Shown piece after piece: positions 1-64,000 of a stretch of DNA of 64,000 nt. Where the stretch lies: the NCBI GenBank assembly GCA_015062655.1, contig SUUG01000018.1:1-64000 (forward strand). Reading direction: 5' to 3'. This DNA comes from Coriobacteriaceae bacterium (GTDB lineage: Bacteria; Actinomycetota; Coriobacteriia; Coriobacteriales; Coriobacteriaceae). How positions within the stretch are numbered: the stretch's first letter is position 1; every line of letters starts with the position of its first letter. The notes beneath the pieces were generated by a model. That model was given only the letters and a program-made list of their open reading frames with translations. It did not search any database and was not told the origin of the DNA. A program made the translations under genes and the position numbers.

Positions 1-3
1 GTA

Positions 4-80
4 TGGTAGCGGTGACTGGATTCGAACCAGTGACGCCACGGGTATGAACCGTGTGCTCTAACCAGCTGAGCTACACCGCC
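4..80 (-). tRNA. tRNA-Met (CAU), elongator type
   Basis: A full cloverleaf reads on the minus strand. It has a GGCGGTG/CACCGCT acceptor stem, a D arm of TAGCTCAG type, anticodon loop TTCATAC, a TTCGAAT T-loop and an encoded CCA. The anticodon stem lacks the three consecutive G-C pairs of initiator tRNA, so elongator Met is preferred. A lysidine-modified tRNA-Ile2 cannot be excluded by eye. Confidence 0.93.
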
Positions 81-84
81 AAGA

Positions 85-160
85 TGGAGCCTGCGACCGG
101 ACTTGAACCGGTGACCTCTTCGTTACCAACGAAGTGCTCTACCGACTGAGCTACACAGGC
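85..160 (-). tRNA. tRNA-Thr (GGU)
   Basis: A cloverleaf on the minus strand has acceptor GCCTGTG/CGCAGGC, anticodon loop TTGGTAA, T-loop TTCAAGT and encoded CCA. It lies 4 nt from tRNA-Met and is probably cotranscribed with it and with tRNA-Tyr. Confidence 0.95.
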
Positions 161-171
161 GCTTATACGGG

Positions 172-253
172 TGGGAGCGCAAGGATTCGAACCTTGGTAG
201 GCAGAGCCAACGGGTTTACAGCCCGTCCCCATTAACCACTCGGGCACACTCCC
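172..253 (-). tRNA. tRNA-Tyr (GUA)
   Basis: A class II tRNA with a long variable arm. The acceptor is GGGAGTG/CGCTCCC and the anticodon loop contains GTA. The 3' end is A followed by CCC, so CCA is not exactly encoded. It is the promoter-proximal member of a Tyr-Thr-Met tRNA cluster read on the minus strand. Confidence 0.93.
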
Positions 254-547
254 ATATCGTACAAGACTCGCAGGTGACCCGGTATTGGCGCCGGCTCGCC
301 CGCAAGCAGAAGAATAGTACGACGTGCCCGGGCTCGCTGTCAATAAAAACTGTATAACACACGGTATCGGGCGTATCCCTATGCGCGGAACCTTCACAAG
401 CTGCGCTTTAGTTGGGTGGAGAGCCGCTGGATGCACTCGGGTGCGGAGGCGGATTGCGGGTGGGCTGCGGGCGGGATGGAGCGCGGAGGACAGGGCGGTG
501 CCTCGCGGCGACATGCCGCGAGTAACGCTTTGCGACCACCGTCCACA

Positions 548-615
548 TTCACATCCCGTTTTCTCACGAAAACGCGCCTCAGTGCCCTGGAGCGTGTGAG
601 AAAACGGGATGTGAA
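548..615. repeat. Long inverted repeat, family A copy 1
   Basis: Two perfect 20-bp arms (548-567 and 596-615) carry the core CCCGTTTTCTCAC and its complement, separated by 28 bp. The same core recurs at 811-864 and at 4163-4254, on the other side of the helicase gene. No T-tract follows either arm, so a simple terminator does not explain it. Confidence 0.9.
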
Positions 616-663
616 CCTATCGATGAGCAAAATGCGCCTGAGAGCGCCGGCCGCATGGCGTCC

Positions 664-763
664 CGTCGCGGACAGCAGGCGGCGCAGCATTGCGCCCCGT
701 CGCGGACAGCAGACAGCGCGGCGTTGCGTCCCACAGCAGACGGCGCAGCAAGGCGTCTTGCGC
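664..763. repeat. Degenerate tandem repeat, about three 34-bp units
   Basis: Three imperfect head-to-tail units each contain CAGCAG followed by GGCGCAGC- and TTGCG-like segments. The first two share GTCGCGGACAGCAG exactly. No function is evident. Confidence 0.6.
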
Positions 764-810
764 CAAACGTCGCGGCGCAGCGCTTTGCAGCAAGCGGCAC
801 GCATCCGGGT

Positions 811-864
811 CCCGTTTTCGAACAGGACCGTCCCATTTTGCCTGAAAAGCTGTGAGAAAACGGG
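811..864. repeat. Inverted repeat, family A copy 2 (degenerate)
   Basis: CCCGTTTTC at 811-819 faces GAAAACGGG at 856-864. The right arm retains GTGAGAAAACGGGAT, as in copy 1, but the left arm has lost the CTCAC half. It looks like a decayed relative of the 548-615 element. Confidence 0.7.
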
Positions 865-975
865 ATCTGGTTGCTGTGTCCGGGATCCGCGCGTCGCAGC
901 GCAGGGCGCGCAAGCACGCGCGGCCGAAAGGTATGCAGCCGCAACGCGCAACCGCGCCCGGCTATCACCCCGCCC

Positions 976-3939
976 TCATCCGCGCCGCAGCACCTCGAGC
1001 ACCGTCGCCTCGGCCTCGGGCGGGTAGCGGAGCACCGTCGCCTCGGACTTTTCCCCCGTCTTGGTATCGCGGAAGCGCTCGCGGCTCTCGACGATGCCGA
1101 TCGCGCTCCCCGCATCGCTCGCATGCCAGCCGCCGTCCACCTTATATATGAGGCCCGCGCGCACGAGCACCCGGTTCGCCTGGCGCGCCGACGCGACCGT
1201 CTCGGGCAGTCGCTCCCCCTCTTCGCGCCACCGGTTCAAGAGCGTCGTGATGCCGGGATCCTTCGCACCGCCCTCGGCAACAGTCTTGACCTCGCGCGCT
1301 TTCCCGCACCCATCACCAAGGACGGTGAGCGCCGGGGCCTCACCGCGGTGCGACTGCGCGACCTCGATGAGCTCCTCGATAGAAACCCAGCCCGCCGCCG
1401 CGCCGTCACCCTCCCTCGCCAGGCCGCGCACCTCATAGGCCGTCGTCCCGTTGGTGGGCAGCCGGAGCAGGATGAACGAGGGGGCCGGGCCCGAGTCGTC
1501 GCGCAGCCCGTCGCGGGCGTTCCCAGAAAGCACCCGGCCGCCGAGCGCCTGGGCGATCGCGTCCTTCAGGCGGTCGTTCTCCTGGCGGTGCGCGAGATCC
1601 GCCGCCTCCCGCTCGAGCTCATCTTCCCCGTGACGCTTGCGCGGGGCGCGATGCAGCTCGCCGTCGACCTCGATGAGCAGGACGATGCGGCCGCCCTCGC
1701 GCTCGAAGACCGCGAAATCAAAGTGCGAGTCCCCGGCGAGGAAGGTGCGGGCCCGCTCCCAGGGCACCGCCTCCCCGTCCACGCGCACGCCGCCGAGCGC
1801 GCGCCACCGCGCCTCGAGGACCCCCTCGTCGCGGAAGGCGCCGCAGACGCGCACCGGCAGCTCGCGGCGCACCTCGAGGCCCTGCGTGGCCAAACCCATC
1901 TTTTCGAGGGCGCGCATGAGGGCGATCTCTGGCGCCGAGGGCGAGGCGCCGGGGCGCAGGCCGAGTTCCTCGCGGAGGCGCGGGGCCGCATCGAAGACCG
2001 AGCGGATCCCCGAGCGGTGGAAGCCGAAGGCCGTCTTACTCACCGGGAAGCCCTGGGGCGTCCCGGGGCGGCGGAGGCCCCCGGTGCGGTCGCGCACGTA
2101 GTCGATGAGCCGCTGCAGGAAACGCTCGCGCTCGGCACGGCGGGCGCGCTCGGCCTCCTCGAGCTCGCCCCTCATGTTCTCGCGTGGGGAGACGACGCGG
2201 TCCGCCCCCACGAGAGCCTCTTGCGTCTCCGGGCTCATGAGGCAGGTGGACACGATGATCACAAGTTCGAGGCGTGCGCGCGACACCGCGACGTTGATGA
2301 GCGGCTTCGCCTCCGTCCAGGGCCACTCCCAGGCTCCGTCCTCGCCGGGCAGCAGGTAGACGATGTCGTACTCCTGACCCTGCGACTTGTGGATCGTGAA
2401 CGTGGGGATCTGGCGGGCGGCTGTGGGGTCGGACGGGGCCTCGGCCTTCTCCATGCCCATGGCATGCCCCGCGAGGCCGCCATCCGCCTCGATGCGGTGC
2501 CCGAGCTCGTGGAGGAGCCCGCGATAGGGGGAGAGCACGCAGACGCTCAGGGAGGCGTCCGCAAGCAGGCGCTCCTTGAGCCCGGGCCACTCCTCGGTCA
2601 TGAAGATCTCGATCTGCCGCGCGTTCGTGCGGGTCAGCTTCTTCGGCGGCCGCTTCGCACCGCGATGCGCGGCGGGTTCCATGAGGTAAGGCTCGCAGTA
2701 GTTGCCCTCGAACCAGCGGACCCGGATGGGCACGTCGACATCCCGGTCGTAATCGGGGGTCCTGATGGCGAGCGCGTTGCCGCCCGGCCGGTACACCCGC
2801 TCGTCGCAAAAGCCGATGATCCCCGGGTGGCAGCGGTAGTGCTCGTTCAGGAAGGTGTGCGGCACCGGCGCGTCCGCGAGCGAGCGCTCCACCGAGGCGA
2901 TGATGCTCGTGCCGGCGCCCGTCTCGTGATCGCGCAGGTCGAACGCCGGGTCGTCGATCGGGCCGAGCCCGCGCTCGCCGAGCTTTGCGGCGGCGTCGGC
3001 GCCGAGGTCCTCCGCGTAGATCGGCGGCAGCTGCTCGACATCGCCCACGAGCACGAGGTGGCGCGCGCTGCTCATGGCCACGAGCGCGAGGAGCGGGCTG
3101 CACTGGGAGGCCTCGTCCATGATCACGTAGTCGAACTGGTGGGTGTCGCCGTCGGCGAAGCACTTCTTGAGCGAGTGGACGGTGCTCGTGATGAACGGAT
3201 GGAGCGCGAGGAACTCCGCCGCCCTCACGCGCGGCTCCCAACCGGCCGTCTCGTAGCGCTTCGCCCGCGCCCGATCCGCCCCGGAGAAGCGGTCGCCGTC
3301 GAGCGGCTTCCTTCCGGTGAGGAACTTGAGTTCATCGGGGGCGTCGGGGTGCGCCTCCACCCAGGCGGCGCGCTTCGGTTTGCTGCCGAGGGCCGCGTAA
3401 GCGCGCACGAGGCAAAGCTGGTTGGGACCGAGCTTCCCCGCCCCGTCGCGCCTCCACTCCTCGATCTTCTCAGTGATGTTGTCGATCGCCTTGCCGTTGT
3501 TCGCCACGACGGCCACGGTGGCGCCCGCGGCGACCATGCAGGAGGCCATGTTCAGGATCGTCTCGGTCTTGCCGGTCCCCGGAGGTCCCTGCACGAGCGA
3601 GAGGTCGCTCGCGAGTGCACGGGCCACAGCCCGGACCTGGCGGTCGTTCAGGGGATATCGCCCCTCGAGGAGGGCGCCCGTGAAGGCCGCCCGCGGCGCC
3701 TCGCCGAAGCGCAGCTCGCTTCGAGCGGCCGCGTCCCCCAGGTACGCGCGGGTCACCCGGTTCAGGCGCTCCGGCACGGCGAGGTGCCGGTAGAACCAGT
3801 GGAGCGAGTAGGCCGCCCAGCGCTCGCGGGGTTCCGCCTCGGGCGAGACGGGATCGGGCTCGACGGTCTCGCGGCCCATCACCTCGGCGCAGACGGTGTA
3901 ACGGGCGAGGACCTCTTCAGGGGTGAGTTGCGTGCTCAT
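976..3939 (-). CDS. Superfamily 1 helicase with C-terminal DUF2726-like nuclease domain
   Basis: A 987-residue UPF1/DNA2-type SF1 helicase, predicted to unwind or translocate on nucleic acid using ATP. Walker A GPPGTGKT is at about residues 118-125, the DEAS Walker B box near 272, HYRCHPG near 370, HKSQGQEYD near 517 and the VSRAR arginine motif near 555. Residues about 735-765 (HFDFAVFE, then EVDGELH) resemble DUF2726, a PD-(D/E)XK/VSR-fold putative nuclease. A further about 200-residue C-terminal region is unassigned. The start at 3939 is chosen because AAGGAG precedes it; an upstream in-frame extension lacks such a site. The gene stands alone between a tRNA cluster and a surface-protein gene. 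Helicase-nuclease fusions of this kind occur in phage-defence and repair contexts; the role here is inferred. Confidence 0.88.
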   Translation of the reverse strand: MSTQLTPEEVLARYTVCAEVMGRETVEPDPVSPEAEPRERWAAYSLHWFYRHLAVPERLNRVTRAYLGDAAARSELRFGEAPRAAFTGALLEGRYPLNDRQVRAVARALASDLSLVQGPPGTGKTETILNMASCMVAAGATVAVVANNGKAIDNITEKIEEWRRDGAGKLGPNQLCLVRAYAALGSKPKRAAWVEAHPDAPDELKFLTGRKPLDGDRFSGADRARAKRYETAGWEPRVRAAEFLALHPFITSTVHSLKKCFADGDTHQFDYVIMDEASQCSPLLALVAMSSARHLVLVGDVEQLPPIYAEDLGADAAAKLGERGLGPIDDPAFDLRDHETGAGTSIIASVERSLADAPVPHTFLNEHYRCHPGIIGFCDERVYRPGGNALAIRTPDYDRDVDVPIRVRWFEGNYCEPYLMEPAAHRGAKRPPKKLTRTNARQIEIFMTEEWPGLKERLLADASLSVCVLSPYRGLLHELGHRIEADGGLAGHAMGMEKAEAPSDPTAARQIPTFTIHKSQGQEYDIVYLLPGEDGAWEWPWTEAKPLINVAVSRARLELVIIVSTCLMSPETQEALVGADRVVSPRENMRGELEEAERARRAERERFLQRLIDYVRDRTGGLRRPGTPQGFPVSKTAFGFHRSGIRSVFDAAPRLREELGLRPGASPSAPEIALMRALEKMGLATQGLEVRRELPVRVCGAFRDEGVLEARWRALGGVRVDGEAVPWERARTFLAGDSHFDFAVFEREGGRIVLLIEVDGELHRAPRKRHGEDELEREAADLAHRQENDRLKDAIAQALGGRVLSGNARDGLRDDSGPAPSFILLRLPTNGTTAYEVRGLAREGDGAAAGWVSIEELIEVAQSHRGEAPALTVLGDGCGKAREVKTVAEGGAKDPGITTLLNRWREEGERLPETVASARQANRVLVRAGLIYKVDGGWHASDAGSAIGIVESRERFRDTKTGEKSEATVLRYPPEAEATVLEVLRRG

Positions 3940-4162
3940 GCCATGCTCCTTGCCGGAAAGACGCGGTGCCCGACCGCGCGGGCCAGGCACCATGATACCA
4001 ATCGGGGTAGGTTGTCGACCGTTGACCGCCGCCCTGCCAGGCCATAGGCGACCGGTAACGGGCACCGGCCAGACGCGGGCTGCGCACATCCGCCCGGCTG
4101 CGGGCACCGGCCGGGTACAGGCGACCAGTAGCTGCGGGTCGACCGCGAGGCAGCTGCGCTTC

Positions 4163-4254
4163 GATCCCGTTTTCTCGCGGAGCCGACATTGGGAGACCGT
4201 TTTCTCACGGAATCAAGCCGCTTCCCGCTGAAAAACGTGAGAAAACGGGAGATC
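4163..4254. repeat. Inverted repeat, family A copy 3 (compound)
   Basis: Two rightward arms (GATCCCGTTTTCTC at 4163-4176 and GACCGTTTTCTCACGG at 4195-4210) face one leftward arm, CGTGAGAAAACGGGAGATC at 4236-4254. It lies just upstream of the helicase start, so family A elements sit on both sides of that gene. Confidence 0.8.
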
Positions 4255-4328
4255 AATGGGCAAAGACGGAGGCGGCAGGAGCAGCGAGGGCAGCCATCCG
4301 GTGCTAGGCCCCGGCATGCGCAGGCATG

Positions 4329-4377
4329 AAAAAGGCCTCCCGCCCCGAGTCCGCAGGGGACCCGGATGCGGGAGGCC
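4329..4377 (-). terminator. Rho-independent terminator of the surface-protein gene
   Basis: On the minus strand GGCCTCCCGC pairs with GCGGGAGGCC and is followed by five T residues. It begins 40 nt after the adhesin stop codon. Confidence 0.88.
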
Positions 4378-4416
4378 GAACCTTAAAGGCAGGCGCCTCA
4401 GCGGCTCAAAGCGCGC

Positions 4417-7400
4417 TTACTCGGAGCGGCGGCGGCGCTTCCAGGCAGCGAGCACGCTGCCGAAGGCGGAGGCGAGGATGCCGCCGCCCATGAGCGAGCC
4501 GGCCGCGAGGGTGCTGGCGTCGCCGGTCTTGGGCAGGATGCCCCGACCGCGCTTGCCGCCCTTGCCCTTCTTGCCGGCGTCCTTGCCGTTGCCATCGGCC
4601 TTCTCGGGCACCTTGACGGTCACCGTGAGCTCCTCGGTGCTGCCGTCAGGATAGGTGACCACGATCGTGCCGGTCTGCTCGCCGGGCTTGGTCGGGTCGG
4701 GCTTGGGATCCTTCCACTGGAGCTTGGTGCCGTCGGGCAGGTCGCCGGGGTTCGCGATCGCATGGGTCGGATCGGGCAGCTTGCCGTCCTCACCAACCGT
4801 CACGTCCTGGCCCTTCGGATCCGTCGCCTCGGCGTCGGTGCCGACCTTGACCGGGACCTCGACCACGTCGGAGGAGCCGTCAGGGTAGGCCACCTTGACG
4901 ATGCCGGTCTGGTTGCCGGGCTTGGAGGTGTCGGGCTCCTTCGTCCACTCGACCTTGGCGCCCCCGGGCAGGTTGCCCTCGATGACGTCGGTGGCGGCGG
5001 GGACCTCAGCGCCGGTGTCGACCTTCACGCCGTCCTTGGCGGTCGGGTCGTAGAGCTCGGCGTCGGTGCCCACCTTCACCGGGACTTCGACGGTCTCCTT
5101 GGAGCCGTCGGGGTAGGTCACCTCGACCTTGCCGGTCTGGTCGCCGGGCTTCGTGGTGTCGGGCTTGGGCTCCTTCCACACGACCGTGGTGCCGTCGGGG
5201 AGCTCGCCCTCGATGACGTCGCCCGCGGGCGGCAGCTCGCCGCCGGTCGGGACCTTCACGTCGTCCTTGGCCGTCGGGTTGTAGGCGTCGGCCGCGGTCT
5301 TCACCGTGATGGTGACGGGCACCGCATCAGTCGTGCCGTCCGGGTAGGTCACGACAGCCGTGGCGTTCACGGTGCCGGCCTTGCCCGTGTTGGGCGCGGC
5401 GTCCTTCCACGCGACCGTGGTGCCGCCCGGGAGATCGGCGAGGTTGGCGATCGCGTCGGAGGCGGCAGGCGTGGAGTTCACGAGCGCCTCGATGGGCTGG
5501 GCGACGGGCGTGTTGGCCGCGTTGGCGTCGCCGTAGGTGAGCGTCACCTCGGCGGTCGTCGAGGAGCCGTCGGAGAAGGTGACCTTCACGGGCACCTTCA
5601 GGCCCTTGCCGTTCGTGGGGATCTTCACGCCGTCGGCGAGCGCGATCGAGGTGACCGTGCCCTCGGCGGGCTTGGGCGAGACCGTGACCTTGGCGATCAC
5701 ATCGGCCTCGGTGACCGTGGTGCCGTAGGCGACCTCGAGGGCGTCGCCGGTGACGCGGTGCTTCTCAGCCTCGTTGCGCGTGTCGTTGATCGTGACGGTG
5801 ACCGGGACCTCGGCCGTGGTTCCGTCGGGGTAGGTCACGACGACGGTGCCCCCGGCGGCGCCGGGCTGGCTCGTGTCGGGCGCACCGTTCTTCCAGCCGT
5901 AGCTCGTGCCCGTGGGCAGGTCGTTCTTGTTGGCGATGCCGTCGGAGGCAGCCGGCGCGGTGCCGAGATCGACCGTGATCGGCGCGGGCTGAGGCGTGAA
6001 GGCGTCCGCAGCGTCACCGTAGGTGAGCTTCACCGTGACGACGTCCTGCGTGCCGTCGGCGTAGTTCACGACGAGGGACACGGGAAGGTCCTTGCCCTTG
6101 GTGGGGATGGTCGCGCCGGCCGGGAGCTCGATGGACCTGACAGCGGCCGCTCCGGCCTGGGGCGTGACGGTGACCTTGGCTTTGAGCTCGGCGAGGGTCG
6201 CGGTCTGGCCGTAACCCTTCGTGAGCTCGCCGCCCGCGGCCTCGTACTTCAGGGAATCCGGACGCGTGTCCGTGACCGTGATCTCGACCTCGCCCTCATC
6301 GGTGGAGCCGTCGGGGTAGGTCACGACGACGGTGGCCTTGGTGGTGCCGGGATTCGCGGTGTCAGGCTTGGTCTTCCAAGTGTAGGTGGTGCCGACCGGG
6401 AGCTGGGCGCCGTTCTTCACGGCGGCGGCGGCAGACGGGGCAGTGCCCATCGGCGTGCTCACGGCACCGTACTTGGGCTCGTGGACCTCGGCGTCCGTGC
6501 CCACCTTCACCGGGACGTCGACGGTCTCCTTGGAGCCGTCGGGGTAGGTCACCTCGACCTTGCCGGTCTGATTGCCGGGCGTCGTGGTGTCGACCGCGGG
6601 CTCCGCCCACTTGGCCGTGGTGCCCTTCGGGAGCTCGTCGAGGTTCTCGATGGCGTCCTTGGCCGCGGGGAGGGCGCCGCCGGTCGGGACCTTCACGTCC
6701 TTGGCCTCGGGGGTCGCGGCCTCGGCGTCGGTGCCGACCTTGACCGTCGCCTTCACCACATCGCTCGTGCCGTCCGGATAGGTCACCTTCACGAAGGCCG
6801 GCTTCTCGCCTACCTTCTCGGTGTTCGGCTCCTCGACCCACTCGATCTTGGTGCCCTTGGGCAGGTCGTCCTTGTTCTTGATGGCGGCCTCGGCGGCGGG
6901 GGCGGCGGCGCCCTTCTGCACCTTGACCACCTGGGTCACCGGGGTGTTCGCCTCGGCGTCGGTGCCGACCTTCACCTTGACGGCGACCTCCTTGGAGGCC
7001 CCGCCGGGGTAGGTGACGGTCACGGTCGCGTCCTTGGTGCCGGGCGTGGTGGTGTCGGGCCTGGGCTCCTTCCAGGCCACCCGGGTGCCCGCGGGCAGCT
7101 CGTCCAGGTTGGAGATCGCGCCGGCGGCCTCGGGCAGGGGGCCGTTCGTCGGGACCTTGAGGTCCTTGCCCTTGGGCTCGGCGGCAGCGGCCTGGGACTT
7201 CACCTTCACGGTGACCGCGACCTCGTCGGTCGTGCCGTCCGGGTAGGTCACGACAACCGTGCCGGCCTTGTCACCGGCCGCGGAGGTGTCAGGGGCGGTC
7301 CCGCCCTTCCAGGCGTACGCGGTGCCCTTGGGCAGGCCGTCCTTGTTGGCGATGCCGTCGGCGGCGGCGGGCACCTTGTTCAGGCTGACCTCGATCGCCT

Positions 7401-9702
7401 GCGGCCCCGGCGTGAACGCGTCGCTCGCATCGCCGTAGGTGAGGGTGACCTCCGTGGAGTCCCTGGAGCCATCGGGGTAGGTGACGACAAGCGGGACCTT
7501 GTTGTTCTTTCCCCCGGTTGGGATGGATGCCTTGTCGGCCAATGCGACGGTGGGCTTCACGCCCTCGGCGAGCTTGGGATCGTAGGTGACGGTCGCCGCA
7601 AGCTCCTGGAGGGTGGCCGTCTGCCCGTAGTCCTTGTCCACCGAGCCGCCGCTGGCGCTGTAGGTCTGCGCCTGCGTGACGTTCGCGGTGACGTCGATCG
7701 TCACCGGCACGCGGTCGGTCGAGTTGTCAGGGTAGGTGACGATGATCGTCGCGGCCACATCGCCCTCGTTGGCGAGGTTTGGCGCCTGCTCCCATGCATA
7801 GGTCGTGCCCTTGGGCAGCTCCGTCGCGTTGGTGATCAGGGACTGGGGGTTGGGCGCGGCGTCACCGGGATTCGCGGTGGCGTTCCGGCCGACGGGGTTG
7901 TAATGCTCGGCCTGCGTCTCGATGCTGATGACGGTACCCACGGAGGTGTTGACGCCCTTGGGGTCGGTGCCCACGAGGACCGCCTTCTTCGCCGTGGTCG
8001 GAATGGTGCCGGCCGGGATGCTCAGGGTAAATGAGCCGGACTCGAGATCGGTCAGGGGGATCAGATAGGTGGCGTATGTCTTGCCCTCCGACGTGGGGGC
8101 TCCGTCCTCCTCGGCCTGCACGAGCTTGACGACCGCGTTGCCCGCGGCATCGCTGGAGGCATGGAGCGTCTGGGCCGCATCGGCCGGGTTCTTGTGCACG
8201 GCCTTCGGCATCGTGCCGGTGATCGTGTTCACCAGGGTCGGGGAGATCGAGGTGGTCTTGGTCGTCGGCCCGCTCACCTTGTACTGGCCGGCGTCATTGC
8301 CAGCCGTATGATCGTCGTAGAACTCCTGGTTGTCAGGCACACCATCGCCGTCGGTATCGACCTTGGTGATATTCAGGCCCTCATTGAACTCGACGAAATC
8401 GAAGATGCCGTCGCGATCCGTGTCGTTCAGCTGCAGATAGGAGTTGGCGTAGGAGTTGTTGAGCTGCCTTTGCGGCCCACCGCTGTCGTGTTTAAGGACC
8501 CCGGGATCATCCATATCAATATAGTCGGATTCGAGCCAGGATTCGAACAACGGGAGCTTCTGGTTCTTCTCGACCAATTCGTTCAGCGCCTTCGTGAAGT
8601 CCTTTAAACTGACGCCGTCCTTGAGCTTGTAGGAGATGGTGTAGTTGCGGCTCTGGCCCAAAGTCCCAAAGAAGATGTCGTCCAACTGGCCGCGAGCTCG
8701 ATTGAGCTGCGGCAAGGTGTTGTCCTGGAGGATGGAGAGCTCCGGGGTGATGCTTGAATCGACGAGTCCGTTGCCATACATGTAAATTTCGTGCCTGTCG
8801 CGTAAGGGCGCGCCGTTCATATCTGAGGAGTAAACCTGCGTCTGAATGGTGTCGATATACTGCACGAGCTCACTGGGGAACTGCTCCTTGATGTACAGAA
8901 TCCAGCTATAGTCCGTCTGCAGGAAGTTCTGGTTCGGCTTGAAGGTATGCACCGAATTGATGCGCATCTCTTCCGGGTCGATGACGATGGTGTTCGACAT
9001 GCGGCCCACGCAGAAGTCGGTTTTCTGCTCGTTCTTCATGAGGGGAGAGTCCGGGCTGATGAAGCCCCTGGAGATGGACTCCTCCGCGATGGCGCCATTT
9101 TCCTTGATCCACACGCTCTCAAAGCTCAAGCTCGTGTCTGCTAAGCCAAGGGATTGGAGCGTCTGGCCGTTCTTGAGCTTGATCTTGATGTCGTAGTTCT
9201 GGGCGGATCCGCTCAGGAAAACCATGTTGTCTTGACCCGCGCGCGGGTAGATGGGGACCGTCCACGTCGCTCCGCCATCGGTCGTACTGAGGTAGGCCTT
9301 GCGGCCACGGTCGATCTGGATGCTCTCAATCTGGCTGTAGAAGTCCTCGTTTGTAAAACTCAGAATGAAATGGCCCGCATAGGGGTTATTCGGATCAGTG
9401 CTCCAGCCTGAGGAGGCCGTACTCCACTGGCTGACGGCCAGACGAATCGTGCCGTCATCGTCGATACCCTTGTAGACGGTCTTTGAGTAACGGAGCTTTG
9501 AAGATTCAATGCCGGTCGCCAGATAGCCGGTCGTGAGATGCAGGTCACGAGCGGCGATACCGTTATCCGTCTCGGCGGCGATTGCCGGCGCGGGGTAAAT
9601 CGTGCCGGCGAGGCCGAGGCCGAGAACGGCCGCGAGTGCGCCGGCGCTGGTGGCCCGCACCAACCTGATCTTGGTCGATGCGGTTGACGATTCTTCGTTC
9701 AT
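4417..9702 (-). CDS. LPXTG-anchored YPDG/Rib-repeat surface protein (1761 aa)
   Basis: A very large cell-wall-anchored protein, probably an adhesin. Residues 1-42 form a signal peptide ending near AIAAE. Residues 43 to about 420 are a non-repetitive head of unknown fold. Residues about 424-465 carry calcium-binding DTDRDG and DTDGDG motifs. From about 655 onward I count 14 repeats ending in YPDG or a variant (YPGG, YADG, FSDG), each about 75-90 residues, typical of Rib/YPDG domains. The C-terminus is a sortase signal: LPKTG at 1723-1727, a hydrophobic span and RRRR. The start at 9702 is preceded by AGAGGG. The repeats are very similar at DNA level, so repeat number may vary by recombination. 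The ligand is not predictable from sequence. Confidence 0.93.
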   Translation of the reverse strand: MNEESSTASTKIRLVRATSAGALAAVLGLGLAGTIYPAPAIAAETDNGIAARDLHLTTGYLATGIESSKLRYSKTVYKGIDDDGTIRLAVSQWSTASSGWSTDPNNPYAGHFILSFTNEDFYSQIESIQIDRGRKAYLSTTDGGATWTVPIYPRAGQDNMVFLSGSAQNYDIKIKLKNGQTLQSLGLADTSLSFESVWIKENGAIAEESISRGFISPDSPLMKNEQKTDFCVGRMSNTIVIDPEEMRINSVHTFKPNQNFLQTDYSWILYIKEQFPSELVQYIDTIQTQVYSSDMNGAPLRDRHEIYMYGNGLVDSSITPELSILQDNTLPQLNRARGQLDDIFFGTLGQSRNYTISYKLKDGVSLKDFTKALNELVEKNQKLPLFESWLESDYIDMDDPGVLKHDSGGPQRQLNNSYANSYLQLNDTDRDGIFDFVEFNEGLNITKVDTDGDGVPDNQEFYDDHTAGNDAGQYKVSGPTTKTTSISPTLVNTITGTMPKAVHKNPADAAQTLHASSDAAGNAVVKLVQAEEDGAPTSEGKTYATYLIPLTDLESGSFTLSIPAGTIPTTAKKAVLVGTDPKGVNTSVGTVISIETQAEHYNPVGRNATANPGDAAPNPQSLITNATELPKGTTYAWEQAPNLANEGDVAATIIVTYPDNSTDRVPVTIDVTANVTQAQTYSASGGSVDKDYGQTATLQELAATVTYDPKLAEGVKPTVALADKASIPTGGKNNKVPLVVTYPDGSRDSTEVTLTYGDASDAFTPGPQAIEVSLNKVPAAADGIANKDGLPKGTAYAWKGGTAPDTSAAGDKAGTVVVTYPDGTTDEVAVTVKVKSQAAAAEPKGKDLKVPTNGPLPEAAGAISNLDELPAGTRVAWKEPRPDTTTPGTKDATVTVTYPGGASKEVAVKVKVGTDAEANTPVTQVVKVQKGAAAPAAEAAIKNKDDLPKGTKIEWVEEPNTEKVGEKPAFVKVTYPDGTSDVVKATVKVGTDAEAATPEAKDVKVPTGGALPAAKDAIENLDELPKGTTAKWAEPAVDTTTPGNQTGKVEVTYPDGSKETVDVPVKVGTDAEVHEPKYGAVSTPMGTAPSAAAAVKNGAQLPVGTTYTWKTKPDTANPGTTKATVVVTYPDGSTDEGEVEITVTDTRPDSLKYEAAGGELTKGYGQTATLAELKAKVTVTPQAGAAAVRSIELPAGATIPTKGKDLPVSLVVNYADGTQDVVTVKLTYGDAADAFTPQPAPITVDLGTAPAASDGIANKNDLPTGTSYGWKNGAPDTSQPGAAGGTVVVTYPDGTTAEVPVTVTINDTRNEAEKHRVTGDALEVAYGTTVTEADVIAKVTVSPKPAEGTVTSIALADGVKIPTNGKGLKVPVKVTFSDGSSTTAEVTLTYGDANAANTPVAQPIEALVNSTPAASDAIANLADLPGGTTVAWKDAAPNTGKAGTVNATAVVTYPDGTTDAVPVTITVKTAADAYNPTAKDDVKVPTGGELPPAGDVIEGELPDGTTVVWKEPKPDTTKPGDQTGKVEVTYPDGSKETVEVPVKVGTDAELYDPTAKDGVKVDTGAEVPAATDVIEGNLPGGAKVEWTKEPDTSKPGNQTGIVKVAYPDGSSDVVEVPVKVGTDAEATDPKGQDVTVGEDGKLPDPTHAIANPGDLPDGTKLQWKDPKPDPTKPGEQTGTIVVTYPDGSTEELTVTVKVPEKADGNGKDAGKKGKGGKRGRGILPKTGDASTLAAGSLMGGGILASAFGSVLAAWKRRRRSE

Positions 9703-9747
9703 CTTATCCCTCTTTTTTTCAATTGGTGGACAACTATCTGCTGGGCA

Positions 9748-9778
9748 GTTATACCAAGTGTAAATGATAGTTTCGCAA
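9748..9778 (-). promoter_or_regulatory. Candidate promoter of the surface-protein gene
   Basis: On the minus strand TTGCGA (9773-9778) and TATAAC (9748-9753) are separated by 19 bp, about 45 bp upstream of the start codon. The boxes are plausible but the spacing is longer than ideal. Confidence 0.4.
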
Positions 9779-9894
9779 CGACGTTTGAGATTGCGCACAT
9801 GAGGGCATCCCTATCAATGGTACTTAATGATATTTATCCATTAGTATTCGAAGTTATATGACTAAAGGTATTGGTCTACACACGCACATAGATA

Positions 9895-9918
9895 ATATAT
9901 ATATATATATATATATAT
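9895..9918. repeat. (AT)12 dinucleotide tract
   Basis: Twelve uninterrupted AT units sit in an AT-rich patch about 190 bp upstream of the surface-protein start, in an otherwise GC-rich genome. Dinucleotide tracts upstream of surface genes can change length by slippage and alter promoter activity. Confidence 0.9.
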
Positions 9919-10142
9919 TATGTGATTATGAATCATACTATTGTTCCACAACCCGCACTTTCAAACCAACCTCTGTTGTGTGCGGCACCTCGATCCGCGG
10001 CTAGAGGGAGCGCGGGCTCCGCTGCGCCTCCCCCGCGCGCGTGAAACCAGAGCCTGCAGCGATGCCCTGGAACGAAGCGCGCCGTCGACCGCGGACGCGG
10101 GGCACGAAAAGGGGTGCGACGCGCGCACCCCCAGCGAACCCA

Positions 10143-10217
10143 TGGAGCCAGCGACAGGAATCGAACCCGCAACCCACTGATTACAAATCAGTTGCTCTAC
10201 CGTTGAGCCACGCTGGC
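10143..10217 (-). tRNA. tRNA-Thr (UGU)
   Basis: A minus-strand cloverleaf with acceptor GCCAGCG/CGCTGGC, anticodon loop TTTGTAA, T-loop TTCGATT and encoded CCA. It is a second Thr isoacceptor, complementing the GGU tRNA at 85-160. Confidence 0.95.
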
Positions 10218-10320
10218 GCAGCGTCAAGGATACGTGATGGGGAATCGGGGCGCAAGGGAGCGCGGCGTCTCCGCACCACGTTGCCCGTTCCCGCGTTTTA
10301 TGCATTTCCGCCTGCTTGAT

Positions 10321-10378
10321 ATCGCGTTTTCGGACGTTTTACGCCCAGCAGCACCCCGATTTCGTCCGAAAACGCGAT
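10321..10378. repeat. Long inverted repeat, family B
   Basis: Perfect 16-bp arms, ATCGCGTTTTCGGACG at 10321-10336 and its complement at 10363-10378, with a 26-bp loop. The core resembles family A (CGTTTTC) but the flanks differ. The rest of 10218-10601 contains no gene that I can support. Confidence 0.9.
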
Positions 10379-10601
10379 CTCGAATGCGCTGACGACGGAG
10401 CCGGGGCAGGCCCCACAGAAAACGGCCTGACCGCGCAAAGGCGGCATGCCGCGGAAGAGAGGGGCCGGGCGCTTCGTGGCAAGGCAACCAGCAGAGCCAT
10501 CGAGCATGCCCCCGGCAGCGCGCGCGGACACGCTCCGCCGCGCCCCATCGGGAACGCCCCCGGCAGCGCCCGCCGCCGCGCTCCCCAGCGCCCCCGCAGG
10601 C

Positions 10602-11300
10602 CTACCTCCCCGTATGCCCCAGCCGGGCGAGCTTCGCGCGGGCCTCGGGCGAGAGCCGGCCGCCGAGCGTCAGCTTCATGTTGGGCGCCTCCTCCTGCAC
10701 GCGCTCGATCTCGCGCTCGATCTGGCCGATCTCCTCCACGAGCATCCGCGCCGAGATGCGCGTCACGCCCTTCCCCATCACCGTCGACTGGATCGTGCCG
10801 TCGCTCGTGACCACCGAGCAGGCGCGGCCCTCCTCGCGCGCCTCCGTGCAGAGCCGCTGCACCACGGCGTCGGCCGAGACCCCCGTGGGCGAGAACTCCA
10901 CGCGGATGCCCGCCTGCGACAGGTTGGGCCGGTCGGCTGAGACGTTGCCCGTGCCGTCGAAGACCACCACGGCCTCGTAGCTCCCCTGAGCGAACGCGGC
11001 GACGTCGGCGATGAGCGCCGTGCGCGCCGAGTCGTAGACGTCCGAGGAATACGGGTCGTCGGAGCGGTCGAAGATCAGGCGCTCGTAGCGCGGCGCCGCA
11101 TGGATGATGTTGTAGCCGTCCACCACGAGGAGCTCCTTCTGGCCCCGCGCGTTCGCGCCGCGCGGGGGCGCCGCCGGCTCGCCAAGGCCGAAGTCGGCGA
11201 AGGCGTTGCCCACGCCGTAGGTCGACGCCGAGACCTCGCTGCGCACGGAGCCCTCGCCAAACCGCTTCGCCTTGGATTTCGCCCGGTTCTTCTTGGTCAT
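10602..11300 (-). CDS. NYN-domain ribonuclease, YacP/Rae1-like
   Basis: A 232-residue protein with a basic N-terminal tail and a PIN-like NYN core: LLVVDGYNIIH near residue 57 supplies the first acidic residue, VVVFDGTGN the second and VVTSDGTIQ the third. Related Firmicutes proteins (YacP/Rae1) cleave mRNA on the ribosome. It is the last gene of a minus-strand cluster with rlmB, cysS and ispF, the same neighbourhood as in Bacillus. The start follows the rlmB stop by 3 nt and has a GGGGGAG site. Confidence 0.87.
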   Translation of the reverse strand: MTKKNRAKSKAKRFGEGSVRSEVSASTYGVGNAFADFGLGEPAAPPRGANARGQKELLVVDGYNIIHAAPRYERLIFDRSDDPYSSDVYDSARTALIADVAAFAQGSYEAVVVFDGTGNVSADRPNLSQAGIRVEFSPTGVSADAVVQRLCTEAREEGRACSVVTSDGTIQSTVMGKGVTRISARMLVEEIGQIEREIERVQEEAPNMKLTLGGRLSPEARAKLARLGHTGR

Positions 11301-11303
11301 GCC

Positions 11304-12305
11304 CTACTCCCCCGCCCGGGCGTCCAGCTGGGAGCGGCTCTGACGCGCCCACTCGAAGCAGAGCGCCGTCGCCGCCTGGGCGACGTTCAGGCTCTCGGTG
11401 GCGCCGCGCTGGGGAAGCTTGGTGAGCAGGTCGCACTTCTCCTGGACGAGCCGGGAGATCCCCTCGCCCTCCGACCCCATGACGAGCGCGACGCGCCCGG
11501 AGAGGTCGGCGTCCCAGCAGACGCCCTCGGCGTGCTCGCTCGCGCCCGCCACCCAGAAGCCGGCCTCTTTCAGCTGGTCGAGCGCGCGGGCGAGGTTGGG
11601 TACCCGCGCGATGGGCAGGTGCATGACGGCGCCGGCCGACGTCTTGTAGGTGGCGACCGTCACCTCGGCCGCCCGCTTGCTCGCGATGACCACGCCCGCG
11701 GCACCCACGACCTCGGCGGAGCGCACGATGGCCCCGAAGTTGCCGGCGTCGGTCACGTGGTCGAGCACCACCACGAGCGCAGGGCCCGTGCCCGCGCTGG
11801 CGATGACCTCGCTGATGTCCGCATAGGGGAAGGATCCGACCTCGAGCATGACGCCCTGGTGGGCGCCGTGGCTCGAGAGCTCGGCCAGGCGGTCGCGGGA
11901 GACGTACTCGATCGGCGTGCCTATGCCCTCGAGCGCGGCGACGAGCCCCGCGGTGCCGGCGTCGCGCTGCCCCTCGGCGATCAGGGCGCGGTTGTGCTTG
12001 AAGCCGGCGCGCAGGGCCTCGGCGACCGCGCGGCGACCCTCGATGTAGAGGCCTCGGGGCTCGGCATCGCGGCGGGCGGCGCGTTCGGCGGGGCGGGTGC
12101 CGGGGCGCTGGGAACCCGCGCTGCCGCCGTCACGGCGGGCGCGGCCCTTGTGAGCTGCGGCGCGCCCGCCGTTGCCGTGCGGGGCCTTCGGCCCGCGGGG
12201 GCCGTCGCACCGGTCGCGCTCCTGGGAGCCGCGGCGACCCCGCGCCTCTCCCCCGCCGCGCTTGCCTTCCGCGCGACCGCCCTTGCCGTGTCTGCTGTCA
12301 GCCAT
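11304..12305 (-). CDS. rlmB: 23S rRNA 2'-O-ribose methyltransferase, RlmB/TrmH (SpoU) family
   Basis: A 333-residue SpoU-type methyltransferase. The first about 95 residues are a low-complexity Gly/Arg/Lys-rich tail. The substrate-binding domain begins at GRRAVAEALRAG. The knotted SAM-binding domain has DHVTDAGNFGAIVRSAE, VMGSEGEGI and ATESLNVAQAA, the three family motifs. The family methylates the G2251 ribose of 23S rRNA in E. coli. It sits between cysS and yacP, the usual order. GAGGGGG precedes the ATG. The precise rRNA target is inferred. Confidence 0.92.
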   Translation of the reverse strand: MADSRHGKGGRAEGKRGGGEARGRRGSQERDRCDGPRGPKAPHGNGGRAAAHKGRARRDGGSAGSQRPGTRPAERAARRDAEPRGLYIEGRRAVAEALRAGFKHNRALIAEGQRDAGTAGLVAALEGIGTPIEYVSRDRLAELSSHGAHQGVMLEVGSFPYADISEVIASAGTGPALVVVLDHVTDAGNFGAIVRSAEVVGAAGVVIASKRAAEVTVATYKTSAGAVMHLPIARVPNLARALDQLKEAGFWVAGASEHAEGVCWDADLSGRVALVMGSEGEGISRLVQEKCDLLTKLPQRGATESLNVAQAATALCFEWARQSRSQLDARAGE

Positions 12306-12317
12306 CGTTGAACCCCC

Positions 12318-13784
12318 TCACGCCCGCTTGATGCGCGAGCCGGCCGCGGTGTCCTCCACCGCCAGGCCGATAGCCGTGAGCTCGTCGCGGATCGCGTCCG
12401 CGCGCGTCCAGTCCTTGGCGGCGCGGGCGGCGGCGCGGGCCTCGAGGACGGCGGACGCGGCCGCGTCAACATCCTCGCCCGTGAAGCCGACGAGCCGGGC
12501 GGCCACGTCGACGAGCTCGCGCGGCAGGACGCTCACGCGCTCGGGGAGCTCGATGCCCAGGGTCGCGAACAGGGACGCGATCGCATCGGCGCAGTCGGTC
12601 GCGACGGCGGCGTCCACCGCCCCGGCCGCGCGCTCGAGGTAGGTGTTCGCCTCGGTGATCAGCGTGAAGAGCGCGGCGACGGCACCCGCGGTGTTGAAGT
12701 CATCGTCCATCTGCGTGCGAAACTCGGTGCGGGCGGCCTCGATCGCGGCGGCCAGGCCCGCTGCGAGCTCGGGGTCAGCCGCGCCCGTCGCGTGGTTCGC
12801 CGCCCAGCGCAGGTTGTCGGCCGTGCCGCCGATGCGCGCGAGCGAGCTCTCGGCGCCCTCGAGGCGCTCCCAGGAGAAGTCGAGCGGCGAGCGGTAGTGC
12901 GTCTGCGCCATGAGCAGGCGGAGCGCCGCGGCCGAGTGCTTCTCGAGCACCTCCTCCAGGGTGAAGAAGTTGCCGAGGCTCTTCGACATCTTCTCGCCGT
13001 CCACCAGGAGCATGCCCGTATGCATCCAGATGTTGGCGAAACCCTCGTGCCAGGCGCAGGAGGCCTGGGCGCACTCGTTCTCGTGATGCGGGAACGCGAG
13101 GTCGGAGCCGCCGCCGTGGATATCGATCGGCACGCCGAGGTAGCGATGGACCATCGCGGCGCACTCGGTGTGCCAGCCCGGGCGGCCCTGGCCCCAGGGA
13201 CTCGGCCAGCTCGGCTCGCCGGGCTTCGCGGCCTTCCACAGGGCGAAGTCGAGCGGGTCGCGCTTGTCCTCGTTCTCCTCGATGCGCGCGCCCACCATGA
13301 GGTCGTCGATGCGGCGGCCCGACACGCTGCCGTAGCCCTCGTCGCTGCGAACCGCGAAGTAGACGTCGCCGTTCTTTGCGGCGTAGGCGTGCCCCTGCTC
13401 GATCAGGCTCTTGATCATGCCGATCATCGACCCGATCTCACCCGTGGCGCGCGGACGCACGTCCGGATCGAGCACGTTGGCGCGGCGCATGATGTCGATG
13501 AAGCGGTCGGAGAACTCGCGCGCCACGTCCTCGGAGGTGCGGCCCTGCTCGTTCGCGCGGTTGATGATCTTGTCGTCGACATCGGTGAGGTTCTGCGCGA
13601 AGGTCACCTCGTAGCCCGACGCGATGAGCCAGCGGCGGATCACATCGAAGCTGATGAACGTCCGCGCGTTGCCGATATGGATGTTGTCGTAGACCGTGGG
13701 ACCGCAGACGTACATGCGGACGCGGCCGGGCTCGATGGGCTCGAACGTGGCCTTCGCGTGCGTCTGGGACGAGTAGATGCGCAT
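12318..13784 (-). CDS. cysS: Cysteinyl-tRNA synthetase
   Basis: A 488-residue class I synthetase that charges tRNA-Cys. [19 protein letters not shown] near the N-terminus contains the HIGH-type motif and the zinc-ligand cysteine. HHENECAQ supplies further zinc ligands, and KMSKSLGN is the second class I signature. Length is typical. The ATG follows AGGAGAATCCC. It lies 9 nt downstream of ispF and 12 nt upstream of rlmB, consistent with one transcript. Confidence 0.97.
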
Positions 13785-13793
13785 GGGATTCTC

Positions 13794-14276
13794 CTATCGC
13801 TTCTCCAAGAGGCAGACGGCCCAGGCACCGATGCCCTGGCCCTCCCCCTCCCAGCCGAGCTTCTCGGTGGTGGTGGCCTTCACGCCGACGGCGTCGATGT
13901 CCGCGCCGAGCGCGCGGGCGAGGTTGGCCCGCATCGCGTCGCGGTGGGGGGTGATCTTGGGCTGCTCGCAGGCGATCGTGCAGTCGGCGTCGACGAGGTC
14001 GAAGCCCAGGGACCGCACGTGCTCCATGACGCGGGCCAGCAGCGCGAGGGAGTCGGCGCTCTCGTAGGCCGGATCGGTGTCGGGGAAGAGCTTTCCGATG
14101 TCGCCCGCGCGGGCGGCGCCCAGGATGGCGTCGGCCAGGGCGTGGGCGAGGACGTCGGCGTCGCTGTGGCCGAGCAGGCCCTTCTCATGCGGGATGTCGA
14201 CCCCGCCGATGATGCAGCGGCGCCCCTCGACGAGCCGGTGCACGTCGTATCCGTGTCCAATGCGCCATGCGCCCAT
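13794..14276 (-). CDS. ispF: 2-C-methyl-D-erythritol 2,4-cyclodiphosphate synthase
   Basis: A 160-residue enzyme of the MEP isoprenoid pathway that cyclises CDP-ME 2-phosphate with release of CMP. GHGYDVHRL near the N-terminus and LLGHSDADVLAHAL provide the metal-binding Asp and His residues. ATTTEKLGWEGEGQGI is the C-terminal signature. It begins the ispF-cysS-rlmB-yacP cluster. ispD, its usual immediate partner, lies 418 nt upstream beyond a long inverted repeat. Confidence 0.97.
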   Translation of the reverse strand: MGAWRIGHGYDVHRLVEGRRCIIGGVDIPHEKGLLGHSDADVLAHALADAILGAARAGDIGKLFPDTDPAYESADSLALLARVMEHVRSLGFDLVDADCTIACEQPKITPHRDAMRANLARALGADIDAVGVKATTTEKLGWEGEGQGIGAWAVCLLEKR

Positions 14277-14408
14277 GCGGGCTCCCCTCGATCGCGGTGA
14301 TTTCCGCCTGCCATCATACCGCAGACCCGCGAAGGGCCCGCTGCGCGGGGCCGCGGGCGCGGTTTCGGCGCTTCATCCGGACTTTGGAACGCGAAAAACC
14401 GTCTCTCT

Positions 14409-14580
14409 GGACAAAAATGACGTTAGTCGGTATTTTTGGCCGGCGCAAACCGGAAAAAACAGGCCTCACGCAATCTAAATCGGGTAGGAATGACAACTAT
14501 ATTGCTGCTCCAACCAACAACTATTAGTCGCACGGCCCGAAACAGCGGAGCGAAAAAACCGACTAACGTCATTTTTGTCC
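14409..14580. repeat. Long inverted repeat, family D, between ispD and ispF
   Basis: Perfect 23-bp arms at 14409-14431 and 14558-14580 begin GGACAAAAATGACG and contain GTTAGTCGG, with a 126-bp AT-richer interior. They interrupt what is normally a tight ispD-ispF pair. The rest of 14277-14694 has no supportable gene. Confidence 0.93.
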
Positions 14581-14694
14581 ATCGCCGGCGAAATCCATGA
14601 GAACGGGGCCGCATGCGACCCCGAAACAAAAGCGATAGTTGTTCTTGGGCTCCTGGCAGCCGACGGTATCCACCGTTCGCCCGCCACACGCCCG

Positions 14695-15441
14695 TCATGA
14701 CAGCCGCGGGAACATCCCCGTGTCCTGCGCGCTCTCGGCGTCGCTCATGCGACCCAGCAGGATCGCCGTCACCGGGCGCAGGTCCTCGGGCATCGTGACC
14801 TTGAGGTTGTCTCGCGGGCTCTGCACGAAGAGCACCGTGCCGCCGGCGCGCTCCACCAGCGAGGAGTCGTCCGTGCCCACGAAGCCCTCGGCAAGCGCCT
14901 GCTCATGGGCATGGCGCATGGCGTCGACGCTGAAGATCTGAGGCGTCTGGGCAGCCCAGAACATACTGCGGGGCGGCGTCTCCTGAATCCGCGAGCCGTC
15001 CACGATCTTGAGCGTGTCGATCGCCGGCTGCCCGCAGACCACGCCGTCGACCCCGTCGGTGTCGAGCAGGACGCTGATCGCCCCGTTGATGGCCTCGGTG
15101 GTGATGAGCGGGCGCGCACCGTCGTGGATCGCGACGTACTCGAAGCCCTCGGGCACGGCGGCCACCGCCGCCCGCGTGGAGTCTTGGCGCGTCGTACCGG
15201 AATCGGCGAAGGTCAGCGGCGTGCGGATATCGAAGGGCTCGACCGCGAGCCGCTGCATCTCCAGGCGGCGGCGCGGAGGGCAGACCACCACGATGTGCCC
15301 AACGTACGCCGAGCGGTCAAACGCCATGACCGACCAGGTCAGCATCGGGCGGCCGGCCACGTTCACAAGCTGCTTGCCACCGGGGTTCCCGAAGCGCGAC
15401 CCGGTTCCGCCCGCGGCGATGACGGCGCAGACCTGCGCCAT
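14695..15441 (-). CDS. ispD: 2-C-methyl-D-erythritol 4-phosphate cytidylyltransferase
   Basis: A 248-residue enzyme that couples MEP to CTP in isoprenoid synthesis. The N-terminal AAGGTGSRFG loop followed by GKQL is the nucleotide-binding signature. SGTTRQDST and VAIHDGARP are conserved IspD motifs, and TPQIF lies downstream. The start codon overlaps the disA stop (TGATG), indicating translational coupling. Confidence 0.95.
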   Translation of the reverse strand: MAQVCAVIAAGGTGSRFGNPGGKQLVNVAGRPMLTWSVMAFDRSAYVGHIVVVCPPRRRLEMQRLAVEPFDIRTPLTFADSGTTRQDSTRAAVAAVPEGFEYVAIHDGARPLITTEAINGAISVLLDTDGVDGVVCGQPAIDTLKIVDGSRIQETPPRSMFWAAQTPQIFSVDAMRHAHEQALAEGFVGTDDSSLVERAGGTVLFVQSPRDNLKVTMPEDLRPVTAILLGRMSDAESAQDTGMFPRLS

Positions 15442-16511
15442 CAGTCATCCGCCCCCTGCTTGCCGCCGCGCATGCGGTACAGGCTGTCGGCGAGGATCGC
15501 CGGGTTGTTGACGCCGAAATCGCCCAAGCGCTCGGGGTCGGTGCGGATGTCGTTCATGAGGTCCTGCAGGGAGCCGTACTCGTCCACGATCTTCTCGGCG
15601 ACGTTCTCGCGCACCACGGACACGCGCGAGAGCGTGCGCAGGCCGAGCGGGGTGAGCACCGAGTCCTCTTCCAGGTTGTCGTAGCCGAGCACCGCCGCGA
15701 CGCGCGCAGGGCTCGTGAGGTCCTGCGCCGACATCGAGCGGAACTGCTTGCGGACGCGCGCGGCGTTCTGCTCGGAGGAGTCGGCCGCGTAGTCGCGGAT
15801 CATGAGGTTGTATTCGTCGTCCATGATGGCTCCGGCGAGCTGCTCGAGCTGCATGCGCACGAGCTTGCCGTGCGTGCCGAGCTTCTCGATGGCGTCCTCC
15901 AGTCCGATCTTGGCCTGCTGCATGATCTCGAAGCTCGAGAAGATGCCCGTGATGTCGGCGAGCGTGACGTAATCGTCCAGCTCGAGGGCCGTGAGGCGCA
16001 GCAGCGAGCGGTCGAGCGAGCTGCGCGTGGTCTGCAGCGTGGCGATGAGCTGGTTGACGGACCCCATGAGCGCGCTCACGGGCTGGAGCTCGTAGCTCTT
16101 GCCGTTCACGTAGACGTTCACGACGGCGCGCCGGGAGGAGACGGAGATCACGATCGCGTCGGTGAGCACCGACATGCGCGCGGCCGTGCGGTGGCGCATG
16201 CCCGTCTCGCTCGTGACGAGGGAGGGGTCGGGGTTCAGATGGAAGTTGGCACGGAGGATCTGCGTGAGGTCCTCGTCGATGACGATGGCGCCGTCCATCT
16301 TGGAGAGCTCGAAGAGGCGGTTGGCGGTGAAGGAGATGTTCAGCGGGAAGCCGTCGTTGCCGGCGCCGAGGACGTGCTCGGTGTCGCCCACGCAGATGAG
16401 GGCGCCGAGATGGCCGGCGATGATCATGTCCAGGGCCGTTCGGATGGGCTGCCCCGGGGCGGTCAGGCGAATCGCCTCCTGCATGCGCCTCTGCGCGTCG
16501 CTCTTCTCCAA
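15441..16511 (-). CDS. disA: DNA integrity scanning diadenylate cyclase DisA
   Basis: A 356-residue protein that condenses two ATP into cyclic di-AMP and scans DNA. The DAC domain has the active-site DGA (MDGAIVID near residue 72) and RHR (GMRHRTAARMS near 107). A helical linker and a C-terminal helix-hairpin-helix domain (LSRVSVV, LGDFGVN) follow. The chosen start is a TTG at 16511 because GGAGGAGGGAG lies just upstream. The next ATG, ten codons in, has its SD-like bases too close. It overlaps ispD. Confidence 0.94.
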   Translation of the reverse strand: MEKSDAQRRMQEAIRLTAPGQPIRTALDMIIAGHLGALICVGDTEHVLGAGNDGFPLNISFTANRLFELSKMDGAIVIDEDLTQILRANFHLNPDPSLVTSETGMRHRTAARMSVLTDAIVISVSSRRAVVNVYVNGKSYELQPVSALMGSVNQLIATLQTTRSSLDRSLLRLTALELDDYVTLADITGIFSSFEIMQQAKIGLEDAIEKLGTHGKLVRMQLEQLAGAIMDDEYNLMIRDYAADSSEQNAARVRKQFRSMSAQDLTSPARVAAVLGYDNLEEDSVLTPLGLRTLSRVSVVRENVAEKIVDEYGSLQDLMNDIRTDPERLGDFGVNNPAILADSLYRMRGGKQGADD

Positions 16512-16730
16512 CTGCTGCTCCCTCCTCCGCGACCGGACGGGTGCCGTGCGGTCGCATGTATTCTGCCACGGAACGGCCCGCTTCCCGAGGCGAAATCGAC
16601 CGCGATACGGAAAAGAGAGAATCGCTAGGGCAGGAGATGGGGACAGGGCGGGGATGCGGCGCGACTCAGGCGCTCGCTGAGGGCGGCCGAATGGTTTTCG
16701 CCAGAGCGCGACCGTACCTCACGGCCGCGC

Positions 16731-17360
16731 TCAGTTCAGCTCGAGCGTGACCACCTTCGGCCACATGGAGATCTGGAGACCCATGGGAAGCTGCTCGAGC
16801 TCATCCCACATCTCCGGCGTCAGCGTGTAGTCCCATACCATGAACAGGAAGGGCAGCGTCACCGTCTGACCGGCTGCGAGCTGTGCGGGGCGGGGGTCCG
16901 GGAAGGCCTCCGCCTCCGCCGGCACACACGATGAGTTGCCGTACAATGAGCCAATGGTCAGAACGCTCGACCGCAAGTCGAAGAGCTGCAGCTCTTCCGT
17001 GCCGTTGTTGCTCACGGTGAGATCTGTCCGAATCAGGCGATACCGTGCATCCTCGTCCCGGTACTCCTCATACACCCCGGGACAGAGCTCGCGCACCTCA
17101 TCCTCGGACAGAATATGGCGCCCGCCCGCACTGACGGTCACGCCCTCTTGGCCGAAATCGGACACCGACGCACCTTGGGGCACCCGCTCGCGTGGCGGAT
17201 CGGGAAACTCGCGTGAGAGCGCTATGGCTCGGGCACCCACGAACGCTCCCCCGCCAAGCAGCAGCACAGCAGCAGCGAGTGCCACCAAGAGCCGCAATCG
17301 CTTCCGTCGGCGGGCGAGGACCGCACATGCCCGCCGCACCGCCTCACTCCTCGACGCCAT
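16731..17360 (-). CDS. Single-span membrane-anchored protein of an ABC transporter operon
   Basis: A 209-residue protein with a basic cytoplasmic N-terminus, one membrane span (about residues 24-46) and an extracytoplasmic beta-rich domain (DLTVSNNGTEELQLFDLRSS) resembling DUF5028/DUF4352-type domains. The ATG at 17360 overlaps the ATP-binding gene by 17 nt and has GGGAGGG upstream. It is the last gene of a five-gene run after the ATPase and two permeases. It may be an accessory or immunity component; no function is demonstrated for the family. Confidence 0.7.
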   Translation of the reverse strand: MASRSEAVRRACAVLARRRKRLRLLVALAAAVLLLGGGAFVGARAIALSREFPDPPRERVPQGASVSDFGQEGVTVSAGGRHILSEDEVRELCPGVYEEYRDEDARYRLIRTDLTVSNNGTEELQLFDLRSSVLTIGSLYGNSSCVPAEAEAFPDPRPAQLAAGQTVTLPFLFMVWDYTLTPEMWDELEQLPMGLQISMWPKVVTLELN

Positions 17361-18021
17361 CAGAATCGCCCTCCCGCCCCTCGTCGATATGAACCACACG
17401 GCCACCTTTCATGTGAACGATGACATCGGCGATATCGTCCAGCTCCTCCCGATCATGGGACGCCACGACCACCAGCGCCCCGCGCCCCCGTGCCTCACGG
17501 ATCAGCTGCATCACGGTCTCGACCGATGCGTCATCAAGCCCGTTGAACGGCTCATCCAGCAACACAAGACGAGGCTGTTCCATGAGCGCCGCGATGATGC
17601 CGATCTTCTGGCGCATGCCGAACGAGTACGTCCGAATCGGCTTGCGGCTCAGTGGATCGAGGCCGAGCCTCATCATGAGCTCAACGATATCCTCATCGCT
17701 CGCGACACCGCGGATCGACGCCACCTCGCGCAGGTAGCGCATGCCCGAGTAACGACGGATGATGCCGGGCGACTCGATGAGCACCCCCACGTCCTCGGGG
17801 AACGCCTGGGGCGTGCCCTCGCCAAGCACCTCCCCATCGACCAGGATGCCTCCACTGGTGGGCACGATCAGTCCGCAAAGCGCCCGCAGCAGCATGGTCT
17901 TGCCGGAACCGTTCCTCCCCCGCAAGCCGAAAACGGCCCCTGAATGGAAACTCAGCGAGATATCATCCAGCACCGTGTCGGCACCCAATACCTTGCTCAG
18001 ATGTTCGACCACGATCTCCAT
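17344..18021 (-). CDS. ABC transporter ATP-binding protein
   Basis: A 225-residue ATPase of the drug or bacteriocin exporter type. Walker A is GRNGSGKT near residue 37, the signature is the variant YSFGMRQK near 131, Walker B is LVLLDEPFNGLD near 152, and the switch His is in VVASHD. It is encoded between permease genes and a membrane-anchored accessory protein. Substrate is unknown; the small secreted protein at 20471-20920 is a possible cargo or ligand. Confidence 0.9.
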   Translation of the reverse strand: MEIVVEHLSKVLGADTVLDDISLSFHSGAVFGLRGRNGSGKTMLLRALCGLIVPTSGGILVDGEVLGEGTPQAFPEDVGVLIESPGIIRRYSGMRYLREVASIRGVASDEDIVELMMRLGLDPLSRKPIRTYSFGMRQKIGIIAALMEQPRLVLLDEPFNGLDDASVETVMQLIREARGRGALVVVASHDREELDDIADVIVHMKGGRVVHIDEGREGDSDGVEE

Positions 18022-18039
18022 AGCCGCCCCATCACCGCC

Positions 18040-18858
18040 TTACGTTAGAAAATCGATCGTCCGAAGCCGCCTCATCAACAGCGCACAGCCGAGGACAAGC
18101 GGCAGGATTCCCAAGATGATCTCTGCAGCCGGCATTCCGGCGGAAACGTACTCCGTCAACCGATGCTGCATCATCAGATTGGGCACCAGCGCCGGCGCGG
18201 CTATGAACACGGAGATGACGATGTAACCCAGGGCCACCGTCAGACTCAGCGGTGCGCCGAACACCACCGCGGCCATGCTGGTAAGCAGCGTCAGTGAAGT
18301 GAGCGCGGCCGTCTCGAACACCAGCAGGACGCCCAGGGGGCCAGGCCCCCATGCGAGCGCACCCTCAGCGGAGAAGAAGCGGAGGGCATCTGGGGACAGC
18401 CGCGTGATGTCAGCCGAACCGCCCAACGCAACGGCAATGAGCACGCACAACAGTAGCTGCCAGGCGATTTGGGCGATCACATAGCCGACGACCGCGGTGG
18501 ATCGCCGGCGCCAATAGACCGTCCGCGAACCCGACGCGAGCAGCCGCACGCGATCGATATCCAAGCGGGGCGGGAGAAACGACACCGTGGCGCCGATCAG
18601 GACGACCACCGTGCCACAAAGCCACAGAACCGGTATCGAGAACACCTCGCCGCCTATGAAGTACTCCTTGATCCGCGACCCGCGCATGATGTTGCAGAAA
18701 ATATCTCCGGCGGTCATAGGAGCCCCGGTCTGCACCCGGATATTCGCTGCCGACGACAGCGGAACGATAGCCGCAACCAAGAAGGCCGGTAGCGAGAGCC
18801 CCTGATGACGGAGACCCCACACAGCCCGAATCGGCATGGATGGCACCGACGCGCTCAC
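18040..18858 (-). CDS. ABC transporter permease, six predicted spans
   Basis: A 272-residue integral membrane protein with about six hydrophobic segments and no soluble domain. It begins with GTG at 18858, overlapping the TGA of the preceding permease (GTGA), so the two are translationally coupled. It ends 18 nt before the ATP-binding gene. Sequence resembles ABC-2-type permeases only in general architecture. Confidence 0.8.
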   Translation of the reverse strand: MSASVPSMPIRAVWGLRHQGLSLPAFLVAAIVPLSSAANIRVQTGAPMTAGDIFCNIMRGSRIKEYFIGGEVFSIPVLWLCGTVVVLIGATVSFLPPRLDIDRVRLLASGSRTVYWRRRSTAVVGYVIAQIAWQLLLCVLIAVALGGSADITRLSPDALRFFSAEGALAWGPGPLGVLLVFETAALTSLTLLTSMAAVVFGAPLSLTVALGYIVISVFIAAPALVPNLMMQHRLTEYVSAGMPAAEIILGILPLVLGCALLMRRLRTIDFLT

Positions 18859-19691
18859 GAGAGCTCGGTTCTGGCTGCCCGTATGAGCGGAATGGCACTT
18901 GCGGCGGCGAGCACCGCTAGCAGGATGACCAGGGCGATCAGGGGGCTGTGCACGTTACGCGCGGGGTCGATGAGGGTGAACGGGCCGAAAGCTCCCTGGC
19001 CCAGAGCCACGAGCAGCATCTCGATCACGTACAATAACAGCATGGGAAGCAGATGCACAACGACCGCATGATCGGTGATGAACGTGACCGCGAGGCCCAG
19101 CGAGGCGAGCAGACCGCCGGCTGTGAACAGCAGAGCCATGCAAAGCATGATCCATGCACCGGGGTGGGTCATGAACAGCTCCGCGAACAAGATCCCCGGA
19201 CCGGCAACATGGTGACCCGACCCAACGATAGGGGCGATGAACGGATATCGGGTGAGCGCGTAGGCGAGGGCCGCCAGCATCGGCACAACCGCGACCACAC
19301 CGCCGGAGATGAAGGTCGCGATCCATTTGCTCAGCAGGTACACGCCTCGGCTCACACGCGTGCAGACAACACGGACATACCCGTCGGCACGGTCGCGGAA
19401 CAGCGAGCCCGCATGGGGGAGCCCTGCCGTCAGCGGGAGGGTGAGCACGAGCAGATAGCCATGGAGTGAGAACGGGTCCATCGGCATCCAGTGCGGCCAG
19501 ATCAAATCGGCGCCGAAGTTCATCGAGGAGTACCGCGCCGCCTCCTTCGCAAACGCAGCCGTGCTCCCCGCATATTCTGCGAGGTCAACCCAAGCATAAT
19601 ACGCGACCACGGCGAGGCCGAAGAGGGCGGATACGGCCATGCCCTTGCTCGCAAGCGCGCGTTTGAGCTCTATAGTCAGACAAGAGCGCAT
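18855..19691 (-). CDS. ABC transporter permease
   Basis: A 278-residue membrane protein with about six spans. GSLFRDRADGYVRVVCTRVSRGVYLLSKW in the first third resembles the cytoplasmic loop of ABC-2 permeases. The ATG at 19691 follows GAGGGG and lies 2 nt after the stop of the preceding gene. It pairs with the permease at 18040-18858. Confidence 0.8.
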   Translation of the reverse strand: MRSCLTIELKRALASKGMAVSALFGLAVVAYYAWVDLAEYAGSTAAFAKEAARYSSMNFGADLIWPHWMPMDPFSLHGYLLVLTLPLTAGLPHAGSLFRDRADGYVRVVCTRVSRGVYLLSKWIATFISGGVVAVVPMLAALAYALTRYPFIAPIVGSGHHVAGPGILFAELFMTHPGAWIMLCMALLFTAGGLLASLGLAVTFITDHAVVVHLLPMLLLYVIEMLLVALGQGAFGPFTLIDPARNVHSPLIALVILLAVLAAASAIPLIRAARTELS

Positions 19692-19693
19692 GC

Positions 19694-20437
19694 TCACCCC
19701 TCTTCCTGGGGAACTTTGATCCAAGAGGCCCCCGATTCCTCAGGTTTGATCCATGCAGATCCGTTGATATCGACGGTAAAGTAGAGCGGGGCCTCCGTGT
19801 TCTCAAGCTTCTGTCTCGTCACGATGAAACCCACGTTCCCCGAGACGGACTCGCCTACAGCAAGCGGCACCTTGCCGCTGTCATAGCCCAGGCGCTCATC
19901 GAATGGGGCGATCGTGCCGGTATAGACCTCGATCCCGGTGCCGATGCCCTCTTTCTTGTTCGTATACAGACTGCAGGCAGTTACTAAGAACTTGTCATAC
20001 TCCGTATTCGAGACATTTTTGACCGTCAGCTCCACCTCGACGTAGCGATGATCGTCAAGGAACGTCCCGTCGGCGTCCATTCGAGCGGACTCGCCACGCA
20101 GCAGGTGCATGTCTTTCGCATCGGCATAGGGCAGGTTTCCACGTTCACGGCCCACCCGGATGCTCTGAACTGTGACCTCGTACCCTTGGACGGTGTGCGT
20201 CTCGCCGATCGCAACCTCCGGAGGCCTCGTAGTGGGCGGAGGCTCAGGTGGGGGCGTACTGTCTCCCCTTGGCGTGAAAGCTCCCGCGCTCACCGCACGC
20301 AGCATCTCGACCGGGCCCCCTCGAAAGCCGGAGGCGCCATATACCACCGCATGCCACGAAGCCGCAAGGGCGACGAGCGCAAGTACCGCGCATATCGCTA
20401 GGCCAAGATACCGCCTTCGCCGTATACGCTGCGCCAT
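19694..20437 (-). CDS. Single-span membrane-anchored protein, DUF5028-like
   Basis: A 247-residue protein with the basic N-terminus RIRRRR, one membrane span (residues about 11-33), a proline-rich linker (TPPPEPPPTTRPP) and an extracytoplasmic beta-rich domain (EVTVQSI, YVEVELTVKNVSN). It has the same architecture as the protein at 16731-17360, suggesting paralogy. It opens the ABC transporter operon, 33 nt downstream of the secreted protein gene. Confidence 0.7.
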   Translation of the reverse strand: MAQRIRRRRYLGLAICAVLALVALAASWHAVVYGASGFRGGPVEMLRAVSAGAFTPRGDSTPPPEPPPTTRPPEVAIGETHTVQGYEVTVQSIRVGRERGNLPYADAKDMHLLRGESARMDADGTFLDDHRYVEVELTVKNVSNTEYDKFLVTACSLYTNKKEGIGTGIEVYTGTIAPFDERLGYDSGKVPLAVGESVSGNVGFIVTRQKLENTEAPLYFTVDINGSAWIKPEESGASWIKVPQEEG

Positions 20438-20470
20438 ACGCGCTCACCGCCCTCCGATTGGCCTATGTTT

Positions 20471-20920
20471 TTACGACAAGCTGTCGGGACTCCACAGCAT
20501 GTTCACCCATCCAGTTGCAAACTGCGGATAAACCTTCAGACTCCCATAGTTAAATCCAAGTTCGTATACATTCGTACGAATTTTATAGGCATATCCGCGA
20601 GAACAGAATTTGAAATCGATAACCGTACTCTCACTGCAATTGTAGTCATCTTCACCCTGGCTTCCGTTGTAACGACCCACTCCCTTTGCCTTGTAGGCGC
20701 TCGCAGACTTGTCGTTGAAGGTGTACATGGGTGAGACATCTTCTTTACGGCGCGATCGGGTGATGAACACTGAGTCATAACTCTGAGCGTAGCGCGTCAG
20801 ACGTGTATCGCTACTGTTCTTCGCCTGCGCGAACACCGGTGAGAACACGCCGACCAGCATGATCAGCACCACCGATGCCATCACAACCAGGAATCCGCAA
20901 TCTCTCGTGAGCTTCTTCAT
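20471..20920 (-). CDS. Small secreted Tyr/Ser-rich protein of unknown function
   Basis: A 149-residue preprotein. The signal peptide is MKKLTRDCGF plus a hydrophobic core, with cleavage after AQA near residue 33. The mature about 116 residues are rich in Tyr, Ser and Asn and contain two cysteines (YNCSES, FKFCSRG). A lone ATG at 20920 has AAAGGGG upstream. It directly precedes the ABC exporter operon, so an exported peptide or sensed protein is plausible. DUF2712-type and lactococcin-972-type secreted proteins have similar size and context, but I cannot confirm homology. Confidence 0.65.
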   Translation of the reverse strand: MKKLTRDCGFLVVMASVVLIMLVGVFSPVFAQAKNSSDTRLTRYAQSYDSVFITRSRRKEDVSPMYTFNDKSASAYKAKGVGRYNGSQGEDDYNCSESTVIDFKFCSRGYAYKIRTNVYELGFNYGSLKVYPQFATGWVNMLWSPDSLS

Positions 20921-20946
20921 TGCAATCCCCTTTCTCGTGGATGGCT

Positions 20947-20979
20947 CATATGTTGATATGTGTATCAAGAAATCATATG
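20947..20979. promoter_or_regulatory. Nested palindrome upstream of the secreted-protein gene
   Basis: CATATG (20947-20952), then TTGATA-TGTG-TATCAA (20953-20968), then CATATG again (20974-20979). The inner 16-bp dyad has the size of a repressor operator and lies 33 bp upstream of the start codon. Confidence 0.55.
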
Positions 20980-21429
20980 CTTTAATCGCTACTTCTGTGA
21001 ACGTACTTGTTTTGCCGGTGAATGGTGATTTGCTTCGTTTTTTTGCGAATCAGATTTAATCCTGTGTGAAATCACGTACATGGGAGCAGCTTGCCTTATG
21101 CCTCGAACCCATGCCGTGAGGGTGGAGGGCAGCGACCGGAGCGCTGATGGCTCGTTGCGGGCGATGTGGTAACGAATGGCGAAAGTGCATTTGGAACGGA
21201 CTCATGCACCGCGCCCAAGCAAGCGTGTGAATAAATAAAACTATGCGTCTTGCGGAAAACCGGCTGGGGTGAGACCGAATCAGGGGTTCCGAAGTCCGAA
21301 AACAGGCGCTTCCCCATCCATCACGACCCTGAAAAAGTTCACTTTAGCCATTCGCTGCCACCGTGGTGGGAACAGGGTTCTCATGCCGAAACAGCGCATG
21401 CATAACACCGAGAAAAACCAACGAAACAT
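20980..21429. other. Gene-free interval between the exporter operon and clpC
   Basis: No supportable gene. The first 80 bp are AT-rich and probably hold the promoter of the secreted-protein operon. The remainder contains only short frames without ribosome binding sites. Confidence 0.5.
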
Positions 21430-21458
21430 AAAAAGAGGGGATACCGCGGTATCCCCTC
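21430..21458 (-). terminator. Rho-independent terminator of clpC
   Basis: On the minus strand GAGGGGATACC pairs with GGTATCCCCTC around a GC loop, followed by five T residues, 36 nt after the clpC stop. Confidence 0.93.
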
Positions 21459-21493
21459 CTCCTTCAGCGATCCGAACGCGGCCTCAGCGCGCC

Positions 21494-24310
<2,817 letters not shown>

Positions 24311-24474
24311 GTGATTACCTCTTACGTGCGGGTTCGTGCTATCAGGTGAGATGTTTACCCATTGCACGCCATTGCTAACACGGCGGCGCCCCTCCATCGC
24401 GTCAACGCAATGAAAGGGGGGCCTGCGGGCCCGCCTGCCACGGCGCACACGCGGTTATACCTGTTGGTGCGTCG

Positions 24475-25203
24475 CTAGTCCTCGAGCACGACCTCGCGGT
24501 TGTCGGCCGTCACGAGCTCGCGCACCGTGATCTCGGCGCCCAGGTAGCGGCTGAGGTTCTCGGCCAGGGCCTCGAGCTCGCCCCTCGCGTCCTCCACGCG
24601 CGCGGGTTCGATGCACTCAAAGACCACCACGGCGTCGCGGGTCTCGTCGTTGAGCTCGGTGCGCTGGCTGTCGCGCCAGTTCCAGCAGCGGCTCGTGGCG
24701 CCGGCGTCATCGAGGTAGATAAGCTCGCCGGGCAGCGCCGGGTCGTTCTTCTCCTCGCCGATCGGCAGGAAGGGCTCGCCGCCCTCGGCGGTCACGGCCA
24801 GGCGGTAGTCGCCCTCGATCTTGTTGAGGTCGAAGCCGCCCGTGGGGAAGGCGTAGGTCAGCGAGACCGTGTTGTAGATGTCGACGGACGGGGTGATGGA
24901 GCCCACCGGCTTGCCCTTGAGCACGCGCTTGAGCAGGTTCTCGATGGCGCAGCGGGCGCCCTTCTTGGTCTTGAAGCGGCGGTAGGCCTCGCGCCAGACG
25001 CGCACGGGCTCGTTGTCGGAGATGGTGTCGCTCGTGAGGAAGCGCTCGGCGCGGATGTTCGCGCGGTCGAGGCCGCGGGCGATCTCAGCCGCGTCCTCCT
25101 CGGACACCTCGGCGCCGGGCTTCAGGCCGCGCGCCACGAGGACGCCGATCGTGGCCTCGGGGAAGAGCTCCCAGAACGAGTCCTCCGCAATGAACTTCTT
25201 CAT
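24475..25203 (-). CDS. B3/4 (PheT-like) domain protein
   Basis: A 242-residue protein matching the B3/4 domain of the phenylalanyl-tRNA synthetase beta chain as a stand-alone gene: REAYRRFKTKKGARCAIENLLKRV, ITPSVDIYNTVSLTYAFPTGGFDL and YLDDAGATSRCWNWRDSQRT. In PheT this domain edits misacylated Tyr-tRNA-Phe; free-standing homologues are thought to bind tRNA or amino acids. The ATG at 25203 follows GAAAGGGG. It is monocistronic, with no partner gene. Confidence 0.83.
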   Translation of the reverse strand: MKKFIAEDSFWELFPEATIGVLVARGLKPGAEVSEEDAAEIARGLDRANIRAERFLTSDTISDNEPVRVWREAYRRFKTKKGARCAIENLLKRVLKGKPVGSITPSVDIYNTVSLTYAFPTGGFDLNKIEGDYRLAVTAEGGEPFLPIGEEKNDPALPGELIYLDDAGATSRCWNWRDSQRTELNDETRDAVVVFECIEPARVEDARGELEALAENLSRYLGAEITVRELVTADNREVVLED

Positions 25204-25520
25204 ACGATCCCCTTTCAACGAACGCCTCGCAGCACGAGCCAGGCCACATGAGCTTGGTCGCGGGCCCCACCACCGCCGCGCGGTACGCCTTCAAAGCACG
25301 GTACGTGGAGAAGCCCGTCCCCGGCGTCCGATTGACCGCCCATCCCCGCGCACCCGCCCCCGCTCCGCCTCGTCTCGAAGCCGACCGCGGCCTTCCACCG
25401 AAGACGGGTAACCGTTCGCTGATTTCTCGGCCGCGGCCCTTGACTTCGCCTTTATCTTTCCTTTAGTTATCATCTCATTATATTAAGTGAAGTGACAACC
25501 GCAATTGAGTGAAGGTGAAC
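25204..25520. other. Intergenic region upstream of the GH35 gene
   Basis: No gene is seen. The last 80 bp are AT-rich and hold the promoter candidate listed separately. A GntR-type operator would be expected here, but I do not see a convincing dyad. Confidence 0.45.
25441..25470 (+). promoter_or_regulatory. Candidate promoter of the galactosidase-PTS operon
   Basis: TTGACT at 25441-25446 and TAGTTA at 25465-25470 with an 18-bp spacer, 51 bp before the start codon. Confidence 0.5.
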
Positions 25521-27350
25521 ATGGAGAACACGGAGCCGACGAGGCGCTCAAAGCACTCCTTCGAGATCGCAGAGGAGTTCCTCCTGGATGGGGAGCCGTT
25601 CAAGATCATGGCCGGTGCCATCCACTATTTCCGCGTCCATCCCACCGATTGGCGCCACTCGCTGCACAACCTCAAGGCGCTCGGCTTCAACACCGTCGAG
25701 ACCTATATCCCCTGGAACATGCATGAACCCAAACCCGGTGCATTCGACTTCACGGGTCAGCTCGACCTCGGGGCCTTCCTCGACGAGGCGGCATCGCTCG
25801 GACTCTGGGCCATCGTGCGTCCCTCCCCCTACATCTGCGCCGAATGGGAGTTCGGCGGTATGCCCGCCTGGCTCCTCTCCGACCCGCTTGTACGGCCGCG
25901 CTCCCGCGATCCGCGCTTCCTGCAGCGCGTGGCGTCCTACTACGACGCCCTCATGCCGCTGCTACGCCGCCGCCAGGTCACCGAGGGCGGCAACATCATC
26001 CTGATGCAGGTGGAGAACGAGTACGGCTCCTACTGCGAGGACAAGGCGTACCTCCGCGCCGTCCGCGACCTCATGCTTGAGCGCGGCGTCGCGGTGCCGC
26101 TCGTCACCTCCGACGGACCGTGGCGGGCCTGCCTGCGCGCCGGCTCCCTCATCGAGGACGGCGTGCTCCCCTGCGGGAACTTCGGATCCAAGGCGCACGA
26201 GAACTTCGAGGCGCTCGCCGCCTTCCACGCGGAGCACGGCAAGCGATGGCCCCTCATGTGCATGGAGTTCTGGGACGGTTGGTTCAACCGCTGGGGCGAG
26301 GACGTCATCCGCCGCGACCCCGAGGAGCTCGCGGAGTCCGTGGGAGAGGCCCTGGACGAAGGAAGCGTCTGCCTGTACATGTTCCACGGGGGGACGAACT
26401 TCGGCTTCATGAACGGCTGCTCCGCCCGACTCCAGCACGATCTGCCGCAGGTGACCTCCTACGACTACGACGCGCCCCTGGATGAGCAGGGCAACCCGAC
26501 GCCGAAGTACTTCGCCCTCAAGCGGATGGTCCACGAGCGGTTCCCCGAGATCGCGCAGGAGGAGCCCCTGGTGAAGGCGGTCCTCCCCGCACGCGAGCTC
26601 CCCCGTGCCGGCACCCTGGGGCTGTTCGAGGCCCTGGACGCCATCTCGGAGCCCTCCTTCGACCTCGATACCCGACCGATGGAGGACCTCGGACAGTCCT
26701 TTGGCTACACGCTCTACCGAACCGTGATCGAGCGGGACCGCGTCGAGCCCGAGCGGCTCCGCGTCATCGACGCGCGCGACCGCGTCCAGGTCTTCTTGAA
26801 CGGCCGGCTCATCGCCACCCAGTACCAGGAGGAGATCGGAGAGGACATCGAGGCCGCGCTCGAGGAGGGCGAGAACGCCCTCGACATCCTCGTCGAGAAC
26901 ATGGGCCGCGTGAACTACGGCCACAAACTCCTCTCCGACACGCAACGCAAGGGCATCCGACGCGGCGTCTGCGCCGATCTCCACTTCCTCACGGGCTGGG
27001 AGCACCGCCCGCTCGAACTCATCGCGCCCCCCGCTATCGACCCCCTCTCCGGCCACGCTGAAGGGGGACCCGCCTTCCACCGGTTCCCCCTCGACCTCGG
27101 TGCGGACGAGCCCCGCGACACCAACCTCGACCTCACCGGCTTCGGAAAGGGCATCGCCTTCGTGAACGGCGTGAACATCGGCAGGTTCTGGGAGCGCGGG
27201 CCCATCCGCTCGCTCTACGTCCCCCATGGCCTGCTTCATGCGGGCGAGAACGAGATCGTGGTCTTCGAGACCGAAGGCGTCTATCGGGACCGGCTCCGGC
27301 TGAGCCCCGTTGTCGTTATGGATCAAACCGACGAACAAGGAGCTGATTGA
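25521..27350 (+). CDS. Beta-galactosidase, glycoside hydrolase family 35
   Basis: A 609-residue cytoplasmic enzyme with no signal peptide. GAIHYFRVHPTDWRHSL and YIPWNMHEPKPGAFDF mark the GH35 TIM barrel. MQVENEYGSYC carries the acid/base Glu and CMEFWDGWFNRWGE the nucleophile Glu. Two beta-sandwich domains follow. The ATG at 25521 is chosen for its AAGGTG site; the GTG at 25509 lacks one. It starts an operon with PTS EIIB, EIIC and EIID. This resembles the streptococcal BgaC locus, which releases beta-1,3-linked galactose from imported galacto-N-biose-type sugars. The substrate here is inferred from that parallel. Confidence 0.93.
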   Translation: MENTEPTRRSKHSFEIAEEFLLDGEPFKIMAGAIHYFRVHPTDWRHSLHNLKALGFNTVETYIPWNMHEPKPGAFDFTGQLDLGAFLDEAASLGLWAIVRPSPYICAEWEFGGMPAWLLSDPLVRPRSRDPRFLQRVASYYDALMPLLRRRQVTEGGNIILMQVENEYGSYCEDKAYLRAVRDLMLERGVAVPLVTSDGPWRACLRAGSLIEDGVLPCGNFGSKAHENFEALAAFHAEHGKRWPLMCMEFWDGWFNRWGEDVIRRDPEELAESVGEALDEGSVCLYMFHGGTNFGFMNGCSARLQHDLPQVTSYDYDAPLDEQGNPTPKYFALKRMVHERFPEIAQEEPLVKAVLPARELPRAGTLGLFEALDAISEPSFDLDTRPMEDLGQSFGYTLYRTVIERDRVEPERLRVIDARDRVQVFLNGRLIATQYQEEIGEDIEAALEEGENALDILVENMGRVNYGHKLLSDTQRKGIRRGVCADLHFLTGWEHRPLELIAPPAIDPLSGHAEGGPAFHRFPLDLGADEPRDTNLDLTGFGKGIAFVNGVNIGRFWERGPIRSLYVPHGLLHAGENEIVVFETEGVYRDRLRLSPVVVMDQTDEQGAD

Positions 27351-27351
27351 C

Positions 27352-27816
27352 ATGATCGTAGGAACGCGAATCGACTTCCGCCTCATCCACGGGCAGGTGG
27401 CGAACCTCTGGGCCAATGCGCGCCAGGTGGAGCGCTTCCTCGTGGTCGATGACGACGTGGCGGGGGACACCCTTCAGAAGCAGGTCCTCCGCATGGCCAC
27501 CCCGAGCTCCATCAAGCTCTCGGTCCTCCCGATCGAGAAGGCCGCGGCGAATCTCGTCTCCGGGAAGTACGACGCCGTCCGCCTGTTCATCGTCGTCAAG
27601 AAGCCCGCGACGCTGGCGCGCCTCGTCGACTTGGGCGTGCAGCTCGACGAGATCATCGTCGGCAACATGTCCACCACCGAGGAGGTCCGCCGCATCGGCC
27701 TGAACCTCGGCCTCGACGCCGGCGACATCGAGGCGTTCAAGGAGCTCGAGAACGACGGCATCCGCATGGTCTCGCAGCTCGTGCCCTCGAACTCCCCCGA
27801 GCCTTTCAAGCTCTAG
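27352..27816 (+). CDS. PTS mannose/fructose/sorbose-family EIIB component
   Basis: A 154-residue EIIB that passes phosphate to sugar during uptake. DFRLIHGQVANLWA at residues 7-20 contains the phosphorylated His of this family. GNMSTTEEVRRI is a second conserved region. The ATG at 27352 abuts the galactosidase stop and has AAGGAG upstream, so the two are coupled. Family members of this type handle mannose, GalNAc, galactosamine or disaccharides. Confidence 0.92.
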   Translation: MIVGTRIDFRLIHGQVANLWANARQVERFLVVDDDVAGDTLQKQVLRMATPSSIKLSVLPIEKAAANLVSGKYDAVRLFIVVKKPATLARLVDLGVQLDEIIVGNMSTTEEVRRIGLNLGLDAGDIEAFKELENDGIRMVSQLVPSNSPEPFKL

Positions 27817-27827
27817 CTCGGAGCTCG

Positions 27828-27848
27828 GCCCCGCGCAGAATGCGGGGC
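27828..27848 (+). promoter_or_regulatory. Intercistronic stem-loop between EIIB and EIIC
   Basis: GCCCCGC pairs with GCGGGGC in the 92-nt gap between EIIB and EIIC. No T-tract follows, so it is more likely an mRNA processing or stability element than a terminator. Confidence 0.4.
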
Positions 27849-27908
27849 TCCATATAGCTCGCGTCCGTACCCGCCCGCTCGTCGGGCACAAGAGAAAGGA
27901 AGGGTAGC

Positions 27909-28793
27909 ATGATCCAATGGTGGCAAATCCTTTTGCTGACGCTCTACGCGGCATACCAGATCATGGACGAACTCGGACCGTACAGCTCGGCGGGGCAGGC
28001 GGTCTTCGCCGGCCTCGTGAGCGGCGTCGTGATGGGTGACATCACGACGGGCCTCTACATCGGCGGCTCCATGCAGCTCACCGTCCTCGGCGTGGGGACC
28101 TTCGGCGGCTCGTCGCGCATCGATGCCAACTCGGGCACCGTGATCGCCACGGCCTTCGCGGTCGCCACGAAGATGGACCCGCAGCAGGCCCTCGCGGTCA
28201 TCGCGACGCCCGTCGCGGCCCTCATGGTCTACACCGACATCCTCGGCCGCTTCGCGAACACCTTCTGGGCGCACCGCTGCGATGCCGATGTCGAGAAGAT
28301 GGCGTGGGGCAGCTTCAACGTCCACTACCTGATGGGCGCCCTCTCCTGGATGCTCTCGCGCGCCCTGCCGGTCTTCCTTGCGCTCGCCTTCGGCCAGGGG
28401 CTCGTCAACACCATCGTCGAGGCCCTGAACGGCGATCTCGCCTGGCTCGGCAAGGGCCTCACCGTCGCGGGCGGCGCCCTGCCGGCCGTGGGCTTCGCGA
28501 TCCTGCTCCGCTACCTGCCGGTCAAGAAGCACGTCCCCTACCTGATCCTCGGGTTCTCGGTGACGGCGCTCCTCGTCACCCTCTTCGGCTATGTCGCGGC
28601 GCTCAACACCGACATCAAGGCGGTCGCCGGCCTCCTCGACAACGTTGCCCTGACCGGCCAGTACAACTCGCTGCCGATGCTCCTCGTCGCCTTCATCGGC
28701 CTCGCCCTCTCGCTGATGTACTACAAGACCAACCAGGCGCCGGCGCTCGCCGCCGCCTCCGTTGAGACGGGAGACGACGATGACGAGCTCTAA
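27909..28793 (+). CDS. PTS mannose/fructose/sorbose-family EIIC component
   Basis: A 294-residue membrane permease of the PTS. It has multiple hydrophobic segments and the conserved GLVSGVVMGDITTGLYIGGSMQL stretch near residues 35-58 characteristic of family EIIC. GGSSRIDANSGT follows. A ribosome binding site (AGGAAGGG) precedes the ATG. The 3' end overlaps the EIID start by 14 nt. Confidence 0.92.
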   Translation: MIQWWQILLLTLYAAYQIMDELGPYSSAGQAVFAGLVSGVVMGDITTGLYIGGSMQLTVLGVGTFGGSSRIDANSGTVIATAFAVATKMDPQQALAVIATPVAALMVYTDILGRFANTFWAHRCDADVEKMAWGSFNVHYLMGALSWMLSRALPVFLALAFGQGLVNTIVEALNGDLAWLGKGLTVAGGALPAVGFAILLRYLPVKKHVPYLILGFSVTALLVTLFGYVAALNTDIKAVAGLLDNVALTGQYNSLPMLLVAFIGLALSLMYYKTNQAPALAAASVETGDDDDEL

Positions 28794-29637
28794 TGCGACC
28801 AAGCTGCCCAACGGCACCACCGGCTACAAGCCGACCCAGAAGGATCTGAACTCGGTGAGCCTGAGGAGCCTCCTGCTCTTCCAGGCGGGCTGGAACTACG
28901 AGCGCATGCAGAACACCGGCTACCTCTGGGTCATCCTGCCGACGCTGCGCAAGATCTACGGGGACAAGAGCCCCGAGCTCCAGGAGATGGCGCGCCTGCA
29001 CTGCTCCACCTTCTTCAACACGACCAACTTCCTGAGCAACATCGTCCACGGTGTCGACCTCGCCCTCGAGGCCGAGGACGGCGTGGACAGCAAGGACGCG
29101 GTCGCCGGCCTCAAGACCGGCCTGATGGGTCCCCTCGCCTCCATCGGCGACTCCATCTTCGGCGCCCTGCTCCCCACGGTGTTCGGAGCGCTTGCGGCGA
29201 ACATGGCCATGCAGGGCCAGCCCTGGGGCATCCTGATCTGGGTCGTCGTGAACCTGTTCATCGACTGGTTCCGCTGCGCCCAGACGCGCGTCGCATATGA
29301 CCAGGGCATCAAGCTCGTGACCACGATGAGCGACAAGCTCAACGCGATCACCGACGCGGCCTGCGTCATGGGCGTGTTCATGGTCGGCGCCCTCGTGGCG
29401 ACCAACGTCGGGCTCTCCTTCGACATCAGGCCCGAGATCGTCACGGAAGCGGGCTCGATCGTCATCGACATCCCCAACATCTGCAACATGATCATGCCGA
29501 AGCTCGTGCCCGCTGTGCTCGTGGGCTTCGTGTACTGGCTCCTCGGCAAGAAGGGGATGACCTCGACCAAGGCCATCATCATCGTCCTCATCATCACGGT
29601 GGCGCTCGGCGCCTGCGGTGTCCTCATCAAGGGCTAG
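28780..29637 (+). CDS. PTS mannose/fructose/sorbose-family EIID component
   Basis: A 285-residue membrane partner of EIIC. SLRSLLLFQAGWNYERMQNTGYLW near the N-terminus, then HCSTFFNTTNFLSNIV and GLMGPLASIGDSIFGALLPT, are EIID hallmarks. The C-terminal third is hydrophobic. The ATG at 28780 lies inside the end of EIIC. No EIIA gene follows; a terminator ends the operon. Confidence 0.93.
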   Translation: MTSSNATKLPNGTTGYKPTQKDLNSVSLRSLLLFQAGWNYERMQNTGYLWVILPTLRKIYGDKSPELQEMARLHCSTFFNTTNFLSNIVHGVDLALEAEDGVDSKDAVAGLKTGLMGPLASIGDSIFGALLPTVFGALAANMAMQGQPWGILIWVVVNLFIDWFRCAQTRVAYDQGIKLVTTMSDKLNAITDAACVMGVFMVGALVATNVGLSFDIRPEIVTEAGSIVIDIPNICNMIMPKLVPAVLVGFVYWLLGKKGMTSTKAIIIVLIITVALGACGVLIKG

Positions 29638-29660
29638 CGTCCGCAACACCCTTTGACCTT

Positions 29661-29692
29661 CGGGCCCAGGTCACCCCTGGGCCCGTTTTCTT
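29661..29692 (+). terminator. Terminator of the galactosidase-PTS operon
   Basis: GGGCCCAGG pairs with CCTGGGCCC, followed by GTTTTCTTC, 24 nt after the EIID stop. Confidence 0.88.
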
Positions 29693-29725
29693 CAGATGCA
29701 CCCTCGAACCCCAGGAGGCTCACCC

Positions 29726-30343
29726 GTGGCCGACACGCACCCGCTCCTCATCGTGGCCGCACTCGCCGTCATCGCGTTCGTCGTTGTATGCGAGGGCCTG
29801 CGCAGGCTCCTCGACTCCTCGATCGAGCGCCTGATGAACCAGGGGAGCCCCGAGACCTCCATCCGCGTGCTCGACAAGCCGCTCACGCGCATGCTCCTCC
29901 CCCTCTTCAGGCAGCACTACCTGCGCTTCATGGCATACGAGGCGGTCGGTGAGATGCAGGGGGCCCGCTCCGTGCTCGACCGCATGCTCTCGATGCGCAC
30001 GACGCCGCGGCGCCGCCGTGCGCTCGCGGTGGTCGCGTTCAACTTCTTCGTGGATCAGGGGGACGAGGAGGCCGCCCGCAGCATGCTCGACGAGATCGAG
30101 CGATCCGGCAACGGGGCGGCGGTCAGGGACTGCCGCGAGACCTTCCGCATCGTCTTCGAGGGCGACTCGAGCCGAATCGAGGAGATGGAGTCGCTCCTCC
30201 CCAGCGCCGGTCCGCAGATGCGCTGCAAGCTTTGCTATCTCCTCGAACGGCAGTACCGCAACCGTGGGGACGAGGGGAAGGCGCGGCGCTACGCGCAGCT
30301 GCTCGAGGAGGCCAAAAGCACGTCCTCGACCGGTGCCGTCTGA
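29726..30343 (+). CDS. Membrane-anchored TPR-like protein of unknown function
   Basis: A 205-residue protein with one N-terminal membrane span (about residues 5-24) and a helical cytoplasmic region with TPR-like pairs (RFMAYEAVGEMQGARSVLDRML, QGDEEAARSMLDEIERSG, RNRGDEGKARRYAQLLEEA). The GTG start at 29726 is preferred because AGGAGG lies 8 nt upstream; the ATG at 29696 has no such site. It follows the PTS terminator and converges on the GntR gene. No function can be assigned. Confidence 0.65.
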   Translation: MADTHPLLIVAALAVIAFVVVCEGLRRLLDSSIERLMNQGSPETSIRVLDKPLTRMLLPLFRQHYLRFMAYEAVGEMQGARSVLDRMLSMRTTPRRRRALAVVAFNFFVDQGDEEAARSMLDEIERSGNGAAVRDCRETFRIVFEGDSSRIEEMESLLPSAGPQMRCKLCYLLERQYRNRGDEGKARRYAQLLEEAKSTSSTGAV

Positions 30344-30356
30344 CGGCGCACGCCCC

Positions 30357-31067
30357 TCAGACGGGCACGCTCCTCAGCTCGATCTTGAAGAAGTCCCAGC
30401 GCTTATGGCTGACCACGTGCTCGACGACCTCTCCCGACGGAAGCGAGGTCACCTTCTCCTGCAGCACGCAGGGGGTGTCGACATCGCTCTCAAGCAACCG
30501 GGCGACGTGCTCCGAGATGGGGAAGACGATGCTGTCCGTCTCATATGAGGCCTCGTCATGGAGCACGATGCCGAAATCCTCACGGATCCTCGCGTAGATC
30601 GAGGTGTAGTACCCGGGATCGGCGTCCTCGTTGATGTAGCGGGCCGGGATGTGGGACTCGCACACCATGTAGGGCACGGACCCGATGCGCCGGACCCGCT
30701 CGATCACGTAGTACCCCTCCCCCTCGCTCAGCCCGAGCGCGGAGGCGGCCGACGGGTCGGAGCCGCGCTCGAAACGGACCACATCGACGTGCTCGTCCTG
30801 CGAATGCGTGGAAAACACCTCGATATCCGAGAACTCGACCTGCTGCTTCTTGCGGGCGCGCGAGATGAAGGTGCCGACGCCCTGGCGGCGAATGAGGTAC
30901 CCCATATCGGCGAGGTCGTGGATGGCGCGGATCACGGTGATCGAGCTCACCTCGAACCGTTCTATGAGCTCGCGCTCGCTGTAGAACTGGTCGCCGGGCT
31001 TGAAGGCGCCCGATAGGATCTCGGACTGCAGCTCATCCCGAATCAGCTGGTATTTTGGAAAGCCCAT
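30357..31067 (-). CDS. GntR-family regulator with UTRA sensor domain
   Basis: A 236-residue repressor of the HutC subfamily. The N-terminal winged helix has FYSERELIERFEVSSITVIRAIHDLADMGYL and GVGTFI. Residues about 80-230 are a UTRA ligand pocket (YYVIERVRRIGSVPYMVCESHIP). UTRA regulators usually sense phosphorylated sugars. Its position beside the galactosidase-PTS operon suggests that operon as target, though it is transcribed on the opposite strand. AGGAGGG precedes the ATG. Confidence 0.9.
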   Translation of the reverse strand: MGFPKYQLIRDELQSEILSGAFKPGDQFYSERELIERFEVSSITVIRAIHDLADMGYLIRRQGVGTFISRARKKQQVEFSDIEVFSTHSQDEHVDVVRFERGSDPSAASALGLSEGEGYYVIERVRRIGSVPYMVCESHIPARYINEDADPGYYTSIYARIREDFGIVLHDEASYETDSIVFPISEHVARLLESDVDTPCVLQEKVTSLPSGEVVEHVVSHKRWDFFKIELRSVPV

Positions 31068-31100
31068 GTTCCCTCCTACGACTGGTTCCTCGTTTGGTCT

Positions 31101-33083
31101 CTAATACAGCTTGGCTCCGGCTGGAATCCGGTCGTCGACGATGAGCACGTTCAGGCGCTCCTCGCCCTCCACCTCGTGCACGGCGCTGATGATCATGCCG
31201 CAGGAGTCGATGCCCATCATCTTGCGCGGCGGCAGGTTGGTGATGGCGATGAGCGTCTTGCCCACGAGCTCCTCGGGCTCGTAGTAGGCGTGGATGCCCG
31301 ACAGGATCGTGCGGTCCTCGCCGGTGCCGTCGTCGAGCGTGAACTGCAGGAGCTTCTTCGACTTGGGGACGGCCGCGCACGCCTTGACCTTGACCGCGCG
31401 GAAATCGGAGCGCGAGAAGGTCTCGAAGTCAACGAACTCGCTGAACAGCGGCTCGATCGTCACGTTCACCGCGGCGATGCGCACAGCCTCGGCAGCCGCG
31501 GCCTCCTCGGTCTCGTGCGCGGCGGCAACCTCAGCCTCCTGACGCGCGCGGGCCGCAGCGGCACCGGAGGCCGCCTTGGCCTCGGGGCGCATGTGCGGGA
31601 AAAGGACCACGTCGCGGATGCTCGCGGAGTCGGTAAGCAGCATGACCACGCGGTCGATGCCGATGCCGATGCCGCCCGCCGGGGGCATGCCGTACTCGAG
31701 CGCGCGCACGTAGTCCTCGTCGTACTCCATGGCCTCGTCGTCACCCTCGGCCTTCTCCTCCATCTGGCGGGCGAAGCGCTCGGCCTGATCGACGGGGTCG
31801 TTCAGCTCTGAGAAGGCGTTGGCGTACTCATGCCCGGCGATCACGAGCTCGAAGCGGTGCGTGAGGCGCGAATCGTCCTCGCGGCGCTTCGCGAGCGGCG
31901 ACACCTCCACCGGGTAGTCGGTCACGAAGGTGGGGTTCACGAGGGAGTCCTCGCCGATCTCGTCGTAGAGCTCGGCGATGATCTTGCCGGCGGTCCAATC
32001 GGCCTTGACCTCGATGCCCTTCTCGGCCGCGATCTTCGCCAGCTCCTCGACCGGCGTGTCGAGCGTGACGGCCTGGCCCACCACGGCGGAGACGACCTCG
32101 CTCATGGGGATGCTCGGCCAGGTGCCCGACAGGTCGATGACCTGCCCCTGGTAGCTGATCTGCTCGGTGTCGTTCACACGGGCGTTCGCCGCCTTGATGA
32201 CGCCCTCGGCGAGCGCCTTCATGCCGTCGAGATCGCTGTAGGCGCGGTAGGCCTCCATGGTGGTGAACTCGGGGTTGTGCGTGAGGTCCATGCCCTCGTT
32301 GCGGAAGATGCGTCCGATCTCGAAGACGCGCTCGTAGCCGCCCACGAGCAGGCGCTTCAGGTGCAGCTCGGTGGCGATGCGCAGGTAGTTCTCCTGATCG
32401 AGCGCGTTGAAGTGCGTGATGAACGGCTTGGCCGTGGCGCCGCCCTGGATGGTCTGCAGAATCGGCGTCTCCACCTCCATGTAGCCGTCGGCCTCCATGT
32501 AGCGGCGGAACTCTGAGACGATCGCCGAGCGCTTGCGGAAGGTCTCGCGGACGTCGGCGTTGACGATGAGGTCGACGTAGCGCTGACGGTAGCGGGTCTC
32601 CTTGTCGGAGAGGCCGTGGAACTTCTCGGGCAGCGGGCGGACGCTCTTTGACAGGAGCGTGAGCTCGGTGGGCGCGATCGAGAGCTGGCCGCGGCGGGTG
32701 CGCACCACGGTGCCGGCGACGTTCACGATGTCGCCCATGTCGAGCTCGCCGATGAGGGACCAGTCCTGCTCGCGCATGGCGTTGACGCGGCAGAAGACCT
32801 GGATGTCGGCCGTGGGGTCGCGGAGCACCAGGAAGGCGATCTTGCCCTGGTTGCGGATGTTCACGACGCGGCCGGCAAGGTGGTAGGCGTCCTCGGTGAC
32901 GCCGCTGTCCTCGAGGTCGGCGTAGCGCTCGATGAGGTCTGCGGCGTAGGCATCGACGACGGCGTGCTCGGGATAGGGGTTCTTGCCGGCCTCGAAGAAG
33001 GCGGCGCGGCGGGAGAGGCGCTGCTCGCGCTCGCTCGCCGGCGGCACGGGCGCCGCGGCCTCGGGGGTCTGGTTCTCTGCCAT
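31101..33083 (-). CDS. lysS: Lysyl-tRNA synthetase with fused C-terminal tRNA-binding domain
   Basis: A 660-residue class II synthetase, about 150 longer than usual. The N-terminal OB fold contains [17 protein letters not shown]. Class II motif 2 is [15 protein letters not shown], with [11 protein letters not shown], and motif 3 is [19 protein letters not shown]. After about residue 505 comes an Ala/Glu-rich linker, then an EMAPII/Trbp111-type OB domain ([36 protein letters not shown]). That domain is otherwise typical of MetRS or free tRNA-binding proteins. The ATG at 33083 follows GAGGAG. It is downstream of greA, beyond a terminator. Confidence 0.96.
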
Positions 33084-33103
33084 GCGATCTGCTCCTCTGA
33101 ACG

Positions 33104-33139
33104 AAAAAGCTCCCCGAGGCCGCAGGGATCCCGGGGAGC
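33104..33139 (-). terminator. Terminator between greA and lysS
   Basis: On the minus strand GCTCCCCG pairs with CGGGGAGC, followed by five T residues. It lies after greA and only 21 nt before the lysS start codon, so lysS transcription depends on read-through or a promoter within greA. Confidence 0.85.
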
Positions 33140-33161
33140 CGTGGCGCACTGGACCCGTGGC

Positions 33162-33632
33162 CTAGCGCGTGATCTTGGTGATGGTGTAGGTGCGGCGCTT
33201 CCCGGCTGGGGTGATGAGCTCGACGGTCTCGCCCTCGGCGTGGCCGATCACCGCGCGGCCCACGGGGGACTCGTTGGAGATCTTGCGCTCGAGGGAGTTG
33301 GTCTCGGTGGTGCCGACGATGGTGACCTCGGTGGCCACGCCGTCGCCGTCCACGAGCCCCACGGTGGAGCCGATGGACACGATGAGCGCGGAGTCCGCGG
33401 CGGCGTCCGTCGCCTTGGCGAGGATCGCGCGGATCTCAGCGATGCGGGAGGCGTTCTTGGCCTCCTCCTCCTTCGCAGCGTCGTACTCGGCGTTCTCAGA
33501 GAGGTCACCGAAGGCGCGGGCCTCCTTGAGGTGCTCGATGATCTCCTGCTGCTTCTCGCCCTCGCGCCAGGCCAGCTCGTCGGCGAGCTTCTGGCGGCCC
33601 TCGGCGGTCAGTACGATCTCGCTTGCGTCCAT
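33162..33632 (-). CDS. greA: Transcription elongation factor GreA
   Basis: A 156-residue factor that stimulates transcript cleavage by stalled RNA polymerase. The N-terminal coiled coil ends in ARAFGDLSENAEYDAAKEEE, with the acidic tip residues of the family. The C-terminal FKBP-like domain contains ISNESPVGRAVIGHAEGE. The start has AAGGAGTTTCCC-like bases upstream. It is the usual neighbour of lysS in Gram-positive genomes. Confidence 0.97.
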   Translation of the reverse strand: MDASEIVLTAEGRQKLADELAWREGEKQQEIIEHLKEARAFGDLSENAEYDAAKEEEAKNASRIAEIRAILAKATDAAADSALIVSIGSTVGLVDGDGVATEVTIVGTTETNSLERKISNESPVGRAVIGHAEGETVELITPAGKRRTYTITKITR

Positions 33633-33683
33633 AAAGGGAAACTCCTTGCTATACGTTTTTCATCAGGCCGGATGGCATGCGGG

Positions 33684-33959
33684 CTAGTTGGAGGAGATGG
33701 GGCCGTCGGCCTCTTCCTTCTTGGCCTTGGCTGCAGCGAGCTTGGCCTCGAGCTCGCGGATCTCGGCGTCGTCGGAATCCTCGATGACGGTCTCTGCCTC
33801 GACGTCCTGGGCGTCCTGCTTGTCATCGTTGGCCATGCCCTCGCGGAGGTTCTTGACCGTGGACCCGAGCGACTTGCCGAGCTTCGGCAGGTTCTTGGGG
33901 CCGAAGATCAGCAGGGCGACAATCAGGATGATGACCCACTCAAAACCCTTTGGGAGCAT
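33684..33959 (-). CDS. tatA: Twin-arginine translocase subunit, TatA/TatE family
   Basis: A 91-residue protein with one N-terminal membrane span, GPKNLPKLGKSLG at the amphipathic hinge and an acidic, charged C-terminal tail. TatA multimers form the pore for folded proteins. No tatC is present in the window. The FGP hinge motif supports TatA rather than TatB. Confidence 0.92.
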   Translation of the reverse strand: MLPKGFEWVIILIVALLIFGPKNLPKLGKSLGSTVKNLREGMANDDKQDAQDVEAETVIEDSDDAEIRELEAKLAAAKAKKEEADGPISSN

Positions 33960-34173
33960 ACGCGTTCCTCTCGTCGTTTCGCCGCGACAGGATATCGCAG
34001 CTGCAGCCGGTGCCCGTTAGAGCTCGCATGAGTATACCGCGCACATGCAGTCGGCCACAATATTCGGCATTTTCTACATGCGCGGGGACCCGAAAAGCCG
34101 CACGATTGCAAGCTGACGGTAAAGCGTTTGGCGCCCCGGGGGCGGCGGGCCGGGGGCGGCGGGCCGCGACATG

Positions 34174-34206
34174 AAAACAGGCCGGAGGCTCACGCCCCCG
34201 GCCTGT
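34174..34206 (-). terminator. Terminator of tRNA-Pro
   Basis: On the minus strand ACAGGCCGG pairs with CCGGCCTGT, followed by TTTT, 11 nt beyond the tRNA 3' end. Confidence 0.85.
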
Positions 34207-34216
34207 TTGCTTGCGA

Positions 34217-34293
34217 TGGTCGGGTTGACTGGATTTGAACCAGCGACCCCCGCGTCCCGAACGCGGTGCTCTACCAAACTGAGCCACAACCCG
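34217..34293 (-). tRNA. tRNA-Pro (CGG)
   Basis: A minus-strand cloverleaf with acceptor CGGGTTG/CAACCCG, anticodon loop TTCGGGA, T-loop TTCAAAT and encoded CCA. Confidence 0.95.
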
Positions 34294-34329
34294 AAGCTCG
34301 AACATAGTAGCAGAAGGAAACCGCCAATG

Positions 34330-35229
34330 CTAGCCGACAGCGATATACGGTCCAGATTTCTCCATCTTCGCCGCCTGGCCCCACCAGTTCCGCTCGTTGA
34401 GCGCGGCGAGCGCGATGCGCTCGGCGTCCATCTGGGTCTCGCAGACCGCGAAGCTCATGGAGCCCGAGCCGCAGATGTCGGCCGCCCTCACCCCGGGCTG
34501 CTCGCGGAGCCAGGCGAGGACGTCGCCGATCTCGGGCGAGACGGCGACGGCGGCGTCTGCCAGGTTGTTGGAGACGTTCGCGAAGATCGCGTCCTCATCG
34601 TGGGCGCGCATGGCCTCAAGCATCGGGGCGGCGTCGGCAGGCTTTGTGGGCGCGGCGTCGAAGGCGCGGTAGGCGGCCTCGGCGGTGACCCCGCTGCCGT
34701 CGGCCGCAGGCTTCACGAGCGCCACCGGCGTGCCCGTGAGCGGGCGGAAGAGCTCGCGCATCTCGTCGCCGCGGCCACCGAGGTGGGCCGGGGGGCCGTA
34801 GAGAAAGAAGGGCACGTCGGCCCCGATGCCGCGGGCGACCCGCTCGATGCGGGGGTCCTCCGGGTCGATGCCCCAGTAACGGCAGATGCCGAGGATCGTG
34901 GCGGCAGCGTCCGTGGACGGGCCGCCCAGCCCCGCGCGAACGGGGATGTGCTTGTCGATCAGGATCGTGAAGGCAGCCTCGCGACCGAAGGCCTCCCCCA
35001 TCGCACGGGCCGCCCGGTAGGCGGTGTTCGACTCCATGGGGAAGTCCGCGGGCGGGACCGTGTGCACGGCGAGCTCGTCTGACGGGGCGATCGCCACGGT
35101 GTCGACAAGGTCGATCGTCGTCATGACGGTCTCGACCCGATGGTAGCCGTCCTCCACGCAGCCCGGGTGCACCCCGAGGTACAGGTTGATCTTCGCGGGC
35201 GCGGTGATCAGGAGGAACTTTGCCGGCAT
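34330..35229 (-). CDS. ispE: 4-diphosphocytidyl-2-C-methyl-D-erythritol kinase
   Basis: A 299-residue GHMP kinase of the MEP pathway. APAKINLYLGVHP is the N-terminal motif. PVRAGLGGPSTDAAA is the ATP-binding loop; the usual GLGGGSSDAA is slightly altered to GPSTD. The third motif (ICGSGSMSFAV) likewise has GSGSM rather than GSGP. It follows veg by 4 nt, as veg and ispE neighbour each other in Bacillus. Confidence 0.94.
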   Translation of the reverse strand: MPAKFLLITAPAKINLYLGVHPGCVEDGYHRVETVMTTIDLVDTVAIAPSDELAVHTVPPADFPMESNTAYRAARAMGEAFGREAAFTILIDKHIPVRAGLGGPSTDAAATILGICRYWGIDPEDPRIERVARGIGADVPFFLYGPPAHLGGRGDEMRELFRPLTGTPVALVKPAADGSGVTAEAAYRAFDAAPTKPADAAPMLEAMRAHDEDAIFANVSNNLADAAVAVSPEIGDVLAWLREQPGVRAADICGSGSMSFAVCETQMDAERIALAALNERNWWGQAAKMEKSGPYIAVG

Positions 35230-35233
35230 GGGC

Positions 35234-35530
35234 TTAGTGCTCCTCGAGCTGGTTGCCCAGCGGCGTGAACAGGTGCTCGCCGCTCTCCGGGTCGAACAGC
35301 TCGACGGTGCCGGTGAGCACGTCGACGTACTGGTAGGACTGGCGCGACTTGCGCCCGCGGCGCTCGTCGACCTCCACGATGAACACGGCCGGGTGCACGG
35401 TCTTGATGACGCCGGCGCGCTCGATCACGCGGGTGCGGCCCATGCTGGCCTTCACGCGAACGCGATCGCCGACCATGGCGGCAAGGCTCTTGTGGATCTC
35501 TTCGACGTGGTTTACCCCTTGCTCTTCCAT
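35234..35530 (-). CDS. veg: Veg family protein
   Basis: A 98-residue protein with the Veg pattern: IHKSLAAMVGDRVRVKASMGRTR, VIERAGVIKTVHPAVFIVEVD and YQYVDVLTGTVELFDP. In Bacillus subtilis Veg is highly expressed and affects biofilm matrix genes and spore outgrowth. The ATG at 35530 is chosen because GGAGG lies 5 nt upstream; an in-frame ATG 12 nt earlier has none. Linkage to ispE is conserved. Confidence 0.9.
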   Translation of the reverse strand: MEEQGVNHVEEIHKSLAAMVGDRVRVKASMGRTRVIERAGVIKTVHPAVFIVEVDERRGRKSRQSYQYVDVLTGTVELFDPESGEHLFTPLGNQLEEH

Positions 35531-35582
35531 ACCATCCTCCATACGGGCATAGTTCGCCCGACCATAGCCATAACAGCTGCTT

Positions 35583-35591
35583 AGTATAGCA
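35583..35591 (-). promoter_or_regulatory. Extended -10 promoter of veg-ispE
   Basis: TGCTATACT on the minus strand, an extended -10, 52 bp upstream of the veg start. No strong -35 is seen. Confidence 0.55.
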
Positions 35592-35831
35592 AGGGCACGT
35601 GGGGCGGAACGAAACTGCACGCCAACACCATAGGGGTGTGGATAACCGGCGGGGACACCGCGCAGGTGGGACTGGTGCGCGGGTGTGCTGGCACGCGGGC
35701 GGGCTCCCCCAGTTCATATGAACCAGTTCTATTGTGCGGGTGCGAAAAAACAGGATGGACCGGCCGCTTTTCGCCTGCGACCGCACGTCCTGGGACGCAA
35801 TGTGCACACATTCGACTCATCGCTGATTTCA

Positions 35832-35977
35832 AAAAGTCGATTGTAGGGGCTTTTTTGGCTGACCAGCTTCTATACCGCTGTTGGAGGCTGTTTTTCGGCA
35901 TCATCGCACCAGATAGATGCTTTACTAAGATAAAGTGTACTTTGAGATTTCCAAAAATCCCCCTACAATCGACTTTT
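35832..35977. repeat. Long inverted repeat, family E
   Basis: Perfect 18-bp arms, AAAAGTCGATTGTAGGGG at 35832-35849 and its complement at 35960-35977, flank 110 bp of AT-richer DNA. It lies in a 488-bp gap between veg and dtd that has no supportable gene. Confidence 0.93.
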
Positions 35978-36018
35978 CCCTATGAACAGACCCCCTCCAG
36001 GAGTAAAAGCCGTGCCCC

Positions 36019-36465
36019 TCAGAGCTCGTCGGTGTCGAGCAGGATCGTGAAGGGCCCGTCGTTCACGAGGCCGATCTGCATGTCTGCGCCGAAGCGCCCC
36101 GTTGCGACCTCCGGCACGTCGGCGCGCACCAGGGAGACGAAGTGCTCGTAGAGCCGCTCGGCCTCATCCGGAGCGCCGGCGGCCGTGAAAGAGGGCCGGC
36201 GCCCGTGCCGGCAGTCGGCGAAGAGCGTGAACTGCGACACCACGAGCACGCCGCCGTCCACGTCCGCGAGCGCGAGGTTCGTCTTGCCCGCTTCGTCCTG
36301 GTTGATGCGCAGGCCCCGCAGCTTGGCCCAGAGCTTCGCGGCCGCCGCCTCGTCGTCATCCTTTCCCACGCCGAGCAGCACCAGGTAGCCGCGGCCGATC
36401 GACCCGACCACCTCTCCGTCGATGGACACCGACGCCGAGCTCACGCGCTGGACGTGCGCCCTCAT
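36019..36465 (-). CDS. dtd: D-aminoacyl-tRNA deacylase
   Basis: A 148-residue enzyme that hydrolyses D-amino acids from t[21 protein letters not shown] and the NDGPFT variant of NxGPxT form the active site. The ATG overlaps the rdgB stop (ATGA), so the two are coupled. It is the last gene of murI-rph-rdgB-dtd. Confidence 0.96.
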
Positions 36466-37115
36466 GCGCCCGCCCCCGCGTCAGCCTCGCGCGTGAGCTG
36501 GCCGGCGAGGTCGACGAGCGCGTGGTGGCGGTGGCTGATGGCGTTCTTCTCCGCGGGCTCGAGCTCCGCCATCGTCTTCCCGGGCGCGTCGGCGGGCAGG
36601 AAGAGCGGGTCGTAGCCGAAACCGTTCTCGCCGCGGCCCGCGGCGCCGATCATCCCCTCGCAGGCGCCCGTGCCCGTGAGCACCGTGCCGTCGGCCCGCA
36701 CGAGCGCGACCACGCTCACGAAGCGAGCCGTGCGCTCGGCCTCGGGGACACCGGCCAGATTCGCGAGCAGCTTCTCGTTGTTCGCGGCGTCGTTGCCGTG
36801 CTCGCCCGCGTAGCGCGCCGAGTACACCCCGGGCGCGCCGTCGAGCGCGTCCACCACGAGGCCCGAATCGTCAGCGACGGCCGACAGCCCCGTCTCGGCC
36901 ACAGCCGCCTCGGCCTTGATCAGGGCGTTCTCGAGGAAGGTCGAGCCGGTCTCCCCGGGCTCGGGAAACTCCCCGAGCTGCCCCAAGGCGACGAAGCGCA
37001 CCCCGGGCAGGACGCCTGAGAGGATGGCCTCGATCTCCGTGAGCTTATGGGCGTTGCCCGTCGCGACCACGATGGTGCGCGCCGGGTCGAGGGTCTTCGC
37101 ATCGATGGGCTCCAT
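36462..37115 (-). CDS. rdgB: XTP/dITP diphosphatase, RdgB/HAM1 family
   Basis: A 217-residue house-cleaning nucleotide pyrophosphatase. [17 protein letters not shown] near the N-terminus, then [26 protein letters not shown] and ISHRHHAL are the family motifs. GGAAGGAGG precedes the ATG. It sits between rph and dtd as in many Gram-positive genomes. Confidence 0.97.
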
Positions 37116-37175
37116 GACCCCTCCTTCCTTTTGCGGTGCCGGGTCGGCTCAAGCGCGGCCCGACGCCGGCGTTCG

Positions 37176-37910
37176 CTAGTCCTGGTAGGCCGTGACCTCG
37201 TCTTGCAGGGCGATCAGCCGCTTGATGCCGGCGTCGCCGAGGTCGAGCAGGGTGTTCAGACGGGTGCGGTCGAAGGTGATCCGCTCGCCGGTGCCCTGGA
37301 GCTCCACCATCTCGCCGGTGTCCGTGGCCACGAGGTTCATGTCCACCTCGGCGCGGGAGTCCTCGCGGTAGTCGAGGTCGAGCAGGCAGGCGCCGTCCAC
37401 CACGCCCACGGAGACGGCCGCGACCTGCCCGGTGAGCGGCAGGCGCGCGATCTTCCCGGCCTCAACCCAGGCCATGAGCGCGTCGTGCAGCGCCACCCAC
37501 GCGCCCGTCACGCTCGCGGTGCGGGTGCCGCCGTCGGCCTGGAGCACGTCGCAGTCGACCGTCACCGTGTGCTCGCCGAGCGCCTTCAGGTTCACGACGG
37601 CGCGAAGGCTCCGCCCGATGAGCCGCTCGATCTCCATGGAGCGGCCCTTGCGCGCGCCCGTCTCCCGGCGCGAGCGGCGGTTGGTGGACGCAGGCAGCAT
37701 GGCGTACTCGGCCGTCACCCAGCCGGCGTGGCTCGCGCGGCGCCAAGCGGGCAGGCCCTCCTCGATCGTGGCGGCGCACAGCACGCGGGTGTCACCGAAC
37801 TCGACGAGGCAGGAGCCGAGCGCGTGCTTCATGACATCGCGCGTGAGCGTGACGGGGCGCATCTCGTCTGCGGCGCGGCCCGCCTCGCGGGGAACCTCGA
37901 TCATCTCCAT
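37176..37910 (-). CDS. rph: Ribonuclease PH
   Basis: A 244-residue phosphorolytic 3'-5' exoribonuclease that trims tRNA ends. [18 protein letters not shown], the [25 protein letters not shown] block and [19 protein letters not shown] are characteristic, including the phosphate-binding Arg-rich segment. AAAGGAAG precedes the ATG. Confidence 0.97.
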
Positions 37911-38007
37911 GGGACTTCCTTTCTGTTGGCGGCCGCGAGCGGCCGGGATCGTTGCGGGGGCGGAGCCGTGGGGGCTGGGGCGGAGCCGTGGGGGCGGCGC
38001 GACCGCC

Positions 38008-38901
38008 CTACCCGAGCGCCTCGAGCTCCTCGAGCGCCACCTGCTCCACGCTCTTCAGCGGCCTGCCGAAGACGAAGCTGCCGGCGGCGGCGAAGGCGGC
38101 GATGTTCTCCGCCGTGGTGGCGAACCGGTACTCGGGCGGCGTGTCGCCCGGGGCGAGCTGGGCGCGGCGGCAGAGGATGTCGGTGAGCTCGGCGGCCGTC
38201 TCCTCCGCCGGGCCCACCACGCGCACCCCGGGCCCGAGCGCGCGCCGGATGGGCCCCACGAGCAGCGGGAAGTGCGTGCAGCCGAGCACCGCGGTGTCGA
38301 TGTCGGCCTCGGCGAGCGGCGCCACGGTGCGCGCGACCTCGGCGCGCACCGCCGGGGTGTCGAACACGTCAGGGCCCTCGAGCCAGCGCTCGTGCACGTG
38401 GGCGCCGGTCGCCAGCTCGCGCTCGACGATCTCCACGAAGTTCGAGGCCGCGCAGCTCACCACCGAGACCCCCGCGTCGCGCTCCCGGATCTCGCGGGCG
38501 TAGGCGCCGTTCTCCACCGTGAGCCGGGTCGCGATCACCCCGACCCGCCGGCTGCGCGTGCCGTTGATGGCCGCGCGGGCGCCGGGCGCGATGACCCCCA
38601 CCACGGGCACCGAGAGCATGCGCTGAAGCATGGGCAGCGCGGCGGCCGTAGCCGTGTTGCAGGCGACGGCGATGATCTTCACGTCCTTCGCCTCGAGCCA
38701 GCGGGCCGCCTCGAGCGCGAACGCGCGGACCTCGCCCTCCGAGCGCGTGCCGTACGGGCAGCGCAGGGTGTCGCCGAAGTAGCGGATGGACTCGGCGGGC
38801 AGGGCGCTCGCGATGGCGCGGGCCACCGTGAGGCCGCCGAGCCCCGAGTCGAAGACGCCGATGGGGCGCCTATCGCCGGTGTTTGTGTCGGTACCTGCCA
38901 T
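38008..38901 (-). CDS. murI: Glutamate racemase
   Basis: A 297-residue enzyme supplying D-glutamate for peptidoglycan. [16 protein letters not shown] is the N-terminal signature. The two catalytic cysteines lie in [13 protein letters not shown] and [10 protein letters not shown]. The start is preceded by GGGGGAGAGG. It opens the murI-rph-rdgB-dtd set. Confidence 0.97.
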
Positions 38902-38982
38902 GTCCTCTCCCCCTTTCCCGGATATCGCGCGGATGGGACCGCCGGCGCCCCGGCGGCGACCGACGCGCGGTCGGCTCCGTCC

Positions 38983-39888
38983 CTACGCCTGCGCCTCGAG
39001 GATCGTGCGCATCGCGCTGACCCAGCCGTCGACGATGCGGCCGCGCGTCACGTAGGCGCCCTCCCGGCCCTCCATGAACTCGGCGGCGCCGGGGTTCTTG
39101 AGGCCGTTCTCCACCAGCAGGAAGGTCCCCACGGCGTCGGCCATCGCGAAGTCGGAGCGCGCGTCGCCGAGCGCCACGGCCTCGGCGGGGTCGATGCCGC
39201 GCAGCTCGCAGAAGCGCGCGATGCCGGCGCCCTTGGTGAGGCCCGCCGGCGAGATGTTGAACGCACGGCCGCGCACGCCCTCGGGCAGGCGCAGGGTCGT
39301 GGGCGCCGAGATGTAGTTGAGGAAGCCGTTGTCGCCCCACTCGAGGTTGACGCCGGAGGCCGCGAGCACGACGCGCGCCTCCTCATCGGGGATCTCGCCG
39401 CGCAGGCCGATCGTCACCTCACGGTGCTTGTATCCCGACGACATGTCGTTGTGGTACTCGAGGAGCCCCGGCCAGCGCGTGGCGAAGGTCTCGCAAACGC
39501 CGGTCTGCTCGATGACCTCGTGCGGGGTGAGGCCGCAGGAGGGGTCGTAGTCCATGTCGGCGGTGAAGTAGCGCCAGTCGTTGCGCTTGTGGTCGAGCAT
39601 GAGGATGCCGCCCATCTCGCCGATGTAGGCGTTGAGCCCGAGGATGCGCACGTCCTCGTGGAGCATCGAGCGGTTGCGGCCCGAGCAGGGGATGACCTCG
39701 ATACCGGCGCGCTTGAGGTCGACGAGAACCGAGACGGGCTCGAGGCTCGGGTTGCCGGCGGCGTCGGCGAGGACCGTGGAGCCGGGCGCGAGCATGGTGC
39801 CGTCCATGTCGGTGAAGACGTAGCGGATCTTCGACAGGCGCTGGCGGAGCTCGCCGGCGGCGCGCTCGGGCAGAACGGAATGGGGCAT
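38983..39888 (-). CDS. HAD-superfamily phosphatase, Cof-like (subfamily IIB)
   Basis: A 301-residue HAD hydrolase. YVFTDMDGTMLAPGS carries the nucleophile and acid Asp residues, PCSGRNRSML is motif II, and KGAGI plus ALGDARSDFAMADAVGT are motifs III and IV. The C2 cap lies between. The ATG at 39888 has GGAGG upstream. The physiological substrate is unknown. Confidence 0.9.
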   Translation of the reverse strand: MPHSVLPERAAGELRQRLSKIRYVFTDMDGTMLAPGSTVLADAAGNPSLEPVSVLVDLKRAGIEVIPCSGRNRSMLHEDVRILGLNAYIGEMGGILMLDHKRNDWRYFTADMDYDPSCGLTPHEVIEQTGVCETFATRWPGLLEYHNDMSSGYKHREVTIGLRGEIPDEEARVVLAASGVNLEWGDNGFLNYISAPTTLRLPEGVRGRAFNISPAGLTKGAGIARFCELRGIDPAEAVALGDARSDFAMADAVGTFLLVENGLKNPGAAEFMEGREGAYVTRGRIVDGWVSAMRTILEAQA

Positions 39889-40023
39889 GGATCCTCCTTC
39901 AGGGCTTTCGGCAACCATCATACCCGGATTGGACAGGGGGCGGGTGTAGGGGTGGTGGGGGCCGGGAGGGACGATGGCCGGCGCGCTGCCCGCCCATCGA
40001 CTTCGGGTATACTGTGCGAACCC

Positions 40024-40099
40024 GGGCGATTGGCGCAACGGTTAGCGCAGGTGCTTTACACGCACAAGGCTGGGGGTTCGAATCCCTCATCGCCCACCA
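40024..40099 (+). tRNA. tRNA-Val (UAC)
   Basis: A plus-strand cloverleaf with acceptor GGGCGAT/ATCGCCC, anticodon loop TTTACAC, T-loop TTCGAAT and encoded CCA. Confidence 0.94.
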
Positions 40100-40251
40100 T
40101 GCTGCACGGTCGCGGCCCTCGGATGCGGGGGCCGTTTCTAATTTGGGGGCCGATCCCGGTGCCGAGTCGGTGCTGACGCTCGTGCCGGATCGGGGCCGGC
40201 GCCGGCGTCGTTACGGCGATACGACGCCGATCCCCGCGCCGCACCGCTCCA

Positions 40252-40315
40252 ATGCCGAGCGTTCGCGATTCGGCCTTTCCGGCCTCCGAAACGACGAATC
40301 GCGCACGCTCGGCGC
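40252..40315. repeat. Palindromic element, family C copy 1
   Basis: The left arm, 40252-40272, begins ATGCCGAGCGTTCGCG. The right arm, 40295-40315, is its near-perfect complement (two mismatches over 21 bp). It is the first of four family C copies and lies between tRNA-Val and murE. Nothing else is seen in 40100-40399. Confidence 0.88.
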
Positions 40316-40399
40316 CACACGAGCACGCCGTGCGTCCACCACATCTCCTGTCGGGCGCGGTATCCTAGACGAATCGTCCGCATTATGAGGGGGGCCGTC

Positions 40400-41941
40400 A
40401 TGAACGCTGCCGTACAGATCCCGCAAAGCCTCGGCGCCTACGCCGCGCTGCTCGAATCCGACGGGATCCTCGCCGAGGTCCGCGGGGCCGCGCCCGAGAA
40501 GCTTGAGCGCATCACTGCCTCCCTCGCCACCGACGACTCGCGCGAGGCCGCACCCGGTTCCCTCTTCGTCTGCAAGGGCGCCGCCTTCAAGCGTGACCAC
40601 CTCATCGACGCCATCGCGGCCGGGGCGACCGCCTACGTCTCCGAGACCGATTACGACGTGAGCATCCCCCTCCTGCTTGTCACGAACATCCGCCGCGCGC
40701 TCGGGCTCATCGCCGACGCCGCCTGGGGCCACCCCTCCGGCGACCTCGAGGTCTGCGCGTTCACCGGCACCAAGGGCAAGACGACCTGCGCCTACTACCT
40801 CAAGCACCTGCTCGACGCCCGCGCCCGGCGGCTGGGCGGCAAGCCGGCCGGCCTGTTCTCCACCGTCGACTACTTCGACGGCGTGGGCGCCGGGTCCTCC
40901 TCGCTGACCACGCCCGAGTCGTTCCAGCTCGAGCGCCAGCTCGCGAACGCGCGCGGCGCCGGCCTTGAGCACGTGGTCATGGAGGCCTCGAGTCAGGCGC
41001 TCAAATTCGAGCGCACACTCGGCGTCGACTTCGCCGTGGGCGCCTTCATCAACATCGGCGAGGACCACATATCCCCCATCGAGCACCCCACCTTCGAGGA
41101 CTACTTCGCGAGCAAGCTCAAGCTCTTCGCCCAGTCGCGCTGCGCCGTGGTGAACCTCGACATGGACCACGTGGACCGCGTCCTCGAGGCCGCCCGGGCC
41201 TGCCCGCGCACGCTCACCTACGCCCTCGAGGGCCGCCGCGCCGACGTGTTCGCCGAGGATCTCACCCACACCGAGCAGGGCGTCGTCGCACGCGTGCGCA
41301 CACCGGCCTTCACACGCGACATCGAGATCGCCACCCCCGTGGCGTTCAACGTGTCGAACGCGCTCGCCACGATCGCCTGCGCGCTCGCCCTCGGCGTCGA
41401 GGAGGAGGACATCGTCAACGGCTTTCGCGACGTGCGGGTGCCCGGGCGCATGGAGCTCTACCCCGCGCCGAGCGGGCGCGTCCTCGGCGTCGTGGACTAT
41501 GCGCACAACGGCATGAGCCTCACGACCCTCCTCACCGACTTGCGCGCGAACTACCCCGACCGCGAGCTCGCCGTGGTCTTCGGGGCGACCGGCGGCAAGG
41601 GGATCGATCGGCGCGAGACCATGGGCGAGGCCGCGGGACGGCTGGCCGACCGCATCGTCATCACCGAGGACGACCCCGGCCCTGAGGACCCCTCGGACAT
41701 CGCCCACGCCATCGCGCAGGCCGTCGAGCGCGTGGGCAACGTTCCCCACCAGGTGATCCTCGACCGCGTGGAGGCCATCCGCACCTGCGTGCGCGAGACC
41801 GAGCGGCCGGCCCTCGTGATCGTGACCGGGAAGGGCAGCGATGCGTACATGCTGAGAAACGGCGTGCACGAGCCCTACGTGCCCGACGGCGTCACGCTCG
41901 AGCGGGCGCTCGAGGAGTTCGAGGGGGCCGAGCGGGCCTAG
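40400..41941 (+). CDS. murE: UDP-N-acetylmuramyl-tripeptide synthetase (MurE-type Mur ligase)
   Basis: A 513-residue ligase adding the third residue to the peptidoglycan stem peptide. The ATP loop is FTGTKGKTTCAYYLKHLLD. TTPESFQLERQL and VMEASSQALKFER bind the UMAG substrate, and VDYAHNGMSL starts the C-terminal domain. The specificity loop reads EDDPGPEDP and lacks the Arg of the DNPR loop seen in meso-DAP enzymes, suggesting Lys, Orn or another residue. The ATG at 40400 has AGGGGGG upstream. It is isolated from other mur genes, so a paralogue elsewhere is possible. Confidence 0.92.
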   Translation: MNAAVQIPQSLGAYAALLESDGILAEVRGAAPEKLERITASLATDDSREAAPGSLFVCKGAAFKRDHLIDAIAAGATAYVSETDYDVSIPLLLVTNIRRALGLIADAAWGHPSGDLEVCAFTGTKGKTTCAYYLKHLLDARARRLGGKPAGLFSTVDYFDGVGAGSSSLTTPESFQLERQLANARGAGLEHVVMEASSQALKFERTLGVDFAVGAFINIGEDHISPIEHPTFEDYFASKLKLFAQSRCAVVNLDMDHVDRVLEAARACPRTLTYALEGRRADVFAEDLTHTEQGVVARVRTPAFTRDIEIATPVAFNVSNALATIACALALGVEEEDIVNGFRDVRVPGRMELYPAPSGRVLGVVDYAHNGMSLTTLLTDLRANYPDRELAVVFGATGGKGIDRRETMGEAAGRLADRIVITEDDPGPEDPSDIAHAIAQAVERVGNVPHQVILDRVEAIRTCVRETERPALVIVTGKGSDAYMLRNGVHEPYVPDGVTLERALEEFEGAERA

Positions 41942-42137
41942 CGGCGGGATCGAGCGATCCTAGCGGCGGCGAGCGCATCGAGCGTCGAATCGAGCGCCAG
42001 TCCTGGTGACGGACCGTGCGAGCCCGGCGCCGGATCGGGCGCCGGCCTCAGCGCCAGCCGCAGCCCCGGCCACAACATCGGCTCCAGCCATAACCCCGGC
42101 CCTGTCGCGGGCCCCGCCGCCGACGCCGGTCCCGCCC

Positions 42138-43370
42138 CTACCGCCGAGCGGCCTGCTCCACATAGGCGGCCGTGAGGTCCGAGCCCCAGACCGTCGTCGA
42201 CGCTTCGCCGGCACCGAGGTCGATCGCGATCTCGATCTCCCCCGCCTCGAACCGGCGGGCGGCCTCGGCCGCGTCGACCGGCAGCGCGACGCCCGCCTCG
42301 CAGACCGGGATCCCCATCATCGACACGGCCGCGCTCTCCTGATCGAAGGCCGCCCCACTCCGGCCGAGCGCGGCCAGGACGGCGCCCGCCTCGCACACGC
42401 GCCCGGCGACCTGCGCCCGCACGAGACTCGAGGTCCCCACGGCGCGCGCGGCGGCGTCGGCGTCCTCATCGCTCACCGCACCGGCGACGCGCACCGTCAG
42501 CAGTTTGGACGCGCCCGCGCCGTCGGCCGCCACCTGGCGGGCGAGCGTCTCGGCGACCTGCCCCACGACGTAGGCGAGCTCCTCGGCCTCCTCGGTGCCG
42601 GGCGCGATCTCGGGCGCATCGGCCCCGGCGGCGCCGCTCGCGAGCATGAGGCTGACACCGCTCACCGCGCGGTCGGGGTCGACGAGGACCTTGGCGAAGG
42701 TGCGCCCGACCACCTCCTCGAAGATGCGCCCGAGCGTGCGGGCGCAGACGGGCGCGTCGGTGGTGAGCAGGGCGAAGGGACCCTCCCCCATGCAAAGGCC
42801 GCCCACGGTGAACGTGCAGCCCGCATAGGCGAGGGTCTTGCTCGCGTAGCTGATCGCGCACTCGCGCGGACGGGCGCCCGGGACAGCGAGGGCCTGAGCG
42901 ATGAGCGGGCCGCCGTCCGGCGACGCCGCGTCGATCAACGCCGGTAGGGTGGTGTCGAACGGCTCGATGTCGAGCGGCTCCCCGATGGCGCCCGCGGAGG
43001 CCACGAGCACCTGGGCCGTCTCGCAGCCGAGGATCTGGGCGGCGATCTCCACGGTCTCGCGCGCGCAGGCGAGCCCCTGCTCCCCGGTGGCCGCGTTCGC
43101 GCTCACGCCGTTCATGACGACGGCGCGCGCCGTACCGTCCCCTGCCGCGAGATTCGCCCGGCTCACGCGCACGGGTGCGGCGTCGAAGGCGCTCTTGGTG
43201 AAGACCGCGGACACGGGAGCCGCCTCGTCGACGAGCAGGATCGCGAGGTCAGACGCGGTGGAACCCGGGCGAATCCCCGCGGGCAGGGCGGCGGCCCTGA
43301 AGCCGGCCGGCGAGGTCACTCCCCCGCCGTCGATGGGGCGAAGCGCGTTGTCGAACTGATCCATATCCAT
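42138..43370 (-). CDS. ArgJ-family protein lacking the autocleavage signature
   Basis: A 410-residue homologue of bifunctional ornithine acetyltransferase/N-acetylglutamate synthase. GVTSPAGFRAAALPAGI and MNGVSANAATGEQGL align with the family. At the oxyanion site the usual STGVIG reads SAGAIG. The KGxGM...ATML segment, where ArgJ cleaves before its nucleophilic Thr, is replaced by a shorter MGEGPFALLTTDA. The Ala-Thr scissile pair is therefore not visible. No other arg gene is nearby. The start at 43370 follows GGGAG. It is probably catalytically altered; retained length and reading frame argue against simple decay. Confidence 0.75.
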   Translation of the reverse strand: MDMDQFDNALRPIDGGGVTSPAGFRAAALPAGIRPGSTASDLAILLVDEAAPVSAVFTKSAFDAAPVRVSRANLAAGDGTARAVVMNGVSANAATGEQGLACARETVEIAAQILGCETAQVLVASAGAIGEPLDIEPFDTTLPALIDAASPDGGPLIAQALAVPGARPRECAISYASKTLAYAGCTFTVGGLCMGEGPFALLTTDAPVCARTLGRIFEEVVGRTFAKVLVDPDRAVSGVSLMLASGAAGADAPEIAPGTEEAEELAYVVGQVAETLARQVAADGAGASKLLTVRVAGAVSDEDADAAARAVGTSSLVRAQVAGRVCEAGAVLAALGRSGAAFDQESAAVSMMGIPVCEAGVALPVDAAEAARRFEAGEIEIAIDLGAGEASTTVWGSDLTAAYVEQAARR

Positions 43371-43552
43371 GAAACGGGGCTCCCTCGTCGCAGTCGTGTG
43401 TCCGCTCCCAGTGTAGCGGGATGCGGGGGCGAATCGATGCAGATCGAACAGTACCACGGGCGGCGGCGGGCTGCACGGGACGCCCGGGCGTCGGCGGGCG
43501 GCGGGCGGCGGCGCGGCCCGGCACGCCAGCCCGCTCCGTCCCGCCCCACAAC

Positions 43553-43582
43553 AAAAACGCCCCAGCTCCAAGAGCCGGGGCG
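43553..43582 (-). terminator. Terminator of the alcohol dehydrogenase gene
   Basis: On the minus strand CGCCCC pairs with GGGGCG with internal GGCTC/GAGCT pairing, followed by five T residues, 26 nt after the stop. Confidence 0.88.
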
Positions 43583-43607
43583 CCGAGAACCTAATCGTTC
43601 GCGGAGA

Positions 43608-44822
43608 TTAGAAGTCCACGTCCTGGTCGTTGTAGACGCACTCGAGGAGCTTCTCCATCTCCTCCTGCGTGGGCGTGCGCGGGTTGCTGCCGGTGCAGGC
43701 ATCGGCGATGGCGTTGGCCGCGACATCGGCCTTCTTCGACACGAACTCGTCGTAGTCGATGACGGACTCGTCGGCCTTCACGCCGCCGGCACCGTAGTTC
43801 TTGATGCCCTGCGGGATGTTGAGGGCATCGTTGAGCTCGCGGATCTTCTGCACGAGCGCGGCAACGAGCTCCTCATCCGTCTCGCCGGCGAGGTGCAGGA
43901 CCTCGCGCGCGATGTAGGCGTAGCGGGAGCGGGCGCGCTCGTCCTTGGCGTTGAACTGGATGACCTTGCCGAGGTACATGGCGTTCGCGCAGCCGTGGAT
44001 GATGTGGTCGCCGGAGAAGGCGGCGCCGGTCTTGTGCGCCATGGAGTGCACGATGCCGAGCAGGCCCGAGGAGAACGCGATGCCGGCGATGCACTGGGCC
44101 TCGTGCATGTGGACGCGGGCCTCGTGGTCGCCCTCGTAGGACTTCGGCAGCCACTCGACGATCTCGCGGATCGCGTGCAGCGCGTTGGCATCGGTGAACA
44201 TGGAGGCGGCGGTGGAGACGTAGGCCTCGATGGCGTGGGTCAGCGCGTCCATGCCGGTGTGGGCGCAGAGCTTCTGCGGCATGGTGTAGGTGAGCTCGGG
44301 GTCGACGATCGCCACGTCAGGGGTGATGTTGAAGTCGGCGAGCGGGTACTTGATGCCGCGCTCGTAGTCGGTGATGACGGAGAAGGCCGTGACCTCGGTG
44401 GCCGTGCCGGAGGTGGAGGCGACGGCGCAGAACTTGGCCTTCTGACGGAGCTCCGGGAAGCTGAACGGGACGACGGCCTGCTCGAAGGTCTCATCGGGAT
44501 ACTCGTAGAAGAGCCACATGGCCTTCGCCGCGTCGATCGGCGAGCCGCCGCCGAGGCCGATGATCCAGTCGGGCTGGAAGGCCTCCATGGCCTTGGCGCC
44601 GCGCATCACGGTCTCGACCGAGGGGTCGGACTCGACGCCCTCGAAGATCTCGACGGCGAAGCCGGCCTCCTTGAGATCGGCCTCGATGTCCTGCAGGAAG
44701 CCGCCTCGGCGCATGGAGCCGCCGCCGGTGACGATCATGGCGCGCTCGCCCTTCAGCTTCTTGACCTCGTGACGCGCCCCCTCACCGAAGTACAGGTCGC
44801 GCGGGTTGGTGAACTGTCCCAT
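43608..44822 (-). CDS. Iron-containing (group III) alcohol dehydrogenase
   Basis: A 404-residue NAD(P)-dependent dehydrogenase similar to butanol dehydrogenases. IIGLGGGSPIDAAKAMW binds the dinucleotide. The metal ligands lie in GMDALTHAIEAY (Asp and His), HSMAHKTGA and HGCANAMYL. The ATG at 44822 has GGAGGG upstream. It is monocistronic with its own terminator and a structured leader. A fermentative role in alcohol or aldehyde turnover is likely. Confidence 0.93.
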   Translation of the reverse strand: MGQFTNPRDLYFGEGARHEVKKLKGERAMIVTGGGSMRRGGFLQDIEADLKEAGFAVEIFEGVESDPSVETVMRGAKAMEAFQPDWIIGLGGGSPIDAAKAMWLFYEYPDETFEQAVVPFSFPELRQKAKFCAVASTSGTATEVTAFSVITDYERGIKYPLADFNITPDVAIVDPELTYTMPQKLCAHTGMDALTHAIEAYVSTAASMFTDANALHAIREIVEWLPKSYEGDHEARVHMHEAQCIAGIAFSSGLLGIVHSMAHKTGAAFSGDHIIHGCANAMYLGKVIQFNAKDERARSRYAYIAREVLHLAGETDEELVAALVQKIRELNDALNIPQGIKNYGAGGVKADESVIDYDEFVSKKADVAANAIADACTGSNPRTPTQEEMEKLLECVYNDQDVDF

Positions 44823-44857
44823 ATGGGTTCCCTCCACTCCAGGGGCATGCGCCCCCC

Positions 44858-44889
44858 AACAAAACGACGGGGCACCGATTCGGCCCCGT
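44858..44889 (-). promoter_or_regulatory. Terminator-like hairpin in the dehydrogenase leader (possible attenuator)
   Basis: On the minus strand ACGGGGC and GCCCCGT pair with an inner CCGA/TCGG stem and are followed by CGTTTTGTT, 36 nt before the start codon. With the promoter at 44947-44955, this sits inside the 5' leader. No known riboswitch consensus is recognised. Confidence 0.5.
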
Positions 44890-44946
44890 GATGACCATGG
44901 CTGGGCGCCGGGCGGCGCCCCGGCGGCGTTTCGCGGTTTAACAGAA

Positions 44947-44955
44947 ATTGTAGCA
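44947..44955 (-). promoter_or_regulatory. Extended -10 promoter of the alcohol dehydrogenase
   Basis: TGCTACAAT on the minus strand gives an extended -10, with a predicted transcript start near 44940 and a leader of about 117 nt. Confidence 0.5.
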
Positions 44956-45189
44956 CCGGGCACGGACGCAGGCTTCTTAAATAGCTCGGGCGAGCGCATT
45001 TTATCCGGATGCAGGTGGTTCGGCACCGGTGCTTTTGCCGGATGCGGAGCAGGGCGCGAGCGATGGTGGGGCGCGGGGCGCCGCGGGGCGCGGCCTCATG
45101 CCGGGAGTAAGCGGGCGGGGCGGCGTCCTCTTGCGTAGACCGGCATTCGACTACCATATGGGCGTTGGATTTCATCGAATGGAGGACCT

Positions 45190-45585
45190 GTGAAGCGAGG
45201 AGACCGCGCCGTGCTCGCCGCGGCGGCTGCCATCATCGCGGCGGCCGTGCTGTGGATCGCCTTGGGGAGCGGCGGCGGGGGCGACGGCGACCGCGTGGTC
45301 GTGACGCAATCGAGGGGCGGGTTCTATCAGGTGAACCGGCTCTCCGATGATGTCGAGTTCACTGTGGAGACGCCGGGGACCGGGGCCGGGGCGGACGCTC
45401 ATGGCGGCAAGAACGTGGTGCGGGTGCACGGCGGTGAGGTCGAGGTCATCGAGGCGAACTGCGAGAACCAGGTCTGCGTGGAGCACGCGCCCATCTCTGC
45501 GGCCGGGGAGCAGATCGTCTGCCTGCCGCACGGCGTCGTGGTGCAGGTGGCCGAGCGCGCCGAGGACATCGCCCGGCTGAGCTAG
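45190..45585 (+). CDS. NusG domain II-containing exported protein
   Basis: A 131-residue protein with an N-terminal membrane span or signal (residues about 7-26), a Gly/Asp linker and a NusG_II domain. The domain pattern is VVRVHGGEVEVIEANCENQVC, then GEQIVCLPHGVVVQV, with three conserved cysteines. Such proteins are common in clostridia and coriobacteria, often near electron-transfer or FMN-dependent genes, but their role is unsettled. A GTG start with GGAGG upstream is used. Confidence 0.85.
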   Translation: MKRGDRAVLAAAAAIIAAAVLWIALGSGGGGDGDRVVVTQSRGGFYQVNRLSDDVEFTVETPGTGAGADAHGGKNVVRVHGGEVEVIEANCENQVCVEHAPISAAGEQIVCLPHGVVVQVAERAEDIARLS

Positions 45586-45696
45586 GCGGCGGGCCACGCG
45601 GGCGGCGCGGGCCACGCGCCTGGATGCCGCACGCTCAACGTCCGCTCCCGGATACCGCGCACCCGGATGCCGAGCGGCCAGACGCCGCGCGCCCAG

Positions 45697-45791
45697 ATGC
45701 CGAGCGTTCGCAATCCGGCCTTTTCGCCATGAAAAACGCCGAGTTACGAACGCTCGGCATCCCCTGCGACTTGTGTCCGCGCGTCGGGGTA
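45697..45791. repeat. Family C copy 2, left member of a 95-bp direct repeat
   Basis: Palindrome arms ATGCCGAGCGTTCG (45697-45710) and complement (45747-45760) are followed by 31 bp of shared flank. The whole 95 bp matches 48322-48416 with one mismatch (45776 versus 48401). Immediately after, this copy reads TACAGC where the right copy has TATAGT. Confidence 0.95.
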
Positions 45792-45815
45792 CAGCCTGAC
45801 TTTTGCAGCTGAAAT

Positions 45816-45851
45816 GGGCGGTTCTCCCCCGTCTAGCAGGGAGAACCGCCC
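45816..45851. terminator. Bidirectional-looking hairpin at the transposase 3' side
   Basis: GGGCGGTTCTCCC (45816-45828) pairs with GGGAGAACCGCCC (45839-45851), with GTTT on the plus side and ATTTC on the minus side. T-tracts are weak, so it may be a terminator or an insertion-sequence end structure. Confidence 0.55.
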
Positions 45852-45884
45852 GTTTGCGCATGACGTTTCCCGTCGTGGCACGCC

Positions 45885-46584
45885 TCAGGTCCTCGGCTTC
45901 CTCACGGACGCCATGATGTCCCGCACGCGCCCCCTGGAGGCGATCCTGCGGGTCAGGTCGACGCCGACGGCGTCGCCGAGCGCGTCGGTGAGGTCCGTGC
46001 GGTAGTCGAACAGCCAGCTGCTCGCGTCGAGGCGGTGGCCCACCACGTTCGAGAGCGCCTCCTGGACCGCCCCCGCCGATGGCCTCAAGCCGGCCGGTCG
46101 CCCGCTCGGCGCGGCTGCGCTCGGCGTACCTCTCGGACCAGAAGGCGACCTGCTTGACGGGCACCATCACCCGGTGCCTGCGGCCGTCCTCCCCGGTGAC
46201 ATAGATCGCCCTCTCGCCGACCCGGGACTTCACCCTCCAGGTGCCGGCCGCGTTGGCGGCGTAGCCCTCGTCCGAGAGCACCCAGGACTTGAGCTCCCGG
46301 TCGGAGCCGCGCACCGACCGGGAGAACACGTAGCCGTTGCCGTCCAGGACGCAGCGGGCGATGTTGGCCGAGGCGTTGGGGCCCTTGTCGACGACGACCA
46401 CCACCCGCCCCGGCGAGTCCGGCCCGAACCGCACGCCGACGGCGTCCATCGCCGGGACGAGCGTCGCGACGTCCGGCACGTTGCCGGGGGACAGCGCGTA
46501 GTCGAGCGGTATCCCGTCTGCGTCCAGGAACAGCCCCATCTGCACGATCGGGCTCCTGCGGTTCTCCTTGGAGACGCCCCTCAT
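45885..46584 (-). pseudogene. IS1634-family transposase remnant
   Basis: The upstream part (46085-46584) encodes the catalytic-core stretch GVSKENRRSPIVQMGLFLDADGIPLDYALSPGN, then VVVVDKGPNASANIARC and VKQVAFWSERYAERSRAERA, typical of IS1634 transposases. At about 46085 the frame breaks and resumes with the C-terminal segment ASSWLFDYRTDLTDALGDAVGVDLTRR (45885-46088). Both the N-terminus and about 200 internal residues are missing. No intact terminal inverted repeats are recognised. This is a dead element with an internal deletion. Confidence 0.82.
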
Positions 46585-46676
46585 CCATGGGACTGTCTGA
46601 GATTGTCAAACGCCCAGGCGATAAGCTTTCACCAGAATTCATCTCATACCGAATCTTTATTTGTGATATTTTTAAG

Positions 46677-46696
46677 AAGTAAGCATTAGCTTACTT
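46677..46696. promoter_or_regulatory. Perfect 8-bp-arm palindrome before the secreted-protein gene
   Basis: AAGTAAGC-ATTA-GCTTACTT ends 5 bp before the AGGGAG ribosome binding site. It could be an operator or an mRNA hairpin that gates translation. Confidence 0.6.
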
Positions 46697-46710
46697 TTGA
46701 AGGGAGAGCC

Positions 46711-47388
46711 ATGTCAGTTCGTTCATCAAGGGCAATGTCAGCGGTGCTTGCAGCAGCATTGATTACATCGAGCTTCACGCCGATAACGTCGGCCTTCGCA
46801 AGCGCCGAAGCATCGGAAATCACGAATCGGCCGATTGACTCAGCCGAGAAAACAGAAGACGGCGTCCCAGATGAAAGCCATATCATCGTTGACAACGGAG
46901 ATGGATCTTCCTCTCTCATCACGATGGAAGAGACCGAAACAACACGAAGCGTTCTCATCGAAAACCAAAACACTGGAGAAAAAGACTCGTTTGTCCTCGA
47001 TAAAACTTCTAACCTGCTTTACTCAACCCGCACGGGCAAAACGATTGATGCAGCGCAGATTGAAAAAGCTCCAGGAATATCCACGCGCAGCAGCAAATCA
47101 ACCAATACCGTCTACAAATTCTCTTGGAAACAGATCAAAGATGCTGTAGGGTCCGGAGCAACCGCCGGAAACATAGTAGGCGGAATTCTCGCTCTCACGG
47201 GAGCCGGCTCCGCCGCAGGAGGGGTTACCAGCGTCGTCAGCTCAATTATCGCGGGCATCAGCGGCTTCATCCCGTCAGACACAAGGCACGGGATAACAGC
47301 AACGATCACAACGACGAAATGGTATCGGAACGGAAAGAATGTCCCATACCGCACAACAAAAACCCTGACCGGAGTTTGGGTTTACTGA
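46711..47388 (+). CDS. Secreted protein with Gly-rich hydrophobic C-terminal segment (bacteriocin-like)
   Basis: A 225-residue preprotein with a signal peptide (residues 1 to about 31, ending SAFA). It has a polar, acidic middle (SHIIVDNGDGSSSLITMEETE). A C-terminal segment from about 135 reads YKFSWKQIKDAVGSG, then a Gly/Ala/Ile-rich stretch (NIVGGILALTGAGSAAGGV), a basic patch and TKTLTGVWVY. This layout resembles precursors of secreted antimicrobial peptides such as the geobacillin-26 group. Homology is an inference. GC content is visibly lower than in neighbours. It is coupled to a small membrane protein 12 nt downstream and followed by a terminator. Confidence 0.65.
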   Translation: MSVRSSRAMSAVLAAALITSSFTPITSAFASAEASEITNRPIDSAEKTEDGVPDESHIIVDNGDGSSSLITMEETETTRSVLIENQNTGEKDSFVLDKTSNLLYSTRTGKTIDAAQIEKAPGISTRSSKSTNTVYKFSWKQIKDAVGSGATAGNIVGGILALTGAGSAAGGVTSVVSSIIAGISGFIPSDTRHGITATITTTKWYRNGKNVPYRTTKTLTGVWVY

Positions 47389-47400
47389 TCGAAGGAAATC

Positions 47401-47649
47401 ATGAAGAAGTCGTTAATCTCCATAGTCGCCATCCTCATGATTACCAGAGGAATATTGGGGCTTTTCCGCATGGGCGGCCCAATCCCTTTGTTCATCGGAA
47501 TCATCACGGGATTCTTACTCGCTATGTGGGGCGCTCTCGATATCCGTGCTTGCGTCGAAAAGAGACAATCAAAGCTCATAGCTGCCCTGGCGCTTGTGGG
47601 TGGGATCATGCTTTCAGTCGGTTCCGTATATGAGATTATTTCGTTGTGA
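47401..47649 (+). CDS. Small membrane protein, possible immunity partner
   Basis: An 82-residue protein with two to three hydrophobic spans (residues about 5-20, 27-48 and 60-80) and a basic KKS start. AAGGA precedes the ATG, 12 nt after the secreted-protein stop. Size, topology and position fit a self-immunity protein for an antimicrobial peptide, but there is no sequence signature to prove it. Confidence 0.6.
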   Translation: MKKSLISIVAILMITRGILGLFRMGGPIPLFIGIITGFLLAMWGALDIRACVEKRQSKLIAALALVGGIMLSVGSVYEIISL

Positions 47650-47662
47650 GAGATGAAATCAT

Positions 47663-47710
47663 CCGGTCGCCCATCTGCTACTTGCAACAGAGGGCGACCG
47701 GAACAGTTTT
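47663..47710 (+). terminator. Terminator of the secreted-protein/membrane-protein pair
   Basis: CCGGTCGCCC (47663-47672) pairs with GGGCGACCGG (47692-47701), followed by AACAGTTTT. Confidence 0.8.
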
Positions 47711-47765
47711 ATGCTACGGGAAGCTGACTAACCAATCATCGACTGAGAATAATAACCCGATTTGA

Positions 47766-47951
47766 ACGAGCCGAAGGAAGGGTTGTTATACGGATTGGAG
47801 CTTTGACGAAATTAGAAGCTTTATCCCAAAATCGATTCCCCTCCCATACTCTAGAGGAAAAGTCACCGCAATTGGAGGCTATGAGCTCGTCTTCGTTACT
47901 TTCGTCGCAACGCTTCCCCTTAGCGAGCAAGATAGCCAAGACGAGCAATGA
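47766..47951 (+). pseudogene. Possible 3' remnant of a gene overlapping the next start
   Basis: An open frame with no ATG runs from 47766 to a TGA at 47949-47951. It ends with protein-like sequence (AIGGYELVFVTFVATLPLSEQ) and its stop overlaps the next ATG (ATGA). This arrangement suggests a formerly coupled upstream gene that has lost its 5' part. No family is recognised. Confidence 0.35.
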
Positions 47952-48289
47952 GTCCTGAAGTTCTAAAATCGTCCTTCGATGGCATGGTCCCAGGAGTTTG
48001 TTTCCTAGTTGTCGGGGCATGGATGGTGAAGACGGGCAATCCCGGCTTGATTCACAGTTACCATATTGCCCAGATTCCGAGGAACAGGATTCCTTTTGTT
48101 GCCAAATTGATTGGGTTCGGACTAGCGTTGGCGGGGCTCGGCCTCGCCTCCGCAGGCATCATAGCATTCGTGTTCGAAATCCCAATGTCGGCAACAGGTG
48201 CTTTTGCCTTGCCGCTCGTCTTGATCCTTGCCGGCATTGGTTTCTCCTTGCTTACGGTCATAGTGTTCACATTTCGACCATGGTCGTAA
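47948..48289 (+). CDS. Small membrane protein, DUF3784-like
   Basis: A 113-residue protein with three hydrophobic spans. SSFDGMVPGVCFLVVGAWMVKTGN followed by LIHSYHIAQIPRNRIPFVAKLIGFGLALAG has the layout of DUF3784-type proteins, whose function is unknown. The ATG overlaps the stop of a possible upstream remnant, and its own ribosome binding site is weak. A later ATG at 47984 is an alternative start. Confidence 0.6.
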   Translation: MSPEVLKSSFDGMVPGVCFLVVGAWMVKTGNPGLIHSYHIAQIPRNRIPFVAKLIGFGLALAGLGLASAGIIAFVFEIPMSATGAFALPLVLILAGIGFSLLTVIVFTFRPWS

Positions 48290-48321
48290 TATCTATATTG
48301 AGCCTGCCTGAGAAACCCTCC

Positions 48322-48416
48322 ATGCCGAGCGTTCGCAATCCGGCCTTTTCGCCATGAAAAACGCCGAGTTACGAACGCTCGGCATCCCCTGCGACTTGTG
48401 GCCGCGCGTCGGGGTA
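48322..48416. repeat. Family C copy 3, right member of a 95-bp direct repeat
   Basis: Palindrome arms at 48322-48335 and 48372-48385, plus 31 bp of flank, match 45697-45791 with one mismatch in the same orientation. The two copies bound a 2.6-kb lower-GC accessory segment. Confidence 0.95.
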
Positions 48417-48420
48417 TAGT
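48415..48420 (+). promoter_or_regulatory. Candidate -10 of the TPR gene pair
   Basis: TATAGT lies at the edge of the direct repeat, 60 bp upstream of the GTG start. No strong -35 is seen. The corresponding bases in the left repeat copy are TACAGC. Confidence 0.4.
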
Positions 48421-48479
48421 AGACGGACTCAATGCCCCGGGCACCGCACCCGCGGGCGCGTCGATCGAAAGGAGGCGCC

Positions 48480-49559
48480 GTGGCCTTCGACCCCATCCAG
48501 GAGGACTGCCTGCGCCTCATCCTCGAGAACATGCGACGCGACCGGGTCTTTCCGCTCGAGAACCCCTTCTACATCGCGCGCGGCATGGCGGCCTTCCAGG
48601 AGGACCCCGCCCGCCTCATCCACACCGACCGCGACCGCTCCTTCCACCTCACGGCCCGCGCGGCCGAGGCCGTCGACTACCGTGCCCCCTTCATGGCCAG
48701 CGAGGACGAGGCGATCCAGCAGGAGGACGCCGCCCGCGACCACCTCGCGGAGGCCGTGGCGCTCGATCCCGGCAACTGGGACGCCCGGCGCATGCTCGCC
48801 GAGCTCGAATCCGAGTCGAACGACGCCTTCCTCGCCTTTCTCATCGAGCACCGCCCCGAGGTGGAGGCCGCGGCGCGCGAGGTCGTCGAGGGCGCTGACG
48901 ACCCGTACAGCCGCGAGCTCGCCCGCGACCTCGGCCTGCGCCCGCACCTGCGCTGGCTCGCCGCCCTGGCCTCGCGCTCCCTCATCTCCGGCCGGTACAG
49001 CCAGGCGCTGCGCGTCGCCGAGGAGAGCCTCGATGCCGCGCCGACCGATCCGGCGGGCGTCAGGCACACGGCCGTGCTCGCCCTCGCCAAGCTCGAGCGC
49101 TCCGGCGACGAGCTGCGGCGCTTCCGCCGACGCCACGCCCTCGCCTACCGCACGGGCCGTCCCCCGCGCCGGCACCACCTGTCAGACCGCCAGCTCGACC
49201 CCTGGACCCTCATCGCCCAGATGAGCATCGCCTGGCGCTCGTTCGACGTCGCCGCAGCCAACCGCTCCCTCTCATCGTTGCTCAAGATGGGTCCGCATGC
49301 TGCCGAGGCCCTCTACCATCAGGCCGAGTTCCCCGAGGGCATCTTCTCGCGCGTGCATGTCGAGCCAGGCAGCGAGGATGAGCTCATCCTCGCCCTCTCC
49401 GAGGCCACACCGCTCTTCCAGGAGGGCCTCGGCGCGCCCGAATCAGCGGCCTTCTCGGCCTGGGTCGCCGAGAACGACCAGGTCAGATCAGCACTGAGCG
49501 CCGATGCCGCCACGGCCCGCGAGATGCAGGGCGCGGCGCGCCCCGAGGGCGGCAACTGA
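48480..49559 (+). CDS. TPR-like helical repeat protein
   Basis: A 359-residue soluble protein built of helical pairs with TPR spacing (AEAVALDPGNWDARRMLAELE, SGRYSQALRVAEESLDAAPTDP). No signal or membrane span. The GTG at 48480 is preferred because AAAGGAGG precedes it. It ends 1 nt before the next gene, which has similar composition and repeat style, so the two are cotranscribed and possibly paralogous. Probably a protein-interaction scaffold; no function is known. Confidence 0.75.
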   Translation: MAFDPIQEDCLRLILENMRRDRVFPLENPFYIARGMAAFQEDPARLIHTDRDRSFHLTARAAEAVDYRAPFMASEDEAIQQEDAARDHLAEAVALDPGNWDARRMLAELESESNDAFLAFLIEHRPEVEAAAREVVEGADDPYSRELARDLGLRPHLRWLAALASRSLISGRYSQALRVAEESLDAAPTDPAGVRHTAVLALAKLERSGDELRRFRRRHALAYRTGRPPRRHHLSDRQLDPWTLIAQMSIAWRSFDVAAANRSLSSLLKMGPHAAEALYHQAEFPEGIFSRVHVEPGSEDELILALSEATPLFQEGLGAPESAAFSAWVAENDQVRSALSADAATAREMQGAARPEGGN

Positions 49560-49560
49560 C

Positions 49561-50616
49561 ATGGAGCCCTCCGCGTACATCCCGCGCTATCTCGAACGCT
49601 CCTACCTGCGCGCCCACCCCGATCTCACACCGGCGGCCCGCACGCTCGTCCACGAGGAGATCGCCGCCGACCCCGAGCGCTTCGCCACCGACGACCACGC
49701 ACGGGTCCTCCTCTCCTACCAGCGCGTCCACAGCGATCTGCTCCTCGAGCTCTCGCGCATGGAGGAGCTGCCCGACGGCGAGTTCGAGCAGCGGCGCAAC
49801 GCCCTGTTCGACCGGGCGCGCGAGGAGCTCCATCGCATCGGGGAGGCCGACCGCCTCTGCGTCGACGCGCGCCTGACCGACATCATGCTCGCCGACGTCC
49901 CCCTCGACGCGCTCATCAACGACCTGCTCGTCCTCGAGCGCCAGGTGGCCGACTACCTCGCCGCCGGCGTGGAGGGCTTCTCAGCCGACGCCCCGCATTT
50001 CTGGAACGAGGAGGTGCTCGAGCGCGACGGCGAGACGGCGGCCGAGCGCACCGCCGCCTCGCCCGAGGTGATCGGATGGCTGCACACCCTTGAGGCGATC
50101 GGCGAGCTCTGCCTCGCGAGCGCGCGCTACCAGGCCGCCGCCGTCTACGCGCGGCGCGTCATGCGGGCCGAGGGCTACACGAGCAACGCCCGCGGGACCC
50201 TCCTGCTGGCCCTCGCCCGCCTCGAGCTTGAGGACGAGTTCTTCGAGGCCGCCTCCGACGGCGATGGCGCAGCCGCGCAGGGCGACCCCTGGGGCCCGGT
50301 CGAGGACTCCCCCTGGTACCTGCTCGGACGCACGGTCCTGCTCTACAAGGCCGGCCGCGACCGCGCGGCGCGACGCGCCCTGAAGGAGTTCGCCCGCCGC
50401 TGCGAGGGCGGCGCCTTCTTCCTGCTGAACCCCACCTACCTCACGCCCTACCTGCCCGTGCGCCCGCCGGCGGCCCATGCGTGGGAGCGCTCCCACCAGG
50501 CCGTCTGGGAGGCCGACGGCATCCTCGCCGACTGCCCGGATTTCGGCACCTGGGCGGCCGGTGTGCCCGGCGTCGAGGACGCGTCGGAGGAGTTCGCGCG
50601 GCGGCAGGGGTTCTAG
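49561..50616 (+). CDS. TPR-like helical repeat protein
   Basis: A 351-residue soluble protein. LHTLEAIGELCLASARYQAAAVYARRVMRAEGYTSNARGTLLLALARLE and a later RTVLLYKAGRDRAARRALKEFARR form TPR-type helices. NPTYLTPYLPVRPP near the C-terminus is reminiscent of ST7-type TPR proteins. It is coupled to the upstream TPR gene. Confidence 0.72.
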   Translation: MEPSAYIPRYLERSYLRAHPDLTPAARTLVHEEIAADPERFATDDHARVLLSYQRVHSDLLLELSRMEELPDGEFEQRRNALFDRAREELHRIGEADRLCVDARLTDIMLADVPLDALINDLLVLERQVADYLAAGVEGFSADAPHFWNEEVLERDGETAAERTAASPEVIGWLHTLEAIGELCLASARYQAAAVYARRVMRAEGYTSNARGTLLLALARLELEDEFFEAASDGDGAAAQGDPWGPVEDSPWYLLGRTVLLYKAGRDRAARRALKEFARRCEGGAFFLLNPTYLTPYLPVRPPAAHAWERSHQAVWEADGILADCPDFGTWAAGVPGVEDASEEFARRQGF

Positions 50617-50916
50617 CGCGAAGGGGCGCGGCGGAGATTCTGGTCGCGTCGGGGCGGGCCGCGGGGTGCGACGGCCCCCATGGCTGGCGCCGCTGCAGAA
50701 CGAAGGCGGGCGGCAGGCCCGCGTCCCGCGCCGGCACAGGGCGACACCGCCGCTGACGAGCGGCGGGGCGGCGGGCGCACCGTGCGCCAGCGATCGACCC
50801 GCATCTCGCACGGCATCCCCCACCCGGTCCATCTCCCCGCCCCACCTGCGTGTTCATCCCGTCGCCCACCCCGCGTGGTAGAGTTGACGCGAAAGCAACT
50901 TCGAAAGGTCGACCCC
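50617..50916. other. Gene-free GC-rich interval
   Basis: Nothing supportable is seen. Frames run through on both strands but are Arg/Pro-rich artefacts of composition. A TTGACG near 50884 could be a -35 box for the isomerase gene, without a clear -10. Confidence 0.4.
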
Positions 50917-51369
50917 GTGTCTCGATTCTCGCTCCGCAACCAGGTCACCGTGCATTACACCGGCAGCTTCGACGACGGCTCCGTGTTCGACACCACCGAG
51001 GGCAGGGCTCCCCTCACCTATGTGGAAGGGGCCCATGAGGTGGTGCCCGGCTTCGAGGCCGCGGTGGCCGGCATGCAGCCCGGCGAGCGCCGGCGCGTGC
51101 ACCTCGAGCCGGCGGAAGCCTACGGGGAGCGGCGCGGCGAGCTCATCTACCACATGCCCACGATCGAGATCCCCAATTACGACGAGCTCGTGGTGGGCGA
51201 GATGATCTACCTCATGAACCACGAGGGCTACCAGCAGCTCGCGCGCGTGCTCAAGGTGGAGGACGACGGGGAGACCTTCTTCGACTTCAACCATCCCATG
51301 GCCGGCTGCGCCCTCAACTTCGAGCTCGAGCTCCTGAGCCGCGAGCCGGTTAGGGACGACGAGGCGTAG
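50917..51369 (+). CDS. FKBP-type peptidyl-prolyl isomerase, SlyD-like
   Basis: A 150-residue cytoplasmic folding factor. VTVHYTGSFDDGSVFDTTEG is the FKBP N-terminal signature. VVPGFEAAVAGMQPGERRRV precedes the IF (insert-in-flap) region, and NHPMAGCALNFELELL is the SlyD-type C-terminal motif NHPLAGxxLxFxV. The metal-binding His-rich tail of E. coli SlyD is absent. The start is GTG at 50917, with GAAAGG upstream. Confidence 0.92.
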   Translation: MSRFSLRNQVTVHYTGSFDDGSVFDTTEGRAPLTYVEGAHEVVPGFEAAVAGMQPGERRRVHLEPAEAYGERRGELIYHMPTIEIPNYDELVVGEMIYLMNHEGYQQLARVLKVEDDGETFFDFNHPMAGCALNFELELLSREPVRDDEA

Positions 51370-51429
51370 GACGCCGCAAGCGACCACGCGCTCGCCGGTT
51401 CGCAAGGCTTGTGGAGGAAGAAGGTTCCC

Positions 51430-52224
51430 ATGGTACAGCCGCAACGGGGCACGATCTGCCCCGGATGCCCGCATCGGGCCGCCTACGTGGTGGTGAAGGA
51501 GGCGATGGGCCGCGGGCGCGGGCGCGTCATCTGCGGCGACGCCGGCTGTCCGGCCGTGGGCCGGGTGCACCCGGCGGCGAGCGCCTGCCCGGGCGGCCAG
51601 GACGCGCTGCTTCCCCGCTACAACCAGGCGGTTCCCGTCGGCAGCCCGCAGGAGCCGGGAGCGGACCGCGTGGCGCATTTCGTTCTCGACGCCGACCTCA
51701 TGGCCGATGCGCAGGGATGCTTCTCCCGGATGCGGCTTGCCGGCGAGGGCGCCTCGGCGCTGCTCTGCGTGATGGCATCGAGCGCGCGGTTCCTCACGGC
51801 AGCCGTTGCGGACGAGCTCCTGGTCCGGATCCGCGCGCTCGGCTACGAGGAGGCGCTGGCCGTCGACCCCTTCGACACCCAGGACGCAACGGCGGCGGTG
51901 CGGGAGCTCCTTGAGGGCGGAGGCGTCCACGCCCTCGTGTTCTGCTCCCCCTGCGCCCAGCTCATGCGCCGCACCCCGCTCGCGCCCGCCGTCGTCGACC
52001 GCCTGTCGTGCGTTGGCTGCATGCGCTGCATCCAGATCACCGGCTGCCCCGGGCTCAGCTTCGCGCCGCCCGCCGCTGTGATCGATGTGGACGCCTGCTC
52101 CGGATGCGACCTGTGCGCCGACTACTGCCGCACGCACGTGATCTCCTCGCCGCGCACCGGGCAGCCGCCCGAGATGCGCCGCCGCGACCGCCTCGCCGCC
52201 GCCATAGATGCCGAGCGTTCGTAA
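51430..52224 (+). CDS. IorA-like miniature iron-sulfur protein
   Basis: A 264-residue protein that joins two pieces of the indolepyruvate ferredoxin oxidoreductase alpha chain. CPGCPHRAAYVVVKEA at residues 10-25 with a GDAGCP motif matches the IorA CPGCPHR region. CVGCMRCIQITGCPG (from about 194) and CSGCDLCADYC (from about 222) match its 4Fe-4S tail. The large thiamine-diphosphate domains are missing. The middle has a Cys-rich FCSPCAQ. An electron-transfer or regulatory role is inferred. The last codons (DAERS and stop) are supplied by a family C palindrome. Confidence 0.75.
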   Translation: MVQPQRGTICPGCPHRAAYVVVKEAMGRGRGRVICGDAGCPAVGRVHPAASACPGGQDALLPRYNQAVPVGSPQEPGADRVAHFVLDADLMADAQGCFSRMRLAGEGASALLCVMASSARFLTAAVADELLVRIRALGYEEALAVDPFDTQDATAAVRELLEGGGVHALVFCSPCAQLMRRTPLAPAVVDRLSCVGCMRCIQITGCPGLSFAPPAAVIDVDACSGCDLCADYCRTHVISSPRTGQPPEMRRRDRLAAAIDAERS

Positions 52225-52271
52225 CTCGGCATTTTCCGCCGCTATTTTGCCGCATTATGAACGCTCGGCAT
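52208..52271. repeat. Family C copy 4, between converging genes
   Basis: ATGCCGAGCGTTC at 52208-52220 and its complement at 52259-52271 with a 38-bp loop. The left arm encodes the end of the IorA-like protein and the right arm the end of the broken hydrolase. Confidence 0.92.
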
Positions 52272-52734
52272 CAAACGACCCCGGGAGGGCCGGGGCGGTG
52301 CCGGGGTCCTGGCCCCAGGGCGCCCCGGGCCCCAGCCGTCCGATGATGCCGATACGCTCAGGGTCGACTCCCTCAAGGAACGAGAGGAAGTCGACGGCCG
52401 CGGAGAAATCCTCGGTGTTGATATCGGGCGACGACACCCGGCGAGGCCGGCCGCCCGACTCGCCGGTGAACGACGGGTCGAAGGCGAGCGCGATGTAGCC
52501 GCGCTCGGCCCTCTCCTGCGCATGCAGGCCGCTCGACTGCTCCTTCACGGCGCCGAAGGGACCGGAAACAGCGAGCGCCGGCAGGCTGCCGGAAGCGTCC
52601 TTCGGACAATACAGATCGGCGGCGAGCGTGATGCCGAAGCGGTTGACGAAGGTGACTTTCTCGTGGTCCACCTGCGGACTCAGGCCGAAGGTCTTATCCC
52701 ATTCCTACGTGAGCGTGAGCTGCTCTTTCTCCAT
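52255..52734 (-). pseudogene. Truncated alpha/beta hydrolase with internal stop
   Basis: The reading frame starts at ATG 52734 (MEKEQLTLT), meets an amber TAG at 52705-52707, then continues in frame as EWDKTFGLSPQ and FVNRFGITLAADLYCPKDASG, typical of YcjY-like dienelactone-type hydrolases. It reaches ERIGIIG, just before the expected nucleophile elbow, and then diverges, ending in DAERS within the palindromic element. The catalytic Ser, Asp and His regions are therefore absent. Its promoter and MerR regulator remain. Confidence 0.85.
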
Positions 52735-52791
52735 GGTTTGATCCTTTCTCTCAGGGCCGAGCCCTCTTGCGTCCGGCTCGGTATGACCGCA

Positions 52792-52822
52792 GAATAGAAG
52801 TTCAAGTTAACTATAAGTCAAG
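52792..52822 (-). promoter_or_regulatory. MerR-type promoter with 19-bp spacer
   Basis: On the minus strand TTGACT (52817-52822) and TATTCT (52792-52797) are separated by 19 bp containing GTTAAC. Over-long spacers are the hallmark of promoters activated by MerR proteins. It drives the broken hydrolase and lies between it and the merR-like gene. Confidence 0.7.
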
Positions 52823-52839
52823 GACCGTGTGGAGAAATC

Positions 52840-53286
52840 ATGACGCACGGTGTGGGAGAGGTGGCACGTATGCTCGACGTGCCCGCGTCGACGCTGCGAT
52901 ATTACGAGAGCAAGGGGCTGCTGCCGGCGCTCAGCCGCTCCGCGGGCGGGCGGCGGCAGTTCAGCGACGCCGACGTGAAGGCGTGCCGGGTCATCGGTTG
53001 CCTCAAGGAGTCAGGGCTCTCCATCAAGCGCATCAAGGGCTTCATGGATATGGTCGTCGAGGGGGATCGCACGCTCGAAGGCCGACTCGAGCTCTTCCGA
53101 GATCGCCGCGATGCGCTGCGCGAGGAGATCGAGCAGCTCCAAGACACGCTCGCGATCCTCGAATTCAAGTGCTGGTATTACGAGACAGCCGTCGAGGCCG
53201 GCACGGAGGACGCGGTCCGCGGGATGAGGGTCGACCAGATTCCCCCGGCCCACCGCAAGGCGAAGGCCGCGCTCGGAGGGCGCTGA
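52840..53286 (+). CDS. MerR-family transcriptional regulator
   Basis: A 148-residue regulator. The N-terminal HTH is GEVARMLDVPASTLRYYESKGLLPALSRSAGGRRQFSDADV. A coiled-coil dimerisation helix (about 80-115) and a short C-terminal effector region follow. No metal-binding cysteine cluster is visible, so it resembles regulators of aldo-keto reductases and hydrolases. It is divergent from the hydrolase pseudogene with a shared promoter region. GGAG precedes the ATG. Confidence 0.92.
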   Translation: MTHGVGEVARMLDVPASTLRYYESKGLLPALSRSAGGRRQFSDADVKACRVIGCLKESGLSIKRIKGFMDMVVEGDRTLEGRLELFRDRRDALREEIEQLQDTLAILEFKCWYYETAVEAGTEDAVRGMRVDQIPPAHRKAKAALGGR

Positions 53287-53363
53287 GCCGCACAGGGTGC
53301 CCGTTGCACCTGTTTCATCCGCCCGCGCCGGCGCGAGCCATCTGCTATACTCTTTTCCGCTGT

Positions 53364-53440
53364 GTCCCCATCGTCTAGCGGCCAAGGACGTCGCCCTTTC
53401 AAGGCGAAGATCACGGGTTCGAATCCCGTTGGGGGCACCA
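53364..53440 (+). tRNA. tRNA-Glu (UUC)
   Basis: A plus-strand cloverleaf with acceptor GTCCCCA/TGGGGGC, anticodon loop CTTTCAA, T-loop TTCGAAT and encoded CCA. Confidence 0.95.
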
Positions 53441-53454
53441 CTTTTCGCGGCAGG

Positions 53455-53485
53455 CGGGCTCCGGGTTCTCCGGAGCCCGTTTTTT
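53455..53485 (+). terminator. Terminator of tRNA-Glu
   Basis: CGGGCTCCGG pairs with CCGGAGCCCG, followed by six T residues. Confidence 0.95.
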
Positions 53486-53594
53486 AACGACGCCCGCCCT
53501 CGCATCCAGGGAGTCTGTTGGCTCGGAGCTGGTTCAGGGCCGTGACAGCGATCGCATCCGCTCCCTTGGCGTTGACGATCGGCTTGCGGATTCG

Positions 53595-53708
53595 GTTGCA
53601 TTCTTTACGGCTTTGCACATCCGTTTGACGGCATCTGAAGTACCCGTAGCAAAAGGCCAGTTCAACGCGGTTGCCAAAATTGCTGCTATGTACCCCGGTG
53701 TACATAGC
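53595..53708. repeat. Family F element, half copy
   Basis: GTTGCATTCTTTACGGC at 53595-53611 continues as TTTGCAC and repeats the left arm of the 53787-53946 element in direct orientation. Downstream is a small palindrome, GCTATGTAC-CCCGGT-GTACATAGC (53685-53708). No matching right arm is found, so this is a truncated copy. Confidence 0.7.
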
Positions 53709-53786
53709 CGTCATGTTGTTTTGAGAATCCATACATAGTCGAACGAAAAACAACTGTCATCCTGAGTGCGACCTCACGTAGGACCA

Positions 53787-53946
53787 GTTGCGTTTCTTGC
53801 GGCTTTGCACCTTTTTCTCAAACAAAATCACGGCTGTGTACACCGGTGCGCAGAACCGAAAGAATTGCAACCGCAACAACCTGCGGGAACACCCCCGATA
53901 CTCAAGGTGCCCCGTGCAAGAGGTGCAAAGCCGTAAGAAATGCAAC
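53787..53946. repeat. Long inverted repeat, family F
   Basis: 26-bp arms at 53787-53812 and 53921-53946 (the right arm begins AGGTGCAAAGCCG) differ at two positions, both compatible with G-U pairing in one transcript orientation. The 108-bp interior holds a second palindrome around TACACCGGTG. The AT-richer composition differs from the surroundings. Confidence 0.9.
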
Positions 53947-54285
53947 TCCACGGATCGGCAGCGCCCTTCGCAGGCAGTCAGCCCCCGTCAGGGACCGCAA
54001 CACGGGGGCGGCGGAACCGAGACGCAGGTTCACCACGGACCCATGCCACGTCGCAGGCTCGCCGCAAGCCCACGCCACAGCGCGCCCGGCGCAATCGAGG
54101 CGCAGGCTTACCGCGGGCCGGAACCGCAGCGATGCAGCCGGGCGCCGCGGCCACTGCAGCCGCGCCGCAGACCCACCGCGGGTTCACAGCGGCGCGGCGG
54201 CGCTGCGGCGCACGCCCCCGCTCCCGCTACCCGGCATCGAACGTACGCAAACTCCATACAGCTACAGCGACACAGCGCCCGGCGC
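53947..54285. other. Gene-free interval 3' of glnN
   Basis: A GC-rich, Arg/Pro/Ala-coding artefact in several frames. No start with a ribosome binding site and no recognisable domain. Confidence 0.45.
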
Positions 54286-54319
54286 AAAAAGCCGCCCCGA
54301 CCGGGATGGTCGGGGCGGC
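54286..54319 (-). terminator. Terminator of glnN
   Basis: On the minus strand GCCGCCCCGACC pairs with GGTCGGGGCGGC, followed by five T residues, 62 nt after the stop. Confidence 0.92.
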
Positions 54320-54381
54320 CCCTCGAGCATGGCAGGCGCAGCCGCGCCGCAACCGCGCCGCGGCAGCACCGCCCTCCCGCG

Positions 54382-56472
54382 CTACACGTAGAACAGGATG
54401 TCGTCGTAGGTCGGGACCGGCCAGTAATCGGCCGCGACGATCTCCTCCATCGCATCCACGGTCGCGCGCAGCGTCGCCATCGCAGGCGCCACCTCGTGCG
54501 CGTAGCAGTTCGCCTGCTCCTGGTTGTCGGCAAGCGCCTCGGCCTTCCGATGCACCACGTCGAGCGCCTCGATCGCCTCGTTGATGTCGGTGATACCGCG
54601 GCAGAGCAGGTTCAGCGTGTTCTGCTCCCACTGCATCGCCTCCGCGGCGCCGGCGGCGCGGATCGTCTCCAGGCCCTTGGCGACCTTCGTGGCATACGCC
54701 GTGATCACGGGCCGGTACGTGCGGCGCGCCTCGCGCACCATGGTCGTGGCCTCGATGTTCATGAGCTTGTTGTACTTGTCGAGCTTGCTGTCGTAGCGGC
54801 AGACGACCTCGGAGCGGGTGAGCACGCCCATCTCCTCGAACAGCGCCACGCTCTTGTCTGATACAAGGCAGGGCAGCGCGTCGGCGGTCGTGCGGTTGTT
54901 CACGAGCCCGCGGCGCTCGGCCTCCTCGTGCCAGTTGTCCGAGTAGCCGTCGCCGGAGAACAGCACGCGGCGGTGCGCGATGAGCGTCTGCTTGCAGTAC
55001 TCGAGCGCCGCCTCGGGGAACGCCTCGGGCGCCACGCCCTCGAGAGCGTCGGCCATCGTCTTCAGCGACTTCGCCACCGCGGTGTCGAGGATCATGTTTG
55101 CATCCGACACGTTCGCCTCGGAGCCGACGGCGCGGAACTCGAACTTGTTGCCCGTGAACGCGAAGGGACTCGTGCGGTTGCGGTCGGTGTTGTCGCGCTC
55201 GAGCTTGGGCAGGGTGTTGGCGCCCAGGTCGAGCACGCCGTGCGTGGCGTGGACCGAGGCCTTGCCGTCCATGATGGTCTGGACCACCTCGGTGAGCTGG
55301 TCGCCGAGGAAGATGGAGATGATCGCCGGCGGAGCCTCGTTCGCGCCGAGGCGGTGGTCGTTGCCGCAGCTCGCGGCCGACATCCGCAGCAGGTCCTGGT
55401 ACTCGTCGACGGCCTCGATCACCGCGGTCAGAAACACCACGAACTGCAGGTTCTCAAGGGGCGTCTCGCCGGGGTCGAGCAGGTTCTCATCCTCGGTCCC
55501 GAGCGACCAGTTGTTGTGCTTGCCCGAGCCGTTGATGCCGTCGAAGGGCTTCTCGTGCAGCAGGCACACGAGGTTGTGTCGGGAGGCGATGAGCTTCATC
55601 TTCTCCATGACGAGCAGGTTGTTGTCGACGGCCTCGTTGACCTCGCTGTACACGGGTGCGAGCTCGTGCTGGCAGGGCGCCACCTCGTTGTGCTTGGTCT
55701 TGGAGGGGATCCCGAGCGCCCAAAGCTCGTTGTCGAGGTCCTTCATGTAGGCGGACACCGTGGGGCGGATCGCACCGAAGTAGTGCTCCTCGAGCTCCTG
55801 GCCCTTGCAGGGGGTTGCACCGAAGAGGGTGCGGCCGCAGATGACGAGGTCGCGGCGGCGGCGGTAGGCGTCCTTGGGGATGAGGAAGTACTCCTGCTCG
55901 TCGCCGACGGAGGGCACCACGCGCTTGGGGTGCTTGCCGAACAGCGCGAGCACGCGCTTGGCCTGGGCGTCCAGGGTCGTCATGGAGCGCAGCAGCGGCG
56001 TCTTCTTGTCGAGGGCCTCCCCGTTGTAGCTGCAAAACGCCGTGGGGATGCAGAGCACCTCGTCCTTCACGAAGGCAGGGCTCGTGGCGTCCCAGATGGT
56101 GTAGCCGCGGGCCTCGAAGGTGGCACGGAGCCCGCCGTTGGGGAAGCTCGAGGCATCGGGCTCGCCCTGGACGAGGGCCTTGCCCGAGAACTTGGTGATC
56201 GCGGTGCCATCCCCCACGGGCTCGAGGAAGCTGTCGTGCTTCTCGGAGGTGATACCCGACAGCGGCTGGAACCAGTGCGCGTAATGGGTCGCGCCGCGCA
56301 GCATCGCCCATTCCTTCATGGCGTGCGCCACCGCGTTCGCCACGTCGAGGTCGAGGGGCTGGCCCTCCTCGATGGTGGCGGCGAGCTTCTTGTACACGTC
56401 CTTCGGAAGCCACTTCCTCATGACGGAGTCCGAGAATACCTCGGTTCCGTAGCGCTCGGTCAGATCGGCCAT
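54382..56472 (-). CDS. glnN: Glutamine synthetase, type III
   Basis: A 696-residue GSIII, distinct from the about 470-residue GlnA type [43 protein letters not shown] and [13 protein letters not shown] contain metal and glutamate ligands. [20 protein letters not shown] binds ATP and phosphate. The N-terminal GSIII-specific domain starts [13 protein letters not shown]. It condenses ammonia and glutamate to glutamine. The ATG at 56472 follows AGAAGGGGG. A GTTAC-n6-GTTAC site upstream may link it to nitrogen control. Confidence 0.96.
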
Positions 56473-56555
56473 CGTGAGCCCCCTTCTCTGCGCGCGCCGG
56501 CACCTGGGCCGGTCACGCGGGGTCGTCGAACGAGTACGTAGCGTAGGGTCCACAT

Positions 56556-56571
56556 GTTACGGCATCGTTAC
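56556..56571. promoter_or_regulatory. GTTAC-n6-GTTAC box upstream of glnN
   Basis: Two GTTAC half sites spaced by six bases lie 84-99 bp upstream of glnN. On its strand this reads GTAAC-n6-GTAAC, which fits the GTnAC-n6 pattern of actinobacterial GlnR sites. A regulator gene is not in the window. Confidence 0.45.
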
Positions 56572-56722
56572 CGAACGCCGCCGCGGAGCACCCAACAGAG
56601 GGTACCGCAGGTCGCGACCGGCGGTGCGCCGGACACACGCGCGCCGCACAAATCCCACGCCGCCAGGTTGCGCACGTGTTACCAAGCCCCCTGCAGGGCG
56701 CGGACGCGACACCGGCCTGCCA

Positions 56723-56728
56723 TATAAT
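56723..56728 (+). promoter_or_regulatory. -10 box of the metF operon
   Basis: A perfect TATAAT at 56723-56728, 64 bp before the metF start codon. The -35 region is not well conserved. Confidence 0.6.
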
Positions 56729-56792
56729 CGGTCGCACCTTACTCGGATCGCGCGGCGGCCAGGTGCCCCGAGCCACAGCAAAGGAGGGCGCC

Positions 56793-57668
56793 ATGCGCGT
56801 CGACACGATCTTCAACCAGGCCAAGACCGCGGGCGCGCTGCCCGTCTCCTTCGAGATCTTCCCGCCCAAAGGCGAGCTCACCCTCGAGCGCGCCCGCGAG
56901 GTGGGGAACGGGCTCGCGGCGCTCGACCCCTCGTTCATCAGCGTCACCTACTCGGCCGGCGGGGGCGGCAACAAGGGGGCGACGGCGCAGATCGCCGAGC
57001 TCATCCGCGAGGAGACGGGCGTGCCCACGGTGGCGCACCTCACCTGCATTTCGCTTCTCCGCGACGAGCTCGAGGCCAAGATCGCCGAACTTCGCGACCA
57101 CGGCGTCCAGAACGTGCTGGCGCTTCGCGGCGACGCGCCGGCCGACGACGACCCCGCGAACCCCCACCCCGCCGACTTCCGCTACGCCAAGGACCTCATC
57201 CCCGCCCTCGTGGACGCCGGGTTCTGCGTGGGCGCCGCCGCCTACCCGGAGGGCCATATCGACTGCGACGACCTCGCGCTCTCCGTGCGTCACCTGCGCG
57301 AGAAGCAGGACGCCGGCGCGAGCTTCCTCGTGACCCAGCTCTTCTTCGACAACGAGTTCTTCTACCGCTTCCGCGAGCTCGCCGACGGCGCCGGCATCAC
57401 CGCGCCCATAGCCGCCGGCATCATGCCGTTCATGAGCAAGCAGCAGATCAGCCGCATGGTCTTCATGTGCGGGGCGTCGCTGCCCTCCCCGGTGATCAAG
57501 CTGCTCGCGCGCTACGAGGACGACCCCGTCTCGCTGCGGCAGGCGGGGATCGAGTACGCCTGCCGGCAGCTCGAGGACCTGCGCGACCACGGCGTCGACG
57601 GCTGCCATATCTACACGATGAACCGCGCCGACGTGGCCGCCGCCTGCATGAGCGCCCTGCGCGCGTGA
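56793..57668 (+). CDS. metF: 5,10-methylenetetrahydrofolate reductase
   Basis: A 291-residue flavoprotein making 5-methyl-THF for MetH. VSFEIFPPKGELTLERA is the N-terminal signature with the catalytic Glu. TVAHLTCI, NVLALRGDAPADD and FLVTQLFFDNEFFY follow, and HIYTMNRA closes the barrel. The ATG at 56793 has AAGGAGG upstream; an earlier in-frame ATG does not. It is cotranscribed with the MetH reactivation protein. Confidence 0.96.
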   Translation: MRVDTIFNQAKTAGALPVSFEIFPPKGELTLERAREVGNGLAALDPSFISVTYSAGGGGNKGATAQIAELIREETGVPTVAHLTCISLLRDELEAKIAELRDHGVQNVLALRGDAPADDDPANPHPADFRYAKDLIPALVDAGFCVGAAAYPEGHIDCDDLALSVRHLREKQDAGASFLVTQLFFDNEFFYRFRELADGAGITAPIAAGIMPFMSKQQISRMVFMCGASLPSPVIKLLARYEDDPVSLRQAGIEYACRQLEDLRDHGVDGCHIYTMNRADVAAACMSALRA

Positions 57669-57679
57669 GGGAGCGGGCG

Positions 57680-58435
57680 ATGGCGACCGTTCCCGAGGCG
57701 CTCGCGGCGCCGGCGCTCTACCGTCCCGCACCCGGGACCGGCCCCGTCCTCGACCGCGACGAGATGCTGCGCTACCTCGGGTACGCGGGTCAGGAGATGG
57801 ACCCCGGGCTCGCGGCCCGCATCGCGGCGGTGGCCGACGAGGTCGAGGCGGGCCTCGCCCCCGCGGGCGTGCGGCGCGTCTTCCCCGTGGACGCCACCGG
57901 CACGGACGGGGCCGGCGAGCCGGTGATCCGCCTTCACGGCACCGCGGTGGCCCTCGAGGGGAAGGACATCTTCCGGCACCTGAAGGACGCCCGCTACTGC
58001 GCGCTGATCGCCTGCACGCTCGGGATCGAGAGCGAGCGCCGGCTGCGCGCGGCGGGTGGGGCGGCGCTCGAGCAGACCGTGCTGGACGCCGCCTGCTCGG
58101 CCTATGTGGAGGCTGCCGTGGAGGAGATGGACGCCGCCGTTCGCGCCGAGGCCGCCGAGCTCGGCCTCTCCACGAACTGGCGCTTCTCCTGCGGCTACGG
58201 CGACTGCCCGCTCACAGCCCAGCCGCGGATCGTGGCGGCCCTGAACGCCGGGCGCCTGATCGGGCTCACCGTGACGCCCGCGAACCTCCTTGTGCCGAGC
58301 AAGAGCGTGACGGCGATGATCGGACTCTTCGACGGACCCGTGCACGACGCCAACACGCGGCCCGCCTGCGGCATCTGCCGCCTGCGCGGGAGCTGCGCCT
58401 TCCGTGCCCGGGGAACGACCTGCTATGGCGGGTGA
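57680..58435 (+). CDS. Stand-alone MetH reactivation-domain protein
   Basis: A 251-residue protein matching the C-terminal activation domain of cobalamin-dependent methionine synthase. NWRFSCGYGDCPLTAQPRIVAALNAGRLIGLTVTPANLLVPSKSVTAMIGL includes the RxSxGYGDxPL SAM-binding signature. GICRLRGSCAFRARGTTCYGG at the C-terminus is Cys-rich. The MetH at 60832-63405 lacks this domain, so this protein probably supplies it in trans. The start is 11 nt after metF. Confidence 0.9.
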   Translation: MATVPEALAAPALYRPAPGTGPVLDRDEMLRYLGYAGQEMDPGLAARIAAVADEVEAGLAPAGVRRVFPVDATGTDGAGEPVIRLHGTAVALEGKDIFRHLKDARYCALIACTLGIESERRLRAAGGAALEQTVLDAACSAYVEAAVEEMDAAVRAEAAELGLSTNWRFSCGYGDCPLTAQPRIVAALNAGRLIGLTVTPANLLVPSKSVTAMIGLFDGPVHDANTRPACGICRLRGSCAFRARGTTCYGG

Positions 58436-58438
58436 GGT

Positions 58439-59785
58439 CTATCCTACCCAGGTGAGATCGCTGGTCTTCTTGTACCGGGAGAACGGGAACCCCTCTGGCG
58501 GTTGAGGCGCCCCCTCACCGGAAAGCTCTTGGATGACGAGCCTGCCGATGGCCTCACCGAGGGCCGTTGGCACAGCATTGCCAATCTGCCGGTACACATC
58601 CGCAAGCGAACCGCAAAAACGCCATGAGAGGGGGAATCCCTGGATCGCCGCATACTCTTCGACAGACAGGGGCCTATCTTCAGTGGGATGGCACAGATCG
58701 GTAGCCGGCATCGTCGGACTGGTCACGAGCGTCGGCGACGGTCTATCCCAACGAAGCCTTCTGTAAAACCCGGTCTTTCCGCCGGGAAGCGAGTACGCAC
58801 GGCCCATGGCAGACTCCTGCACATCTCTCGGCAAGTTCTTCCAGTACTCTCCCTCACCAAGCATCTTAAAATAGATGAGTCTCCTCTCTGGGAACTGCAC
58901 ATAGTGCAGCCCTTCGGCCTGATTGACATCCTGCAGGGCATCCCGCAGCGTAGCCCACGGGCTCATGCCCCATTCCGGAGCATCCGCATTCGTCGGCATA
59001 AGCCAGGGCACCCGCCCCCCTCCGCGCTTCGCAATGATCACCAAACGCTCGCGTATCTGCGCCGCGCCGAAATTCGCTGCGTTGTAGAGATTGAAGCTTA
59101 CGCCGTAGCCCATCTCCTCAAGACGATTCAATATGATGCGAAGCGCTCCTCCATGCACCGGCTCTCCACCCTCCCTCAACGGATATGCGGTGGAAAGCAA
59201 GCCTCGGACATTCTCGATAATCAACAACTTCGGTTGGATCTCTTGCGCGAGATTCAAGAAATGCAGAAAAACATTCCCCCGGGCATCATCAAATGCCCTA
59301 CGTGCACCTGCCGTCGAGAAAGCTTGGCAGGGCGGCCCTCCGAACATGACATCAACACCGCGCTCTCGACTGATTCTGCTGTATGAAAAAACATCGTCAA
59401 CCGTGACATGGCGAATATCCCCGAGCAAGCCTGCATCCGGTCGGTTCGCATGGATCGTCATGCGGCATCTAACATCGCTCTCGCAGAACAGATTCGAAAC
59501 AACTCCCGCGCGTTCCATACCAAGATCGAGCCCCAGGGCACCTGAGAAGAAGCTTACCGCCGTGATGGGGCCCGGCCGACTAACTGCTTTATGATCAGCG
59601 GGAGCATCGGAAAGATTCGAGCGTCGCATATAGGATTCAAGAGATGAGGTTGAGAATAGTGTGCGTCCACCGCATGTTGTCGATTCAATCTCTCCGACAC
59701 GTGCGAGGCGCGTAACGGTTTGCGGCGTAACACCCAAACGGCGTGCGCAGTCTCTCGAACTCAGAAGCGACATGTGATCCGCCAT
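58439..59785 (-). CDS. DNA (cytosine-5-)-methyltransferase with N-terminal HTH
   Basis: A 448-residue type II modification enzyme. Residues about 8-52 form an excisionase/MerR-like HTH (CARRLGVTPQTVTRLARVGEIES). C5-MTase motifs follow: I FFSGALGLDLG near 78, IV GGPPCQAFS (catalytic Cys), VI IIENVRG, VIII QIRERL, IX RPSPTLVTSP and X QIGNAVP. AAGGGG precedes the ATG. It is divergent from a SinI-like endonuclease with a symmetrical 44-bp dyad between them, so autoregulation through the HTH is plausible. Its 3' end converges on the metF operon 3 nt away. Confidence 0.93.
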   Translation of the reverse strand: MADHMSLLSSRDCARRLGVTPQTVTRLARVGEIESTTCGGRTLFSTSSLESYMRRSNLSDAPADHKAVSRPGPITAVSFFSGALGLDLGMERAGVVSNLFCESDVRCRMTIHANRPDAGLLGDIRHVTVDDVFSYSRISRERGVDVMFGGPPCQAFSTAGARRAFDDARGNVFLHFLNLAQEIQPKLLIIENVRGLLSTAYPLREGGEPVHGGALRIILNRLEEMGYGVSFNLYNAANFGAAQIRERLVIIAKRGGGRVPWLMPTNADAPEWGMSPWATLRDALQDVNQAEGLHYVQFPERRLIYFKMLGEGEYWKNLPRDVQESAMGRAYSLPGGKTGFYRRLRWDRPSPTLVTSPTMPATDLCHPTEDRPLSVEEYAAIQGFPLSWRFCGSLADVYRQIGNAVPTALGEAIGRLVIQELSGEGAPQPPEGFPFSRYKKTSDLTWVG

Positions 59786-59794
59786 CTCGACCCC

Positions 59795-59838
59795 TTTGGT
59801 ATTGGGTTTTTTCTAGTCAGAAAAAATCTTATACCAAA
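59795..59838. promoter_or_regulatory. Symmetrical 44-bp dyad operator between methyltransferase and endonuclease
   Basis: TTTGGTAT (59795-59802) and ATACCAAA (59831-59838) share the same centre as TTTTTTC (59807-59813) and GAAAAAA (59820-59826). It begins 10 bp before the methyltransferase start codon and so covers its promoter or leader. Confidence 0.75.
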
Positions 59839-59905
59839 TTGATCGAACGGAATAGGGGGTTGGAAGATTTATAATAGCTAACTAAATTGGGGTAGGGAGG
59901 AAAAG

Positions 59906-60760
59906 ATGGCGTCAAAAGCCCAAAAAGAGGAAATCAAACGTAAGCTCCAAACCTCGATCAACTACTGCAATTCCCATCACATGCCTGTCCAGCCCCTCTT
60001 TGAGGAGCTTGTCGAATCAATCATGGGAAACACAGCCATCGCGACACGGGATCAGCGAATCCGTGAAATGAAGGCTCTCTTCCCGATCCTTCAAGCTGAA
60101 GAGACAAAGGGGTTTATTCCTTCAATTTCCCTCAATGCCCAACAAGTGGATCTCGATCCTCGCTCGTTTTTAGAGCTCTGGCTCTCCAAGTGGATCGGAA
60201 AATACGCGACGGCATGGAGGGCATTGCCGAGCGCGCGTGATGCAAGTCCAAAGGGCGCAGCAACTGATCCCGCCCTCATTCGTATGGTGCTCGCCCATGC
60301 CGGAGATGAAGACCGGGCGATTGAATGGGCCTGCCATCATAACCTCTTTATGAGCGCTGAGAACGTGGGCGGCAATTTACTGGAAGAGTACATCGCCTCA
60401 AAAATTGAGCACTTCGGTTGGATCTGGTGTCGAGGAGAGATTCTTACTGCAATTGACTTCTGCAACACCGATTGCACTCAGATGTTCCAAGTAAAGAATA
60501 AATCGAACACGGAAAACAGCTCCGGAAAGGGATTCCGGGAAGACCGGGGTGCTTCAAAATGGTTCCGAATGAAGGCAGAGCGCAGGAACGGCCAGATTAT
60601 CACGTACTGGAGCAATCTCGTGGAACTGGTGCGCTCGGGTGCCACCACAGGGGGCCAGGTGCCGAACGACCTGCTGAATGAACATGACTATCTTGATTTT
60701 GTTGAGCAGGTCGCACGTAAACATCCCGAGATCATCACCGACCGTGAGGGAAATCTGTAG
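59906..60760 (+). CDS. SinI-like type II restriction endonuclease
   Basis: A 284-residue protein with lower GC than its neighbours. SAENVGGNLLEEYIASKIEHFGWIWCRGEILTAIDFC, then FQVKNKSNTENSSGKGFREDRGASKWFRM matches the layout of SinI-family enzymes; Asp in AIDFC and the QVK tripeptide form a PD-(D/E)XK-type centre. SinI cuts GGWCC, so that site is a hypothesis here. It pairs with the divergent C5 methyltransferase as a complete restriction-modification system. AGGGAGG precedes the ATG. Confidence 0.85.
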   Translation: MASKAQKEEIKRKLQTSINYCNSHHMPVQPLFEELVESIMGNTAIATRDQRIREMKALFPILQAEETKGFIPSISLNAQQVDLDPRSFLELWLSKWIGKYATAWRALPSARDASPKGAATDPALIRMVLAHAGDEDRAIEWACHHNLFMSAENVGGNLLEEYIASKIEHFGWIWCRGEILTAIDFCNTDCTQMFQVKNKSNTENSSGKGFREDRGASKWFRMKAERRNGQIITYWSNLVELVRSGATTGGQVPNDLLNEHDYLDFVEQVARKHPEIITDREGNL

Positions 60761-60768
60761 CAAGAAAA

Positions 60769-60839
60769 GGGGCTGAGGGCACGGCGACCTGCGCAACCGG
60801 CCACGCGCCCGTGGCGCAGGTCGCCGCGGCCTCAGCCCC
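60769..60839 (-). terminator. Strong terminator overlapping the metH stop codon
   Basis: A very long stem pairs 60769-60794 with 60814-60839, with only small bulges, and is followed on the minus strand by TTTTCTT. The metH stop codon (60832-60834) lies inside the first arm. Confidence 0.88.
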
Positions 60840-63405
60840 CGAAGACCTCCTCGGCGATGCGGGCGCTCTCGGCGGCGTCCTTGGCGTAGTAGTCGGCACC
60901 GATCTGCGCGGCGTAGGCGGCCGTCAGCACGGCGCCGCCCACGACGATCTTGACCCCTGGCGCCTCGGCCCGAAGCAGGCGGATCGTCTCCTCCATGCTC
61001 GCAACCGTCGTGGTCATGAGCGCCGAGAGCCCCACGAGGCGGATCTGCCGCTCGCGCACCGTATCGAGGATCACCTGCGGATCCACGTCGCGGCCGAGGT
61101 CCACCACCGCGTAGCCGTAGTTCTCGAGCAGCATCTTCACGATGTTCTTGCCGATGTCGTGGATGTCGCCCTTGACCGTGGCGAGCGCGACCGTCCCCTT
61201 GTCCGCGATGCCGCCGGCGGGCATCAGGCGCTTGATCGTGTCGAAGCCCGCGCGCGCCGCCTCGGCGGATGCCATGAGCTGCGGCAGGAAGAACTCGCCG
61301 CGGTCGAAGCGCTCGCCCACCTCGTCGAGGGCCGGGATGAGGCGGGTGTTGATGAGATCCATGGGGTCGGCGGTCCCGAGCAGCTCCTCGATGAGGGCGG
61401 GCACCTCGCCCTTGCGCCCTGAGATGACGAGGCGGCGGAGGGGGTCGGCGCCCTCGGCCTCCGCGGCGGCCCCGAGCGCGGCGGGCGCCCCGGCCCCGCC
61501 GCCCGCCTCGTTCCCGCCGCCCGCCGCAGCAGCGACAACCCCCGCGCCGCCCGCCGGGACCCGGTACGGATCGGTCCACGTCCCGAACCGCTCGATGAAC
61601 GCCTCCGAACCCGCGTCCTCGCCGTTGATCACCCGGTAGGCGCGGACGGCGTCCATATAGCGCTCGCTCCCGGGGTTCATGATCGGCGCATCGAGCCCGG
61701 CCCCGAGCGCCGCCGCGAGGAAGGTCGCGTTCAAGAGCTCGCGAGCCGGCAGGCCGAAGCTCACGTTCGACACGCCGAGCGCGCACTTCACGCCCAAGCG
61801 CTCCTTGCACATCGTCACGGCGCGCAGGATCTCCTCGGCCTGCTCCTGGTTGGTGGACGCGGTCATGACTAGGCAGTCGATGAGGACCCGCGAGCGGTCG
61901 ATCCCCCAGCGCGCGGCCTCGGCCACGATCTTCTCCGCCACGGCGAAGCGCCCCTCGGCCGTCTCGGGGATGCCGTCCTCATCGAGGGCCAGGCCGATGA
62001 CGGCGGCGCCGTAGTGGGCGGCGATCGGGAAGACCTCGTCCATGACGGCGCGCTTGCCGCTCACCGAGTTGATGATCGGCACGCCGGCGTAGCGGCGGAC
62101 GGCGGCCTCGATGGCCCGCGCGTTCGTGGAGTCGATCTGCAGCGGCAGCGTGGTCGCCGCGCAGAGCCGCTCGGTCGCCTGGGCGAGTACGGCCGCCTCG
62201 TCGATCCCGGGCAGGCCCACGTTCACGTCGAGGATGTCGGCGCCCTGCTCCTGCTGGCTGATGCCCTGGCCCACGAGGTAGTCCAGGTCGCCGTCGCGCA
62301 GCGCCGCCTTGAGGAGCCGCTTGCCCGTGGGGTTGATGCGCTCGCCGATGACGGCGATCCGGTGTTCGCGGGCCGGAAGCGACACGAGCTCCTGGGCCGA
62401 GGTGACCCGGAGCGCCTCGGGCAGCTCGCGCGGCGCTGGCGCGCGGCCCTCGATCAGGTCCTTGAGCAGGCGGATGTAGTCCGGATCCGTGCCGCAGCAC
62501 CCACCGACGACGCTCACGCCCGCCTCGATCATGGCCGCGACCGCCCGCGCGTACTCGGGCGCGTGGATGTCGTAGACCGTGCGCCCGCACGAGACGTGCG
62601 GGAGGCCGGCGTTCGCCTGCACCATGACCGGGCGGGCGGTGTGCGCGAGCATGCGCTCGACAAGCGGCGCGAGCTCATCGGGGCCGAGCGAGCAGTTGAT
62701 GCCGATGACGTCGGCGCCGAGCGCGTCGAGCGTGACGGCTGCCACCTCGGGGCTCGTGCCGAGGAAGGTGCGGCCGTCGGCCTCGAAGGTCATGGTCGCG
62801 AAGATCGGCAGGCTCGTCTGCTCCTTGGCGGCGAGCACCGCGGCCTTGATCTCGAGGAGATCCGTCATGGTCTCGATCACGATAAGGTCGGCACCGGCCG
62901 CGGCGGCCGCGCGGGCCTGCTCGGCGAACAGCTCGTAGGCCTCGTCAAAGGACAGGGTTCCGAGCGGGCGCAGCAGCGATCCGATGGGGCCGATGTCGGC
63001 GGCCACGTAGCGCGCGCCGGCCGCCCGGGCGCAGGCGACGGCCGCGTCGAAGATGGCCTCGACCTGCGCTCCCGCGGCCTCGGTCGCGAGTTTCTGGCGG
63101 TTGGCACCGAAGGTGTTCGTGGTGACGACCTCGCTGCCCGCCTCCACGTAGGCGCGGTGGACGGCCGTCACGGCGTCGGGGTCGGTGAGGCAGAGGAGCT
63201 CGGGCAGGGCGCCGGCCTCGAGGCCCGCGGCCTGGAGCATCGTGCCCATCGCGCCGTCGAACAGCAGGTGCCGGCGGCCCTCGAGCACGGCGCGGAGGTC
63301 GGCGTCCCTGAGGGCGAGGGCGTCCAGGGCACGCGGGGCGAAGGCGGCCGGGCGAGCGCCGGCCTCAGTCACGCGGGCGATGTAATCGATCTGGGGCTGC
63401 GTCAT
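60832..63405 (-). CDS. metH: Cobalamin-dependent methionine synthase (without reactivation domain)
   Basis: An 857-residue MetH. The homocysteine domain has LLFDGAMGTMLQAAGL and zinc cysteines in GINCSLG (near 235) and GGCCGTD (near 302). The folate domain starts IGERINPTGKRLLKAAL near 352. A Gly/Ala-rich linker of about 35 residues precedes the cap domain, and the B12 domain has DIHDIGKNIVKMLLENYGY near 745 with the cobalt-ligating His. The about 330-residue activation domain of E. coli MetH is missing and is encoded at 57680-58435. GAGGAG precedes the ATG. No cobalamin riboswitch is recognisable upstream. Confidence 0.96.
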   Translation of the reverse strand: MTQPQIDYIARVTEAGARPAAFAPRALDALALRDADLRAVLEGRRHLLFDGAMGTMLQAAGLEAGALPELLCLTDPDAVTAVHRAYVEAGSEVVTTNTFGANRQKLATEAAGAQVEAIFDAAVACARAAGARYVAADIGPIGSLLRPLGTLSFDEAYELFAEQARAAAAAGADLIVIETMTDLLEIKAAVLAAKEQTSLPIFATMTFEADGRTFLGTSPEVAAVTLDALGADVIGINCSLGPDELAPLVERMLAHTARPVMVQANAGLPHVSCGRTVYDIHAPEYARAVAAMIEAGVSVVGGCCGTDPDYIRLLKDLIEGRAPAPRELPEALRVTSAQELVSLPAREHRIAVIGERINPTGKRLLKAALRDGDLDYLVGQGISQQEQGADILDVNVGLPGIDEAAVLAQATERLCAATTLPLQIDSTNARAIEAAVRRYAGVPIINSVSGKRAVMDEVFPIAAHYGAAVIGLALDEDGIPETAEGRFAVAEKIVAEAARWGIDRSRVLIDCLVMTASTNQEQAEEILRAVTMCKERLGVKCALGVSNVSFGLPARELLNATFLAAALGAGLDAPIMNPGSERYMDAVRAYRVINGEDAGSEAFIERFGTWTDPYRVPAGGAGVVAAAAGGGNEAGGGAGAPAALGAAAEAEGADPLRRLVISGRKGEVPALIEELLGTADPMDLINTRLIPALDEVGERFDRGEFFLPQLMASAEAARAGFDTIKRLMPAGGIADKGTVALATVKGDIHDIGKNIVKMLLENYGYAVVDLGRDVDPQVILDTVRERQIRLVGLSALMTTTVASMEETIRLLRAEAPGVKIVVGGAVLTAAYAAQIGADYYAKDAAESARIAEEVFGG

Positions 63406-63610
63406 GGGGGCTCCTCGGCAGGCGGTGACAGGGGATCCCAGTATAGACGGGTCGCCGCAGGCGGCGGGACCGGTGGCGAAGTTGTAACGGAGCAGGCATG
63501 CAGCAAGTACGCATGTTACAGCTGCGCGGCCCGCACCCGCACGGCGGCGCGGACGCGGGCGACAAGCTAGAATCAGAGGCGTCAACCAACCCGTCACGAG
63601 AGGGACGCGC

Positions 63611-64000
63611 ATGTCGATCACGCCGCAGGAAATCGCCGAGACCCGGGGCATGGTCTCCGAGCAGAACCTGGATATCCGCACCATCACCATGGGCATCTCG
63701 CTCATGGGATGCGCCGACGAGGACCTCACCCGCATGTGCACGAAGGTCTACGACCACGTGACGCGCACGGCCGAGCACCTCGTCGAGACCGCCGGCGCGC
63801 TCGAGCGCGAGTACGGCATCCCCATCGTCAACAAGCGCGTCGCCGTGACCCCGGTGGCCCAGATCGCGGCCGCCTGCGACGACGTCGACCTCATCCCCCT
63901 CGCCCATGCGCTCGACCGCGCGGCCGAGACCCTCGGTATCGACTACCTAGGCGGCTACTCGGCCCTCGTGCACAAGGGAACCGGCGACGCCGACCGCCGG
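63611..64000 (+). CDS. UPF0210 (PFL/DUF711) family protein, 5' part
   Basis: The first 130 residues of a protein cut by the window edge. MSITPQEIAETRGMVSEQNLDIRTITMGISLMGC and GIPIVNKRVAVTPVAQIAAAC match the UPF0210 family, whose full length is about 450 residues. The function is unknown; the family is often encoded after a small ACT-domain protein, which is not present here. GAGAGGG precedes the ATG, and TAGAAT at 63568-63573 is a possible -10. Confidence 0.88.
   Translation, partial: MSITPQEIAETRGMVSEQNLDIRTITMGISLMGCADEDLTRMCTKVYDHVTRTAEHLVETAGALEREYGIPIVNKRVAVTPVAQIAAACDDVDLIPLAHALDRAAETLGIDYLGGYSALVHKGTGDADRR

Follow-up and report, generated by a model that had tools for sequence, protein, structure and literature searches.

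The 98-bp direct repeats that lie between a NusG-II gene and a pair of TPR genes in the window (the whole 64,000-nucleotide stretch analysed, from contig SUUG01000018.1 of a Coriobacteriaceae bacterium) are best explained as a target-site duplication made by an IS1634-family element when it inserted, a reading to which a probability of about 0.88 is assigned. The mechanism, long target duplication by IS1634, is known and the place is new, and the island between the repeats overlays a dead IS. The locus contains the following features.

45190..45585, forward strand: NusG-II domain protein, left neighbour (PF07009, E 7.6e-21), adjoining the first TPR gene in relatives
45697..45794, forward strand: left copy of the probable 98-bp target duplication, ending in TACAG and abutting the IS right end
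45697..45760, no strand: dispersed palindrome in the left copy, 64 bp
45795..46584, reverse strand: IS1634-family remnant, from the right end as far as 46091 and again over 46100-46584; the left end and 0.4 kb of the interior are missing
46585..48321, no strand: low-GC segment, 49% GC, in the place of the IS left part
46711..47388, forward strand: 225-aa secreted protein, family unassigned; six further genomes of the order encode relatives
47401..47649, forward strand: 82-aa small membrane protein after the secreted protein; a similar ORF follows in five relatives
47948..48289, forward strand: 113-aa probable membrane protein; DUF3784 label unsupported
48322..48419, forward strand: right copy of the probable 98-bp target duplication, ending in TATAG and continuing into native TPR upstream sequence
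48322..48385, no strand: dispersed palindrome in the right copy, 64 bp
48415..48420, forward strand: TATAGT, probable -10 box of the TPR operon, with the duplication boundary between bases 5 and 6
48480..50616, forward strand: downstream TPR gene pair (48480-49559 and 49561-50616), PF13428/PF14559 for the first gene

The two repeats (45697-45794 and 48322-48419) have the same orientation, are identical at 96 of 98 positions with a spacing of 2625, and constitute the longest direct repeat in a 6.5-kb stretch; the length and identity of the match are far beyond chance. The earlier note had described 95-bp repeats matching at 94 positions, which proved to be real and slightly longer. The copies differ at TGTG[T/G]CC and TA[C/T]AG, and these two differences indicate that the insertion is not recent. 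Each copy is a composite of the 64-bp palindrome (45697-45760 or 48322-48385) and the following 34 bp, and the homology is limited on the left by the first base of the palindrome and on the right by the IS end (45795). The 34-bp part, present genome-wide solely in these two copies, is native upstream sequence of the TPR gene; the remaining genomic matches to a 111-position repeat query stop at or before position 83. No match to Rfam was obtained across the locus.

The IS remnant that abuts the left copy was aligned to an intact 1983-bp IS1634-family element of a related genome (L150). IS positions 1687-1983 correspond to 45795-46091 and positions 799-1283 to 46100-46584, with DNA identities of 86% and 84%. 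Two stretches have been lost: positions 1284-1686, and positions 1-798, which comprise the left end and the N-terminus of the transposase. The truncated transposase gene matches NF033559 with 77 bits (E 1.4e-21; cut-off 100 bits) and is 87% identical to the corresponding part of the full-length relative; this match and the DNA identity to the intact element support the decayed IS1634 transposase named at first reading. The right end (CCTGACTTTTGCAG) is intact and begins at 45795, immediately beyond the left repeat; its last 14 bases are identical to those of the intact L150 relative, and its sequence at 45795 (CCTGACTT...) fits the IS1634-family terminus pattern C-----YT (PMC2266710). Of the terminal inverted repeats the right one alone remains, so the locus is a remnant and not a complete member, and it is the sole IS1634-type match in this genome. 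The sequence GGAGGGTTTCTCAG before 48322 was considered as a degenerate left end and rejected; because this resemblance is weak and by eye, and the right end is perfectly kept, the left end is treated as lost. The right repeat copy is consequently not next to an IS terminus, and its original left limit, and with it the original repeat length, may differ from the present one.

Where a relative has both genes identified, NusG-II adjoins the first TPR gene across a gap of about 90-400 bp that holds neither IS nor cargo, and both TPR genes are kept. Fourteen relative loci were compared; NusG-II was unrecognised in four of them, yet the distance from the dehydrogenase to TPR is short there too, and an island between NusG-II and TPR was found in none of the relatives examined. 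Alignment with relatives had been put forward as the way to check the locus, and the adjacency of NusG-II and TPR with the island absent supports insertion with duplication. The proposal in the earlier note that promoter-proximal sequence of the TPR operon was duplicated agrees with this empty site, but the probable agent of the duplication is the IS1634-family element and not the island as a whole.

The closest relative at the locus is G044 (74% identity in TPR1), in which the intergenic GCATGACGGGGTATAGTAAACGAAC matches GCGCGTCGGGGTATAGTAGACGGAC of the right copy, indicating that the right copy is continuous with native sequence. In the window and in 12 of the 14 relatives, TPR1 is preceded at a distance of 25-80 nt by a TA[TCA]A[CG]T box; from this conservation, TATAGT at 48415-48420 is very probably the -10 of the TPR operon promoter. 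It had been noticed that the right repeat reaches TATAGT and that the left copy has TACAGC at the same point. Comparison with G044 shows TATAGT to be ancestral; the right copy leads into the native -10, and the left copy has drifted.

Direct repeats flanking IS1634-type elements gathered from genomes of Coriobacteriales were measured. The 25 non-redundant insertions with a recognisable right end carry repeats of 66-504 bp, mostly perfect, and repeat length varies by site even for identical elements (80, 157 and 290 bp in G361; 88, 315, 371, 430 and 504 bp in G106); for several surveyed copies no long repeat was detected or the copy lay at a contig end. Direct repeats of 44-400 bp flank the copies of Mycoplasmopsis gallopavonis (L275-L285), 47 bp a copy in a Streptococcus phage, 58 bp the Actinomyces oris copy and 14 bp the Ligilactobacillus salivarius copy, and a Carnobacterium plasmid copy has a long repeat that is interrupted in one copy (pieces of 175 and 144 bp). 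Around five further copies on plasmids, no repeat of at least 12 bp could be attributed to the IS ends. Several copies of one subfamily in G118 and G106 (e.g., L220-L224, L229) have a single in-frame TGA in the transposase match, the site of this TGA differing between the two genomes.

Long variable direct repeats of 8-514 bp have been recorded since the 1990s for two elements of the family, IS1634 and IS1549, with no mechanism or model proposed, the family norm being a duplication of 5-6 bp (PMC2266710); that of ISGka5 is 6 bp (PMC8024623). Given the published range and the 66-504 bp in the order, 98 bp is an ordinary value for such an element, and the long variable repeat of the IS1634/IS1549 group is found here. 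The window copy resembles IS1634 (Mycoplasma mycoides) and IS1549 (Mycobacterium smegmatis) in transposase family and long variable direct repeats; unlike them it is decayed, and one repeat edge in Coriobacteriales lies on a -10-like box. With typical IS1634-family elements it shares the transposase family and the end pattern but not the duplication of 5-6 bp, which is replaced by 98 bp here and 66-504 bp in the coriobacterial set. The long duplication of IS1634, known from two bacteria, thus proves to be common across one order of gut bacteria.

The target-duplication reading is based on the start of the IS right end, with its 14 identical terminal bases, right after the left repeat, on the 66-504 bp repeats of intact relatives, on the empty site, on the published repeats of IS1634 and IS1549 (PMC2266710), and on the position of the joint in a conserved -10, a TANNNT box being hit likewise by 19 of the 26 insertions. 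Against it stand the loss of the IS left end, the left repeat limit now being the edge of the palindrome at which the cargo starts, the presence of the IS as a single decayed copy, the two differences between the 98-bp copies, and several IS1634-type copies with no long repeat.

DDE transposases join the 3' ends of the element to 5' phosphates of the target. The site before insertion would have read NusG-II, one palindrome, GGGGTATAGT and TPR, and an IS1634-family element would have inserted there, between the two genes, with the transposase gene pointing against the TPR operon. Strand transfer of its right end would have been to the template strand, between bases 5 and 6 of the -10 (TATAG|T), and that of its left end to the non-template strand, about 98 bp farther upstream, whereupon fill-in repair of the long stagger would have duplicated the intervening stretch, palindrome included; the same geometry, with a stagger of 66-504 nt filled in, may apply to the order in general. 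The TPR-side copy would thereby have kept the whole promoter, and the NusG-II-side copy, cut at the -10, would have drifted to TACAG. Later, and presumably in this order, the IS would have been shortened by 0.8 kb on the left and by 0.4 kb internally, and the low-GC segment with the secreted and membrane protein genes would have taken the place of the IS left part.

The palindrome is itself dispersed. It occurs in the window at 40252-40265, 45697-45760, 48322-48385 and 52208-52271, and in about 110 copies in the 2.07-Mb genome, often clustered at short spacing; half-sites on the two strands number 112 + 111 here (G000) versus 4 + 0 in the nearest relative, and the palindrome was found in this species only (0 of 59 relatives). 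Its length is fixed, with 51 of 52 copies examined being exactly 64 bp, and its 14-bp ends (ATGCCGAGCGTTCG ... CGAACGCTCGGCAT) are near-invariant around a variable interior. REP/BIME-type palindromic repeats are short dispersed palindromes, and the 64-bp unit is likewise short, palindromic, dispersed and clustered in several places; it differs from them in that the REP-associated Y1 transposase (PF01797) had no match in this 98.7%-complete genome and that the unit was not detected in 59 relatives. REP-mediated mobility was rejected, as the Y1 transposase was not found. Imperfect 15-bp tandem repeats (CCGGATGCCGAGCG-like) at 45648-45706, immediately 5' of the left palindrome, share its ATGCCGAGCG start.

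Recombination or slippage between dispersed palindrome copies could in principle have duplicated the 98 bp, with the IS and the cargo arriving later, and the start of the repeat exactly at the edge of a many-copy dispersed palindrome would fit such an origin. It is nevertheless improbable: the two copies share individual variants over the 64 bp as well as 34 unique bp, whereas other palindromes are at most about 90% alike; the right limit coincides to the base with the IS end; and intact IS relatives make such repeats at sites without the palindrome.

The segment 46585-48321 has a GC content of about 49% compared with 67% for the window, so the lower GC reported for the island was verified. 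Its right junction is the palindrome edge, at which the usual preceding G is missing. Relatives of the secreted protein were found in six other genomes of the order with 26-37% identity, and a small membrane-protein ORF directly follows a secreted protein of about 210-225 aa in five scattered genomes (L256-L260), the small membrane proteins of which align poorly with one another. Neither the 225-aa nor the 82-aa protein reaches a Pfam or NCBIfam cut-off; from their architecture, it may be guessed that they form a bacteriocin-type toxin/immunity pair. The DUF3784-like label given to 47948-48289 received no Pfam or NCBIfam support at E 0.1. The low-GC genes came separately from the IS and are secondary to the duplication.

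Direct repeats around foreign low-GC DNA, with an empty site in relatives, are also what an integrative element using site-specific recombination would leave if the 98-bp unit were its attachment site. This origin is very improbable and was rejected: no site-specific recombinase was recognised among the island ORFs scanned (Pfam, NCBIfam), the left boundary is an IS1634 terminus lying at the repeat, and relatives of the island genes were found in none of the plasmids or viral contigs searched. The suggestion that the repeated element is itself the integration or recombination site was likewise unsupported: the palindrome, which makes up two thirds of the unit, is dispersed and has other flanks elsewhere, and the remaining third is unique.

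What most deserves pursuit is a motif that recurs in the order at the right-end joint, the joint being the repeat edge that touches the IS right end, read on the strand opposite the transposase (n = 26, including the window). The joints include TATAA|T, TAGAA|T, TACAA|T, TAGAG|T, TAT|GAT, TATACT| and others, and in the window the conserved -10 is cut as TATAG|T. TANNNT starting at offset -7 to 0 was found at 19 of 26 joints (18 of 25 without the window), versus a background of 4.4% at the other positions up to 300 bp away and 5.9% at those up to 60 bp away; the nominal p of about 1e-18 applies to an offset window picked after viewing the data and to copies of one element that are not fully independent. 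By codon-usage gene calls, which are still heuristic, 25 of 26 joints are intergenic (control 30%), a co-oriented gene starts within 300 nt of 13 (control 9%), and an antisense neighbour faces 6 (control 9%). With a cruder caller in which the longest ORF wins, 16 of 26 are intergenic and 6 have a co-oriented start, but this caller mis-calls strands in GC-rich DNA, including the TPR locus of the window. The motif was missing at the right-end joints of the Mycoplasmopsis gallopavonis copies and the Actinomyces copy and is therefore not universal; the former, with long repeats and no motif, are a useful contrast to the coriobacterial set. No earlier report of a -10-like box at the repeat edge was found in the searchable literature. 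Two published single cases of IS1549 insertion agree only loosely with this pattern: one hit the promoter region of ripAB (PMC12338722), and the other, which made a duplication of 13 bp, lies inside lsr2 (PMC10066036).

Promoter anchoring of the joints is suggestive. It is tentatively proposed, at somewhat less than even odds, that the long-repeat IS1634-type transposases of Coriobacteriales and some Bacillota target promoters, with the right end attacking the template strand within the -10 box, possibly that of a melted open complex, and the left end attacking the opposite strand at a point tens to hundreds of bases farther upstream. If so, each insertion with its variable duplication would restore an intact promoter for the downstream gene, which would account for the variable duplications as well as for the sparing of the host by the element; the window locus shows that such an insertion can leave a neighbouring operon promoter whole. 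With about 26 long duplications in one order, of which one edge recurrently falls on a -10-like motif and the other seems unconstrained, an unexplained curiosity becomes a testable claim on target choice and cutting by the transposase.

The chances are about even that TANNNT reflects a mere preference of the transposase for AT-rich, TA-containing sites, promoters being hit as AT-rich and safe. This is in keeping with the lack of enrichment of -35 hexamers at the joints (P 0.33), the joint offset relative to the box, which differs between subfamilies, the antisense gene facing 6 of 26 joints, and the Mycoplasmopsis copies. A base preference accounts less well for the intergenic position of 25 joints and the co-oriented starts at 13, and for the enrichment of TG preceding the box (7 of 19 versus 13%, p 0.009). 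Two plasmid insertions also argue for promoters: the Carnobacterium joint lies immediately 3' of TTGACA-N17-TATATT, upstream of a PTS gene, and that of the IS1634-type element on the L. salivarius plasmid (L264, 2350-4434) is immediately preceded by TGTGCTATAAT and lies a short distance 5' of the erm(C) leader.
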